This document shows, one piece after another, positions 1 to 52,303 of a stretch of 52,303 nt of DNA. This stretch comes from Candidatus Hodarchaeota archaeon. GTDB lineage: Archaea; Asgardarchaeota; Heimdallarchaeia; Hodarchaeales; Hodarchaeaceae. The number at the start of each line of letters is the position of its first letter. The first letter of the stretch is position 1. The translations under genes and the position numbers were made by a program. Below the pieces are notes generated by a model that did not search any database, was not told the DNA's origin, and saw only the letters and a list, made by a program, of their open reading frames with translations. The DNA lies in assembly GCA_016839785.1 (NCBI GenBank), contig JAEOTQ010000114.1, positions 1-52,303 on the forward strand, given 5' to 3'.

Positions 1-2079
1 GAAGATTTAACTGATAAAAAATTTGTCGTGTGTCCCGCGTGGCCATATGTGAATGCTGTTCCTCACCTTGGAACCGTTTTACACCTACTTAGTGCTGATA
101 TTTATGTTCGTTACCTGAAACTCCGAGGAGCTAACGTAATTTCAGCAACAGGTTCGGATTGTCATGGAACACCGATTGCAGTTGCAGCTCTAACTGAAGG
201 GATTTCACCAAAGGAATTGGTTAATCGGAATCACACTCAAATCCTTGAATTACTCCGCAAGTGGAATATAGACCTCAACTACTCTAAAACAGAGAATGCT
301 TTCCATTATCAATGGGTACAGGATTTTTATCATCGTTGCTTTGAAAATGGGTATATTTTTAGTAAAGAGATTGAACAGTTGTACTGTAAAACGGATAAAC
401 AATTCTGACCTGATAGATTTGTTGAAGGAACCTGTCCCCATTGTAAGGCTCCAGGAGCAAGAGGTGATCAATGTGATTCACCAACTTGTGGCAAACCACT
501 TAGTCCTGTTGATCTAATCAATCCTGTATGCAAAATTTGCGGTAAACCTCCTATAACCAAAACCACAACACAATGGTATTATGATTTCAGTGCTTTTCAA
601 GAGGAATTAACTGATTTCATTAATCGGAATGAAAATTTTCCAGATAATGCCCGAAAATTTTCAAATCATATTTTAGAAGAAGGATTGCATGCAAGAACCT
701 TAACTCGTGATTTGGCTTGGGGGATTCCTGCGGATCCTGCAATTCCTGAAGCAAAAGGTAAATCGATCTATGTATGGTTAGAAGCAGTATTAGGCTATAT
801 TTCTGCCTCAGCTGAACTAGGCCTTCGACTATACAAAGATCCGGATTATTGGAAACAGTTTTGGCTTGAACAAGATACTCGCACTATTTTCTTCATTGGA
901 AAGGATAATATTTTCTTTCATACCCTCCTTTTTCCAGCCCTCCTTCTGGGAACAAAAGATACATATGGGAAACCTTTTGTTCTCCCCTATAATGTAAGTA
1001 CTACTGAATTCCTAATATTTGATGACGAAAAATTTAGTAAATCTAGAGGTATCGGTATTTGGATTGATGAAGCAGCAAAACTTCTTCCAACAGATTATTG
1101 GAGGTACTATTTGGCAGCTACACGTCCCGAAATAAAAGATACTGCCTTTACATGGACTGAATTTGAACAGCGTGTGAACAACGACCTCAATGATGTGTTA
1201 GGAAATTATGTCCATCGAGTTTTTGTATTAATTCACAAGTTCTTTGAAGGAAAGATACCCGAATGTCACAGATTAGATACTACTGATAGAGAATTTGTTA
1301 CTGCTATTCACAATGTACCAGAATCTGTTGCTGATAATTTTGATAAATTCGAATTCAAAAAAGCAGTTAATGCGATAATTGATTTTGCCCGAACAGCCAA
1401 TGGTTATTTGAGTTCAAAAGAACCTTGGAAATTGATAAAAACTGATCCAACTTCAGTAGAAACTACTCTATATCTATGTGCTCAATCAGTTGCTACATTG
1501 AGTGTCATTTTATCTCCAATCATACCTGATTCCGCTACAAAATTATGGGATGCCCTCAAACAGAATGGAAGTGTCCATAATCAACTTCTAAGTGAGGTAG
1601 GAAAACTCAAATTAACTCCTGGCTCCAAGATTTTAGAATCCAAAACATTATTCAAAAAAATTGAAATTGAAGAATTGGAGAAACAACTCGATGAAATTCA
1701 TAAAAAACAGCCTAAGAATACAAAAAACGTGAAAAAAATGTCAGATAGAGAAATAATTCCATTTAAAGATTTTGAAAAACTTGATATTCGCATTGGAACA
1801 ATTATCAAAGCTGAAAAGGTACCTAAAGCAAAAAATCTCTTGAAACTTAGGGTCGATCTAGGGGATGAGATTGGAGAGCGACAATTAGTTGCAGGACTTG
1901 CTTCTTTCCGTAAAGCTGAGGATTTAATTGACCAAAAGATAACTGTAATTGTGAATTTAGAACCTGTAACCATTCGTGGAGTTAGATCCGAAGGAATGCT
2001 CCTTGCAGCAGTCGAAGGGAAAGATCTAGGATTAATCGTACCTGATAAAAATGTAGCTAATGGTACCAAAGTAAGCTAA
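1..2079 (+). CDS. metG: Methionyl-tRNA synthetase, 5'-truncated, with an in-frame TGA
   Basis: This enzyme charges tRNA-Met with methionine. The reading frame is already open at base 1, so the true start lies before the window. The class I signature appears as PHLGT near base 60. The zinc-knuckle cysteines (CPHC, CDSPTC, CKIC) lie at about 435-545, and the KFSKS form of the KMSKS loop is near 1030. The C-terminal 110 residues form the EMAP/Trbp111-type tRNA-binding OB fold (DIRIGTI through the GMLLAA motif). The frame is interrupted at 406-408 by TGA, exactly where the family has the leucine of the F-L-P-D-R stretch. Homology continues on both sides in the same frame, so this is one gene with a premature stop, not two genes. 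A single T-to-G change would explain it (TTA to TGA). It is either a sequencing error, a true nonsense mutation or readthrough. The identification itself is secure. Confidence 0.93.
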
Positions 2080-2141
2080 AGTTTTTTAATGAGCTAATTC
2101 CACTAAGATCTAATTTATTTCGATATTTAGGGTTGAAAATA

Positions 2142-3275
2142 ATGTCTGAATGGGATTTAGTTCTTTATACAGATGATAAACAGAAAGAAGTTTACAATAA
2201 ATTAAAACTATCTGACAAAAAGTTGTCTGCTGCAGGCCAACATGGAAAAGCGACAATGCTTGTCGACAATGAAGGGAAAGAATGGCTCCTAAAGGTGTTT
2301 TCTCATATTATTGACTTTGATGTAAAAAAAGTGTCAGATTTAGATATAGATATTCAAGATACACCTGAAAAAAGTCGAGAGCGTCTTCATCTATGGCGAG
2401 TTTTGAATGAAATTACCGCTTCGCGTCTCGGAAGACGGATACACTTAAATGTACCAGAATCACATCTAATTTGTTCGGGAAAAGTCGCCAAATTCGCTCT
2501 TAAATCATCTACAATCTTGAAAGAGGAAGACGTAGTAGTTTTGGATGAAGAGGAGGAGGATGGAGAAACAGCGGAAGAATTTTACAATTTATCAGAACGA
2601 GAGATAGGATCATTAACTACTTCAGATCGGTTTGAAGAAATTTTAGCAAAAAGAAGTAGTCGCAAGAAAGCTGTAGATGTATTGGCGATTCTCCAAGAAA
2701 AAATTCCTAATAGTCGAAATATAGATGAGTACTTAGATGATCAAAAAGCAGATTTGGATGGAGCGTTTGCTGCAATACAAAATATCGATGATGCTTTTCT
2801 ATTATTACCTTTCGATATTTGGTTAAATGATCCTGATCGAAATGCTGGTAACTATTTAGTTCAAATGGACAAAAGCAATAAAGCTTCCCAAATATGGGGA
2901 ATTGACTACGAAATGTGGTCATTTGGAAGTGATATTTGGATGGAAGAGGATAACGTAACTCAAGGTAGGAGTTACTTAACAGCCATTATTCACCCGAAAA
3001 GCCATATTTTTGATTCTCGCGTTAATCAAACCTTCTATCGAATAAGAATGCTACAAGATGAAGAAATCATCCAAATGACAAAAGCTCCTAAATTAGCCTG
3101 CAAGTTTTTTGAATATCATATAAACAAAGGCAATTTACATTCAGACGAAAGGGAAAAATTAAAGCATGTTGAAGTTAATCTTGAAGATTTCCTCATCGAA
3201 TCACGACCGAGGTCAGATAAACTTAGTGAAATTATAGCTCGTCAAATAGGGCTTCCAAAAGACTTCAAAACTTAA
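2142..3275 (+). CDS. HipA_2-like / PI3-4-kinase-fold protein
   Basis: This is a protein of about 377 residues that I read as a kinase-fold protein of the HipA-like group. An N-terminal stretch resembles a glycine-rich loop followed by a lysine strand (GKATML, then EWLLKVF). Near residue 225 it has FDIWLNDPDRNAGNYL, which matches the catalytic D-x-x-x-x-N loop of HipA_2 and PI3/4-kinase-like enzymes. About 25 residues later IDYEMWSFG could be the metal-binding aspartate region. An acidic insert rich in glutamate lies around residues 135-150. The track-like TTG at 2133 is possible, but the ATG at 2142 gives a natural start. It follows metG by about 60 bases and converges on ackA. The substrate is unknown, and no HipB-like antitoxin partner is adjacent. 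The fold is inferred from motifs only. Confidence 0.6.
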   Translation: MSEWDLVLYTDDKQKEVYNKLKLSDKKLSAAGQHGKATMLVDNEGKEWLLKVFSHIIDFDVKKVSDLDIDIQDTPEKSRERLHLWRVLNEITASRLGRRIHLNVPESHLICSGKVAKFALKSSTILKEEDVVVLDEEEEDGETAEEFYNLSEREIGSLTTSDRFEEILAKRSSRKKAVDVLAILQEKIPNSRNIDEYLDDQKADLDGAFAAIQNIDDAFLLLPFDIWLNDPDRNAGNYLVQMDKSNKASQIWGIDYEMWSFGSDIWMEEDNVTQGRSYLTAIIHPKSHIFDSRVNQTFYRIRMLQDEEIIQMTKAPKLACKFFEYHINKGNLHSDEREKLKHVEVNLEDFLIESRPRSDKLSEIIARQIGLPKDFKT

Positions 3276-3300
3276 GATAATCTTCCTTAAGATCGAAGAC

Positions 3301-4482
3301 TTAGCTTTCATTATCAATCTTCAATAGGTTCAGAGTCTTTAAAGCCATCATATATTCTTCATTTGTCGGAATAACTAGTACTCCAACCTTTGATTCTTCG
3401 GATGAAATTATCTCCTCTTCATCTCCTTTCGCATTTTCATTTTTGGAAGTGTCTAGAAATGCACCGACACTGTCTATACCTCTTACTACCAGATCTCGAA
3501 AGTAAGGAGATCTTTCCCCTATCCCACCTGTGAATACAAGAGCATCTAATCCACCTAAGGTGATAAAATAAGCTCCAATATACTTCTGTATCCGATACAC
3601 CGCCATTTGGACAGCCAATTGTGCAGCATGGTTCCCCTCCTGGGAACTAATCTGAATCTCTCGCATATCTCGAAATTTTCCAGTTATTCCTAGCAACCCA
3701 CTCTTATAATTAAGTTCTTGATCAATTTGGTTTACTGACATTTCCTCTGATCGCATCATCGCTGGAATGAGGCCGGGGTCAATGTCCCCAGAACGAGTAC
3801 CCATAATAAGTCCTTCGAGTGGTGTTAATCCCATACTTGTATCAATTGACTTTCCATTGTGTAGAGCTGTGATTGATGCCCCATTACCAAGGTGGAGGAC
3901 AATCATTCTCTTAGAATTTGCTGATCCTAATATATTGAATGTTCTACTTGTTACATATTCTACGGATGTACCATGAAACCCGTATCTTCGAAAAGAGTAT
4001 TCTTCATACCACTTTTTCGGAATTGCATAGCGATAGGCATATTCTGGAATAGTACTGTGAAAAGATGTATCAAAAACTGCTATATGTGGAATCTCAGGAA
4101 GATGATTCCTACAAGCACGAATTCCGATAAGATTCGAGGGATTATGGAGTGGAGCCAACTCTGAGAGCTTTTCTATTTGATTTTCAACCTCAAGGTTGAT
4201 AATTACCTCTTTACGGAATTTTTCTCCTCCATGTACAACCCTATGAGCTACTGCATTAATATCTAACAGATTAAAAAGGTTTAATACATATTTTATTGCA
4301 TCCTCATGGTTTTTACAATCAATTTGTTCTTTAATCTCTGTTCCTTCACTATTGTGGGAAATATGTGGTTCTTTAAGACCAATTCTTTCAACTAATCCCT
4401 TTGCAGAAAGATGTCCATCCTTCATTCGATATATCGAATATTTAAGAGAGGAAGAACCGGAGTTGATTGTTAGAATATTCAA
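3301..4482 (-). CDS. ackA: Acetate kinase
   Basis: Acetate kinase converts acetyl-phosphate and ADP to acetate and ATP. At 393 residues it is of normal family length. It has the N-terminal phosphate-binding NSGSSSLK, HRVVHGG, the catalytic region FDTSFHSTIP, RRYGFHGTS, HLGNGAS, and the C-terminal TGGIGE and NEEYM motifs, so all active-site blocks are intact. The start is TTG at 4482 with a GAGGG-type ribosome-binding site, and it reproduces the conserved N-terminus. It is the last gene of the BMC operon, 10 bases after the DeoC fusion. That position pairs it with the PduL domain encoded by the first gene, so acetyl-phosphate made in the shell yields ATP. Acetate kinase is uncommon in archaea, most of which use ADP-forming acetyl-CoA synthetase, so a bacterial origin together with the BMC genes is likely. 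Confidence 0.97.
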   Translation of the reverse strand: MNILTINSGSSSLKYSIYRMKDGHLSAKGLVERIGLKEPHISHNSEGTEIKEQIDCKNHEDAIKYVLNLFNLLDINAVAHRVVHGGEKFRKEVIINLEVENQIEKLSELAPLHNPSNLIGIRACRNHLPEIPHIAVFDTSFHSTIPEYAYRYAIPKKWYEEYSFRRYGFHGTSVEYVTSRTFNILGSANSKRMIVLHLGNGASITALHNGKSIDTSMGLTPLEGLIMGTRSGDIDPGLIPAMMRSEEMSVNQIDQELNYKSGLLGITGKFRDMREIQISSQEGNHAAQLAVQMAVYRIQKYIGAYFITLGGLDALVFTGGIGERSPYFRDLVVRGIDSVGAFLDTSKNENAKGDEEEIISSEESKVGVLVIPTNEEYMMALKTLNLLKIDNES

Positions 4483-4492
4483 TCAAAACCCT

Positions 4493-5941
4493 CTAGTATG
4501 TACCTGCTTTTGAATCAGTTCCTTTAACAATAGCTATGGAAGCAGAAGCTCCTATTCGAGTCGCTCCTGCGTTAATCATCTGTTCCGCAATTTCATGTGT
4601 TCTTATTCCTCCAGCAGCCTTTACACCCATTTCAGGACCTACTGTTTTTCGCATAAGTGCAATATCCTCCACTAACGCGCCTGCAGTACTGAATCCTGTT
4701 GATGTCTTGACGAAGTCAGCTCCGCTTAATTTGGTAAGTAGACTCCCTTTCACAATTTGTTCCTTAGTAAGCAAAGCCGTTTCAAGAATAACTTTAACTA
4801 TTGCTTTCCCAGCAGCAGCATTCACAACAGCTTGTATATCCTGGCGGACAAGGTCATCATTTCCCGATTTTAACGCTCCAACATTAATGACCATATCTAC
4901 CTCCTCCGCGCCATTTGCTATGGCATCACGAGTTTCTATTGCCTTTACAGTGGGAGTTGTAGCTCCTAAAGGAAAACCTATAACAGTACATACTTTTACT
5001 GAGCTACCCTTCAAATATTTTGCGGCTTTCGAAACATTCGTTGGATTAATACAAACTGATGCGAAATTATACATAGCTGCTTCTTCGCATAACTTTTTAA
5101 TCTCCTCATCCGTCGCATCCGCCCGTAAGTTGGTATGATCGATATGCTGAGCTAAATCTATATCGTATCCATTAATCCCTGTTTCAGAGGTAATTCGAGT
5201 GGCTCCTCCATTGACTAATGCCTTGACAGCAACTTGAGATTTCCCATCTACTCCAATATCTTTTCCCGCAGTACCAATGGTATAGGAACGATTGGATGTT
5301 GTCGGAGTGTAAGGGGATGGTTCTTGATCAGACAAATTATGAACATTTACCATTCTTATTCCCATGGATGTCAACTGATCGATAACCCCGTCAATTTTTC
5401 GATTCATAGCTGGGGGCACTTGATCTTTCTCAATTTGACAGCAGTAGATAGAGTCTTGAGCAGCAATAACAGGTTTCCCATACATTAATCCAAAAACCAT
5501 TGTTATTGTGCCTAGAGAGTCAGCGTTTAATGCTGCAACCTTTGCTGCAGTATTTAAGGATAGAATAGGAACATATATTACATCAATCCGTCCTAAAATG
5601 TTGTCAAAATACTCCTCAGAATATTCAGTAATAATAGTTGCTCCTTCAGAAACTTTTCTGACATCAGGCATTCCAATAATTTTGATAGCTGCCCGAGTCA
5701 TGACTATGTACGTATTTGTATACGTTTTTGATATAATTTCTATTTGACGCATGACTTCCTCTATTTCTCGATTTCCACCACATAATAGAATTAACGCTGA
5801 GTTTCCTGAAGATATTCTATAGTTAATTTTCTTGTTAGAAGTCTGTAGATTCTGATTTGTTTGTCTCGCAGAGGAAAGATTATCTTGGTCCAATTTTCGC
5901 ATAACTTCTTCTGTTATTTTTTGAATCATCTCATTACTCAA
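4493..5941 (-). CDS. deoC: Flavoprotein-like domain fused to deoxyribose-phosphate aldolase (BMC cargo)
   Basis: The C-terminal half (about residues 258-475) is a class I DeoC aldolase, which splits 2-deoxyribose-5-phosphate into glyceraldehyde-3-phosphate and acetaldehyde. Visible catalytic residues are Asp349 (EEVDMVIN), the Schiff-base Lys412 (FVKTSTGF) and Lys441 (VKAAGGIRT). Residues about 45-205 form a separate alpha/beta domain resembling the flavoprotein-like proteins found in BMC loci. It is paralogous to the stand-alone protein at 11339-12058, and both share the G-[IF]-R-[ML]-V-N-V segment. The first 20 residues ([13 protein letters not shown]) form an amphipathic helix typical of encapsulation peptides, followed by a polar linker. 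The start is TTG at 5941 with AAGGTG five bases upstream; ATG at 5929 would also keep the helix. The protein is about twice the length of ordinary DeoC. It is probably the signature enzyme that supplies aldehyde to the compartment. Confidence 0.93.
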
Positions 5942-5960
5942 TTCTACACCTTCCTTTTCT

Positions 5961-6251
5961 TTAACTTAATTCAGTCTGTTTACCGTCTACTTCGACATAA
6001 TCCACAACACCTACTATCAAAGCATCAACGGCAGCGTTATCATCATTCATTATACCCCGGATAGAATTTCCTTCTCGGATTACGAGGACGCAATCCCCTA
6101 TTCCAGCTCTTGATACGTCTAATGCGATGATAGAGGCGTCAGTAAACTGTCCTTTCAAATCTATCGGACGTACTACAAGTATTTTTCCATTTTCATGACT
6201 TTTAGTCTTTATTGGGGCGACGACATTCCCGATGACTTTAGCTAGAATCAT
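5961..6251 (-). CDS. BMC-P shell vertex protein (EutN/CcmL family), copy 3
   Basis: A 96-residue EutN/CcmL-family pentamer subunit, which caps the vertices of a polyhedral shell. It begins with the family hallmark [13 protein letters not shown], continues through [10 protein letters not shown], and has [16 protein letters not shown] in place of the common D-x-x-G-A-G-x-G-x-x-V-L-V motif. It ends with [16 protein letters not shown], the usual C-terminal strand. Its ATG overlaps the TGA of the preceding BMC-P gene by four bases (ATGA), which suggests translational coupling and co-stoichiometric synthesis of the two vertex proteins. It is one of three BMC-P genes in this operon. Confidence 0.95.
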
Positions 6252-6790
6252 TCTGATTCACTCTCTGTAAGCTTAGGTTCGATTTCCTTTATCTTTTTTG
6301 TTTTTTTCTTCCTAGTAGCTCTTTTTCTAGGTTTGGACTTAGGAATTGGTTTTGATATCTCATCTACCTCAGTAGGCGATATTTTAGATTTAGGTATTGG
6401 TTTTGAAGTTATGTCGATTTCCGTGTCAATCTCTTTCTTTTTAGAAAACTGATCTAGAGGTTTTATTGTTGGTGGAGGAGCTTTCTTCTTTTTCCTCTGC
6501 TGAGGTTTTCGTTTCGCACTCTTTGTCACATAATATTCCTCTATATACCCTACAATACACTCATCGATCGGTACAAGCTCTTTAGGAAAGACAATAGCCG
6601 CTTCCTTTTTACTGACAACATACACAATATCTCCTGGTCCAGCGGTTTCAATTCCATCAGCAGCAACATAAGGGTTCCCTAAGGGTTGAAGATTATCATC
6701 CAAGCCCTGTACTACTAGAAGTCTTAAAGAATCGAGACCTGGGTCTTTCGTTGTAGCAACTACATTTCCTATTACTTTACCAAGTTTCAT
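6248..6790 (-). CDS. BMC-P shell vertex protein with long basic C-terminal tail, copy 2
   Basis: The first roughly 90 residues are a BMC-P (EutN/CcmL) domain: [42 protein letters not shown] and IVGYIEEYYV. After it comes a tail of about 90 residues that is unusual for this family. The tail is strongly basic and proline/serine-rich. It contains two copies of SKPIPKSK separated by about ten residues, KKKK and RKKKTKK clusters, and a short acidic end. I chose the ATG at 6790, not the upstream in-frame start at 6823, because it begins exactly at the conserved MKLGKVIGN N-terminus and avoids overlap with rpiB, whose stop is at 6795. The tail looks disordered. It could bind nucleic acid, polyphosphate, membrane or another scaffold; this is inference. 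Confidence 0.93.
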   Translation of the reverse strand: MKLGKVIGNVVATTKDPGLDSLRLLVVQGLDDNLQPLGNPYVAADGIETAGPGDIVYVVSKKEAAIVFPKELVPIDECIVGYIEEYYVTKSAKRKPQQRKKKKAPPPTIKPLDQFSKKKEIDTEIDITSKPIPKSKISPTEVDEISKPIPKSKPRKRATRKKKTKKIKEIEPKLTESESE

Positions 6791-6794
6791 GTTA

Positions 6795-7253
6795 TCACGC
6801 TGACTTAAGATATTTCGTTTCAATTTCAGAAATTTTATTCACTCTTGTTTCGTGCCTTCCTCCACCAAATGGAGTAGTTAACCAGATTTTTACAATATTC
6901 TGTGCTATACCAGGACCAATAACTCTTGCTCCTAAGGTCAGAACGTTGGAATTATTGTGTTCACGGGCAGAATTGGCAGTAAATTCATCAGTGCACGGAG
7001 TCGCCCTAATACCTTTGATTTTATTTGCCACAATCGCGCTAGCCACACCTGTTCCATCTATAAGTATGCCAACAGATTCTAACGAGACAGAAACAGTCTG
7101 TGCAACTAACAATGCAATGTCAGGATAATCTACAGGATCTGTAGAGTAACACCCATAATCTGACACTTCGTACCCCATTCCTTTAAGGAATTTAATCAGA
7201 TCATTCTTTAGGTGAAATCCACCATGATCGGATCCAATAATAATTTTCTTCAT
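6795..7253 (-). CDS. rpiB: Ribose-5-phosphate isomerase B-type sugar-phosphate isomerase
   Basis: A 152-residue RpiB/LacAB-family isomerase, which interconverts ribose-5-phosphate and ribulose-5-phosphate or related sugar phosphates. It has the N-terminal GSDHGGFHLK (His10), GILIDGTGVASAIVANK, GIRATPC and HNNSNVLTLGARVIG (His99). At the position of the catalytic cysteine of E. coli RpiB (GILICGTG) this protein has Asp66 (GILIDGTG), so substrate preference or the acid/base residue may differ. It lies inside the BMC operon between the BMC-T and a BMC-P gene. That combination with DeoC matches what are called sugar-phosphate-utilising BMC loci in bacteria. I see no encapsulation peptide, so localisation is unclear. 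Confidence 0.93.
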   Translation of the reverse strand: MKKIIIGSDHGGFHLKNDLIKFLKGMGYEVSDYGCYSTDPVDYPDIALLVAQTVSVSLESVGILIDGTGVASAIVANKIKGIRATPCTDEFTANSAREHNNSNVLTLGARVIGPGIAQNIVKIWLTTPFGGGRHETRVNKISEIETKYLKSA

Positions 7254-7279
7254 TTGACTTCAGCTTGTATAATTAGAGT

Positions 7280-7825
7280 TTACAGCAACGTTTTTACTAA
7301 ATCTGGATGAGGAGCAGGAATAATAGCTATAGATAATACTAAGCCTTCGCCCTTTACACGATTAACTCCCGCATCTACAGCTGCTCGTACAGCACCAACA
7401 TCTCCTGTTAAGACGACGAATGCCTTACCACCAATAGCACGACTCATTCGGATTTCGATTAAACGTACCTGTGCACTTTTAACAGCCTCATCACCCACCA
7501 TTATGGCTGTAGGAGCGGAATATGTTTCAACTACTCCTATTGCACCGACCTCATCAATACCAGTCGAACCTGCAATTGCTAGGAATACCTCAGGATGAAT
7601 ATTGGGTATTACTGTATAATTTACTAGTGTTTCACCAGCGATCTCACTTCCAGCAATTAAGGAGCTTTTAACAGCTGCAACTGCTCCCTGAATTATTATC
7701 AAATATTTCCCAGGGCATACTGGTGAGGCAAATAATAGCTCCACATCAGCAGTTTTGACTATTGTGTCTGCGCTCAATATACCACGAGCAATTACATTTG
7801 TTTCTAGAACTCCTATAGCACGCAT
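7280..7825 (-). CDS. BMC-T tandem-domain shell protein, PduT-like with Fe-S pore cysteine
   Basis: A 181-residue protein with two BMC folds in tandem: residues 1-90 beginning MRAIGVLETN, and 93-181 beginning VGAIGVVETYSAP. Such proteins form trimeric pseudohexameric shell tiles. In the first domain ASPVCPGKY places Cys37 at the position of Cys38 of PduT, which in that family co-ordinates a [4Fe-4S] cluster at the three-fold pore. The second domain ends in the canonical AIIPAPHPDLVKTL. The ATG is preceded by AGAGGA. Together with the RnfC/PduS-like protein encoded two genes upstream, it is a good candidate for an electron or Fe-S conduit through the shell. The Fe-S assignment rests on this motif only. 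Confidence 0.95.
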   Translation of the reverse strand: MRAIGVLETNVIARGILSADTIVKTADVELLFASPVCPGKYLIIIQGAVAAVKSSLIAGSEIAGETLVNYTVIPNIHPEVFLAIAGSTGIDEVGAIGVVETYSAPTAIMVGDEAVKSAQVRLIEIRMSRAIGGKAFVVLTGDVGAVRAAVDAGVNRVKGEGLVLSIAIIPAPHPDLVKTLL

Positions 7826-7870
7826 TTGATTTTCCTCTGTATTCGTTATAAGTGATGGAAGTAGTGAGCA

Positions 7871-7893
7871 TTAGCTGCCATTCTTGCAGCTAA
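7871..7893 (-). promoter_or_regulatory. Intercistronic hairpin between BMC-H and BMC-T genes
   Basis: A perfect 8-bp inverted repeat (TTAGCTGC and GCAGCTAA) encloses a 7-base loop. It sits nine bases after the BMC-H stop, in the largest gap (76 bases) between genes of this operon. No T-tract follows on the minus strand, so it is not an obvious terminator. It could protect the 3' end of the upstream BMC-H message and so raise the hexamer-to-trimer ratio. Function is inferred. Confidence 0.55.
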
Positions 7894-7901
7894 ATTTCCA
7901 T

Positions 7902-8180
7902 TCAGCCTTTCTTGGGGAGAATGCTCTCAACCTCATCATGAGGTCGAGGGATTACATGAGCTGAAGTTAGTTCACCAACTTTTCTTGCAGCAACTGCGCC
8001 AGCCTCAACAGAAGCTTTAACAGCACCAACGTCACCTCTAACCATCACAGTTACGAAACCACCGCCAATAACTTCGCGTCCCATTAGATGAACGTTCGCT
8101 GCTTTCACCATTGCGTCAGCTGCTTCAATAGATGCAACTAACCCTTTTGTTTCTATTAATCCAAGTGCTTCTTTAGCCAT
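7902..8180 (-). CDS. BMC-H hexameric shell protein (PduA-like), copy 2
   Basis: A 92-residue single BMC-domain protein that forms the hexameric facets of the shell. The family pattern is complete: [27 protein letters not shown], the pore segment [23 protein letters not shown], and the C-terminal [16 protein letters not shown]. The pore loop carries an extra glycine (GGG) compared with the GSG of PduA. The ATG at 8180 is preceded by GGTGA at a normal distance. It is the closer match to canonical PduA of the two BMC-H genes and is probably the major shell component. Confidence 0.97.
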
Positions 8181-8206
8181 TTTTTATTTCACCAATTTTT
8201 TATTTT

Positions 8207-9532
8207 TTATTTTGTCTTTTCAATGACAATTTCTTGTCCAATATGTCGGATAACTCCACTAATACTAGCATGAATTACCGCGCCTAGCGACCCATCAGGG
8301 ATCTTCCCAATGAGCGCTCCTTTTTCTACAGTCTCTCCTACTTTCACAATAGGAATAGCAGGATCACCGATATGTTGCTTGAGAGGTATAGAGACTTGTT
8401 TAACCTGTATTTTCCGTTTTTTAATTGGACAATCATGATCATAATTGAGTAAATCCAATCTTGATATTAGTCTCTTCACAGGTAGCTTTCGATATTTCCT
8501 CTCAGGATGAATCGATAGTACTTTCCGAGTATGAGTATTTTTTAACCCCTCCCCTCTCAATTGCCCTTTTACTTCTGTCATCATTTTACATGGATCTAAA
8601 CCCATAGGGCATCCATAGTATGTACAGGCTCCACATTCCACGCAGAGAAATGTTCCAGTCATATATTCAGGCCTTTCAGGAGCTCCCCATGCTATCCCTC
8701 GCATGACCTTATCAGGATATAATTCATGACCTAGTAAATATCTAGGGCATACTTCTGTACATAATTGACAGCGTATGCAAGCAGCCTTGGTAACTATTAC
8801 CTTAGATGAAATTCGTTCATTTTTCATCCTCACCACAAAATGATCCTCTGGTAAAACGATTACTCCGGAGGTTAACTTTGTAATAGGCTTTTTAGGATCA
8901 ATAATTCTACCCATCATTGGTCCGTTGATTAACACTTGATAGTCATCAATAGTGGCTCCTCCAGCGGCTTTGATAGTATCCAAGATCGAAGTACCAATTG
9001 GGAACTCCATAGTTGAGGGATTTTTTACTGCGCCTGTCACTGTTACATATCTAGACACGATTGGTTTCCCTTCAGAAGCTTCAGCAAGATTTATCAATGT
9101 ATATACATTATTCACCACAACCCCTATATCAAGTGGAAGTCCACTTTCAGGAATTATCTTTCCTAAGGCTTCGTAAACTAGAACATGTTCATCTCCAGCA
9201 GGATAAACATCTTCCAAAAGGAAAATCTCTATACGAGAATCAGCTTTAATCGCTTGTGTAAGTTTTTTAATTGCATTTTTGTATTTTCTCTTTACAGCAA
9301 TGATTCCCCTCTTTGCCCCTGTGGCTTTCATCCCTAATTGTAGTCCATGTACTAGTTTTTCAGGGTAAACTTTCATTAATTGCTGATCAACCCTTAACAG
9401 AGGTTCACATTCAGCTGCATTTACGATATAAGTTTGAACTTTCGCAGAAAGTTTCACGTGAGTGGGAAATCCAGCTCCGCCTGCTCCAACTATACCGGAA
9501 TTGCGTGCCATTTCTGCGATGGTTGAAGTCAA
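8207..9532 (-). CDS. RnfC/PduS-like flavo-iron-sulfur electron-transfer protein
   Basis: A 441-residue protein of the RnfC/PduS group. It has the glycine-rich N-terminus NSGIVGAGGAGFPTHVKL, a NADH/FMN-type core, and a SLBB-like segment (VTVTGAVKNPSTMEFPIG). Two [4Fe-4S] motifs are clear: C252-x2-C255-x2-C258-x3-C262 and C297-x2-C300-x2-C303-x4-C308. The last 70 residues form a barrel-sandwich/lipoyl-like end (VKVGETVEKGALIGKI). PduS of the propanediol BMC is a cobalamin reductase and a shell-associated electron carrier. No cobalamin enzyme is present here, so re-oxidation of NADH from the aldehyde dehydrogenase, with electrons passed to the PduT-like shell protein, is the simpler idea. The start is TTG at 9532 with an AGAGG-like site upstream. 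Confidence 0.9.
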   Translation of the reverse strand: MTSTIAEMARNSGIVGAGGAGFPTHVKLSAKVQTYIVNAAECEPLLRVDQQLMKVYPEKLVHGLQLGMKATGAKRGIIAVKRKYKNAIKKLTQAIKADSRIEIFLLEDVYPAGDEHVLVYEALGKIIPESGLPLDIGVVVNNVYTLINLAEASEGKPIVSRYVTVTGAVKNPSTMEFPIGTSILDTIKAAGGATIDDYQVLINGPMMGRIIDPKKPITKLTSGVIVLPEDHFVVRMKNERISSKVIVTKAACIRCQLCTEVCPRYLLGHELYPDKVMRGIAWGAPERPEYMTGTFLCVECGACTYYGCPMGLDPCKMMTEVKGQLRGEGLKNTHTRKVLSIHPERKYRKLPVKRLISRLDLLNYDHDCPIKKRKIQVKQVSIPLKQHIGDPAIPIVKVGETVEKGALIGKIPDGSLGAVIHASISGVIRHIGQEIVIEKTK

Positions 9533-9559
9533 TTAATTTAGCCTCTTCTTTTTATAACT

Positions 9560-10987
9560 CTAAATTATTCTAAACGCATCTACAAGAACACATCTTCTTT
9601 GACGTGTAAACGTTCTCGCAGATGTTATTCCTTCACCTGTTGGACCTGCTATCGTCATTGTCGTAAATCCTTCTCCTCCAAACCCGATCCCTGCTAATGA
9701 GGGAGCATTTTTTACGAATATAGTTGTCTCAATATTTTTTGCGACAAGACTCATATTGCCAACAGAATCACTCCACATCATAGCTGTATGTTTAAATCCA
9801 TGTTCTGCTTTCTTGGCTTTTTGTAAAGCTTCTTCTATTGATTTAACTCGAACTATCGGTAACACAGGCATCAGCATTTCAGATATTACAAAGGGATGCT
9901 CGTCATCAGGTACTTCGGCAATTATTAGCTTAATATTATCACTGACCTGAATGCCAATTCCCTCAAGAATCACTTTTGCATCTTTACCGATGAAGTCCCT
10001 ATTTACAATCGGAAATCTTCCTTTTTTCCCAGTGAATACAAGATTAGCTAATTGAATAATCTGATCTCCTGTAATCTCGTAGGCACCATAATTCTTCATT
10101 TCGGCTTTCAATCGATCAGTAATGCTATCAAATGCAAAAACTTCTTTTTCCACGATACAAACAATATTATTATCAAAACTTGCACCCTCTACAATCCCTC
10201 TTGCTGCTTTTTGAATATTTGCAGTATCGTCAACGATCACAGGCGGATTTCCTGGACCTGCACAGACGGTTTTCTTTCCAGATTGCATGGCAGCCTTTAC
10301 GACTGCGCTTCCTCCAGTCACTACAAGACACCTGATTTTTTTATGTGTCATAAGTGTTTGAGCTGACTCAATTGTAGGTGAAATTGTGGATGTGAGTACA
10401 TTTTCTGGCCCTCCAGCTTCAAGAATTGCCCTATTCAATAACCTTACCGCTTCATTACTCGCACGTTTTGCTGAAGGATGAGGGTTAAAAACCACACTGT
10501 TTCCTGCAGTGACCATTGATATTCCATTATTGATCACGGTTGCAGTCGGATTTGTAGAAGGTGTTATTGATCCAATTACTCCATATGGAGCCATTTCTAC
10601 AAGAGTTAGTCCCTTATCACCTGTCCAAGTGTTTGGAACTAAATCTTCCAGTCCTGGGGTTTTACGTGCGCATAGTAAATTTTTAGCTACTTTATCCTCT
10701 AATCGGCCAAGATTGGTTTCTTGAACTGCTAGTTCAGCTAGATATCGGGCGTGCTTGATTACGCCTTCACGCATAGATTGAATAATGTCTTTTCGTTTTT
10801 CGAGCGAGAGATCCATTAAGGCTATTTGGCTCTTCTCAGCTGCTTCAATAGCTTGTTCTATATCCTGAAAAATGCCTCCGCCTGCAGTTGCTGGAAGATT
10901 TTCTAATCCCGAATAAACTTGATAGGCACGAATTTTTTGTACAACAGTATTGACAATCTTGGCAATTTGTTGTTCATCATATGTCAT
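9560..10987 (-). CDS. CoA-acylating aldehyde dehydrogenase (PduP/EutE family), BMC cargo
   Basis: A 475-residue enzyme that oxidises an aldehyde (probably acetaldehyde) with NAD+ and CoA to the acyl-CoA. The N-terminal 23 residues (EQQIAKIVNTVVQKIRAY) form an amphipathic helix like the PduP encapsulation peptide and are followed by a short glycine-rich linker. The ALDH core has PYGVIGSITPSTNPTAT, the nucleotide-binding VTGGSAVV, AGPGNPPVIVD, and the catalytic Cys277 in DNNIVCIVEKEV. It ends in GEGFTTMTIAGPTGEGIT and the C-terminal RRCVLVDAF typical of BMC-associated ALDHs. Its neighbours are BMC-P upstream and the PduS-like protein downstream. With DeoC supplying acetaldehyde, it is the central oxidative step of the compartment. 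Confidence 0.96.
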   Translation of the reverse strand: MTYDEQQIAKIVNTVVQKIRAYQVYSGLENLPATAGGGIFQDIEQAIEAAEKSQIALMDLSLEKRKDIIQSMREGVIKHARYLAELAVQETNLGRLEDKVAKNLLCARKTPGLEDLVPNTWTGDKGLTLVEMAPYGVIGSITPSTNPTATVINNGISMVTAGNSVVFNPHPSAKRASNEAVRLLNRAILEAGGPENVLTSTISPTIESAQTLMTHKKIRCLVVTGGSAVVKAAMQSGKKTVCAGPGNPPVIVDDTANIQKAARGIVEGASFDNNIVCIVEKEVFAFDSITDRLKAEMKNYGAYEITGDQIIQLANLVFTGKKGRFPIVNRDFIGKDAKVILEGIGIQVSDNIKLIIAEVPDDEHPFVISEMLMPVLPIVRVKSIEEALQKAKKAEHGFKHTAMMWSDSVGNMSLVAKNIETTIFVKNAPSLAGIGFGGEGFTTMTIAGPTGEGITSARTFTRQRRCVLVDAFRII

Positions 10988-11036
10988 TTAATTACCCACA
11001 CTTGCACATGTTCAGTTTCTTTTATTATACAAAATA

Positions 11037-11327
11037 TTATTTTCTGTATGTTTCCTTTCCATTTATTTGAATAAAATCGATTATGGCTTGAATTGTTGCA
11101 TCAGTTGGACGATCTTTTGTCATTGCAGTTAAACGAGAGGAACTTCCTGTAACAACTAAGACAAGTTCCTCTTCTCCTGCACCTACAGCATCAATTGCTA
11201 CGAATGGAGAACTCTCAGGTTTCAGATCAGTCATATCCACTGGTTGGACAATGAGAAGGGTAAAACCTTTAATGCCTGCATCTTTTTCTGTGCTAACTAC
11301 ATTTCCAATAACTTTACATACTTTCAT
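11037..11327 (-). CDS. BMC-P shell vertex protein (EutN/CcmL family), copy 1
   Basis: A 96-residue pentamer-type shell protein. It has VCKVIGNVVSTEKDAGIKGFTLLIVQP, then the family signature AIDAVGAGEEELVLVVTGSSSR, and ends in DATIQAIIDFIQING. It is the most canonical of the three BMC-P proteins. The ATG is preceded by AGGTGAT, a strong archaeal Shine-Dalgarno sequence. It lies between the flavoprotein-like gene and the aldehyde dehydrogenase gene. Confidence 0.96.
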   Translation of the reverse strand: MKVCKVIGNVVSTEKDAGIKGFTLLIVQPVDMTDLKPESSPFVAIDAVGAGEEELVLVVTGSSSRLTAMTKDRPTDATIQAIIDFIQINGKETYRK

Positions 11328-11338
11328 GTTTTTATCAC

Positions 11339-12058
11339 CTAAATCTTTATAATTTTAATATCAAGAAGTTTGGCTTTTTCTTGGGCTAATGGTGTTATAA
11401 CTGTGGAATGAGGTACAAAAATTTCATGAGATTTTCCTTGTAAGCTTTCTAAATAATCTTCTGTTATTAAATCTGGTATTGATGGGGTATGTTTCATGAA
11501 TTGATCAGCCAAATCTTCAACATTAACCAATCTAAATCCCATTTCAATTAAAATTGATAACCGTCTACTTAATTCATTTGTTAACATACCAGATGGTCCA
11601 TAATCAAAAGTTAAATCCGTTGGAGGAAATGGTGTTGCTATATAGACTGGAATTTTGGATAATAATCCTTGGAGTAATAAATTGACGGTAGGATTCGAAT
11701 CTTCTAGACTAGTAACTTTTTTAGCAATTTCAAAACTAAAAGCACCATACATTATGGATTCAAGATCATTATAAAATTTTAAACAGAAATCTCCCGTTGG
11801 ATTAACAATGATATCCATAGTAGGAGTTGAACTAGCTCGTGATGTGAATTTCAAGGCTTCGTCTATCTCTTTTCTAGTCCATACAAGAATCTTCATATTT
11901 TTTTGAGCTAATCTGATAAGAGTTACAAATAATTCTTCCAACCCTTGGCCCATATGGGTTAATATTCCTAATACACTATAGGGGCCTCGTGTCTGGTTAC
12001 TTGTGAGAACATTCCGAACTTGTTGAGATACAAGTGATTCGAGTTCTTTCTCATCCAT
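11339..12058 (-). CDS. BMC-associated flavoprotein-like protein
   Basis: A 239-residue protein of no proven function. The N-terminus (EKELESLVSQQVRNVLTSN) is an amphipathic helix like the encapsulation peptides of the other cargo proteins here. The core is an alternating alpha/beta domain related to the N-terminal domain of the DeoC fusion. Shared features are a region around IMYGAFSFEIAKKV, corresponding to [15 protein letters not shown], and the G-F-R-L-V-N-V-E segment followed by D-L-A-D-Q. The C-terminus HSTVITPLAQEKAKLLDIKI resembles the V-T-P-x-A-x-D-x-A-x-x-x-G-I end seen on many BMC-encoded accessory proteins. Candidate roles are flavin binding or a scaffold for cargo. It follows BMC-H copy 1 by 16 bases. 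Confidence 0.7.
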   Translation of the reverse strand: MDEKELESLVSQQVRNVLTSNQTRGPYSVLGILTHMGQGLEELFVTLIRLAQKNMKILVWTRKEIDEALKFTSRASSTPTMDIIVNPTGDFCLKFYNDLESIMYGAFSFEIAKKVTSLEDSNPTVNLLLQGLLSKIPVYIATPFPPTDLTFDYGPSGMLTNELSRRLSILIEMGFRLVNVEDLADQFMKHTPSIPDLITEDYLESLQGKSHEIFVPHSTVITPLAQEKAKLLDIKIIKI

Positions 12059-12074
12059 AACCTTTACCTTCTAT

Positions 12075-12386
12075 TCAATCTCTACCAGGATCTTCGTGAA
12101 CACTTTGAGTAGGTAGTCTAACTTTTTCTATTAATTCAATAGTTACATTATCAGGCCGTGGAATTACATTGGTTAGAATTCCACAGGAAATTCGCCGTAA
12201 TTGTTTTTTTGCCGCATTGATTGCTTCATTAACCGCGGCTACCTCGCCTTCAATGATTACTATAACTAAACCACCAGAAACTCGTTTTAATGATATTAAA
12301 TTGATATTAGCCGCTTTTAACGCTGTATCTGTGGCCACAATTGCTCCAATACGGCCACGTGTCTCCATAAATCCTAGAGCATCCAT
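12075..12386 (-). CDS. BMC-H hexameric shell protein, copy 1
   Basis: A BMC-domain protein of 103 residues beginning MDALGFMETRGRIGAIVATDTALKAANI. The pore segment is RVSGGLVIVI, and EGEVAAVNEAINAA and NVIPRPDN complete the fold. A C-terminal extension of about 15 residues (LPTQSVHEDPGRD) exceeds the minimal family length. I use the ATG at 12386: the in-frame GTG at 12395 lies inside the AGGTGAT Shine-Dalgarno sequence and would overlap the stop of the preceding gene at 12392. Differences from copy 2 in pore and surface residues suggest mixed facets with distinct permeability. Confidence 0.95.
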   Translation of the reverse strand: MDALGFMETRGRIGAIVATDTALKAANINLISLKRVSGGLVIVIIEGEVAAVNEAINAAKKQLRRISCGILTNVIPRPDNVTIELIEKVRLPTQSVHEDPGRD

Positions 12387-12391
12387 AAGTA

Positions 12392-14248
12392 TCACCTGAA
12401 GGGGGAATATGACTTCTCATCAAAATCCGAAATGAGCGTTCCCATGTCTCCTGTGTTCAATGCGAGGGCATTTCCCTCGTCTAAGTCTAAGTGTAACTCC
12501 AAATTATAGTCTGGATGAACTCTTACTTTAACTTCATCTAATATACCTGCACGTGTTCCTGGAAATTTAACTGCCACCATCTGTTTGTTAGATACGTTTA
12601 ATCTCTGTGAATCAGTTGGTGACATATGAATATGTCGTGCGGCAAATATTACTCCCTTGTCTAATGTAATTGCACCCTTTGGTCCCATAACATTGATTCC
12701 AGGTGTCCCCTCTAAATCCCCCGAATGTCTTGTAGGAGGGTTAATTCCTAATACATACCCATCGCTACGTGAAATTTCGATTTGTGTTTCATCACGAAAA
12801 GGGCCAAGAACTCTTACTCCGTATATTGCCCGTTTTGGACCAACAAGATCAACAACCTCCTCACAAGCAAACTCTTTACGCTGTGATAAGGAGTTAAGAG
12901 GATGCAACTTCTCTTTTTCTCCAAAAAGTTTGTGAAAATCAGTTTTAGTTAAATGAATATGCCGAGCTGATAAAGAAACTGGGATTAGCTGATCACTAAG
13001 GACTTTAGTTAATTCCTGAGTAATGATCTGCTTAACTAATTTGTCATTATTTACAACCGTATTTCTTTGTGTGATTGGTGTAAATTCACATCCTAATGGG
13101 CCACAGTATCTTCCGACATATTCCGCAGAGGGTCGATATATCACGGGTTTAATGGTTGGGGTTTCTGGGTATTTCTCTTCTAATACATGTGCGGTCCATC
13201 CAGCAACTCTAGATGTTGTAAAAATCGGAGTAAAAAGTTCTACAGGTATATTAAGACTTGTATACACTGTAGCCCCGTATAAATCCACATTAGGATAGAT
13301 ATCTCGATTTTTTCGCTTTTTAAATTCCTTTTGAGTTATATCAACCATCTGATTTGTTGTCTCGAACATCCATTGAGCAAACCCACCGTTTTTTTTCACA
13401 AGTTCTGCGGCCATTTCCTTTAATATATTAGCTCTTGGATCTATTGTTTTATAAATCGCATGTCCCATTCCCATAATTCGTTTGCCTTTATCAAAACGAT
13501 CTTTTACCCAATCTTCAACATTAGACATCTTTTTAATTTCTAAAAGGCTCTCATATACAAGATGATTTGCGCCTCCATGATATTTTCCAGATAAGGAACC
13601 TATTGCTCCTGAAATTGAAGCATATAGATCGGCTCCAGTGGAGGCTATTACTCTTGCAGTAAAAGTAGATGCATTGAAAGAATGTTCAGCATGAAGTACG
13701 AGTGTAACATCAAAAATTCGAGCCTCTTCCTTTGATGGTGTTTTTCCATGAAGCATGTACAGGAAATTTGACGCATAAGCAAGATTTTTGTTAGGGGATA
13801 TTGGTTCGTTATTGTTTCTTATACGTTCCCATGCCGTGACAATAATAGGTAGAAGAGCAATAATCCTAATAGCAATGTTACGATCAGTTTCTCTTGTTTC
13901 TGTTTCAACTTCAGCATCATATCCGGCTAAGAGGGCAAGCGATGACTGAAGGACACTCATTGAAGGGGTATTTTTTGCAGTTTTCTGTAAATGAATGAGT
14001 AATTCTGGAGGAAGCTCTTGATTTGATTTTATTGTAGACTCAAAGACTTTCAATTGATCAAAAGAAGGTAGTTTTCCATATAAGAGTAAGTATACTACTT
14101 CTTCGTAAGTTGAATTCCTTGCTAGATCCTTAATATCATACCCTCGGATGAAAAGATTTCCTTTTTCTCCTTCAATCAGGCATATATTTGTATCCGCAAC
14201 CTCAACACCACGAAGTCCAGTCGATTTGTGGCTATGTTCTTCAAGCAT
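12392..14248 (-). CDS. Citrate synthase-PduL phosphotransacylase fusion (BMC cargo)
   Basis: A 618-residue bifunctional protein. Residues 1-395 are citrate (or 2-methylcitrate) synthase with all catalytic residues visible: His224 (YHGGAN), His263 in MGMGHAIYKTIDPRA, and Asp322 (PNVDLYGA). The substrate arginines are in DPRA, SRVAGWTAH and YRPSAEY. Residues 396-421 form a linker that contains an amphipathic helix (KLVKQIITQELTKVL) resembling an encapsulation peptide. Residues 422-610 are a PduL-type phosphotransacylase with both metal-binding motifs, SARHIHL (His430/432) and AARHIHM (His539/541), plus VLGPFRDETQIEISR and LHLDLDEGNA. Both domains release free CoA from acetyl-CoA, giving citrate or acetyl-phosphate. 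It is the first gene of the BMC operon, and its ATG lies about 57 bases from a TATA-like box. I know of no described protein with this architecture. Confidence 0.95.
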   Translation of the reverse strand: MLEEHSHKSTGLRGVEVADTNICLIEGEKGNLFIRGYDIKDLARNSTYEEVVYLLLYGKLPSFDQLKVFESTIKSNQELPPELLIHLQKTAKNTPSMSVLQSSLALLAGYDAEVETETRETDRNIAIRIIALLPIIVTAWERIRNNNEPISPNKNLAYASNFLYMLHGKTPSKEEARIFDVTLVLHAEHSFNASTFTARVIASTGADLYASISGAIGSLSGKYHGGANHLVYESLLEIKKMSNVEDWVKDRFDKGKRIMGMGHAIYKTIDPRANILKEMAAELVKKNGGFAQWMFETTNQMVDITQKEFKKRKNRDIYPNVDLYGATVYTSLNIPVELFTPIFTTSRVAGWTAHVLEEKYPETPTIKPVIYRPSAEYVGRYCGPLGCEFTPITQRNTVVNNDKLVKQIITQELTKVLSDQLIPVSLSARHIHLTKTDFHKLFGEKEKLHPLNSLSQRKEFACEEVVDLVGPKRAIYGVRVLGPFRDETQIEISRSDGYVLGINPPTRHSGDLEGTPGINVMGPKGAITLDKGVIFAARHIHMSPTDSQRLNVSNKQMVAVKFPGTRAGILDEVKVRVHPDYNLELHLDLDEGNALALNTGDMGTLISDFDEKSYSPFR

Positions 14249-14303
14249 CGTAAGGCCTTTTTATTTGAGCTTAGTTTTCAGTAGCAAAGGGTGAACTTGT
14301 ACT

Positions 14304-14313
14304 CCTTAAATAC
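14304..14313 (-). promoter_or_regulatory. Putative TATA box of the BMC operon
   Basis: On the minus strand the sequence reads GTATTTAAGG, a good archaeal TATA-box match, preceded by A-rich bases. It lies 57-65 bases upstream of the ATG of the citrate synthase-PduL gene, which predicts transcription starting near 14280 and a leader of about 30 bases. It is the clearest promoter for the operon, since most later genes follow with gaps under 60 bases. Divergent transcription of the cysteine-cluster gene starts on the other side of the same 232-base spacer. Confidence 0.5.
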
Positions 14314-14480
14314 AATTTTGTGAATCGTCTGACGAATCATTTGGTCAATTTTATCTCAAACTAGCTGAATATCGATACCACTTAATCATGAGAGTTTTTT
14401 TGTACAATAGATAACCAATATCACTATATATTAGTGATAAGCTTTTTCTAGAAGAATACACTTAGCAGAGGTTCCATTCT

Positions 14481-15440
14481 TTGTTGATTAGAGGCTTTTC
14501 AGAATATACCACTTACAAATGTGCAGACTGCCATTTGAAATGCTGCGCCACTGAGTACGATCTGCCCCTCTATGGGTCAGAAAAACTTCATCTGTCTCAG
14601 AAATATTCAGAATATCAGTATTACTTTCAATCGACTAAAGAGGGAGACATTATTCTTCGGGGAAATTCATGTCCGTTCTTGACAAAGGGTGGACATTGTC
14701 AACTTCATACCACATCTCTGAAACCTCTCACATGCCAAATTTATCCTTTGTTGTTTTGGCGATTCAACCGAAATGATACTTTAATATCAATTAATCCCTG
14801 TCGGGGAAAAGGATTTCATTGGTACTCCACAAAAAACGCTAAGATTACCAAAGACTACATTGAACAGCTAATTCTAAAGACTGACAAATATTTTGATTCG
14901 TATTGGGGAGAAGAAATGGACAAAAATAATCCTTACGAAGGTATCTCCCCATCAAGGGTGGAAAAGCAAGTAAAATATTATAATCATACTTCTGAAGACC
15001 AATTATTGACGAAGATGGTATCCAACATTTCATCTTCCTCATATTCTCAATTTCTTCCATCTTTTCATGAAAAACCCAACGATTTGATGAAAAATGAGGT
15101 AATTAAGAAGTATCTCAATTCGGTTCTATCTTGGCTAGTTTGGAGTCCTGTAGGGTTACAATTGTCTATTGAGAATGCTCAACTTATATTTTCTATCGCT
15201 GCGTTTTGGTTGATTGAGCAAATAAATTTGGATCTTAATTCAAACACTTCATTCATAACAGATTCCATCTATATGGAGCAATTGTCCTCATTTTACGCTA
15301 GGTCCATTCTTCCATCCTTCTGGCTTAATATAATTTCTCAAAAGACAAACCAAGTATTATATTCTTTCGCGAAAAAAGTATACTTAGTCCTCACAGGAGA
15401 ACTCCCTCAGGAAGAGCTCCTTCAATTTCGCTCTTCTTGA
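14481..15440 (+). CDS. YkgJ-type cysteine-cluster protein (putative Zn/Fe chelating)
   Basis: A 319-residue protein whose first 130 residues carry the cysteine cluster of the YkgJ/CxxCxxCC family. The visible elements are C-x2-C-x3-CC (YKCADCHLKCCATE), then SCPFLTKGGHCQLHTT, and KPLTCQIYPL followed by INPCRG. This family probably binds a zinc or iron centre; no reaction is established. The remaining 190 residues are helical, have no motif I recognise, and contain no clear membrane segment. The start is TTG at 14481 (TTG TTG ATT) and no ATG is available nearby. It is divergent from the BMC operon, so shared regulation is possible but not shown. Confidence 0.75.
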   Translation: MLIRGFSEYTTYKCADCHLKCCATEYDLPLYGSEKLHLSQKYSEYQYYFQSTKEGDIILRGNSCPFLTKGGHCQLHTTSLKPLTCQIYPLLFWRFNRNDTLISINPCRGKGFHWYSTKNAKITKDYIEQLILKTDKYFDSYWGEEMDKNNPYEGISPSRVEKQVKYYNHTSEDQLLTKMVSNISSSSYSQFLPSFHEKPNDLMKNEVIKKYLNSVLSWLVWSPVGLQLSIENAQLIFSIAAFWLIEQINLDLNSNTSFITDSIYMEQLSSFYARSILPSFWLNIISQKTNQVLYSFAKKVYLVLTGELPQEELLQFRSS

Positions 15441-15528
15441 TAAGAATTGTTATCAAGAAAGTAAAACATTAAGAAGGAATTAGAAAAGAGAATAGAATGA
15501 CGAAGAATTGTAATACGAGTGAAATATT

Positions 15529-15711
15529 ATGGCAGGTAGTCACGGAAGCCTTACAAAAGCTGGAAAAGTACGAAATCAAACTCCTAAAGTTGAAGGACGT
15601 AAAAGAAAAGGATTAACACCAATCTTACGCAATAAAAAGAATTATATTAAGAGAATTGTAAAAGAAATGCCAGTAGGCCAGCCAGAATATCGTCAGGACA
15701 GACGAAGGTAA
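15529..15711 (+). CDS. rps30e: Ribosomal protein eS30
   Basis: A 60-residue, very basic small-subunit ribosomal protein. The sequence MAGSHGSLTKAGKVRNQTPK matches the family hallmark G-S-L-x-x-A-G-K-V-R-x-Q-T-P-K-V. It ends in a run of basic residues (QDRRR). Length is normal. This protein is found in eukaryotes and a subset of archaea, including Asgard lineages, and supports that placement. A T-rich terminator and a hairpin follow directly. Confidence 0.95.
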   Translation: MAGSHGSLTKAGKVRNQTPKVEGRKRKGLTPILRNKKNYIKRIVKEMPVGQPEYRQDRRR

Positions 15712-15720
15712 TTTAATTAA

Positions 15721-15776
15721 CTCTTTTTTTTATCTTTTATATCCAAATTAGCTTTACTTGAAGTAAAGCCTTTTTC
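15721..15776. terminator. Bidirectional terminator between eS30 and flavin reductase
   Basis: Just after the eS30 stop is a run of eight T, a standard archaeal termination signal. At 15751-15769 a near-perfect palindrome (GCTTTACTT, one G, AAGTAAAGC) follows, with CCTTTTTC after it on the plus strand. The convergent flavin reductase gene ends at 15775. The arrangement fits a shared terminator for both genes. Confidence 0.6.
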
Positions 15777-16296
15777 ATGAATATTTTTCTTCGATTTCCT
15801 TAACTACTCCATATTTTCCCCTGGAATATGTTATCATTCCTTTATACCCTCCCGCTTTCCATTGATCATCTATATGAAGAGCAACAATCTTTCCAAGGAA
15901 TAAATCATGAGTACCCAGACTGATAATTTGATCGACTTCACATTCCATGCTAGCAGGACACTCCTTAATAGAAGGAACATCCACTTTACTGCTTTTCTCT
16001 CTTGAAAAATTACATACTGTCCATTTATCGATATCTCTTCCAGACTTCGTTCCACAGATTTCTACCTGTTTCAGTATAGACTCTGTTGGGAAGTTTATTA
16101 CAAATACCTTTGACTCTTTTATAAGATCGTAAGTATACCTTTCAGGCCTTACTCCGATCGAAACGATTGGGGGATTGGAACAACATGTTCCCGCCCACGA
16201 GAGAGTGATTATCGATTCTTCCGTGTTTTGTTTCGCGGATACTAAGATGACAGGATTAGGATAAAAAAATGTGCTTATATTTACCTCATTTTTCAT
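15775..16296 (-). CDS. Flavin reductase-like (FMN-binding split barrel) protein
   Basis: A 173-residue member of the DIM6/NTAB flavin reductase family. Such proteins bind FMN and reduce flavin with NAD(P)H or act as flavoprotein electron carriers. Characteristic segments are PNPVILVSAK, the flavin-binding ITLSWAGTCCSNPPIVSIGVRP, ESKVFVINFPTE and LFLGKIVALHID. The ATG is preceded by a strong AAGGAG. It converges on eS30 and is not part of a visible pathway, so its partner is unknown. Confidence 0.88.
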   Translation of the reverse strand: MKNEVNISTFFYPNPVILVSAKQNTEESIITLSWAGTCCSNPPIVSIGVRPERYTYDLIKESKVFVINFPTESILKQVEICGTKSGRDIDKWTVCNFSREKSSKVDVPSIKECPASMECEVDQIISLGTHDLFLGKIVALHIDDQWKAGGYKGMITYSRGKYGVVKEIEEKYS

Positions 16297-16449
16297 GAAA
16301 ATAACTCCTTCTTTGATTTCTGGAGTGGAATGGCCAGAATTAGAACACGTTGTACATATGAAAATATTGGAATTAAAAAAATATTGTACAAATACAACTC
16401 CTATAATAAACTAGGTGCAATCAATATCGAGACCTAGTAAATAGATTAA

Positions 16450-16692
16450 TCATTTTTTGATATGAAATCCACAACGTTCACAAAATCGAGATTCAGGAGA
16501 AAGCTGATCTCCACACTGAGTACAGAAGCGAATTTGAGGTAATTTTCGCTTCGATCCACTCGAAGGGATCTTTTTTTCTGCATAATCCGCCCAAACTGAC
16601 TTATGAGGATCCATTCCCTTTTCCTCAGCAAATTTAAACCATACGGATTTTTCCGTTCTCTTTTTTTTCAACTCAGCACCTCTAATTGCCAC
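16450..16692 (-). CDS. Small zinc-ribbon protein
   Basis: An 80-residue protein beginning with GTG. The C-terminal 28 residues form a zinc ribbon with two knuckles (FCTQCGDQLSPESRFCERCG). The N-terminal half is basic and contains a repeat-like pair, KSVWFKFAEEKG and KSVWADYAEKK, spaced about 18 residues apart. Short zinc-ribbon proteins of this type are common in archaea and usually act in nucleic-acid or protein binding. No specific function can be given. Confidence 0.6.
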   Translation of the reverse strand: MAIRGAELKKKRTEKSVWFKFAEEKGMDPHKSVWADYAEKKIPSSGSKRKLPQIRFCTQCGDQLSPESRFCERCGFHIKK

Positions 16693-16947
16693 TGACTATG
16701 TTTCCACCTTTTACTTTTTTCCAAGTATGAAATGTCTAAAGAACTAAAAAAGCCTTACTATTACGGAATTCAAAGATTTATTCGCAAAAGAGAAAGTGGA
16801 TTAACTTACATTTGAGTAAAGTGGTATATTTCTCTTTGATAACCCTTCTCATTGAACATGTAATCCATAGTCTTTTAGATTTACTTAGAAATCGTAAGAG
16901 GAAATTCGCACTTATATAAAAAATTTCAGGGTAATAGAATAAGTTGG

Positions 16948-17042
16948 TAGCGGCTGGAGGATTTGAACCATCCGATCTCGGGGTTTCGCAAGAATTCCTT
17001 CTTTATGAGCCCCGCGGGATAACCTAGCTACCCTAAGCCGCT
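16948..17042 (-). tRNA. Initiator tRNA-Met (CAT) with a 19-base intron
   Basis: Reading the minus strand, the acceptor stem AGCGGCT pairs with AGCCGCT and has the A1:U72 pair of initiators. The D-arm and T-arm (GGTTCAAATCC) are intact. The anticodon stem has consecutive GGGG/CCCC pairs, also an initiator feature. The anticodon CAT is at 17005-17007. Bases 16984-17002 (19 bases) interrupt the stem immediately after the two loop bases 3' of the anticodon, the canonical 37/38 intron site. The insert folds as a small AAGAA/TTCTT hairpin, as expected for a bulge-helix-bulge intron. Confidence 0.92.
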
Positions 17043-17421
17043 AGTCAAATTAAGCAAGGAAACATTCTCTTCTCCAATGATAAATAAACTAATATAGTAA
17101 GGCGCCAATTGGAAGTGTTTCCTAACAATAAGATGATACTAACAGTTTAAATTTAACTTTTTCTAACGACGATCCTCCTATCTTCCATCCTACTACAGAT
17201 GATAAATCTAGAAATCACCTGGCTTTTCCCTTATTTCATTCTTATGACGTCAAATAGTTGTTATAATTGTTAAAGCTGGCTTTCGAATGAAATTTTTAAT
17301 AATAACCTCCATATTTCGATCTCATGTAAGATTAAGGTGAATGATCCCAGAAAGAGTATCCAGATACAAATCGATCTTCCCCTTAGTAAATTCTTAAATA
17401 CCAATAATTTGAGGAAGAATT
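17043..17421. other. 379-base intergenic region, no gene recognised
   Basis: This stretch separates the initiator tRNA from the C_GCAxxG_C_C gene. No open reading frame with a recognisable product and no clear RNA gene is visible. AT-rich stretches near 17085-17100 could hold the tRNA promoter on the minus strand. CTTAAATA at 17393-17400 is a TATA-like box for the gene starting at 17422, which would give a very short leader. Confidence 0.5.
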
Positions 17422-17862
17422 ATGCAACCTAATTTATCAGATTCAGCAAAAAATACTATGGTAAAAAAAGGCTATAACTGTTCCCAAGCAATATTTGCTA
17501 CTTACGGAGAACGTCCAGGTTTAGGAAAAGTTGACTATGACACTTGTCTGAAGATCTCTTCAGCATTTGGTGGTGGAATTGCTCAGACGGGTAACATTTG
17601 TGGGGCCTTAACAGGTGCACTAATGGTAATCGGTCTTAAATACAGTGGTGCCAAAGGAAAAGATCAGGAAAAAGTAAATGAGGTTGCAGGAAAACTTTTA
17701 AATGAATTTAAATCTCTAAACGGATCAATAATTTGTAGGGAGCTAATCAAACACGATTTAGTCACAGAAAAGGACGTAGAACATGCATTCAAAACGGGAT
17801 CGTTCGATAACTGTCCAAAATTCGTTGAAGATGTCTCTATGATGCTCGAGAAGCTGATGTAA
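17422..17862 (+). CDS. C_GCAxxG_C_C family redox-type protein
   Basis: A 146-residue protein of the C_GCAxxG_C_C family. It has YNCSQAIFATYG, then SSAFGGGIAQTGNICGALTGALMVIGL, and later single cysteines (ICREL and NCPKF), which reproduce the spacing that names the family. The conserved cysteines suggest a metal or redox centre; no enzymatic role is established. The ATG is preceded by GAGGA. It stands alone between non-coding stretches. Confidence 0.85.
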   Translation: MQPNLSDSAKNTMVKKGYNCSQAIFATYGERPGLGKVDYDTCLKISSAFGGGIAQTGNICGALTGALMVIGLKYSGAKGKDQEKVNEVAGKLLNEFKSLNGSIICRELIKHDLVTEKDVEHAFKTGSFDNCPKFVEDVSMMLEKLM

Positions 17863-18078
17863 GGTTCTAAAAATACAACTAGAATTCGCAAATTGAGAAT
17901 TAATATCATTCTAGGAATTGTGAGGTATAGTCGCAAAATCTTTGTTTGAAGACACTGTTCTACTTAAAATATTAAATTTGTTAATTTTTATCTCCATTTT
18001 ATGTTTCTTTCATGGCGAAATTCAAAAAAGAAAACTATAAGACTCTCATAAGAGTGGTACTTGCTCTTTTCAGAGAGA

Positions 18079-18447
18079 TTATTCAAAGAAAAAAGCTTTG
18101 AATTCTGTATCTTGTTGTAGTAATTCTGTTACTTGGAGACCCAATGGAGTCAATTGCCAGCCCTTCTCTCCACGTTCTACTAAACCAACATCTAAAAGAG
18201 AACGACTATACTTCCCAGTTCGAATATGACTTCTGATTGTGTCTAATCCGACACCAATGATTTTACTTAATCTTTTATAACCCACTGAATCGCGATATAG
18301 TTCGATCAGAATTCTCTTTTTTGTTCGACCTAATCGTTCCATAATTTCCTTTGGATCATGACTGATTAGAGAACCATTATCTTGTGAAGCGTCTTGGGTA
18401 GAATTAGAATTAAGTAAATCGTTTTTAGGTTCTTCTTTATCCGCCAT
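18079..18447 (-). CDS. Winged-helix DNA-binding protein
   Basis: A 122-residue protein with a polar, probably disordered N-terminal 40 residues and a helix-turn-helix/winged-helix domain after it. The recognition region is GYKRLSKIIGVGLDTIRSHIRTGKYS, followed by LLDVGLVERGEKGWQLTPLG, which reads as the wing. It lies downstream of eL42 on the same strand with about 40 bases between them. It is probably a transcriptional regulator, but its target is unknown. Confidence 0.65.
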   Translation of the reverse strand: MADKEEPKNDLLNSNSTQDASQDNGSLISHDPKEIMERLGRTKKRILIELYRDSVGYKRLSKIIGVGLDTIRSHIRTGKYSRSLLDVGLVERGEKGWQLTPLGLQVTELLQQDTEFKAFFFE

Positions 18448-18489
18448 ATTAGATTCCCAAAGATATTATAAGTAACCTAATTGATAAAA

Positions 18490-18792
18490 TTAAGCTCTTT
18501 GAAGTTCTGATCTTCTTGCTCTGGGTCGGTTACGTATCCATTTTTTCCCGCATTCACCACATGTAATTCGGATGTCAACTTTTTTTGTTGTTTTTGATGT
18601 CATATTTCGTGATGCAATTGGTCGTCTTGAATAACGCCCATGATTTCCAATTCGTGAAGTCCATCGAGCCATTCGTCGGCTTCCTTGCCCCATTCCACCG
18701 CCTCGTTGTTTTGCTTTTTCAAGTTTCACTGATTGAACAGTATGTTTATTGCAGTGTGGACAGAATGTTCGCATTTTTGCGGGAATTTTCAC
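18490..18792 (-). CDS. rpl44e: Ribosomal protein eL42 (L44e)
   Basis: A 100-residue large-subunit ribosomal protein. The conserved N-terminus KIPAKMRTFCPHCNKHT and the C-terminal CGECGKK provide the four zinc ligands, with the usual basic glycine-rich centre (QRGGGMGQGSRR). The start is the GTG at 18792 and not the internal ATG, because the family always begins M-K-[IM]-P; GGAG lies about ten bases upstream. A strong hairpin occurs in its leader. Confidence 0.96.
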   Translation of the reverse strand: MKIPAKMRTFCPHCNKHTVQSVKLEKAKQRGGGMGQGSRRMARWTSRIGNHGRYSRRPIASRNMTSKTTKKVDIRITCGECGKKWIRNRPRARRSELQRA

Positions 18793-18823
18793 CTTATTTA
18801 GCTCCAGTCCGATTACCGTTGTA

Positions 18824-18848
18824 AACCTTCTTTGATTGTAAGAAGGTT
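18824..18848 (-). promoter_or_regulatory. 9-bp hairpin upstream of eL42
   Basis: A perfect inverted repeat (AACCTTCTT and AAGAAGGTT) with a 7-base loop, 32 bases upstream of the eL42 start codon. It lies in the divergent spacer with the signal peptidase gene. It may be a leader structure, an operator or a processing site. The repeat is seen directly; its function is open. Confidence 0.5.
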
Positions 18849-18982
18849 GTTAGTAAATCATTTTTTCCCCAATGTTAAAAACTTCCTGCTATTCTTATGA
18901 TTATTCTGGAGACTTTCATTATTCTCCTGACTTCTGCGATAGTCCTAAAAAGTCGATTTTGATCAACTGATTTTGAAGTAAT

Positions 18983-20116
18983 TTGCCATTGGATAGAAAA
19001 TACAAGACAATAATCGAAGCTGGTGTTTTGTTAGGCTCTGCTATCTTGCTTGTGATTGTTATAGTTTCATCATTGGCAATTTTTCTTGGTTATTCACCTA
19101 TGCCACAAGTGGTTGTATCTACAACCAGTATGATGCCAATCTATCGCGGTTATCAAGATGGAACAGAACGGAGTGGAAATCTTCATCCTTTTCGTGGCGA
19201 TATTCTCCTAGTTAGAAAAGTGTCAGTAAGTACATTAGAGGTTGGCGATGTAATTGTTTTCAATACTCCTTCAGTATCTGAACCGGTTGTACATCGTATT
19301 GTCGCACGTTGGCAGAATGAATCTGATTATATTTTCTTCAAAACGAATGGTGACAATAATGTACCGCCTGATAATTGGATAGTTGAAGAAAAAGACGTCA
19401 TTGGAATGGTTGTAATTAGAATTCCTCATCTCGGTTGGTTTTTATATACATTGAAAACGAATTTAGGAAAAATTCTCATCTTAACTCTTGCAAGCTTAGT
19501 TCTTTTCGGAGAAGAAATTATTAATTTTTTAGGCTTATCCAAAGATAAGGAAGAGACACAGAAGGATACTAATGAATCAAATGACCAAGATGCCATAAGT
19601 AGAAATTCAAAAAGACAATCCAATTCGATAAGTAAAACAATTAGGAAGAAAGAATCAATTTATGTCATTTCAGGAATGGTAATATTTTTGTTGTTTATAG
19701 GAAGTAATCTCTTTGCAAGTGTATCTCATTCACCTGCTATTGATTGTTTTACTATTAATGATACCTCAGGTAATCAAAGCTTATTAGAATCAACTAAAAA
19801 TACAATGAGAACCCTTAGTTCACGTTATAAATTGGTCGATACAGAAAATGTTACAAGTTACTTCTATCCGATTTTAATTAAGCTAAAATCTGGTGGAATC
19901 TTGAATAATATTGATTATTTCGAGATCCGTGTTAATCAGAGTTCAGGACTTTATCGGTGGACAATTGTAAACAATTATATTGGAGTACATACAATAAAAG
20001 GGGGAATTGTTTCACAGATAAACGGAACCGTTGAGATTTCGATTACTCTATTTTGTAGAGGTTTATTCGCAAGCTCTCCCCTAACATATACTTTTCCAGT
20101 AATTCTTCAAGGTTAG
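18983..20116 (+). CDS. Signal peptidase I (SEC11-type, S26B) with long C-terminal region
   Basis: This membrane protease cleaves signal peptides of exported proteins. It has an N-terminal membrane helix (residues about 11-36), then STTSMMPIY with nucleophile Ser49, the strand FRGDILLVRKV, VVHRIV with His104 in place of the bacterial lysine, and TNGDNN with Asp124. This is the ER/archaeal Ser-His arrangement. A second hydrophobic segment lies at about 161-184 and a third at about 227-247. They are separated by a polar, charged loop and followed by a C-terminal domain of about 130 residues. At 377 residues it is about twice the usual archaeal length. The start is TTG at 18983 (or TTG at 18989). 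It is followed by the GPN GTPase gene. Confidence 0.88.
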   Translation: MPLDRKYKTIIEAGVLLGSAILLVIVIVSSLAIFLGYSPMPQVVVSTTSMMPIYRGYQDGTERSGNLHPFRGDILLVRKVSVSTLEVGDVIVFNTPSVSEPVVHRIVARWQNESDYIFFKTNGDNNVPPDNWIVEEKDVIGMVVIRIPHLGWFLYTLKTNLGKILILTLASLVLFGEEIINFLGLSKDKEETQKDTNESNDQDAISRNSKRQSNSISKTIRKKESIYVISGMVIFLLFIGSNLFASVSHSPAIDCFTINDTSGNQSLLESTKNTMRTLSSRYKLVDTENVTSYFYPILIKLKSGGILNNIDYFEIRVNQSSGLYRWTIVNNYIGVHTIKGGIVSQINGTVEISITLFCRGLFASSPLTYTFPVILQG

Positions 20117-20127
20117 TGATATTCATC

Positions 20128-20883
20128 ATGACAAATATTTGTTATTTAGTCGGCACAGCAGGTTCAGGAAAAACTATGCTGATTTCCTCTCTCCAGCAAT
20201 ATTTAAAACAAAAAGGAGCTAGTTTAACCATCGTTAACCTTGATCCAGCAGTACGTCATATCCCTTATCAAGCTGATATTGATATCAGAGATTATATTGA
20301 CTTTGATCAGCTTGTAGACGAATATAAGCTTGGACCGAATGGTGCTTTAGTTGCTGCGACTGATCTCGTGGCTGATTACATAAATGACATTAGAGAAAAC
20401 ATCGAAGAGTTAGGAGAAAGTTCTGATATCGTATTAGTAGATACACCGGGTCAAGTGGAGCTTTTTGCTTATCGAAATGCAAGTATAAAGATAACGAAGA
20501 GTTTTCCAACCGACTCAAGCCTGCTCGTTTTCTTATTTGATTCCGCCTTGGTTTCAAATATTAGTGGTTACCTGTCAATAAACCTACTCGCAACTTCTGT
20601 ACAAATCCGATTGAACTTACCAATTATTCATGTAATGTCAAAAACGGATTTACTCAAACCTCATCAAGTTGATGATATTTTAGATTGGCGAGAAAATCCA
20701 TACGACGCCATTGATCAACTCTATGGAATGAATCGCGAATTTGCATATAAGACTGGTACAATTTTTGAAGATATGGGTGACATTCCTCTTATCCCAGTCA
20801 GTTCATTATCTGGAGATGGGCTCGATCTTCTTGCTGCTCAACTAAGTCGAACTTTTTCTGCAGGAGACGACTGGTCAATTTAA
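20128..20883 (+). CDS. GPN-loop GTPase
   Basis: A GTPase of the GPN family, which in eukaryotes (GPN1-3) supports RNA polymerase assembly and in archaea forms dimers. The P-loop is GTAGSGKT, the signature GPN loop is KLGPNGA, the Walker B/G3 region is LVDTPGQVELF and the G4-type motif is MSKTDLL. The length of about 252 residues is normal. I use the ATG at 20128, which gives MTNICYLVGTAGSGKT; an earlier GTG at 20116 touches the upstream stop. The neighbouring upstream gene is the signal peptidase, 11 bases away. Confidence 0.93.
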   Translation: MTNICYLVGTAGSGKTMLISSLQQYLKQKGASLTIVNLDPAVRHIPYQADIDIRDYIDFDQLVDEYKLGPNGALVAATDLVADYINDIRENIEELGESSDIVLVDTPGQVELFAYRNASIKITKSFPTDSSLLVFLFDSALVSNISGYLSINLLATSVQIRLNLPIIHVMSKTDLLKPHQVDDILDWRENPYDAIDQLYGMNREFAYKTGTIFEDMGDIPLIPVSSLSGDGLDLLAAQLSRTFSAGDDWSI

Positions 20884-20895
20884 GAAATATTCACG

Positions 20896-21381
20896 TTAGA
20901 ATCGGGGACCAGGCAGCATCCATATCAGTGAAGTAATGACAATAAACAGTAGTGTAAATGTAAAAGTCCCTGAAAAAATTAAACGTTTCTGGTCTACTTC
21001 ATCTGGTGTAATCTTCAGGATCAGTCTAATAATTGCAATGCTTATACCTAAACCTGCAATCAAGAATAAAAACCAAATATTAGGAGATATTGCAGGAAAT
21101 AAAACAAATATGCTTCCAGTAACCAAACCACTAATTGCACCGGAAATTACTTTTGTATAGTACATTCTAGTATTAGGAGAAAGTTCATTAAACTTGTAGG
21201 TTGATTTTTTGGTTTCAGGACTCTCTATAGTCTCCTCAGGCGTTCGACTTATCTTACGTATTTTTCTTTGGCTTATGTTACGGCGTTCTCTTGACAAATT
21301 TTGTTCCTTCTTCTGAAGATTATTTTTTCTACCTTTAAACTTTGAAATAACAGATATTATTTTGTATATATACAATTTCAA
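20896..21381 (-). CDS. Three-helix membrane protein, probable EMC6-like
   Basis: A protein of up to 161 residues with a basic, polar N-terminal region of about 65 residues and three membrane helices. The helical part begins NTRMYYTKVISGAISGLVTG and ends KRLIFSGTFTFTLLFIVIT. From memory, this matches the pattern of EMC6/Rab5-interacting proteins: a small polar motif before helix 1, glycine/serine-rich helix 1, a basic loop, then R-x-L-F-x-G before helix 3. EMC6 is a core subunit of the ER membrane protein insertase. The start is uncertain: a TTG at 21381 overlaps a TATATATA stretch, and a TTG at 21297 is an alternative. It converges on the GPN GTPase gene. Confidence 0.6.
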   Translation of the reverse strand: MKLYIYKIISVISKFKGRKNNLQKKEQNLSRERRNISQRKIRKISRTPEETIESPETKKSTYKFNELSPNTRMYYTKVISGAISGLVTGSIFVLFPAISPNIWFLFLIAGLGISIAIIRLILKITPDEVDQKRLIFSGTFTFTLLFIVITSLIWMLPGPRF

Positions 21382-21492
21382 GTGGTATTGGACATTAATG
21401 GAAAATTAGACCCGAATTTTTAATTTTTGTGAGAGCGGCTAGCTTCTAAAACTAGGGAATTTTAGCTGATTCTCAGAAATTTAGAACGAGAG

Positions 21493-22119
21493 ATGAGTAA
21501 AATTATGGAATATTCTGGAGAATATTTAGTTAAGCTGGCACGAAGGACTATTGATACCTATTTAAAGAATAAGACAAAAATTAAACCCCCAAAAGATGCT
21601 CCAGCAGACCTCATGGATCAATCAGGGGTTTTTGTAACTCTCCATCGTATCGATCAAGGTGATGAGCCTGTTTTAAGGGGGTGTATTGGGAGAATCCAAA
21701 GTCCAGGAAGTACGCTCCTCCAATCTACCATCGATTCCGCCATAGATGCCATAATTCATGATTATCGTTTCCCTAATGTTACTCTTTCTGAACTAGATAA
21801 GATTACAGTAGAGGTCACAATCTTGACAGTTCCTGAAAAGATCACTGTTGAGGATCCCAAGGAATACTTTAATATCATTAAAATTGGCCGTCATGGGCTA
21901 ATCGCAGAGAGAAACTCAATTCAACGTGGATTGTTATTACCCCAAGTGCCAGTTCAACAGGGTTGGAATGTTCAAAAGTATCTTAACTACGTCTGTCAGA
22001 AAGCAGGGTTACCATCTGACGCGTGGCAAGATCTAGATACAACTATTTCCTCTTTCGAGGGATTTATCTTTTCCGAGATTTCACCTAATGGTATTATAGA
22101 ACCAAAATCAGATCATTGA
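21493..22119 (+). CDS. AMMECR1-domain protein
   Basis: A 208-residue AMMECR1 family protein. It has VFVTLHR, the nearly invariant LRGCIGRIQ, the helix DSAIDAIIHDYRFP, VEVTILT and the later LIAERNSIQRGLLLPQVP. The molecular role of the family is unresolved; proposals include RNA or metabolite modification, and the LRGCIG loop is the probable active site. The gene overlaps the 3' end of the convergent ThiI-like gene by seven bases. Confidence 0.93.
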   Translation: MSKIMEYSGEYLVKLARRTIDTYLKNKTKIKPPKDAPADLMDQSGVFVTLHRIDQGDEPVLRGCIGRIQSPGSTLLQSTIDSAIDAIIHDYRFPNVTLSELDKITVEVTILTVPEKITVEDPKEYFNIIKIGRHGLIAERNSIQRGLLLPQVPVQQGWNVQKYLNYVCQKAGLPSDAWQDLDTTISSFEGFIFSEISPNGIIEPKSDH

Positions 22120-23225
22120 GGCTTAATCTTCTCTAAAACTAACTTGATTTTCTCATAGTTGATTTGTTCAGGAAGTGTAATTTCTAGTTTTTTCTGATAA
22201 GAACAGCAAGGAATGGTATCTAATGGTTCGAGTGATGGTTCTTTTCCATGAAAACCAAATTGTATAGGTCGCAAACCAGCTATATTAGCTTGGGATTCTA
22301 AAGCACTTAGTGCTTCAAGACTAATTGATTCACCTTTATGATTAAAACAAGTAGGACTAATAAATGCTTGAACACTTCCCTCAGATGTGTAATATTGACT
22401 TATTGTTTCGCAGATGAGTTGACAATAGAAGCAAAGATTATTCAAGTTCTTAAATACCTTAAAAAAAGGTTCTAAGTCAATAAATGAATGCACAGGAGCG
22501 AAATTAGCTTCAACAAATTTTATGAAAATATCTTCTGAATTTTTACCAGTTTTGAAAAACAAAGGAAGGATTTTGACTCCTCTTTTTTTCATTAGCCAAG
22601 CTGATAACATTGAATTAGCATTAGGGCGAATTAAAGCTATTGCAGCCCCTTGTGACGTTGAAGGAATTCCATCGATTCCTGAAATGACCTCTGAATAAAT
22701 AAATGTCAATTCTCCTCGAATATCAAGAAAAATTTCCCCTTGAGGGGATGTAAGATTGACTTTAAGCCCTGGAATGTTTGATTCTAAGATTTTACTCCCT
22801 AATCTGGCTGCAATATCCATAGAAGAAAAGGATTGCAACCCCTCACGGCGTACTCTTACGGCAAAGCTACTATGAGGTGGAAAATATTCAGACGCCTTTT
22901 GTGCACCATTTGTCAAAATTTCTTCCTCACTGCTACCGACGACGAAAGCTTGACTTAAAGAAGAGATACCACTAATTTGCCTTGCAATCTGCCTAATAAT
23001 ATGCCGAGGAATAACAGGGGGGTTGAATGCAATTAGAAGACGCCCCCGAAAATCGAGTATTGAGAAAGATAAATCACGAGCTTTCATTAGTTCCTTGATA
23101 TTGGCGCGTAACAGGCCAATCATTCGTCGTCGAGTTCTTCGACTTTTAATCCCTAGTTCTCCTCCCATCCGAATGAGTAGAACGTTCTTACCAATAAGCT
23201 CAGAATGTGTTTGTTTGTCTTCCAA
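22113..23225 (-). CDS. ThiI-like THUMP protein with degenerate PP-loop
   Basis: A 370-residue homologue of ThiI, the enzyme that makes 4-thiouridine in tRNA. The N-terminal ferredoxin-like and THUMP region is present (LIRMGGELGIKSRRTRRRM, then FAVRVRREG, SPQGEIFLDIRGELTFIYSE). The adenylating PP-loop normally reads S-G-G-x-D-S-P-V-A-A-W-L-M. Here the corresponding segment is RPNANSMLSAWLMKKRG, so the SGGxD phosphate-binding part is lost while the following helix is kept. A cysteine pair follows further on (FYCQLIC and TIPCCSY). The protein probably binds tRNA but may not adenylate it. The start is TTG at 23225. Confidence 0.8.
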   Translation of the reverse strand: MEDKQTHSELIGKNVLLIRMGGELGIKSRRTRRRMIGLLRANIKELMKARDLSFSILDFRGRLLIAFNPPVIPRHIIRQIARQISGISSLSQAFVVGSSEEEILTNGAQKASEYFPPHSSFAVRVRREGLQSFSSMDIAARLGSKILESNIPGLKVNLTSPQGEIFLDIRGELTFIYSEVISGIDGIPSTSQGAAIALIRPNANSMLSAWLMKKRGVKILPLFFKTGKNSEDIFIKFVEANFAPVHSFIDLEPFFKVFKNLNNLCFYCQLICETISQYYTSEGSVQAFISPTCFNHKGESISLEALSALESQANIAGLRPIQFGFHGKEPSLEPLDTIPCCSYQKKLEITLPEQINYEKIKLVLEKIKPQ

Positions 23226-23388
23226 TGTAAACCCAAGGGCTATAGAATAATTTACTCAAAGGAAAAAAGAATACGATAATTTACGATTTATAATGAGCGT
23301 TTCAGAGTAACTATAATCTATCATTGCAAAGCTCATACTTGTCAGGTTTCATCATTACGCTCATAAATATATGAATGAGGATGATTGT

Positions 23389-23805
23389 TTAATCCTCAAG
23401 ATCGCTATCGTCTTCTTTGAGTTCCTCTGAAGCTCTTATTAATTCAGCCATGGAATATTGTTGATCAAATTTTTTCCAGATTGAAGTAACAATTTCTTTA
23501 TCTAATCCTTTAATCTTCTTTGCTACCAGTTTTTTAGCTTCATCACGTTTCACAGGTAACTCTGTAAATCCCCACATAGCTGCTGGAACAGCTTCTGGAT
23601 TTTTCTCGATGATATATACCGTTCCCTCTTGTTGCTGGAATGAGAAGAATTGTGGTTGTATTAGTGGGCAGTCAGATAATTTATGCAATCCAGTTACAGT
23701 GAATAAATGATTACATCTAGTTTTCTCTGGGGATGTAGCGGATGTTTTAAAGGCACAGTGACCTTTATCAAGGTACCTCCATGCCGTTATTAATTCAGTT
23801 TTCAT
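23389..23805 (-). CDS. Hypothetical protein, 138 aa
   Basis: I do not recognise this protein. It has three cysteines in the first 46 residues (GHCAFKT, TRCNHLF, SDCPLI) that could form part of a metal site with nearby histidines. A hydrophobic strand region (EGTVYIIEKNPE) is followed by a helical, charged C-terminal half ending in a very acidic tail (KEDDSDLED). Codon use looks like that of its neighbours. It starts with ATG and lies just downstream of tRNA-Thr on the same strand. Confidence 0.55.
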   Translation of the reverse strand: MKTELITAWRYLDKGHCAFKTSATSPEKTRCNHLFTVTGLHKLSDCPLIQPQFFSFQQQEGTVYIIEKNPEAVPAAMWGFTELPVKRDEAKKLVAKKIKGLDKEIVTSIWKKFDQQYSMAELIRASEELKEDDSDLED

Positions 23806-23841
23806 TATTTATCACGTTAATTTTCATTTCATTGGGATAAT

Positions 23842-23914
23842 AGCCGCTGGTGGGACTTGAACCCACGGCCAACAGATTACAAGTCTGTCGCTCTACCAAC
23901 TAAGCCACAGCGGC
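23842..23914 (-). tRNA. tRNA-Thr (TGT)
   Basis: On the minus strand the acceptor stem GCCGCTG pairs perfectly with CAGCGGC. The anticodon stem ACAGA/TCTGT encloses the loop CTTGTAA, giving anticodon TGT. The T-arm has GTGGGTTCAAGTCCCAC. No intron is present, and the length is 73 bases with the discriminator base. Confidence 0.96.
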
Positions 23915-24126
23915 AACTCTTGTTTTTTAATCAAATTTGGATATGTCATTAGTCTCATATTCTTGACTAACTGGGTTTAAATTGCCTTAAGTTTGGATAA
24001 CGATATAGGAATCATCCTATACACAATTCAACTTGCAGGTGGCTTCTATCACCACTCCTTTAAACCCCTCTTAAATTTGTTTAAAGGATTGCTGTGGAAT
24101 GTAAGCTGAAATAAAGGTAAAATTCC

Positions 24127-24597
24127 TCACTCAAGCATTAAGTAGCTTTGATTTCGTATAAAAAGTGTCAGAAGCCCCTTTTTTCTAGCTAGTCGCTTTA
24201 ACTGTCTGTCATTTGTAGCGATTATCCCAGTATATCTTTTCCCATATTCTAAAAGGACAAAATCAATATTCCTGTGATTATAATCTGTTTTCCAAATCTT
24301 ACATTCTTTTTCTACATATAAAAGGGCAATCTGAGCTTCTTTTTCAACTTTAATTTTCCCACTCTGACGAAGCTTATTCAACTCATATAAAATGGGTTCT
24401 AGAACAATTAACTCCCTTTTACCTGGTAGAACTCGGTCTAGTTCATAGGTTAAATTGAAACTTGCCATTTGGCCAATGGCCATTAGAAAATTAGTATCCA
24501 GAAATATAACTTTTTCAGATTCTCCAAAGGACGAGATTATTATCCCGACCGTTGTTCTTTTCCACCTGTGATAGTGCCCCACCCGATCAAGCGCCAT
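24127..24597 (-). CDS. PIN-domain nuclease, Fcf1/Utp24-like
   Basis: A PIN-fold protein with VIFLDTNFLMA (first acidic residue), ILYELNKL, and IATNDRQLKRLARKKG with the later acidic residue. These fit the archaeal Fcf1-like group implicated in rRNA processing. It is encoded directly after eS6 and aIF2-gamma, the usual archaeal context for this family. The only ATG upstream of the domain is at 24597, inside the aIF2-gamma gene with a 58-base overlap. No ATG, GTG or TTG occurs in frame between there and the domain, so either this overlap or a non-standard start (for example ATA) is used. Confidence 0.8.
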   Translation of the reverse strand: MALDRVGHYHRWKRTTVGIIISSFGESEKVIFLDTNFLMAIGQMASFNLTYELDRVLPGKRELIVLEPILYELNKLRQSGKIKVEKEAQIALLYVEKECKIWKTDYNHRNIDFVLLEYGKRYTGIIATNDRQLKRLARKKGLLTLFIRNQSYLMLE

Positions 24598-26072
24598 CTT
24601 CTATCTATCTGACGACTAATTGCGATTCTTACTCCAGTTTCAACACACACAGGAAGGCGTAAGTTAATTGCTACTTTTCCTTTTGCAACCATTACTACTT
24701 TGCCAACAGTTTTTGCGGTCCCAACGCTTAACATAAGATTTTCATTCATTTCTATATTCTGAACAGTGCTTTGAGATTCACTTCCAACTACACGCTCTAG
24801 TAAGTGTGATTCAAACTCTAAAGTGTCCCAACTAGGTGGCAATGACTCAGAGTAACCAACTATTTGTCCTACTAACATATCGCTCTTTGTTAGAGCTGGG
24901 TCAAGATTAGTACCAATACCAATTAATCCCCCGGGATGAGCGATTTCTAATTCCCCGAACCCTGAACGTAAGCTCACGATTTTTGTGTTTAAGAATTTAT
25001 ATTTATTCCCTCTTCTAACCCCTGGACGTATTTGTATATCATCTCCCACTGAAAATTTTCCTTGGATAATACTGCCTCCGACCACACCCCCTTTGAGCTT
25101 TTCAGGTGATTGTCCTGGTTTATTCACATCAAATGATCGAGCTACAAGCATTTGAGGGGGAAGATCTGCATCTCTTGGAGGTGTTGGAAGATTTTCTTCT
25201 ATACTTTGAATCAATAAATCGATATTAGAGTGATGTACTGCACTGATAGGGATAACTGGTGAATTCTTAGCAGAAGTTGTCGAAATGAACTTTTTTAAAT
25301 CTTTAAAGTTCTTAACAGCTTCCTTTTCAGTAGCTAATTCTATTTTATTTTGACAAACTATAACTTTCTCCATCCCTATTATGTCCATGGCAGCTAAATG
25401 TTCACGAGTTTGCGGCATGGGTACTCGTTCATTTGTGGCTACAACTAGAATAGCACCATCCATAATACTCGCTCCAGAAAGCATTGTAGCCATAAGTACT
25501 TCGTGGCCAGGCGCATCTACGAAAGCTACACGTCTTAATAATTCAGTTTTCTTCCCACAATTTGGACACTCTTTCTTTGTTGTATACTTTGTAGGCGCCT
25601 CACATTTTGGACATTCACGGAATTCTGTTTCTGCATATCCAAGACGAATAGAAATTCCTCTCCGGATTTCCTCACTATGAGTGTCTGGAAATTTTCCCGT
25701 TAGAGCTTGTGTTAAAGTGGATTTACCATGATCAACGTGCCCAATCATACCCAAACTAATTTCTGCTTGATTCTGTATCTCATCCGAAGTTAATTTCTTT
25801 GTAGAAGTTTTTTTCTTCGACTTTGGCGTTGATTTAGTGGGTTGCTTTGTAGAAGTTTTCGTGGATTTCGTTGTCTCTTTTTTTGTTGTCGTCTTCTTGG
25901 GTGTCGCTTTTTTAACTGGTGTTTTTGCAGAGGTTTTCTTTGCTTTCGTTGATGTTGTCTTTGTTGCTTTCTTAGCTGCAGTCTTTGACGATTTAGTGGA
26001 CTCTACCTCTTCTGATTTAGATAGGGTAGCTTCTTCCTTGCTTGTGGTTGCTTTCTTCTTTCGCGGCGACAT
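24540..26072 (-). CDS. eif2g: Translation initiation factor aIF2, gamma subunit, with basic N-terminal extension
   Basis: The GTPase subunit of aIF2, which carries initiator Met-tRNA to the ribosome. It has the P-loop GMIGHVDHGKST, switch RRGISIRLGYAE, a zinc knuckle (ECPKC and ECPNC), FVDAPGHEVLM and the NKIE motif (CQNKIEL), followed by two beta-barrel domains. The first 98 residues are atypical: almost only lysine, threonine, serine and alanine with short repeats such as KKTTTKKETTKSTK, like a histone-H1 tail. The family normally starts only a few residues before the GTPase domain. ATG with GAGGA upstream supports the long start. It lies in an operon with eS6 (20 bases upstream) and the PIN protein. 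Confidence 0.95.
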   Translation of the reverse strand: MSPRKKKATTSKEEATLSKSEEVESTKSSKTAAKKATKTTSTKAKKTSAKTPVKKATPKKTTTKKETTKSTKTSTKQPTKSTPKSKKKTSTKKLTSDEIQNQAEISLGMIGHVDHGKSTLTQALTGKFPDTHSEEIRRGISIRLGYAETEFRECPKCEAPTKYTTKKECPNCGKKTELLRRVAFVDAPGHEVLMATMLSGASIMDGAILVVATNERVPMPQTREHLAAMDIIGMEKVIVCQNKIELATEKEAVKNFKDLKKFISTTSAKNSPVIPISAVHHSNIDLLIQSIEENLPTPPRDADLPPQMLVARSFDVNKPGQSPEKLKGGVVGGSIIQGKFSVGDDIQIRPGVRRGNKYKFLNTKIVSLRSGFGELEIAHPGGLIGIGTNLDPALTKSDMLVGQIVGYSESLPPSWDTLEFESHLLERVVGSESQSTVQNIEMNENLMLSVGTAKTVGKVVMVAKGKVAINLRLPVCVETGVRIAISRQIDRRWRLIGWGTITGGKEQRSG

Positions 26073-26092
26073 AAGAATCCTCGAAGTTAAGT

Positions 26093-26467
26093 TTACAGTA
26101 ACTCTTCTATGGGGCTACTACCTCTTTCGGTAATTTTCAGATTAATCTGATAAATATCTTCACTAATCAAAGATCCCCGGACACGTTTTCGTCTTCTCCT
26201 TCCTTTCCGTTGCGGTTTGTATCCTACTCCTCTGTGACCAATGAGTATTCGTTTAGGCATTGCACCTTCTACACCTGGAGCCATAGGAAAACCTGAATGA
26301 TCAGAACCGCCAGTTATTTTGAATTTATATCCTTCAAAACCAATAGTTGAACCTTCGAGCTCGTCACCAACCGACATTCCGATTAATGGACGAGTCATGG
26401 CGTCCTCATCTATTTCCTTCTTATAGCTCTGTTTGGCATCAGCTAAATTTAATTGAAATCGAACCAT
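26093..26467 (-). CDS. rps6e: Ribosomal protein eS6
   Basis: A 124-residue small-subunit ribosomal protein of archaeal length. Typical elements are FQLNLADAKQSYK, IGMSVGDELEG, FKITGGSDHSGFPM, and RILIGHRGVGYKP followed by a block of arginine and lysine. First gene of the operon with aIF2-gamma and the PIN-domain protein, a conserved archaeal order. Confidence 0.96.
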   Translation of the reverse strand: MVRFQLNLADAKQSYKKEIDEDAMTRPLIGMSVGDELEGSTIGFEGYKFKITGGSDHSGFPMAPGVEGAMPKRILIGHRGVGYKPQRKGRRRRKRVRGSLISEDIYQINLKITERGSSPIEELL

Positions 26468-26657
26468 GTTATCATCTCTAACCTTTTTATATTACTACGA
26501 AGGTGTATATTCGATGTAACCAGTAGTAGTATCGTTAACAGGTCAATGGTGTCATTAGATGTTCTTAAGCTCCAGATTCTTATTTCTTCTGATGAAAGAT
26601 TTTAAGTCTTTACCGAAGAGCATTTTCCCATTAATTTGATTGCTTGAGAAAAAAAAA

Positions 26658-28451
26658 TCAGAAAGCCCAATATTTATTCACAGTTCTTCTCTTTATTTCA
26701 ATGAGCTCACTTAATGCATCCATTTCTGATCCAGAAAGGATTTTATCATTTAAAATCTTCCGAGCATGAGTCTCTGGGACATTTACCCAAAGCTCATCGT
26801 CTTCTTTAACCTGACGACCAGCAGTAGGACCTTTGATCGCTACAGCAACTTGATTACCAACATCAGCTTTAGGTAAATTTTCTCCACGGTCCTGAATTTG
26901 CAATAGATGTCCAATTACTTTATTATCTCTATTAACCAGATCGACTTTTGGTGTTAAAATTCCGGATAGGACTTCTACACCTACAATACAAGGTTTACAC
27001 TGCCTAAAAATAAAAGGAAGGACTTTAATTTTTGAGGGTCTAACGATATCTTTCAGAGCCTCAAGTTCTTCTTCTTGTTGAATCTTATATTGATATTCTT
27101 GATATTCTTCACTTAATTGATATATAATATCACTTTGCAAAATTGGAATATCTAATCTATTTCCTTCCTCCTGTGCGTCCTCGAGGACTGTGGTTCTAAA
27201 AGCGAGGATAATGCCAAAGGTCTTATCTTTTTCTTTGGAAAGAGAGGCTTGGTAAATATCTTTTTTTGTTACATCACCTACTGCAGCAAAGCGTATCTGA
27301 ATACTCGAATCTCTTAAGAAGTTTACAAGTGCTTCTAACGAACCTAACGCATCAGCTTTAACAATTACGCCAGCATCATCTGTTTCCACAAGGATACTTG
27401 CTAGTTCATCTTTAATCCTTTGTACTGCTTCACCCTCGCTTTTCTTTGTGACTACATACAACGAGGATCCTGCAATTGCATCTTCTAGCTCTGGAGCAAC
27501 AATCTTTACTCCTATTGCAGCTATTGCCTCGTCAACATTTTCAAATTTGTTTCGTGGATCACGAATCTCATCTAAGTCTTTCGGTAATAAGAGTGCACGT
27601 ACTTTGGTGGATATCACTCCATTCTTTCCAGCTAGCACAATTTGGGAATTATTTCGAATAATTCCATCAAAGAGGATTACATCAAGGGTTGTACCGAGCC
27701 CAACTTCTTTTTTAACTTCAAGAACTACGCCTTTTCCACTGTCGAGATGAAGTTCCAGCTGTGTTTTAAGATACTGCTCTGTTAAAGTTGCCAAAACAAG
27801 GAATAATTCGGGGATTCCTTCTCCTGTAACAGCAGAGGTGGGAATGATTGCAATTTTTTTTGCAAAGTTCTTTATCTTGTCGTACCTCTCTGGTTCCAAT
27901 TTGAAATGGCTAAGTTCAGCCATAATTTCGTATATGACTGTTTGGAGAGCATCCTGAGTACTCTTAGACTGTTTTTTTAATGACTGCATTAGTGACAACT
28001 TAGGAAAACTTCTCCAACCAGGTAGTCGATCTATCTTATTTGCTGCTATTAGAAAAGGTACCTTATTTCGGACTAGAATTCTTAATGACTCAACTGTTTG
28101 GGGTTGAATTCCACGACGTACGTCAATTACCAGAATTGAAAAATTTGCGGTGCTAGCCCCTCTTGATCTTAAATTCATAAATGCTGCATGACCTGGAGTA
28201 TCAATTATTAGAATTCCCGGGATCTGTAGGCTTGCCTTCTTGTCTCCCAGTAGTTTCCCACATAATGTAGTGACCGTATCAATAGGGAAAAAACTTGCAC
28301 CAATATGCTGAGTTATTCCTCCTGTTTCTCGTGCCTGTACTGCTGTACCTCTTACTTTATCTAGCAAACTAGTTTTTCCAGAATCAACATGACCCAAGAT
28401 AACGGTAATTGGACTCCTCATTAATTCTTTTGATTCGTTTTCTTCTGTCAA
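26658..28451 (-). CDS. infB: Translation initiation factor aIF5B
   Basis: The archaeal/eukaryotic IF2-type GTPase that promotes subunit joining. It has the P-loop ILGHVDSGKTSLLDKVRGT, the switch GGITQHIGASFFP, IDTPGHAAFMNLR and the G4 motif NKIDR. Two beta-barrel domains, the domain III linker and the C-terminal helix follow. The length of about 597 residues is usual for archaea. GTG at 28460 and TTG at 28451 are both possible. I prefer TTG because GGAGTGA lies five bases upstream of it, whereas the GTG is inside that ribosome-binding site. Confidence 0.96.
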   Translation of the reverse strand: MTEENESKELMRSPITVILGHVDSGKTSLLDKVRGTAVQARETGGITQHIGASFFPIDTVTTLCGKLLGDKKASLQIPGILIIDTPGHAAFMNLRSRGASTANFSILVIDVRRGIQPQTVESLRILVRNKVPFLIAANKIDRLPGWRSFPKLSLMQSLKKQSKSTQDALQTVIYEIMAELSHFKLEPERYDKIKNFAKKIAIIPTSAVTGEGIPELFLVLATLTEQYLKTQLELHLDSGKGVVLEVKKEVGLGTTLDVILFDGIIRNNSQIVLAGKNGVISTKVRALLLPKDLDEIRDPRNKFENVDEAIAAIGVKIVAPELEDAIAGSSLYVVTKKSEGEAVQRIKDELASILVETDDAGVIVKADALGSLEALVNFLRDSSIQIRFAAVGDVTKKDIYQASLSKEKDKTFGIILAFRTTVLEDAQEEGNRLDIPILQSDIIYQLSEEYQEYQYKIQQEEELEALKDIVRPSKIKVLPFIFRQCKPCIVGVEVLSGILTPKVDLVNRDNKVIGHLLQIQDRGENLPKADVGNQVAVAIKGPTAGRQVKEDDELWVNVPETHARKILNDKILSGSEMDALSELIEIKRRTVNKYWAF

Positions 28452-28735
28452 TATATTCACTCCAGCGTTTTCTCAATTCCCTGACGTATCAATCTGTAAC
28501 TTGATAAAAGAAAATAGGGATATATTGAATTTAAAATTATAATTAAATTCATTCCATTCTGATAAATCGACTTACTCGCCTAAATTCGGTCATGAGAACC
28601 TATTCGAGTAGCTATCAGTCATGAAATAGAAAATCCTTACACATTGAATTACTTACCGTTGATTGAAAGCGAAAATTTATGACCATTTTAGTAGCGTATT
28701 GGTTTGTATAAGAACTATACGGAGACTGTTCATCC

Positions 28736-29143
28736 TTGCGCAGGGACAATACTCATTATTTCATTTATCCAGAATATTTTGATAAATCACTTAAACGTAG
28801 CGAAGGAAGAAGATTACCCATTGTTGATTCAGTGGAAAATCCTTCGCTATTAGAAATTCGATTAGCGGCAGAAAAATTAGGTCTTGATTACGAAATTAGA
28901 GAATCTGGAAGCTATCCACGCCAATGGTGGGATCCAAAAGGACTGATTCTCGTTGAGAAAAAGGAATCGAAATTAAAAACGATACGGAAGATAAGTTTTG
29001 AAATCGAGAAGAATATCAAACCTGCCCTTGAGAAGAAAAGAAAAGAGGTCAAAGAAGCGAAAAAGAAAAAAACTTCCAGACCCAAAATTACAGCTTCGAT
29101 GAAGAAAACACAGTCAGAATTTCGTCCAAAACGACGAAGATAA
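28736..29143 (+). CDS. srp19: Signal recognition particle protein SRP19
   Basis: A 135-residue SRP19, which binds 7S RNA and assists assembly of SRP54. Visible family elements are IYPEYFDKSLKRSEGRRLP and SYPRQWWDPKGLILVE. A lysine-rich C-terminal extension of about 50 residues follows. The start is TTG at 28736. No 7S RNA gene was recognised in this window. It leads a run of plus-strand RNA-related genes. Confidence 0.9.
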   Translation: MRRDNTHYFIYPEYFDKSLKRSEGRRLPIVDSVENPSLLEIRLAAEKLGLDYEIRESGSYPRQWWDPKGLILVEKKESKLKTIRKISFEIEKNIKPALEKKRKEVKEAKKKKTSRPKITASMKKTQSEFRPKRRR

Positions 29144-29277
29144 GAACAGTGCTTCGAAATTTCAAAATTAATTAACTCTAAAAGCCTTCATAGGTTCCGT
29201 ATGAAACAAATATTTCAAACTTTTAAGTAACGACAAAGGTTTCAGCAATGTATGCATTTTGTTGAGGGGAGGTTAGA

Positions 29278-29919
29278 ATGAGAAAAAGACGTGATGTATA
29301 TACGAAACGAGCAAAACAGGAGGGCCATCGGAGCCGTGCATATTACAAGCTGCAACAATTAGACAGGAAATACAAGATTTTTCATCCCAAACAATTAATC
29401 ATCGATCTTTGTGGAGCACCTGGTGGGTTTTCTCAAGTAGCTCGAGATTGTACAAATGGAAACGTATCCATAATTCTAGTAGATCTTGCTAGAATAAAAC
29501 CCATGCCTGGAATCAATAATATAATAAAAGGAGATATCACTGACCAATCCACGGTGCTGAAAATTCGTGAAGTAGTAGAGAGAAATCGATCCATTCATAA
29601 AGAAATTGTCGTTCTTGCTGATTGTTCACCAAATGTCTCGGGAAATTGGTCAACAGACCAAGCTATCCAAATATGGTTATCTGAGGTTGCACTTGGAATT
29701 TCCAATTATTTTATTGCAGCTAAGTTTGTATCCAAGGCGTTTCAAGGAGAAACATTCAATAAATTCATTGAAGAAGTGAAGACATATTATGAGGATGTAA
29801 AAATCAGAAAACCACGATCCTCAAGGAGAACCAGTGCAGAAGTCTATGTCATCGCGCAGAAGAGACGGGATTTAGAATTGAAATTATATGATTCAAATTC
29901 ACTCCTCGCTGATGAATGA
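29278..29919 (+). CDS. FtsJ/RlmE-family rRNA or tRNA 2'-O-methyltransferase
   Basis: A 213-residue SAM-dependent ribose methyltransferase. The catalytic K-D-K-E set is visible: Lys in SRAYYKLQQLD, Asp in VLADCSPNVSG, Lys in AKFVSKAFQGE, and Glu in SAEVYVIAQ. The SAM motif is IDLCGAPGGFSQVA. The ATG is preceded by GAGGGGAGG, a strong ribosome-binding site. Whether it modifies rRNA (RlmE role) or tRNA (Trm7 role) cannot be told from sequence alone. Confidence 0.94.
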   Translation: MRKRRDVYTKRAKQEGHRSRAYYKLQQLDRKYKIFHPKQLIIDLCGAPGGFSQVARDCTNGNVSIILVDLARIKPMPGINNIIKGDITDQSTVLKIREVVERNRSIHKEIVVLADCSPNVSGNWSTDQAIQIWLSEVALGISNYFIAAKFVSKAFQGETFNKFIEEVKTYYEDVKIRKPRSSRRTSAEVYVIAQKRRDLELKLYDSNSLLADE

Positions 29920-29930
29920 GATAATAAGTG

Positions 29931-31115
29931 ATGCAAATGAACCTTTCTAAGATCATCGAAGGAGGAAAAGATTATTATGTGCCCTCTCCAATTATTGATA
30001 GCACAGTTCCTCGAAAGTCAGATGATGTATTTTTTAATCCACACCAAAAGATTAATCGTGATCTTTCTGTTTTAGTGCTGAGAACTTATGCCAAGATAGA
30101 AAATAAAAATGACATAGCGATTTGTGAACCCTTTGGAGGAGTGGGTGTTAGGACTTGTCGTTATGCAGTGGAAGTTCCCTCTTCTACTATATATTACAAT
30201 GATGTTAATCCAAAAGCGTTCAGAATTGCGATGCACAATTTTTCTTTATTGCCAAAGCTCGAAAGAAATAAAGTATCTACATACAATAAGGAATTTACAG
30301 ACTTTTTGAATTCCTTATATCTTGATCAACCTATTATGGATTTTGTGGATATTGATCCTTATGGGACACCTATTCCATTTGTCCATCGAAGTCTTAAATT
30401 CGTTACGCTACAGGGATTACTTGCTTTCACAGCAACGGATTTAGCAAGTCTTTCAGGATTATATCCTAGGGCTATGTATGCAAAGTATGGTATTGGAATA
30501 TTTGAGGATCGGATAGGAAATGTTCATGAACTTGCTGCGCGTTCCTTAATCACTGGGATCCAACGAATTGGCTTGAATCAAAACCAATCTTTAATTCCAG
30601 TATTTACATTTTATTACCGACACTTTATTCGTACATTTATGATTAGAGTCCGAGGGGTTGATAGAGTCCTTGATCAAACAGGATTTCTCTGCAGATGTCA
30701 AAAATGTTCAACGATATTTCAAACACCACTTACACCTAAAGAGATACTATGTTCTTTCTGTGAAAGCAACCAAATTTTGAAAGTCGGTCCATTATATCTG
30801 GGCAAACTCCATAAAGATACATACTTATCATCTCTCAAGGATGAACCCCATATTAAAGCAATTAATGACACTAAAAGCATATTGAAAATTATTAATTTAA
30901 TAAATGAAGAAAACAAATTAAATATTCCTTGGTCTTACGATTTACCGACCGTAGCAAAAATAGTAAGTAAGCCTATTCCCCCCATGGACTTTATAATAGA
31001 GAAACTTAGTGAAATAGGATATAAATGTTATAATACTCATTACTCAGGTGTCAGTTTGAAAACAGATGCCAAATTCAGTGACCTTTGCAGTATTATTAGA
31101 AAAGCGAATGACTAA
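29931..31115 (+). CDS. trm1: tRNA (guanine26-N2)-dimethyltransferase Trm1
   Basis: A protein of about 394 residues that methylates G26 of tRNAs. It has the N-terminal VFFNPHQKINRDLSVL, the SAM-binding CEPFGGVGVRTCRYA, YYNDVNPKAF and the catalytic FVDIDPYGTPIPF. A four-cysteine zinc element (CRCQKC and CSFC) lies in the C-terminal domain. All are diagnostic for Trm1. The GTG at 29928 or the ATGs at 29931 and 29937 could start it. It follows the methyltransferase gene by 11 bases, so they are probably co-transcribed. Confidence 0.95.
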   Translation: MQMNLSKIIEGGKDYYVPSPIIDSTVPRKSDDVFFNPHQKINRDLSVLVLRTYAKIENKNDIAICEPFGGVGVRTCRYAVEVPSSTIYYNDVNPKAFRIAMHNFSLLPKLERNKVSTYNKEFTDFLNSLYLDQPIMDFVDIDPYGTPIPFVHRSLKFVTLQGLLAFTATDLASLSGLYPRAMYAKYGIGIFEDRIGNVHELAARSLITGIQRIGLNQNQSLIPVFTFYYRHFIRTFMIRVRGVDRVLDQTGFLCRCQKCSTIFQTPLTPKEILCSFCESNQILKVGPLYLGKLHKDTYLSSLKDEPHIKAINDTKSILKIINLINEENKLNIPWSYDLPTVAKIVSKPIPPMDFIIEKLSEIGYKCYNTHYSGVSLKTDAKFSDLCSIIRKAND

Positions 31116-31229
31116 TGGGAATTTGAAATCTTCCGAAAAAAGATTTATTCTTAATTCAAAATTCTCCATTCGGAAAAAGAATAACGTGTAATTCCATTAA
31201 TGTATGGATAAAAAGATTGGTAATATATC

Positions 31230-31342
31230 AGGGACGTAGTCTAGCATGGTTTTAATTGTTTTCTGGAATAACACAGAATCAATGACTAGATGATTCTTGG
31301 TTTGGGACCAAGAGGTCGCGGGTTCGAATCCCGTCGTCCCTA
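31230..31342 (+). tRNA. tRNA-Pro (TGG) with an intron in the D-loop
   Basis: The acceptor stem AGGGACG pairs with CGTCCCT. The anticodon stem CTTGG/CCAAG encloses TTTGGGA, giving anticodon TGG. The T-arm is GCGGGTTCGAATCCCGT. The D-arm begins TAGTCTAGCATGG and resumes at ATGATT. About 40 extra bases between them (roughly 31249-31288) form an intron at a non-canonical position around base 20. The insert can fold with nested pairs ATTG/CAAT and TTCTG/CAGAA, as a bulge-helix-bulge substrate would. Exact splice points are uncertain by a base or two. Confidence 0.9.
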
Positions 31343-31411
31343 CTTTTCTTATTCGGTTTAATGTTTTCTTATTAAATAAAAGAATGCTATTCACTTTGGA
31401 TCGCGTATATC

Positions 31412-32287
31412 ATGCAAGATTTATCAATGAAGGGAAAGATTTGTATGATCACTGGCGCAAATAGTGGAATAGGGAAAATTACAGCTCTTGAACTTGGTAA
31501 ATTAGGAAGCCATATCATAATGGTCTGTCGGGATCAGGAAAAAGGAAGAATAGCCCAAAAAGAGCTTATGGAGGAAACAGGCAATCCAGATATCGATCTA
31601 TACCTTGCAGATTTAGCTTCCCAATCCTCTATCAAATCTTTTGTTAGAAAATTTCAGGAAAAGTATAACGAGTTACACATCCTAATAAATAATGCAGGGA
31701 CTATAACAAAAAAGTGGATTGCAACAGAGGATGGGATTGAAAGGACTTTTGCTGTTAATCATCTTGCCCCTTTTCTCTTAACAAATCTTCTTCTCGATCT
31801 CTTAATGAAAGGAGCTCCTTCGAGAATCATTACAGTCAGTTCAGGTATGCATTATTCAAAACCTATTAACTTCAATGATATTCAATCAAAAAGAAAGTAT
31901 AAGAATATGAAAGCATACTCAATCTCAAAACTAGCGAATATCCTTTTCACGTATGAACTCCATAATCGCTTACAAACCTCTGGAAAATTGGGGATTACTG
32001 CAAATGTTGTTCATCCAGGCTTCACTCGAACTAGTTTTGGGAAAGAGGGACTTTCTTTATTACAGCGGATTGGATTAATGGCAATTCATCCTATAATGGC
32101 AGTTTCTCCCAAAATCGGGGCAGAAACATCTATCTATTTAGCTTCCTCTCCAGAGATAAGAAACACCAGTGGCAAATATTTTGTCAAAAAAGAAATAGTA
32201 AAGTCCACTCAAATATCTTATGATCGTGAGAGTCAGAAACATTTATGGAATGTCAGTGAAAAGATGACTGGACTTACAACCATCTGA
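31412..32287 (+). CDS. Short-chain dehydrogenase/reductase (retinol dehydrogenase-like)
   Basis: A 291-residue SDR oxidoreductase. The Rossmann motif is ITGANSGIGKITA, then CRDQEKG (NADP-type basic residue), LADLAS, ILINNAG, the catalytic serine in ITVSSGMHYS and YSISKLAN with the Tyr/Lys pair. The layout resembles retinol dehydrogenase-type SDRs and WW-oxidoreductase. The substrate is unknown. It stands between tRNA-Pro and the convergent RPA gene. Confidence 0.93.
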   Translation: MQDLSMKGKICMITGANSGIGKITALELGKLGSHIIMVCRDQEKGRIAQKELMEETGNPDIDLYLADLASQSSIKSFVRKFQEKYNELHILINNAGTITKKWIATEDGIERTFAVNHLAPFLLTNLLLDLLMKGAPSRIITVSSGMHYSKPINFNDIQSKRKYKNMKAYSISKLANILFTYELHNRLQTSGKLGITANVVHPGFTRTSFGKEGLSLLQRIGLMAIHPIMAVSPKIGAETSIYLASSPEIRNTSGKYFVKKEIVKSTQISYDRESQKHLWNVSEKMTGLTTI

Positions 32288-32305
32288 GAAAGATCTAAAA
32301 TAATC

Positions 32306-34441
32306 TCATTCTTTGAGCTCGCCTAAGATTTCTTCACTTAGAGCCTTAGGAGAAGGAAATCTAATCCTGTTGACATAGAGCTCTTGTCGTTGTACAGTTT
32401 CTTCTTGGACTTCCTGAGTACGTAATTGGACACGTCCATTTATTTGAACCGTCTTTCCTTCAGATTGAAGTTGCATTTCCTCAAATATTTGGTCATCAGT
32501 CTTGCCTTCCTCAACCATTTGCTTAATATCATCACTTTTAAAGCCAGTTAGTATTTCACCTGATTTTCCAAAAAAAGTTACCTTAATTGTGCCAGTTCCG
32601 TCGTCTAATAATCCACTTACTCTCAATCGTACGGTTGGATCTACTTTTCCATGTTCTCTACAGTTCCATTCTTCCTCTCCTTCAGATTGGTCGACTTTCT
32701 TTTTGCATATTGAACACCCCCAATAATATGGGGATTGTTGGAATAATCTGATCACTTTTCCTATCACTTCGATAGTGTCACCATCGGCCTCATTTGATAA
32801 TTCAGCTAGATGAGTCTTAATATAATCGTTGGAGGATTGACCAGTATCAGGCATTCGCTGCTTCCTTTCGATCTTGAGTAGTTCGGAAGGAATTTCACTA
32901 TATTCTTGTACATCACTCTGAAAATTCAGATGAATTTCTATGCGGCCCTCCTGGTTTTCACGAATTCCACCATATAAGACTTTAACGTATTGAGTGGTCT
33001 CAGAGTCTAAACCGTCTAGCTTTTCGACATTATCATTCCAAGCAACGATTCTAGTGGTTTCTGAACCATCTTCTAAGGTTAAAGAGCGTACTTTTCCAGG
33101 AGAGCCATCAGATCGATTGAATTCTCTAATCTCTGAAAGGTCCTGTACCAAACCTTGAACACATGCAACACCTTTCTCAGGAACTAATAAAGCAATATCA
33201 GTCAGGGGTGGGTCTCCAATATCTTCATCAACTTCTAAAATTCTTGTATTCGTAGTAGTATGAAGTTCTATGGTGTTATATTTGGATAATGAAACACGAA
33301 GGTTCTCTATCAGAATAGATTGATCTTGAAAGGCGTCAAATTCAGAATTCGCATCATTCCAAAGTACGATAGTAGCTACTCCTGTGTTATCAAATATAAA
33401 TCCGCGACATACACTACCAGTTGATCCATCTTTACGAGAAAACTCACGAATAGCACTTACTGGGCCTTTCTTCACGTTAACTGACACGTAAGTATCCTGA
33501 GAGTTAATTGCATCAATATCTTTCATTGCAGTACCTTGTTGTATCTCTTCTTGTTCAGGAAGAGTAGATTCCTCTAAAGGTGGTAAGGTTTTATGTCCAA
33601 TTTTAGTGACGTAAGTAGAACGAGTAGAATGAAGTTCTGGGTTTCCATCGCGATCAAGTTTAACGTTAACCCCCTGAATTAAGAGTTCATCCCCACGAGT
33701 GAAATTAAAAGCTTCTTCTGCTCTTTGATCCCAAAAAACAATTCTTCTGCTAATCTGTGTACCTTTTATATGCACGTTAGCCACACGCCCTTCTGTTCCA
33801 TCAGCTCTACTGAATGTAACCAGTCGACCAAGTTTAATAACAGTTCCTTTCGTGTCTATTTCCATAATTTCTTCGTCTAAAACATCAAGATCAATTATCT
33901 CATTATCGGGATCTGGATATGTATCATTCTTTACATCCGTTAGTATATTAACAAATCCACGATCACCTATATGAAGTTCTAAGTTTCCAGATCTTCCTAA
34001 TTTTGTATATCCTTGCTTTAAATTAATTACAGATCCCCGACGAAGGTGGTTTTCAGCTATCTGTTGAGCTTTTGTCCCCCAGAAAATTGTTCTAATACTA
34101 TCAGAGCCATCGTGTAATAGGATTGGCGCTAATAAGCCTTTTCCCGCCTCGCGTGAAAATTCTATTGGGTGGTAAACCCGAAGAATGATACCTGTTATAT
34201 TAACTCCCGATAGTCCAGGTTCCATCTGTTTTAAACTCTTAATTGTTAATTCAGGTCTTTTTTTGGTGTCAGGCCTTCCTAATGGAACCTCGTAATCTTT
34301 AGCTATAATATGAGCAGCAGCGATATCGTTAATCAGAAATTCGAGTTCTTCCTTTTTTTTGTCAATTTTCTGTTTAATATCAGCTCTCGAGAGCCCTGTA
34401 TGTTGAGAAATTTTCTGAACCAAATCTTCGATGTTTGTCAC
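32306..34441 (-). CDS. rpa: Replication protein A-like single-stranded-DNA-binding protein
   Basis: A protein of about 711 residues made of several repeated OB folds. The repeating units each contain a pattern such as SREAGKGLLAPILLHDGSD, SRADGTEGRVANVHI, SRKDGSTGSVCRGF and NRSDGSPGKVRSLTL, so at least four similar domains are visible. A C-terminal zinc finger (CSICKKKVD with C-x2-H about 16 residues on) precedes a final OB fold. This is the archaeal large-RPA architecture, acting in replication and repair. TTG at 34450 or GTG at 34441 can start it; AGGAT lies about ten bases upstream of the GTG. Confidence 0.92.
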   Translation of the reverse strand: MTNIEDLVQKISQHTGLSRADIKQKIDKKKEELEFLINDIAAAHIIAKDYEVPLGRPDTKKRPELTIKSLKQMEPGLSGVNITGIILRVYHPIEFSREAGKGLLAPILLHDGSDSIRTIFWGTKAQQIAENHLRRGSVINLKQGYTKLGRSGNLELHIGDRGFVNILTDVKNDTYPDPDNEIIDLDVLDEEIMEIDTKGTVIKLGRLVTFSRADGTEGRVANVHIKGTQISRRIVFWDQRAEEAFNFTRGDELLIQGVNVKLDRDGNPELHSTRSTYVTKIGHKTLPPLEESTLPEQEEIQQGTAMKDIDAINSQDTYVSVNVKKGPVSAIREFSRKDGSTGSVCRGFIFDNTGVATIVLWNDANSEFDAFQDQSILIENLRVSLSKYNTIELHTTTNTRILEVDEDIGDPPLTDIALLVPEKGVACVQGLVQDLSEIREFNRSDGSPGKVRSLTLEDGSETTRIVAWNDNVEKLDGLDSETTQYVKVLYGGIRENQEGRIEIHLNFQSDVQEYSEIPSELLKIERKQRMPDTGQSSNDYIKTHLAELSNEADGDTIEVIGKVIRLFQQSPYYWGCSICKKKVDQSEGEEEWNCREHGKVDPTVRLRVSGLLDDGTGTIKVTFFGKSGEILTGFKSDDIKQMVEEGKTDDQIFEEMQLQSEGKTVQINGRVQLRTQEVQEETVQRQELYVNRIRFPSPKALSEEILGELKE

Positions 34442-34693
34442 AATATTCAAATCCTACTTTTTCTGAATGACAAATATAACCTGTTTTAAGGGGTTCTTGG
34501 ATAAATTACACCCTTAACCAAGGAATTATAATTAAATTATACGAATTACTGTTAGAGTAATTTCCTTTCCTAATCTATTCGTCATAATATATTCTGGACG
34601 GAGCTTATATATTCATAAAAAATGAATACGAGTGATAAAAGGGCAACAATACTACAAACTATGATCTTTGTGTAAATGCTAAATGAGTTTATC

Positions 34694-35281
34694 TCACCAG
34701 TTTTGATATTTAACACCCAATTGATCTACAATCAGTTGACGAACCATATTGCGAAAATCACGACATCCATCCTTTGTTTTAAAGGATGTAGGGAAAATTT
34801 CAACCTTAGGAAGAGAATAAGTAGCCAGAATATCAACGTTTTTGTTAAATAGAGAAGTATTAACTTTATCTATTTTGTTCATTAGGACAATAGGAGGTTT
34901 TTTTGTCGTTTCCTCTAGAAATTGGATCATCTCAATGTCTATTGGAATTATTCCTTTTTTTTCCAGACTTTCCGTAACGATATGAAAAGTCGAAGAATCA
35001 ATCACATGAATCCCAAACATAATGAAGTTGTTTGGATCCTCTAAAAATTGAACAATTTGATCTTTGATTTTATCTTCAAGGGATTTTGATCTTTTTGCAA
35101 TCCTTCCGAAACCAGGTAAATCTACCAAGAATACATCATTAATTAATCGTATAGGGGTTATACGTAATGTGGTACCAGCTTTTTTTCCTACTGGTCGTTT
35201 GGTGTGAGCCAAAAAATTAATTACCGTTGTTTTACCAGCATTAGGTCGACCTGTCACTGGAATATTGTTGAATTTTTTCAT
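34694..35281 (-). CDS. engB: EngB-like GTP-binding protein
   Basis: A TRAFAC-class GTPase of about 195 residues, of the EngB/YihA type. It has the P-loop VTGRPNAGKTTVIN, the G2 threonine in KKAGTTLRITP, DLPGFGRIAK (G3), MNKIDKV (G4) and PTSFKTKDG (G5). Bacterial EngB acts in 50S assembly; the archaeal branch is less studied. I use the ATG at 35281, since the in-frame TTG at 35287 overlaps the stop of the preceding gene. Confidence 0.9.
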   Translation of the reverse strand: MKKFNNIPVTGRPNAGKTTVINFLAHTKRPVGKKAGTTLRITPIRLINDVFLVDLPGFGRIAKRSKSLEDKIKDQIVQFLEDPNNFIMFGIHVIDSSTFHIVTESLEKKGIIPIDIEMIQFLEETTKKPPIVLMNKIDKVNTSLFNKNVDILATYSLPKVEIFPTSFKTKDGCRDFRNMVRQLIVDQLGVKYQNW

Positions 35282-35283
35282 AA

Positions 35284-35925
35284 TCAAAACTTTAACAATG
35301 AAGTCAGTATTATACCCGATATGATTGGAACTGTAAGATTATCATTAAGTTTATCGCCAGTAGTTAACTCTATAATGGCTGAAAGAATGCAAACAAGAAA
35401 ATTTACAACCAGAAAATAACCCTTATTGACTTCTGACGGTTCTTTAATAATGAACAAATCAATAATAGGTGTAACTTCTGGATTTATAGCGACTAGAAAG
35501 AATAGCAATGAGCTAGTAATGAAGGCAGCAATCAGGAAAGCTAAAAATCCTTCTGCACTTTTATTCTGAAAACGTTGATATCTATGTTTACCAAACCTGG
35601 ATCCAATTATATTAGCAAAACCATCTCCGAAAGCCATTATACAAAATACTGATGCCGCTATTCTTAAGTCTAAAAAAGTGACTGAAACAAAAACCATGAG
35701 GATATAAAGAAGAGGGCCATATAAGTACCCAGTTCTAACATCTCTTTCACGTGAAGCCATTGCTTCAAAACCTCGATTCCACATGGTTGGACGAGCGACT
35801 ACTATTATAAAAAATAACGCAACCAAAGTTATTAAAATTAGCAACAAACGAGGAAATACAGCTATTAAAGGAGTTAAGAAACCAAATCCAATATGGATAA
35901 CTTTTCTTTTAGTTTCTTGATCCAT
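35284..35925 (-). CDS. Dolichol kinase/phytol kinase-like CTP-dependent membrane protein (SEC59/DGK1/VTE5 group)
   Basis: A 213-residue membrane protein with about six hydrophobic helices. It has the N-terminal KRKVIHIGFGFLTP, then AFGDGFANIIGSRFGKHRY, NKSAEGFLAFLIAAF and the C-terminal IELTTGDKLNDNLTVPI. These are the signature elements of the CTP-transferase/dolichol kinase superfamily. A role in archaeal polyprenol phosphorylation or lipid synthesis is likely. It lies in a minus-strand cluster with Elf1 upstream and EngB downstream. Confidence 0.88.
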   Translation of the reverse strand: MDQETKRKVIHIGFGFLTPLIAVFPRLLLILITLVALFFIIVVARPTMWNRGFEAMASRERDVRTGYLYGPLLYILMVFVSVTFLDLRIAASVFCIMAFGDGFANIIGSRFGKHRYQRFQNKSAEGFLAFLIAAFITSSLLFFLVAINPEVTPIIDLFIIKEPSEVNKGYFLVVNFLVCILSAIIELTTGDKLNDNLTVPIISGIILTSLLKF

Positions 35926-35967
35926 CTAGATCATACCCATCGTTTAGAATCAGAAACCTTTCTGGTT

Positions 35968-36264
35968 CTATGATTCATCAGTAATATCTGATCCATCATC
36001 TGATAATGGGGATTCCTGTTCTTTCTCAGATTCTTCAACCAATGAATCCAACCAATCTCCAAAAACATCAACTCGTTCTTCGATAGGTCGGACGGGTCTG
36101 GTAGTTTGAATTTTACATTTTCCACAAAGAATTGCAGCAGTTCGAATTTTTCGATCGATGTCAATATTAATCGAATTTGTTGTGCCACAGATAGGACAAT
36201 CAAACACGGTTGGTAAGGATGGTATTGGTTTTGTTCTTACAATTCTTTTTCTCTTTCTTCCCAT
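35968..36264 (-). CDS. elf1: Elf1-type transcription elongation factor
   Basis: A 98-residue protein starting MGRKRKRIVRTKP, with the zinc ribbon FDCPICG and LCGKC, and then ERVDVFGDWLDSL, which corresponds to the conserved D-V-Y-x-D-W-x-D-x segment of Elf1. A serine/aspartate/glutamate-rich tail follows (EKEQESPLSDDGSD), as in eukaryotic Elf1. The family binds RNA polymerase II in eukaryotes. It starts six bases after the DUF4350-like gene's stop. Confidence 0.9.
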   Translation of the reverse strand: MGRKRKRIVRTKPIPSLPTVFDCPICGTTNSINIDIDRKIRTAAILCGKCKIQTTRPVRPIEERVDVFGDWLDSLVEESEKEQESPLSDDGSDITDES

Positions 36265-36269
36265 ACAAT

Positions 36270-37442
36270 TTACTTCCTTCTGTCGCCTTTTGTGTGTTTC
36301 TGAATTTGACGAAGACGTCTCTCACGCTTCGTTTGTTTTGTAAGTCCCTTTTTCGACTCATCTTCAGGAGTTTCGACTAATTTTCCTTTAGTATCTTTGT
36401 CTTCTGTGACAACTTTCACTTTCAATACACTTACTTGTTGACCTGAACCAACCATGTACAAAGTTATCCCTCCAACTAAAAGTATTGCAGCTAATGTCAT
36501 TAATCCGAAAAGAAAGGGAAGATATAGATCAGTATTTGGTTTCTGAATATTTTCTTCCTGAATCTCGGTACTTAGCCAACTAATGATATTTCTCCACAGT
36601 TTTGAGTTATCCTCTGCTTCATACCATGAGGATCCTAAAAAAGGATCTTCAACATCACTAAACATGATAGTAGAACCCCCCATTGCTATCCGAGCATTGA
36701 ATGCTGCGGTGTTACCAGCGAGAGTAAAAATCGCAATACTAGTAGAGAATGCATGGGGATCTCCCAAGGGTGGATCAGCATATGCCTCTGTTGAGCCCTC
36801 TATCAAGACATCTCTTGCTGTGTCGATAGAGCAGCTTGAGGTAACAATCGTGCTGACATTCTCGTAATCTGAAAATATCTCATGTGTTGTGTCATTAATA
36901 TTAAGGATTAAATACTCAGGTTTTCCAGCATTGAGAAAATCATTTTTCACAATATCAGCTGGTTTAGGTGCGGCTGAGGATTCAATATCTGTCCAGAATC
37001 GAGCTGAAACTCCTAATTCATTCTCATTCAGCATATAATTTAGATAATCACCATGTCCATCCAGAGATTCATTTGTCTCAACAAGAGGATTTGCAAGGAG
37101 AAGCATTGATTTCTCTTCCAAGAGATAATCTCGGATGTAGATCCGTTCTTTAAATGTAATAGACTCTTGGGGATCAGTCATAATGAGAATATCTACCCCC
37201 TCAAAAGTGTATGAATTATAATCTTCGGTGTTAAATTCTACTTGCATTCCTAATTCTTCAAGATCGGAAAGCGCTTGACTATATAAAGTTCGATTAAAAT
37301 ATTGTCCGTGAGCTTCATCAAAGAGGATAAGAATTGGATCTTCTTCTGCGAAAACTGCACCATTAACTCCGACAACGAAGTTAAAACTCACTAAAAAGCA
37401 CAGGAGTGAACAGAATAATATATGTTTAATGCTAACTGACAA
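36270..37442 (-). CDS. Membrane-anchored extracytoplasmic DUF4350-like protein
   Basis: A 390-residue protein with an N-terminal signal peptide (HILFCSLLCFLVSFNFVVGV). The large outside domain starts ILILFDEAHGQYFN and includes GVDILIMTDP and SMLLLANPL. A membrane helix lies at about 310-333, and a basic cytoplasmic tail (TKRERRLRQIQKHTKGDRRK) ends the protein. The LFDEAHGQ start and alternating strands suggest a glutamine-amidotransferase-like fold as in DUF4350 and ABC-associated proteins. OST48/WBP1 has a related topology and remains an alternative. The start is TTG at 37442 with GAGGA upstream. Function unknown. Confidence 0.6.
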   Translation of the reverse strand: MSVSIKHILFCSLLCFLVSFNFVVGVNGAVFAEEDPILILFDEAHGQYFNRTLYSQALSDLEELGMQVEFNTEDYNSYTFEGVDILIMTDPQESITFKERIYIRDYLLEEKSMLLLANPLVETNESLDGHGDYLNYMLNENELGVSARFWTDIESSAAPKPADIVKNDFLNAGKPEYLILNINDTTHEIFSDYENVSTIVTSSCSIDTARDVLIEGSTEAYADPPLGDPHAFSTSIAIFTLAGNTAAFNARIAMGGSTIMFSDVEDPFLGSSWYEAEDNSKLWRNIISWLSTEIQEENIQKPNTDLYLPFLFGLMTLAAILLVGGITLYMVGSGQQVSVLKVKVVTEDKDTKGKLVETPEDESKKGLTKQTKRERRLRQIQKHTKGDRRK

Positions 37443-37691
37443 AGTCTTTTCCTCAACACCATAGTCACTACTAGATTTACTGAAACTAGCAATCTGGGTA
37501 GAATTTTCAAAAAAGAGGGAATTTGTGAATATCTTTTGTGTCTTTTTATTCCTCTTCTACCAGCAATCGAAGAACGATAATAACTAAAAACCTCAACGAA
37601 TTTCTTCCTACTTGGTTTAAGATAAGAAATAAAGGTAATTTTTTACTATTTATCAAATCTTGTTTGAATCACGTTAATTGGAGAAAAAATT

Positions 37692-38138
37692 ATGGTTTCC
37701 GCACAGATGGTCCCCAGTGAATTCTTGATAGAAGTCATTGCTGAGGAACTAAGATCGAATGATAAGATATTTCAGCCACCAACTTGGGCAGATTATGTAA
37801 AAACTGGAGTTTCAAGAGAAAATTCCCCAGAAAATAGAAAAGACTGGTGGCATACACGTGTAGCATCTATATTAAGGAAAATCTACATTAAAGGTCCAAT
37901 CGGAGTTATCCATCTCAAGAAATCATATGGGGCTCGAAAAAATAGGGGTAGTAAACCTGAAAGGTCAGAATCTGGATCTGGAGCTATTATCAGACTAGCT
38001 ATTCACCAACTTGAGAAAGCTGGATATGTGACAATTGTCAATACTAGTGGTAGGATAGTTACACCAGCTGGACGAAGTTTCGTTGATAAATTAGCAATGA
38101 AAGCAAAGGAAGAAGTACCAGAGCTAGCCAACTATTAA
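37692..38138 (+). CDS. rps19e: Ribosomal protein eS19
   Basis: A 148-residue small-subunit ribosomal protein. Recognisable segments are PPTWADYVKTG, DWWHTRVASILRKIY, KGPIGVIHLKKSYGARKNRG and GSGAIIRLAIHQLEKAGYV, with GRIVTPAGRSFVDKLA at the end. Length is normal for archaea. It heads a plus-strand cluster with PDCD5. Confidence 0.97.
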   Translation: MVSAQMVPSEFLIEVIAEELRSNDKIFQPPTWADYVKTGVSRENSPENRKDWWHTRVASILRKIYIKGPIGVIHLKKSYGARKNRGSKPERSESGSGAIIRLAIHQLEKAGYVTIVNTSGRIVTPAGRSFVDKLAMKAKEEVPELANY

Positions 38139-38265
38139 TCGAATGTCAATATTGCACAATAGATTATTTTCCAAGTGAAAAATGAGTCCTTGGATTTGTA
38201 AGTTCGTAACTCGTAAGATTTAATAAATCAATTTCTCAACATATAGTCAGAACGGGGTATAACCG

Positions 38266-38619
38266 ATGGTTGATGACGATCGTGAATTGGAAGAACTTCG
38301 GAAAAAACGTGCAAGTCAGCTTCAAAATGATCAAATAGAACAACAACAATTAGCGCAGCAACAAGAAGAACAACGTCGTCAAATTGAAAATCAACGACAG
38401 ATAATCTTGAAAGGAATAATGACTGATGAAGCACGTGAACGTCTAGGACGGATAAAATTAGCAAAACCTGATTATGCTACCTCACTAGAAAACCAATTAA
38501 TTCAACTTGCTTCAACTCGAAGAATTTCAGAAAAAATTACAGACGACCAGTTAAAATCTCTCCTTCAACAGATGACTAAATCTAAGAGAGAAAGTAAAAT
38601 TACTTTTAAAAGAAGGTAA
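38266..38619 (+). CDS. PDCD5-family DNA-binding protein
   Basis: A 117-residue homologue of PDCD5/TFAR19. It starts with DRELEELRKKRASQLQ, followed by a very glutamine-rich helix (residues about 23-50). The conserved core is ILKGIMTDEARERLGRIKLAKP, and the end is DDQLKSLLQQMT with a basic tail. Gene order eS19 then PDCD5 is widespread in archaea. Confidence 0.95.
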   Translation: MVDDDRELEELRKKRASQLQNDQIEQQQLAQQQEEQRRQIENQRQIILKGIMTDEARERLGRIKLAKPDYATSLENQLIQLASTRRISEKITDDQLKSLLQQMTKSKRESKITFKRR

Positions 38620-38630
38620 AGGGTTTTTAC

Positions 38631-39080
38631 ATGAGTACTATATCAAGTTTCTCTTGGACACGTATGGAGGGCATAGGATTAATCCTTACAGCACTAGGAA
38701 TAGCGATAATTTCTCAAATACCGTCAACTTTTTTCGTTCTGTATTGGTTAGAATTTGACCTTGATTCTTATTTGCTAACAATGACTGGTGTAGTTTTAGG
38801 CACAACTATTCTCTTGACAACAATTTCATGTTCACTTACAGAAGATTGGGATAAATCTAAATACCCCACACTGAAAACAATTATAAATACTTCGTTTATA
38901 CTGACTTTCCTCTTCATTTTTGGATTTTTCATATTTTTTGTATTACAACCAAGTTTTCCACCCGAAATGAGAGAACTAGATATAAATCAACGATACTTAG
39001 CAGCACAACTTCTAGGTTTGACCCTAATCGCCATTCTCATGGTGATCTTTTATAAGGGCAGAGCGTTCTTCAGCAGATAG
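38631..39080 (+). CDS. Four-helix membrane protein, unknown
   Basis: A 149-residue protein with four predicted membrane helices at about residues 12-34, 40-62, 82-106 and 118-143, separated by short polar loops. I recognise no family motif. It starts 11 bases after PDCD5 and is probably in the same transcript. No catalytic residues stand out. Confidence 0.6.
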   Translation: MSTISSFSWTRMEGIGLILTALGIAIISQIPSTFFVLYWLEFDLDSYLLTMTGVVLGTTILLTTISCSLTEDWDKSKYPTLKTIINTSFILTFLFIFGFFIFFVLQPSFPPEMRELDINQRYLAAQLLGLTLIAILMVIFYKGRAFFSR

Positions 39081-39205
39081 ATATAAGGAAATAATCCAGA
39101 TTTTTTGAAATCAGCGATTCTAGATCGCAAAAATCTGCAGGTATCTGTAACAATAAATTACGAAAAGGCATTTTGTATGAATATTTAGCTAGGAGAGGTA
39201 AATCT

Positions 39206-39982
39206 ATGACAAGCTTGCTAAAAAGAGCTGAAGTAGACTCTGAATTCATCTCAGAAATTCTACATTATTCGGATCTGGGATCGACTAATAGTGTCGCCAA
39301 AAGAATGGTTTTGAAAGAAAAAAAACAAGGATTTATAGTTATTTCAAAAACTCAGACTTCTGGATATGGTCAACGAGGAAATTTCTGGGAATCTCCCTCA
39401 GGTGGATTGTGGTGTTCAATTGCTATCAATCCGAAAATTAATCCAAAAAAAATTGGCCTGATTCCCATCTTAAGTGCGTTATGCGTGGTAAAAGCCCTCA
39501 AATCTTATAATGTTACCACAAGACTCAAGTGGCCTAATGATATTCTTAATTCAGCCGATAACAAAAAATTAGGAGGCATTTTAGTTGAAGGTAAAGTATC
39601 TCCTGGGTTTATTGAATATCTAATTATTGGAATTGGAATTAATGTGAATAATTCACTTAAGCAATTTTCGCTTCCATTGAGGAAACGAGTTACTTCAATA
39701 TTGGAAATCTCAAAAAATGATATTTCATTGATTGATTTATTAAATAAAATCACATTTTATCTTGAAGATGGATTATTCATCATGATAAGAGGAGAAGAGA
39801 GACAAATTCTCTCAGAATGGAAGGAATGGGATAATGTTTTGGGTAGGAATGTTAAAATTACTTCAAATAATATAGAATATGAAGGAATAGCGAGAGATCT
39901 CACTGAATTTGGGCAAATAATATTGGAACTAGCAGATGGTAGAGAAATCACATTTTCTTCAGGAACGCTTACCCTAATCTAA
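39206..39982 (+). CDS. birA: Biotin-protein ligase
   Basis: Attaches biotin to acceptor proteins such as carboxylase subunits. It has SDLGSTNSVAKRM, then QTSGYGQRGNFWESPSGGLW, LKWPNDIL, KKLGGILVEGK and GIGINVNN, all of the ligase core, plus the C-terminal SH3-like domain. It lacks the N-terminal DNA-binding domain of E. coli BirA. I use the ATG at 39206, which is six bases after a strong AGGAGAGGT. An in-frame TTG at 39173 is possible but lies upstream of that site. Confidence 0.94.
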   Translation: MTSLLKRAEVDSEFISEILHYSDLGSTNSVAKRMVLKEKKQGFIVISKTQTSGYGQRGNFWESPSGGLWCSIAINPKINPKKIGLIPILSALCVVKALKSYNVTTRLKWPNDILNSADNKKLGGILVEGKVSPGFIEYLIIGIGINVNNSLKQFSLPLRKRVTSILEISKNDISLIDLLNKITFYLEDGLFIMIRGEERQILSEWKEWDNVLGRNVKITSNNIEYEGIARDLTEFGQIILELADGREITFSSGTLTLI

Positions 39983-40032
39983 ATGAACACTCTTTGACTT
40001 GTTGAAGTGATTGAAGATTTAGAGGTGCATGA

Positions 40033-40593
40033 ATTATAGTTTACAACATAAAATCTGGATCAAATACCGTCCTAAGAGGTTTAATAGCAGAGGAATTCGT
40101 ACGCTATACCCTTATTCAACGTTATCCCCTTGTAGTGCTTAGACCAGCTAAAGTAATTGAAATCTTAACACAATATCAAATTGAAGGCCCCCATTTTGAT
40201 TTTTTATGTCAATATCAACAAACAATGGATTTCATAGGATTTGGCCCCGTTCAACAAACTGAAACATCTTTACCAATAACGGTAAGTGAAATTTCGCAGA
40301 ATTTCTTTTATCAACAAGATGGATTGACACGATTTTTGCCATCTCCCTCTATACAAGACAGATTATCTGGTTTTATCATCGAAGTGAAATCCCGATCAAC
40401 AAAAAATCATTGGAATCCATTTAATTACTCGTTTTCCGCAAATCAAGAAGAGATGTTTTTGAAAGCTACAAAATTTCGTTTTAAGGTTATTTTATGTGGT
40501 GTAACTTTAGCAGATGATTGGGAAATTTCCGTGGTCTTCACAAATCGGGATGGAAAAATACTCCCCCAAGATTTCTTTAATTTAGATCAATAG
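40033..40593 (+). CDS. Possible PD-(D/E)XK-like protein with apparent non-AUG start
   Basis: The frame is open from 40033 and reads as protein from there (RGLIAEEFVRYTLIQRYP), well upstream of the first GTG at 40135. GAGGTG at 40022-40027 is ideally placed for a start at ATT (40033) or ATA (40036), and no ATG, GTG or TTG is available in frame before homologous-looking sequence. The product of about 186 residues has FDFLCQYQQTMDFIGFG and, later, DRLSGFIIEVKSRS, whose E-V-K is reminiscent of a PD-(D/E)XK nuclease centre. The fold assignment is weak. It overlaps the convergent M24 peptidase gene by 17 bases. Confidence 0.5.
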   Translation: MIVYNIKSGSNTVLRGLIAEEFVRYTLIQRYPLVVLRPAKVIEILTQYQIEGPHFDFLCQYQQTMDFIGFGPVQQTETSLPITVSEISQNFFYQQDGLTRFLPSPSIQDRLSGFIIEVKSRSTKNHWNPFNYSFSANQEEMFLKATKFRFKVILCGVTLADDWEISVVFTNRDGKILPQDFFNLDQ

Positions 40594-41689
40594 AGATCGG
40601 TTCTGCGTTAGTTAGTATTTGTGGTCCATTTCGAGTTATCAGCACATCGTTTTCCAATCGAAATCCACCTACATCCTTCTCATAGATTCCAGGTTCAATA
40701 GTGATTATCATTCCCTCTTCTATTCGAGTAGGTGCCCAGTGTTGTAACATGGCTTCGTGAATTGGCTTTTTTCGTAATAATGGAGCATCATGAACAGTTA
40801 AACCTATTCCATGACCCAGAGAATGAGGCATCCGGTACCCTTGATCCTCTATAATTTTTACCGCAACTTCAGCAACTTCATGTAGATATTCGGAATCCGA
40901 TAATGCGTCTATTGACGCATCATGGGCATGCTTCACTGTTTCTGTTATCGTTTTCATTTTACTGTTCATTGGTCCCATTATAAATGGAAGGGTAACATCT
41001 GAAGTTAATGCTTCAGCCTGGACACCGAAATCGATGAGTGCAAGACCTTTTTGATATAAGGATTGTTTTGGATCAGCGCGGGGGTATGTATGGATTTGCC
41101 ATGATCGAGCACTACTAGCAACAAGTGATTCAAATCCTACCGCAAATGCTCCTAATTCTCGCATCCTACTCTCAACAAAAATAGCAAGATCCATTTCAGT
41201 TCTAATTTTGGATTGTGAAAGAACTGCTTCCTCTATTTCTTTAACCAGTTGATTACTAATGTCTACAGATTTTTGCATTAAAGAAATTTCATACCCAGAT
41301 TTTGTTGATCGTAATTCTGCTAATAAATTGTCGATAATCGTCGGGTTAAATACTATCTCGGTATTTGGAACTTTATCCATAATAAGTTGGACATTATCGT
41401 ATGGAATACCTCTAGTGATCCCTACTTTGGGATTGGTAGAGGTTTCTTCAGCAAAAACGTCAATTGTTGCAGTAATTACTCCCTGATATTCTGTTACGTC
41501 TACTATTCTGTCTGCTTCCGAACTCATTTTTGCTAGTTGATAATCCCATGGAATTAGAGTAGTTCGCCGATTCTTGATATCAATGAATAGGCTTGCATCT
41601 TCTGGATGGCCTGTTAAGTATTTCACATTTACATTCCGATGTGCCTCAGAATCGGTGAGATAGAGAAAATCTAGCTCATGGGACTCCAA
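40577..41689 (-). CDS. M24-family metallopeptidase (Xaa-Pro aminopeptidase-like)
   Basis: A 370-residue protein with a creatinase/prolidase N-terminal domain and a pita-bread catalytic domain. The five metal ligands are visible: Asp220 (LIDFGV), Asp231 (TSDVT), His293 (SLGHGIGL), Glu332 (IEPGIY) and Glu346 (RLEND). It probably removes an N-terminal residue next to proline, or cleaves dipeptides ending in proline. The starting ATG is followed by ESHELDFLY. Confidence 0.95.
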   Translation of the reverse strand: MESHELDFLYLTDSEAHRNVNVKYLTGHPEDASLFIDIKNRRTTLIPWDYQLAKMSSEADRIVDVTEYQGVITATIDVFAEETSTNPKVGITRGIPYDNVQLIMDKVPNTEIVFNPTIIDNLLAELRSTKSGYEISLMQKSVDISNQLVKEIEEAVLSQSKIRTEMDLAIFVESRMRELGAFAVGFESLVASSARSWQIHTYPRADPKQSLYQKGLALIDFGVQAEALTSDVTLPFIMGPMNSKMKTITETVKHAHDASIDALSDSEYLHEVAEVAVKIIEDQGYRMPHSLGHGIGLTVHDAPLLRKKPIHEAMLQHWAPTRIEEGMIITIEPGIYEKDVGGFRLENDVLITRNGPQILTNAEPISIDLN

Positions 41690-41826
41690 AGAATCGTATA
41701 ACCTTGTTAATTTTTCTTTCGTGATAAATCTCGCCAGTAGTATTCACCTGAACTATCTTTGGGCTGTTAGAAAAATCAAATCATGATCTCTCAAAATTTA
41801 CTCTTAAATCATAATATAAAATATTT

Positions 41827-41841
41827 AGATATTAAATATCT
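41827..41841. repeat. 15-base palindrome upstream of the M24 peptidase
   Basis: The sequence AGATATT-A-AATATCT is a perfect palindrome around one base, in an AT-rich stretch 138 bases upstream of the peptidase start. It could be an operator, but the low complexity of the region makes chance plausible. Confidence 0.3.
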
Positions 41842-41967
41842 CGAAGTATACAATTTTGAATTTCAGTCATATTCAAACAGGATTCCCTTTGTCGGATCCC
41901 TCTAATTCCCTCTAAGTTGAAACTCAAATTTAGATTGAGCTGCAGATCCACTTTCCTTGGTGTGTGC

Positions 41968-42198
41968 TTATTCTACTTTGATTTTGTGCCATTTCTTATT
42001 TGAGGACGAGGGTTGTTTGGTCTTTCTTCGGGTTTTCCCCGTATACTGTCTTTTTTGCTGTTTGAGAAGATTTCTTTGTGTCATTTTACTAATTTTACTT
42101 GTGATCAATTGTAATTCAGAATTATTTGGACGATAAGACTTTAATAACTTCTGAAATTCTAGAAGAAGCGCATTTACCTTTTCTTTATCTACTGCCAT
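41968..42198 (-). CDS. Small basic hypothetical protein, 76 aa
   Basis: A short reading frame with ATG start (MAVDKEKVNALLLEFQKLLKS), a helical N-terminal half and a strongly basic C-terminal half (QKRQYTGKTRRKTKQ). I do not recognise a family. A nucleic-acid or ribosome-binding role would fit its charge, but nothing shows it. It is isolated, transcribed away from the EF-2 gene. Confidence 0.45.
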   Translation of the reverse strand: MAVDKEKVNALLLEFQKLLKSYRPNNSELQLITSKISKMTQRNLLKQQKRQYTGKTRRKTKQPSSSNKKWHKIKVE

Positions 42199-42439
42199 CC
42201 TGTTTTACTATAAAATTTACAAAAAATAAATATTTGGGAATGAATAAACATTCACCTTTGAAATACCGTATCATCCAAATCATTGTTAAAGTAAATATAT
42301 TAATTCTAAAATTTCCTGAATGAAGATCTGCATGCTTTCAGTAGCCGATTTATGAACTATACCGTAAATGAATGCATGATATCGATTAAATTTAATACTA
42401 ACTAATTATTCTATTAGCGTTGTTATGGAGTAATGTCAA

Positions 42440-44875
42440 ATGCCAAAATTTACCATCGAAGAAGCTCAAAAACTTCTCGTTAATCGAGAATTTGTACGAA
42501 ACCTAGGAGTTATCGCTCACATTGACCATGGGAAAAGTACACTCACAGATTCGCTTCTTGCTGCAAGTGGATTGTTAGCAGAAAAAGTAGCTGGAGAAGC
42601 TAGAGCAACAGACACACGAGAAGATGAACAAGAACGTGGGATCACAATTAAAACAACAGGGATCTCTTTAGTCCATGAAATGAAAGATAAAATGTTCCTC
42701 GTGAACCTACAGGATACTCCTGGACACGTTGATTTTTCTGGAGAGGTTACTTCAGCTCTACGGGTTGTAGACGGAGCTCTTGTTGTAGTTGATGCAGTAG
42801 AAGGAGTTATGGTACAAACCGAAGTTGTTACACAACAAGCTCTTGCTGAACGCGTTCGTCCCGTTTTAATCATCAATAAAGTGGATCGATTAATAACTGA
42901 AATGCGGATGAGTCCCGATAATGCGTACGAGCAATTTAAAAAGATTATTAGCGATTTCAATCTACTGATTGAAACTTATGCCCCTCCTGAATTTAAGAAA
43001 ATATGGAGAGTTGATCCTAGACAAGGAACTGTGGCGTTTGGTTCAGCTATCCATCGGTTTGGATTAACAATTCCAGCACTCGCTGAAATCTGGCATGAGA
43101 AAACAGGTCAACCTATAGATAAATTGGTAAAAAATTTATGGATGAAGAATAATTTTGTAAATGGTGTTCTTAAGCCAACTTATGAAATTTATGAAAAAGC
43201 TGAAGAAAACGATACCGAATCGTTAAAAAAGGTCGCAGAGCAACTATCACTACGTTTAGATGAAAGTGTATGGCTTGAACCTCCCAAAAGGATTGCAAAA
43301 GCGTTATTAGAGAAATGGCTACCTGTAGAAAAAGCTGTACTTGATATGGTCATTACATTCTGTCCTTCTCCAATTGAAGCACAGAAATATCGATTTAAAA
43401 GCTTTTGGACTGGTGATCTGGAGTCAATTGAAGGAAAAGGATTAATGAGCTGCGATCCTAATGCTCCAGTTATGATATCAATATCTAAAATGATCCCAGG
43501 AAGAGCAAAACGTATTATTGCAATGGGAAGAGTATTTTCGGGCACTGTAAAAGCAGGACAAAAAATTACTGCCCTTCTTCCAGGTTATAAACCAGGAAGT
43601 AAGGAACGGATGTTCACCACAAATATTCAACAAGTTTCAATGTTGATGGGTGCAAAAGCAGAAAAAGTTGATTTTATTCCAGCAGGAAACATTGTTGCTT
43701 TACAGGGTCTCCGTGGAGCGACGGCCAGTAGCACAATTACAAGTTTAGAGACAACTCTTCCATTTAAAGCTTTGAGCTATGCAGTTGAACCTGTAGTCAC
43801 TATTGCAATTGAAGCTAAATCACCTAGTGAGCTTCCAAAACTTGCAGAGGGATTACAACTTATGGAATTAGTCGATCCTTCTCTTAAAACCAAAGTCAAT
43901 GAAGAAACAGGTGAATTTTTGTTATCTGGAACTGGAGAACTCCACCTAGAAATCGCTGTTAAGGATTTACAGGACTTACAAAATATTCAAGTAACTCAAA
44001 GTGAACCTATCGTAGTGTTCCGAGAATCGGTCTCTGCAGAATCCACTCAGCAAGCTTTAGCAAAATCGCCCAATAAGCATAACCGATTATGGGTTCGTGC
44101 CGCACCATTAGAAGAAGATGTCATTAAAATCATTGAAGCTGGAACTATCCATCAATACACAGATCGAAAAGAAATGGGACAAATTCTGAGAGATCAGGCT
44201 GGATGGGATGCCAAAGTCGGTCGTAAAGTATGGGGTATGGGGCCAGCAGAATCAGATCCAAATTTCTATATTGACGCATCTAAAGGTGTTCAATATCTAC
44301 GTGAAGTAAAGGATTATCTTATTCAAGGTTTTCGTTGGGCTGGTAAAGAAGGTCCTCTATGCGGCGAACCATTTTACGGCATTAAATTCTTATTAGAAGA
44401 TGTTAAGCTTCATGAAGATCCAGTGCATCGAGGAGCGGGCCAAACGATGCCTGTTTCGCGAAGAGCATGTTTTGGTGCCGTTCTATTGGCGTCACCAATA
44501 CTGCTAGAACCTGTTTATAAGGTTCAGGTTCAGGTACCGGAGCAATACCTTGGCAATGTGTATAAAGTTCTTACAAAGCGAAGAGGTAGAGTAATCGATA
44601 CTCAGAAGCGAGAAGGAACACCGTTAAATGTTATCATTGCTGAAGTACCTGTTACTGAATCTTTCGGTATTACTACCGATTTACGTTCCGAGACTTCTGG
44701 GTTCGCTTTTTCCCAAATGGTTTTCGATCACTGGGAAAAAGTACCAGGAAATCCTACAAAGGAAGAAGAACAAGGTGGTGGATTAGCTCGTAAATTTGTA
44801 ATGGAAACACGTAAACGCAAAGGCTTCCACAACCCTAATCCTCCAAAGCCAGAAGATTATTACGATAAACTCTAA
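42440..44875 (+). CDS. fusA: Translation elongation factor 2 (aEF2)
   Basis: The translocation GTPase, 811 residues. G1 is IAHIDHGKST, the switch is QERGITIKTTGISL, G3 is DTPGHVDFSG and G4 is INKVDRL. Domains II to V follow. In domain IV the tip loop reads HEDPVHRGAGQTMP. The histidine at residue 663 is in the position modified to diphthamide in other archaea and eukaryotes, but the next residues are HRGAGQ instead of the usual HRGGGQ. The length exceeds the approximately 730 residues of typical archaeal EF-2; the extra residues are in the region after the G domain and in the C-terminus (a charged tail FHNPNPPKPEDYYDKL). GGAG precedes the ATG. Confidence 0.97.
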   Translation: MPKFTIEEAQKLLVNREFVRNLGVIAHIDHGKSTLTDSLLAASGLLAEKVAGEARATDTREDEQERGITIKTTGISLVHEMKDKMFLVNLQDTPGHVDFSGEVTSALRVVDGALVVVDAVEGVMVQTEVVTQQALAERVRPVLIINKVDRLITEMRMSPDNAYEQFKKIISDFNLLIETYAPPEFKKIWRVDPRQGTVAFGSAIHRFGLTIPALAEIWHEKTGQPIDKLVKNLWMKNNFVNGVLKPTYEIYEKAEENDTESLKKVAEQLSLRLDESVWLEPPKRIAKALLEKWLPVEKAVLDMVITFCPSPIEAQKYRFKSFWTGDLESIEGKGLMSCDPNAPVMISISKMIPGRAKRIIAMGRVFSGTVKAGQKITALLPGYKPGSKERMFTTNIQQVSMLMGAKAEKVDFIPAGNIVALQGLRGATASSTITSLETTLPFKALSYAVEPVVTIAIEAKSPSELPKLAEGLQLMELVDPSLKTKVNEETGEFLLSGTGELHLEIAVKDLQDLQNIQVTQSEPIVVFRESVSAESTQQALAKSPNKHNRLWVRAAPLEEDVIKIIEAGTIHQYTDRKEMGQILRDQAGWDAKVGRKVWGMGPAESDPNFYIDASKGVQYLREVKDYLIQGFRWAGKEGPLCGEPFYGIKFLLEDVKLHEDPVHRGAGQTMPVSRRACFGAVLLASPILLEPVYKVQVQVPEQYLGNVYKVLTKRRGRVIDTQKREGTPLNVIIAEVPVTESFGITTDLRSETSGFAFSQMVFDHWEKVPGNPTKEEEQGGGLARKFVMETRKRKGFHNPNPPKPEDYYDKL

Positions 44876-44894
44876 TTTTTATGGGTTTATTCTC

Positions 44895-44902
44895 TTTTTT
44901 TT
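44895..44902 (+). terminator. T-tract terminator after EF-2
   Basis: A run of eight T, 20 bases after the EF-2 stop and followed by further T-rich sequence. This is the usual archaeal intrinsic termination signal. Confidence 0.6.
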
Positions 44903-44996
44903 CTAATTTTATTCTTTCTGGGTGGAATAGAACCTTTTTTTCATGATAAGATTCTCTCAAGGAATATAAGAGAGATTATATCACTAAAAAAGAATA

Positions 44997-45071
44997 CGGA
45001 TCCGGAGGGATTTGAACCCACGACATTCTGCTCCGAAGGCAGACGCTCTATCCATGCTGAGCCACGGATCC
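44997..45071 (-). tRNA. tRNA-Arg (TCG)
   Basis: On the minus strand the acceptor stem GGATCCG pairs with CGGATCC. The anticodon stem TCTGC/GCAGA encloses CTTCGGA, giving anticodon TCG. The T-arm is GTGGGTTCAAATCCCTC (one weak pair). No intron. Length 75 bases with discriminator G. Confidence 0.95.
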
Positions 45072-45409
45072 ATATAATTTATTTATGGGACTTCTGTTAA
45101 AGGTTATTTCTAGCGTGGATTACGAAACAATTAGATGATTAATAAGAATTTATTGGAAACTCGTTTCAAGGGATAATCTCGCATGTATTGTTATATTTGG
45201 GATAATCAAAATCCTTCTCCACAATACCTACTACTGAGATTGCATTTTCTTGTCAAAGAAAGAAAGTAAAGCATTATTAATACCTAATTTAGTTTCTGAG
45301 GATTGCTTCTGGCAAGAATAGGTTTTCCTTCCCAGTGGGAGAATAGAAGTCCAAATATATCGCTTTTACTAAGTAATTTTCTGGAATGAGTTGCTGCGCA
45401 AAATATTTT
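45072..45409. other. 338-base intergenic region, no gene recognised
   Basis: Between tRNA-Arg and eS26. I see no coding frame with recognisable content and no tRNA-like fold. AT-rich sequence next to the tRNA probably holds its promoter; the rest is unassigned. Confidence 0.4.
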
Positions 45410-45685
45410 TTACGTTGATTTCCGGTCAGATGCGGATCGAATTTTCACTTGATGTCGGTGAATTGCGCAGGAAACACAGAAATATCGGACATATGGCACG
45501 CGAGCGATTTGAGTACCTGCTTGACGCAGTTCCTTCGCAATGGTGAAATCAACTAAGTTTTTATAGCTTGTCTTACGCTTGGCCTTATCTCTTGGGACTA
45601 ATCGTCCACATGAAGAGCATTGAACTTTACCTAAGTTGCCTTTCCCGCCTTTACTTCGGCCACCAGATTTTCGTTTTTTACCCAT
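45410..45685 (-). CDS. rps26e: Ribosomal protein eS26
   Basis: A 91-residue small-subunit ribosomal protein. It starts MGKKRKSGGRSKGGKGNLGK, has the zinc cysteines CSSCGRLVPRDKAK and FCVSCAIHRH, and is missing nothing essential. I start it at the ATG at 45685, preceded by AGGTGTAC; the open frame extends to 45799, but the added residues do not resemble the family and would overlap the next gene. The protein is absent from many archaea but present in Asgard lineages and eukaryotes. Confidence 0.93.
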   Translation of the reverse strand: MGKKRKSGGRSKGGKGNLGKVQCSSCGRLVPRDKAKRKTSYKNLVDFTIAKELRQAGTQIARVPYVRYFCVSCAIHRHQVKIRSASDRKST

Positions 45686-45761
45686 TACGAGTACACCTTT
45701 AATAAATGAAGATACGGTAAAAGAATTGACTAAATTGAATATTATCTTCGAATTCATGTTT

Positions 45762-46433
45762 TTAGGAGCTGTTTTTAATCTCTCCCATGACTGGAGCAAC
45801 AGTTTTCTTTGTTACGAAGAGGGCCAAATTTTCTAAATTTAGATGATAGGATTGATCCAAATCAAAAAAAGAAGAAATTTGGGGAAATTCCCCATCTATG
45901 TACGCATGAACACTTCTCCTTACAAGATCTAGTTGTTTAAAATATTCATCTGAATACCGTTGAAATTTTGTTAAGAGTTCATTAGTCAGGAGAACGAATG
46001 GGGCTTCCTTATCGGAGGAAAGTATTTTCTTGGACATTAACTCGTATAAATGTTCCTGATTTTTACCGTTCAAAAGAAAAAGAAGAAATCCAGGCATCGG
46101 TAATAGAAATAAAATCATAATCGATGAAAATGACCCAAATTGTAGATCGAATTGTGATAAAGATTCATTTGAGATGATTAATGCTGAGATTATTAAGTTC
46201 AGTGAGGCAACAAGTGTTGCTTGAAAGGATCCTCTTCCAATCCAATACAACTTGCCTGAATATTGATGAATAGGGTCTCTGTTTGTAAAACTGATACCTT
46301 TGAAGCTTAAAATTGCATAGAATATAATAGTCCACGGTAATAAACATAAGAGTAAGAGGTAACTATCAAAGAAACCAAGAGCGAAAATGAATAAAAAATT
46401 GAGAAGAGAGAGGATGAAAAAAAGAGAGGGCAC
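45762..46433 (-). CDS. Membrane protein with four helices and cytoplasmic C-terminal region
   Basis: A 223-residue protein beginning with GTG. Hydrophobic helices lie at about residues 3-22, 24-44, 70-88 and 103-121. After residue 122 the protein is soluble and helical, with lysine- and glutamate-containing stretches (ELLTKFQRYSDEYFKQLDLVR). I recognise no family. It lies between the Roadblock gene and eS26 on the same strand, with small gaps, and may be functionally tied to the Roadblock protein. Confidence 0.55.
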   Translation of the reverse strand: MPSLFFILSLLNFLFIFALGFFDSYLLLLCLLPWTIIFYAILSFKGISFTNRDPIHQYSGKLYWIGRGSFQATLVASLNLIISALIISNESLSQFDLQFGSFSSIMILFLLPMPGFLLFLLNGKNQEHLYELMSKKILSSDKEAPFVLLTNELLTKFQRYSDEYFKQLDLVRRSVHAYIDGEFPQISSFFDLDQSYHLNLENLALFVTKKTVAPVMGEIKNSS

Positions 46434-46467
46434 AGAAATTGCATTCCTGTTACTTAATTCTTTTTGA

Positions 46468-46902
46468 TCAGCTCAGAAGATCTTTTAATTCTGAAACAAG
46501 ACTAGAAATATCCTTTTCCTCTTCTTTGAATATTTCAGGTATTTTATGACTGTAACGTCGTAGAACACGAATGGCTAGTCCTAGAGAGTGGGCTTCATTT
46601 GATGCACCAATTAAAATAAAGTCCTCTGCTGAACTTAATACTGTGTAACCCTTTTCTCCACGAACTAAGACTTCCCATAATTGTCCATGATCCATTCTGT
46701 CAACTACCATCCCACCTGTAGAAAGAACTGCAGCTGAAAGGGCGGAGAATAAATCAGGATCAGCATCTTTTTCTGAAAAGAATGCAACACTCATTCCAGT
46801 ACGAGTAACTAGTGCTAACGCTTCTAAATCAGCATAACGTACGATTTCTTGTAATAATTTGATCAATTTCTTTTTTTGCTCAACTGTAAGCGCAAAGGCC
46901 AT
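46468..46902 (-). CDS. Roadblock/LC7-domain protein
   Basis: A 144-residue protein whose first 115 residues form a Roadblock/LC7 fold. Recognisable segments are DLEALALVTRTGMSVAFFSE, LFSALSAAVLSTGGMVVDRMD and EVLVRGEKGYTVLSSAEDFILIG. A charged C-terminal helix follows. In eukaryotes such domains act in dynein and Ragulator complexes that regulate small GTPases. Asgard archaea encode many of them together with Ras-like GTPases, but none is encoded nearby. The start has a strong AAGGTGATA. Confidence 0.9.
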   Translation of the reverse strand: MAFALTVEQKKKLIKLLQEIVRYADLEALALVTRTGMSVAFFSEKDADPDLFSALSAAVLSTGGMVVDRMDHGQLWEVLVRGEKGYTVLSSAEDFILIGASNEAHSLGLAIRVLRRYSHKIPEIFKEEEKDISSLVSELKDLLS

Positions 46903-47208
46903 TTTATCACCTTCAGAAAGGTTCTCACAATTTCTATTATTGCTTTTTGATATAAGATAAGATTTTAGATTGAAATAATTGTCATTACGACAAATATGTT
47001 CTAATTAGGTAATTATCATCGGGTAATGATTTAAACCTTACCAAACCTCGAATCAGTGGAAAATAATTTTCATTATTCTTTATTCAGGGATATTAATTCT
47101 GAGCTCAACATAGTCTTGGTATAAATTCCATTAAATTGTTAAATCATCTAATTGGTATTATATATGTGAATTAGAACGAATTAGTCTTACTATTCAGAGA
47201 GAATCAGA
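46903..47208. other. 306-base divergent spacer with putative promoters
   Basis: It separates the Roadblock gene from the PfkB-like gene. TATTATATATG at 47156-47166 is a good TATA-box candidate for the plus-strand gene, 43-53 bases before its ATG. On the minus strand a TATA-like CTTATATC lies near 46955 for the Roadblock gene. No gene is recognised. Confidence 0.45.
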
Positions 47209-48198
47209 ATGGATACCTCATGTGAAAAAGTTATTCTTGGTTTATTTGTTCTAGACAGAATAATTACTTCAGATTTAGAAAAAACTGAGCTAAACGCTAC
47301 TGAAAACACTGATCTGTCGCTTGGAGGTCCTCCCACATTTATGATGTTTATATCTGACATTTTAAGTCAAATTTTACCTGTTATGGAGCAACCTGTTCTT
47401 TATTCATATGTATCGAAACAAACAAAAGATTTTTTGTGTAAGTTATTGAGATATAATCAGAGAAAAACGCAATTGGTTCCACATCCTAAAAGCCCAAAAT
47501 TCATTCTAGACTATTCTCAATCAACCACTGAAAGGAAATTGAAACTGTTTGATCCTCCAGAAGAATTTAATTATGATTCTTTTACTTGGCAATTTGAGAA
47601 ACCTCCAATATTGATAATTAGTTCAGTTTATCAAGAGTTTAATTCTTCTGAAACCTTCTTTTTTCTTCGAAATAAAGGTAGCTTTTTAGCTTTTGACCCT
47701 CAAGGTTGTTTCAGAAAGATTTCATCAGAAGGAAAGATAAAATATTCTGAATGGTTCTCTCATGATATCTTATCACAACTCGATTGTATTAAACTTTCTC
47801 AAAGTGAAGCTTTACTTCTAGGATTTGGTTCAGATCTAATAGAAATTATTAGGAAATTGTTGGATATTGCACCTAGATATGTGATAATTACTAGAGGTGG
47901 GGAAGGGGCACTCCTAGGGGTGAGAAAGAATTCAATTAAAAAAGAAGAAATATTCTCCGTTCCAGCATATCCCGTAGATAAGGTAATAAAAGAAACTGGG
48001 GCCGGAGATGTTTTTCTATATGTTTTTATAAGTTTCTTGCAACTACTTGGAGATGAATTGGAAGCAATCGCATATGCTACCAGTTTAGCATCATTAATGG
48101 TTGAATATGGACTTGAAATAGAAAAATATTCATTATACACTATCAAATATAGACAAAAAATGATTCATTTAAAAATTAGGAATATTATTCCTGATTAA
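47209..48198 (+). CDS. Divergent PfkB-family sugar kinase-like protein
   Basis: A 329-residue protein of the ribokinase/PfkB fold. The C-terminal signature VIKETGAGDVFLYVF contains the G-A-G-D catalytic base (Asp in GAGD). VIITRGGEGALLG is the typical preceding strand, and SLGGPPTFM the N-terminal substrate glycine pair. The middle is divergent. Such kinases phosphorylate sugars, nucleosides or inositol compounds; the substrate cannot be named. The ATG has AGAGAGAAT upstream. Confidence 0.8.
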   Translation: MDTSCEKVILGLFVLDRIITSDLEKTELNATENTDLSLGGPPTFMMFISDILSQILPVMEQPVLYSYVSKQTKDFLCKLLRYNQRKTQLVPHPKSPKFILDYSQSTTERKLKLFDPPEEFNYDSFTWQFEKPPILIISSVYQEFNSSETFFFLRNKGSFLAFDPQGCFRKISSEGKIKYSEWFSHDILSQLDCIKLSQSEALLLGFGSDLIEIIRKLLDIAPRYVIITRGGEGALLGVRKNSIKKEEIFSVPAYPVDKVIKETGAGDVFLYVFISFLQLLGDELEAIAYATSLASLMVEYGLEIEKYSLYTIKYRQKMIHLKIRNIIPD

Positions 48199-48252
48199 AT
48201 GAGGAATGAAATAATTAGGTTATTCCTCTACATACAGAGAATATCTTAAAGT

Positions 48253-48471
48253 TTAATCAACTTTTATATAAAGGATATTATTCCCCCGAAGAAATGCTCG
48301 TCCATATCGCTTAGTTATTTTACCATCCTCCATTTCAGAACAGTTCTCGAGTATTAAGTTCATATATTGGTCAGTAATTTTCAATCGTCCTGTATAGGAC
48401 TGATTACTTTTAAGTGTAACAGTGATAGATTTACCAATTGATTTTTCTAATGTTTGTAATGGATTGGACAT
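48253..48471 (-). CDS. LSm (Sm-like archaeal) RNA-binding protein
   Basis: A 72-residue Sm-fold protein. The Sm1 motif includes ITVTLKSNQSYTGRLKITDQYMNLIL and Sm2 is GRAFLRGNNILYI. Archaeal LSm proteins form heptameric rings that bind U-rich RNA. It converges on the PfkB-like gene and precedes the DUF460 gene by 100 bases. Confidence 0.95.
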   Translation of the reverse strand: MSNPLQTLEKSIGKSITVTLKSNQSYTGRLKITDQYMNLILENCSEMEDGKITKRYGRAFLRGNNILYIKVD

Positions 48472-48570
48472 AATATTGGTTCCTCAAAATTTGAATATAG
48501 TGAGAATAAGATCAAATTCTTCTCATTTTGATCAATTCTAAAAATGTTTCTTCACCTCTTCTGAGGTACT

Positions 48571-50775
48571 TCATTCTTCTTCTGAAAAATGTTCGTGATA
48601 AATTTCTGAATCGGAAGCTTGATACATAGCAATATATTCTTCTTTGAAGTCATTCAGTAAATGTTCGATACTAAATTCATCCATACGAATGTTTTTTGAA
48701 GAAACTTTCTTTTTAATGAGCAAAGACATACGTTTTCTTCTCAATTGCTCCTGTAGCTGTAATTCCTGTTTCCGAATCTCTTCTTTTACCGAAATATCAG
48801 TTAGGTATAGTTCATCGTAAACCCAAATTTCCAATACAGGAGTCACAGGATTTAGATCTCTAGCAGAATATTCACTCATAGTAAGTACAAGGCAAGGAAC
48901 ACAGTAGTCAGTAAAAACTTGTAGAGCTTGATCAGAAAATTTTGGGCGATCCTCTGGAATAATCACTCCGCGTATTCCAAAATCAATAAGCTTAAATGCT
49001 GTTTGCGCACCCCCGCCGCTAGGGTCTAACACTAGCACGATATCTCCCTCATGTAAACCATAATTGATGTTGGTATCCCGAATTGCCGAATCTGAAAATG
49101 ATTTTAGGGGTTTAAGAGGAAATTCATGACCTTGAACCCAAAAATTCTTGATTTCTTTTAATTTTTTTATCTCTAATCGATGTTTCTTAACCATCTGCTT
49201 AAATAATCTATTTTCCTCTTTTATTTGACCCACTTCTCTCTCGACAACATCTGTAACTTTCTTACGAGTTTGTTTCGAATTTCTTACTTTTGCCTTCTCA
49301 AGTGTATTATTAATTCTCTTTAATTCGAGAGAGTGCTCTCGTGATTGGTTACGCCAATATTTTACTTCTTGGTCAAGTTTGTCCATTTCCTCTGACATTG
49401 TTTCAAATTTGGCCTGCCACTGGATATTTTCATTTTTCAAAGAATTGATCAAATGTTTAAAATCAGTTTCTTTTATTTCAGTGACGAATGAGTCTTCTCT
49501 TCCATGTATTAAGGAAATGGCATTGGTTATACTATTGCCTGCAAGGACTAATCTCTGTATCTCAGAAAGAAAGGGGATAAGTGAAGGATTTGATTCCTCG
49601 ATTGCCCTCCTAACTTTTTGAAACTGAGGTTTGAGGAGGTTATACCCTTTTAAAGCTCCAAATAAGGCATCTCGTTCGTGGGAGTTCAAATGGCCATAAT
49701 TGACTGTTAAATCCGAATAATCATGTAAGTAATTTCTTTTTTGGGCTGCTGTAGCTAGTACAGAGGGAGTTAACAATTTAGCCCCTGTAATTTTCGCTAC
49801 TCGTTCGACCATGGCAGGCGCTGGAATAACATCTGCAGCAACACAGCTCACTTTTCCATATTGGGTAGAAATACGAATAATCTCGGAAATTCCACATTCT
49901 CGTTTAGAACCTAAATAAAGTACATTTCCACGATTACAATCCAGAATCGCAATTCCTGTTGTTGTCCCTGGATCTAAGCCCAGAATAACATTTTTCAGAG
50001 ATTTAGCTGAAGGTGCAATTGCAACATCAAGTGGTCTAAAATCCAAAGTTGACTTAGTGATCCTTTGAAGAATAACTCTGACTAAATCTGTATTAAGATG
50101 TTTAATCTTCATTTGAACGGAAGATATTAGTTCATTTTCTAATTGAATAAGATAAACACGTTTTTGTGGGTATTTAAATACATCCCACTTGAGATTCTGT
50201 TCCTTGAGGATCACTTCTACTTCTTTTGAGGCCTGTTGCACAGATGTACGACTGATACGTTCATATCGAGGTGCTGACCAACCCCCTTTTCCAGGAGATT
50301 TTTTTCTCGTTATTCGGATCTTGATTTCTTCTTCAAATGCCTCAATGATATGACCAACTCGTTTCAGACATAATCTAGCTGCTACCTCTGCAGCTTCCAT
50401 CGCTGATAATTTTTTTGAGTTATAGGAGAAACTTAAAGTTTTTCTGAGATTATGTTTTGTAATGAGATGTGGTAACTTTTCCATTCCAGTACGTGGATTA
50501 CCAGTTACTTGTACTAATAGTGAAGTTGGAGGTATTAGTTCGAGTAATCTAATTATTCCTTGTGCATTCGGGGCCAACTCAAATATATTGTCTATTGCAA
50601 TATAATCTGGTTTAATATCTGTAATTTTCTTCAACAATTGCCTTTTGTTAAGTTTAGTGTGTTTTTCGAGATGATCTTCATATATTACAACTAATGAATA
50701 CACCCGTGACGTCTTTTTCCCTCTTTCCTTAAATGCTAATACATCTATCCCGAATATAATCAACGGACTCTTCAT
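48571..50775 (-). CDS. DUF460 protein with RNase H-like domain and coiled coil
   Basis: A 734-residue protein of the archaeal DUF460 family. The N-terminal domain (IIFGIDVLAF and IAIDNIFE) and a central RNase H/RuvC-like domain with LGLDPGTTTGIAILD, which carries acidic residues like those of Holliday-junction resolvases, are followed by HERDALFGALKGYNLL. A long coiled coil (about residues 445-545) and a C-terminal alpha/beta domain with VLDPSGGGAQTAF complete it. A nucleic-acid processing role is likely, not proven. It lies next to the Rio2 gene on the same strand. Confidence 0.85.
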   Translation of the reverse strand: MKSPLIIFGIDVLAFKERGKKTSRVYSLVVIYEDHLEKHTKLNKRQLLKKITDIKPDYIAIDNIFELAPNAQGIIRLLELIPPTSLLVQVTGNPRTGMEKLPHLITKHNLRKTLSFSYNSKKLSAMEAAEVAARLCLKRVGHIIEAFEEEIKIRITRKKSPGKGGWSAPRYERISRTSVQQASKEVEVILKEQNLKWDVFKYPQKRVYLIQLENELISSVQMKIKHLNTDLVRVILQRITKSTLDFRPLDVAIAPSAKSLKNVILGLDPGTTTGIAILDCNRGNVLYLGSKRECGISEIIRISTQYGKVSCVAADVIPAPAMVERVAKITGAKLLTPSVLATAAQKRNYLHDYSDLTVNYGHLNSHERDALFGALKGYNLLKPQFQKVRRAIEESNPSLIPFLSEIQRLVLAGNSITNAISLIHGREDSFVTEIKETDFKHLINSLKNENIQWQAKFETMSEEMDKLDQEVKYWRNQSREHSLELKRINNTLEKAKVRNSKQTRKKVTDVVEREVGQIKEENRLFKQMVKKHRLEIKKLKEIKNFWVQGHEFPLKPLKSFSDSAIRDTNINYGLHEGDIVLVLDPSGGGAQTAFKLIDFGIRGVIIPEDRPKFSDQALQVFTDYCVPCLVLTMSEYSARDLNPVTPVLEIWVYDELYLTDISVKEEIRKQELQLQEQLRRKRMSLLIKKKVSSKNIRMDEFSIEHLLNDFKEEYIAMYQASDSEIYHEHFSEEE

Positions 50776-50801
50776 AATCAGTATACCAATCTTCTATACT
50801 A

Positions 50802-51710
50802 TTAATCCAACATTTTAAGAATTTCAGATATCTCATAATGAATTTTAACCATGAACTTCTTCTCAAAGAAATTCATAATATTCTGACAATCTCGGGTTAG
50901 GATTTCTACTGCTCGAGGTTCATTTGTATCCAAATATTGAGGCCAGTCTATTAGGACTGGAAAATCATCTTCATTTAGACGAATATTATATTCACTTAAA
51001 TCGCCATGAATATATCCATGTTGGACGCACTTTTTCACTTCTTGCACAATGTTCTGGAAAAGAATGGCGATTTCTTCTTCACCCCCAAAATCACTCCTTT
51101 TTATTCGAAAGAGATCCTGTCCCAGAATAATTTCCATCATTATCAAGTGTCGATTCTGAGCTATCGGTTTTGGAACACTAACTCCGTTCGTATATAGGGC
51201 ATTTAAGGCATTATATTCTCTTTCAGCTGATAATCGACTTTGATATAACGGTGAAAGGTGCCTTTTCTCTGCAATAAAAGTTCTACTTCTTCTTGTTGCA
51301 CGAAAATCTAATTTGCCTAGTCTATGAATTTTAATAAGAAATTCTTCTCCATGATCATTCATACCAAGATGAACATTACTTTCCTTTCCAGCACCAATTT
51401 CAGGTCCTAGCTGAGCTAGCACATTCTTTTCGACTAAAGCTTTCAAGCCTAAAGCGTCATATCCTATGAATGTTAATGCTGCTCCTAAATAATGTTTTTG
51501 GGCAAGGTAGATTAATTTCATTTTTCTAAGTCGTTTTAATGTAATCTCGATTTTTTTTGTATTGTACTTTGTAAATCTAACAATCTCTTCAATAGGAACA
51601 AATTCATGTTTAGCCATAAGAATTTCAATTACTGACAGTAGTCGAAAATCTAATCTATTAAGTTCTAGAAATGACTTAGTAATTGATAAAGGGCTCATGA
51701 TAGTATCCAT
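50802..51710 (-). CDS. rio2: Rio2-type protein kinase
   Basis: An atypical serine kinase involved in small-subunit ribosome maturation. It starts with an N-terminal winged helix (FVPIEEIVRFTKYNTKKIEITLKRL). The P-loop is IGAGKESNVHLG, the catalytic loop HGDLSEYNI and the metal-binding loop LIDWPQ. It is about 300 residues. The start is uncertain: ATGs at 51710 and 51698 and a TTG at 51737 are in frame, and no strong ribosome-binding site decides between them. Confidence 0.92.
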   Translation of the reverse strand: MDTIMSPLSITKSFLELNRLDFRLLSVIEILMAKHEFVPIEEIVRFTKYNTKKIEITLKRLRKMKLIYLAQKHYLGAALTFIGYDALGLKALVEKNVLAQLGPEIGAGKESNVHLGMNDHGEEFLIKIHRLGKLDFRATRRSRTFIAEKRHLSPLYQSRLSAEREYNALNALYTNGVSVPKPIAQNRHLIMMEIILGQDLFRIKRSDFGGEEEIAILFQNIVQEVKKCVQHGYIHGDLSEYNIRLNEDDFPVLIDWPQYLDTNEPRAVEILTRDCQNIMNFFEKKFMVKIHYEISEILKMLD

Positions 51711-52023
51711 GTGTTTTTTGATGGTCAGAAAGTGCAACTGTCGTCATCAGTCATTTGAACAAGAATATACTTGCCCATTAGACCTCCGTAGACCGTCTTT
51801 GTCATCATAAGGGAAAATAATAACTTATTTTGTTACTATTATCCCCTCTAAACTTGATATTTCCTTGATTGGAAATTATTAATGTTTTTTCCTATACACA
51901 AACATAAGATAATTACGGTTATGAATATATACCAATAATAAATAGTAAGTAACAAGAAAAAGATGACGCATTGAACATTCACATGATGTGTAGGAAATAA
52001 AAACCAGCAATACCTTCTTATTT

Positions 52024-52303
52024 ATGATCATACTTGTAGTATTAACGATCGGTCTACCAGAAATTTATGAAGAACATATAACCACTGATATTAAAGTCGA
52101 TTCACGATTCATTGTAGGATCCACTGAATCACTCCAAGAATCTAGAAATAAGAAAGAAGATTCTCCATTAGCTTTTAAGTTATTGGTTTATAATGTCCAA
52201 GATAGTGGTCCTGACGGTCGATGGTTACAGGTAGCAAAAGAGGAGAATGCTGATTTAATTATTGCTGTTGAAACAGGCCTATGGGGCAGAGATAATGATA
52301 AAA
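52024..52303 (+). CDS. Endonuclease/exonuclease/phosphatase-family protein, 3'-truncated
   Basis: The frame runs off the right edge. It starts with a hydrophobic segment (MIILVVLTIGLPEIY) that may be part of a signal peptide. Then, from about residue 59, KLLVYNVQDSGPDGRWLQVA and ENADLIIAVETG match the first strands of the EEP (DNase I-like) fold: strand-Asn, helix, then the catalytic Glu in the A-V-E-T motif. The in-frame codon ATA at 51997, just after TAGGA, could extend the signal peptide (IKTSNTFLF). Being extracytoplasmic, it could degrade external DNA or phosphoesters. Confidence 0.7.
   Translation, partial: MIILVVLTIGLPEIYEEHITTDIKVDSRFIVGSTESLQESRNKKEDSPLAFKLLVYNVQDSGPDGRWLQVAKEENADLIIAVETGLWGRDNDK

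Follow-up and report, generated by a model that had tools for sequence, protein, structure and literature searches.

A citrate synthase–PduL fusion heading a microcompartment operon in one genus of Asgard archaea, a putative lumenal acetyl-CoA branch point

A survey published in 2019 placed bacterial microcompartments (BMCs) in bacteria and described them as absent from archaea, and the main text of the 2021 BMC catalogue of Sutter et al. deals with bacterial phyla only and mentions neither citrate nor archaea (PMC8217296). The window analysed here, a stretch of 52,303 nucleotides from a Hodarchaeota genome, carries BMC shell genes and, at their head, one frame encoding both a citrate synthase and the phosphotransacylase PduL. 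The locus raises the question of what the first enzyme of the citric acid cycle might do in a microcompartment, and whether the arrangement is genuine. The open-access literature yielded no report of BMCs in Asgard, Heimdall or Hod archaea, the co-mentions being off topic, and no paper that brought BMC, PduL and citrate synthase together or described citrate synthase as BMC cargo. An initial sequence-only reading had stated that it knew of no such cargo or fusion, and none appeared in that literature.

The operon and its shell genes

The fusion gene is the first of a 13-gene operon on the minus strand, of which six genes encode shell proteins representing the BMC-H, BMC-T and BMC-P classes. 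The coordinates previously assigned to the fusion frame were exact; the strand, which had been left unstated, is minus. The features are listed below in operon order, with the parts of the fusion following the whole.

12392–14248, minus strand: citrate synthase–PduL fusion, 618 amino acids (aa), ATG start, one frame
13109–14218, minus strand: citrate synthase domain, aa 11–380, catalytic H224, H263 and D322
12983–13063, minus strand: linker, aa 396–422, amphipathic helix
12434–12982, minus strand: PduL phosphotransacylase domain, aa 423–605, zinc ligands H430, H432, E491, H539, H541 and H586
12075–12395, minus strand: BMC-H shell protein 1, likely ATG start 5 nt past the fusion stop, or GTG start with a 4-nt overlap
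11339–12058, minus strand: 239-aa protein, encapsulation-peptide-like N-terminus, TPLAxEKA C-terminal motif, weak UbiX/flavoprotein-like fold match
11037–11327, minus strand: BMC-P (EutN/CcmL) shell vertex protein 1
9560–10987, minus strand: CoA-acylating aldehyde dehydrogenase (AldDH, EutE/PduP-like), encapsulation-peptide-like N-terminus
8207–9532, minus strand: PduS/RnfC-like electron-transfer protein
7902–8180, minus strand: BMC-H shell protein 2
7280–7825, minus strand: BMC-T (double BMC domain), conserved PduT-like CPGK cysteine
6795–7253, minus strand: RpiB ribose-5-phosphate isomerase
6248–6823, minus strand: BMC-P 2, basic C-terminal extension
5961–6251, minus strand: BMC-P 3
4493–5941, minus strand: DeoC deoxyribose-phosphate aldolase, aldolase at aa 263–472, N-terminal extension of ∼260 aa
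3301–4482, minus strand: acetate kinase AckA

In the 2021 catalogue, DeoC and RpiB define the sugar-phosphate utilisation (SPU) type of BMC (PMC8217296). The operon is of this type, containing DeoC (PF01791), RpiB (PF02502), AldDH and shell genes, and an assembled shell is predicted. The likeness to the SPU loci described there extends to the DeoC-type aldolase, RpiB, the CoA-acylating AldDH, a PTAC and shell proteins including several BMC-P; the locus differs from them in its archaeal host and in the fusion of PduL to citrate synthase. To our knowledge, the SPU metabolosome chassis is known, while the citrate synthase cargo, the fusion and the Asgard host are new.

Gene order was kept in six further loci. 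No AckA was seen within the portion retrieved of one of them (G006), and in another (G010) the fusion is represented by two genes. The operon of a further genome (L012, G005:C1, 8706–9325) breaks off after the BMC-H gene and a partial 239-aa gene, through decay or misassembly. No alcohol dehydrogenase was seen among the operon genes. The CPGK cysteine of the BMC-T protein is as in PduT, and with the adjoining PduS-like gene this makes electron exit through the shell probable. By eye, the 239-aa protein resembles the N-terminal extension that precedes the DeoC aldolase: both are Rossmann/flavoprotein-like with an encapsulation-peptide-like N-terminus, and neither gave a confident Pfam or NCBIfam match. 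The structural model of the 239-aa protein was of modest quality (pLDDT 63), and its UbiX-like fold matches were weak, none having E < 0.001.

Two complete domains and an internal helix

A domain search, proposed in the sequence-only reading as a check, found two domains in series, a complete citrate synthase followed by a complete PduL. The Pfam profile Citrate_synt aligned over 356 of its 357 positions with residues 11–368 (E 1e-122), and PTAC/PduL over 175 of its 176 with residues 423–597 (E 2e-69). The catalytic residues His224, His263 and Asp322 were exactly as first read, and His189, Arg272, Arg347 and Arg372 were also present; all of these are invariant across the seven fused homologues. 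With a full domain, the catalytic His/His/Asp and the substrate-binding arginines, the N-terminal half has the sequence features of a Si-citrate synthase, and the corresponding activity is predicted. The catalytic triad and three arginines are shared with archaeal/type II enzymes (1iom, 6abx and 1aj8), from which the clade of the fusion differs in being tied to a BMC operon and joined to PduL. The best NCBIfam match of this half was the mixed subfamily cit_synth_II, just below cut-off (412.9 versus 421.3 bits).

The PduL half scored above the curated cut-offs of both PTAC (233 versus 25 bits) and PRK15070 (242.6 versus 209), and the two HxH motifs noted in the sequence-only reading, H430/H432 and H539/H541, are in place. 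In PduL of R. palustris the zinc ligands are His48, His50, Glu109, His157, His159 and His204, to which Arg103 is added (PMC4784909). Their counterparts in the fusion are H430, H432, E491, H539, H541 and H586, with R485 for Arg103, so that by alignment the two-zinc ligand set and the phosphate-contacting arginine of the known enzyme (PF06130; 5cuo) are all present.

BMC-type PduLs carry an encapsulation peptide at the N-terminus (PMC4784909). In the fusion, by comparison with R. palustris PduL, the encapsulation-peptide-like helix is internal, lying where BMC-associated PduLs have the N-terminal peptide and behind a citrate synthase of 395 aa. This linker helix ranked 2 to 25 among ∼600 windows by hydrophobic moment, and the split PduL of G010 aligns with it at its own N-terminus, the encapsulation-peptide region. 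These data suggest that the citrate synthase was placed upstream of the targeting helix, which would then act from an unusual, internal position. Encapsulation peptides have been described at N- or C-termini (PMC12339742, PMC8217296), and an internal one may therefore not work.

The Asgard genomes compared are uncultured metagenome-assembled genomes (MAGs), and the fusion might be suspected to be an artefact of assembly. The earlier description of an uninterrupted frame held, the frame being stop-free through both domains in seven independent genomes, including a single-contig chromosome of 4.94 Mb. The fused genomes include contigs of Heimdallarchaeota B3_Heim and of two Hodarchaeota MAGs and the single-contig chromosome CP070695 (Hodarchaeota lineage). 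The fusion is not an assembly join. The six fused homologues are 64–84% identical to the window protein, and dN/dS was ∼0.04–0.14 in both the citrate synthase half and the PduL half (close pairs, several with dS near saturation). Judged from these ratios, strong purifying selection acts on both halves, which argues that the architecture is under selection and that chance read-through is unlikely. An AlphaFold model of the fusion (seven sequences) was too poor for use (pLDDT 44).

Distribution and related citrate synthases

Of the 228 Asgard genomes, 8 contain shell domains (PF00936), and these belong to a single Hodarchaeia/Heimdallarchaeia genus; the PduL family (PF06130) exceeded its cut-off in the same eight. 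Seven of these carry the fusion; the eighth, G010, has adjacent citrate synthase and PduL genes with stops between them. Both trees group the split proteins with those of G008, which has the fusion, although one does so weakly, and two changes are thus needed whether the fused or the split state is older. When 396 genomes from the phylum of a MAG labelled Acidobacteriota were searched, the matches listed included no fusion, and in 72,556 plasmids no match covered 80%.

In the citrate synthase tree, the fusion clade and the split enzyme of G010 lie far from the other stand-alone enzyme of the genus. The latter is encoded between PrpB and PrpD, both of which exceed NCBIfam cut-offs, and on this gene context it is the methylcitrate synthase PrpC. 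A complete PrpB–PrpC–PrpD operon was observed in some members (L017, L016). The second citrate synthase of G001 and G006 was considered as a housekeeping enzyme and rejected, as it is PrpC in the prp operon. The fusion lies outside the prp operon, PrpC being a separate gene. The larger citrate-synthase-containing proteins of the genus are ATP-citrate-lyase-like, and in the single-contig G006 the citrate synthases other than the fusion are PrpC and ATP-citrate-lyase-type proteins.

In G000 (the window genome), G002, G008 and G011 the searches detected no PrpD and no second stand-alone citrate synthase of full length, the latter search covering the Si type as distinct from the Re-citrate synthase of isopropylmalate-synthase type; these MAGs are 83–89% complete, so both absences are unproven. 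BMC-free members of the genus are without this citrate synthase, and G003, G004 and G007 have no full-length stand-alone enzyme of its kind, which indicates that it goes with the operon. The window genome contains two aconitases, an isocitrate-dehydrogenase-like gene and ATP-citrate-lyase-like genes. Its aconitase AcnA adjoins a citF-like citrate lyase alpha subunit (L145, G000:C245, 843–5501).

The nearest relative found of the fusion's citrate synthase is a 507-aa citrate synthase from a Myxococcota MAG (L025, P0001), its sister in the tree (98/95). It carries encapsulation-peptide-like helices and, beyond the citrate synthase domain, a tail that, compared with one sequence, shares 37% over 43 aa (E 3e-6) with the C-terminal end of the operon's 239-aa protein and weakly matches the ethanolamine-utilisation family TIGR02536 (E 2e-5, below the family cut-off). 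By sequence likeness the tail by itself links this enzyme to BMCs. No PduL was found in the same MAG, although it has an SPU-like locus encoding DeoC, AldDH, PduS and shell proteins. That locus (L155, G228:C330) also includes triosephosphate isomerase, a class II aldolase and two copies of PduS. In contrast to the fusion, the tail is not PduL and the gene lies outside any BMC operon on a small contig, whose length of 3.5 kb makes the binning uncertain. A search for the tailed citrate synthase in 395 genomes from a different phylum, and in the four other genomes sampled from the MAG's own, found none. The remaining citrate synthases among the best 80 lacked a comparable tail, and the flanking DNA examined contained no BMC genes next to them.

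A putative acetyl-CoA branch point in the lumen

We consider it reasonably probable that the fusion is a bifunctional lumenal enzyme of an SPU-type metabolosome, placed at the branch point of acetyl-CoA. DeoC would cleave deoxyribose-5-phosphate to glyceraldehyde-3-phosphate and acetaldehyde, and the aldehyde dehydrogenase would convert acetaldehyde to acetyl-CoA using a trapped CoA pool. The PduL half would then form acetyl-phosphate and CoA, from which AckA would yield acetate and ATP, while the citrate synthase half would use acetyl-CoA and oxaloacetate supplied by the cytosol to form citrate and CoA. Citrate would leave the shell for the aconitase, isocitrate dehydrogenase and ATP-citrate lyase of the cell, and electrons would exit through the PduS/PduT-like pair. 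The encapsulation helix of PduL, now an internal linker, would draw the fusion into the lumen. The CoA-regenerating branch point advanced in the sequence-only reading stands as the best reading of a fused protein with intact active sites that heads a BMC operon; the catalysis, encapsulation and citrate export that it took with it, like the passage of oxaloacetate and citrate through shell pores, are deductions from sequence. Beyond that reading come the Asgard host, the confinement of its BMCs to one genus, the encapsulation-peptide-like linker, the split version and the bacterial relative with a BMC-associated tail.

It is unlikely, with some evidence in its favour, that the fusion is instead the general citrate synthase of the cell, and in some members the only one, working mostly outside the shell, with PduL attached for co-expression and the place in the operon reflecting shared regulation of acetyl-CoA use. 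The MAGs with no second enzyme detected, together with the complement of G006, are consistent with a protein serving the whole cell from the cytosol. However, the enzyme is missing from BMC-free members, it is joined to PduL through an encapsulation-like helix, and its bacterial relative also has a BMC-associated tail. A 2-methylcitrate synthase, using propionyl-CoA from propionaldehyde in the compartment, is improbable: the mixed subfamily of the best NCBIfam match and the naming of PduL for propionyl-CoA would accord with it, but the pathway enzymes, through DeoC, yield acetaldehyde. This role, for which propionyl-CoA assays had been suggested, was made less likely by the separate prpBCD operon of some members and by the four fusion-bearing MAGs in which PrpD was undetected.

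Citrate synthases are dimers, and a catalytically silent half that only aids PduL oligomerisation or packing of the enzyme core might be imagined. The oligomer state of PduL does depend on its N-terminus (PMC4784909). Such a role is nevertheless decidedly improbable, as the catalytic residues checked are all invariant and this half has a dN/dS as low as that of PduL. Reversed citrate synthase occurs in some anaerobes, and imported citrate might be cleaved to supply acetyl-CoA to PduL and AckA; that reaction is thermodynamically unfavourable, its net yield of ATP being small or nil, the operon supplies its own acetyl-CoA, and we regard this direction as very improbable. Bacterial contamination or an assembly chimera might be proposed for MAGs bearing a structure otherwise described in bacteria, yet it is scarcely credible for a gene present in seven independent genomes, one of them a single-contig chromosome, and on a window contig that also carries archaeal aIF2-gamma, aIF5B, Trm1, EF-2-like and Rio2-type genes.

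Returning to the lumenal branch point, we propose more tentatively that one Asgard genus possesses a true metabolosome with the first reaction of the citric acid cycle inside the shell, exporting acetyl units as citrate through what is possibly the sole citrate synthase of several members, and that a bacterial lineage did likewise, independently or ancestrally. Peroxisomal citrate synthase and the mitochondrial citrate shuttle export acetyl units from their compartments as citrate. The microcompartment would work alike; those are membrane organelles with no fusion, and the comparison is an analogy with no claim of descent.

If this is true, the metabolosome is more than a device for gaining energy from the conversion of aldehyde to acid and would connect straight to the citric acid cycle, which would explain how carbon held as acetyl-CoA in the lumen can enter central metabolism instead of being lost as acetate. 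One protein would make both the permeability of the shell to tricarboxylates and the function of internal encapsulation helices testable. Protein organelles of bacterial type would also occur in Asgard archaea, which are among the closest known relatives of eukaryotes.
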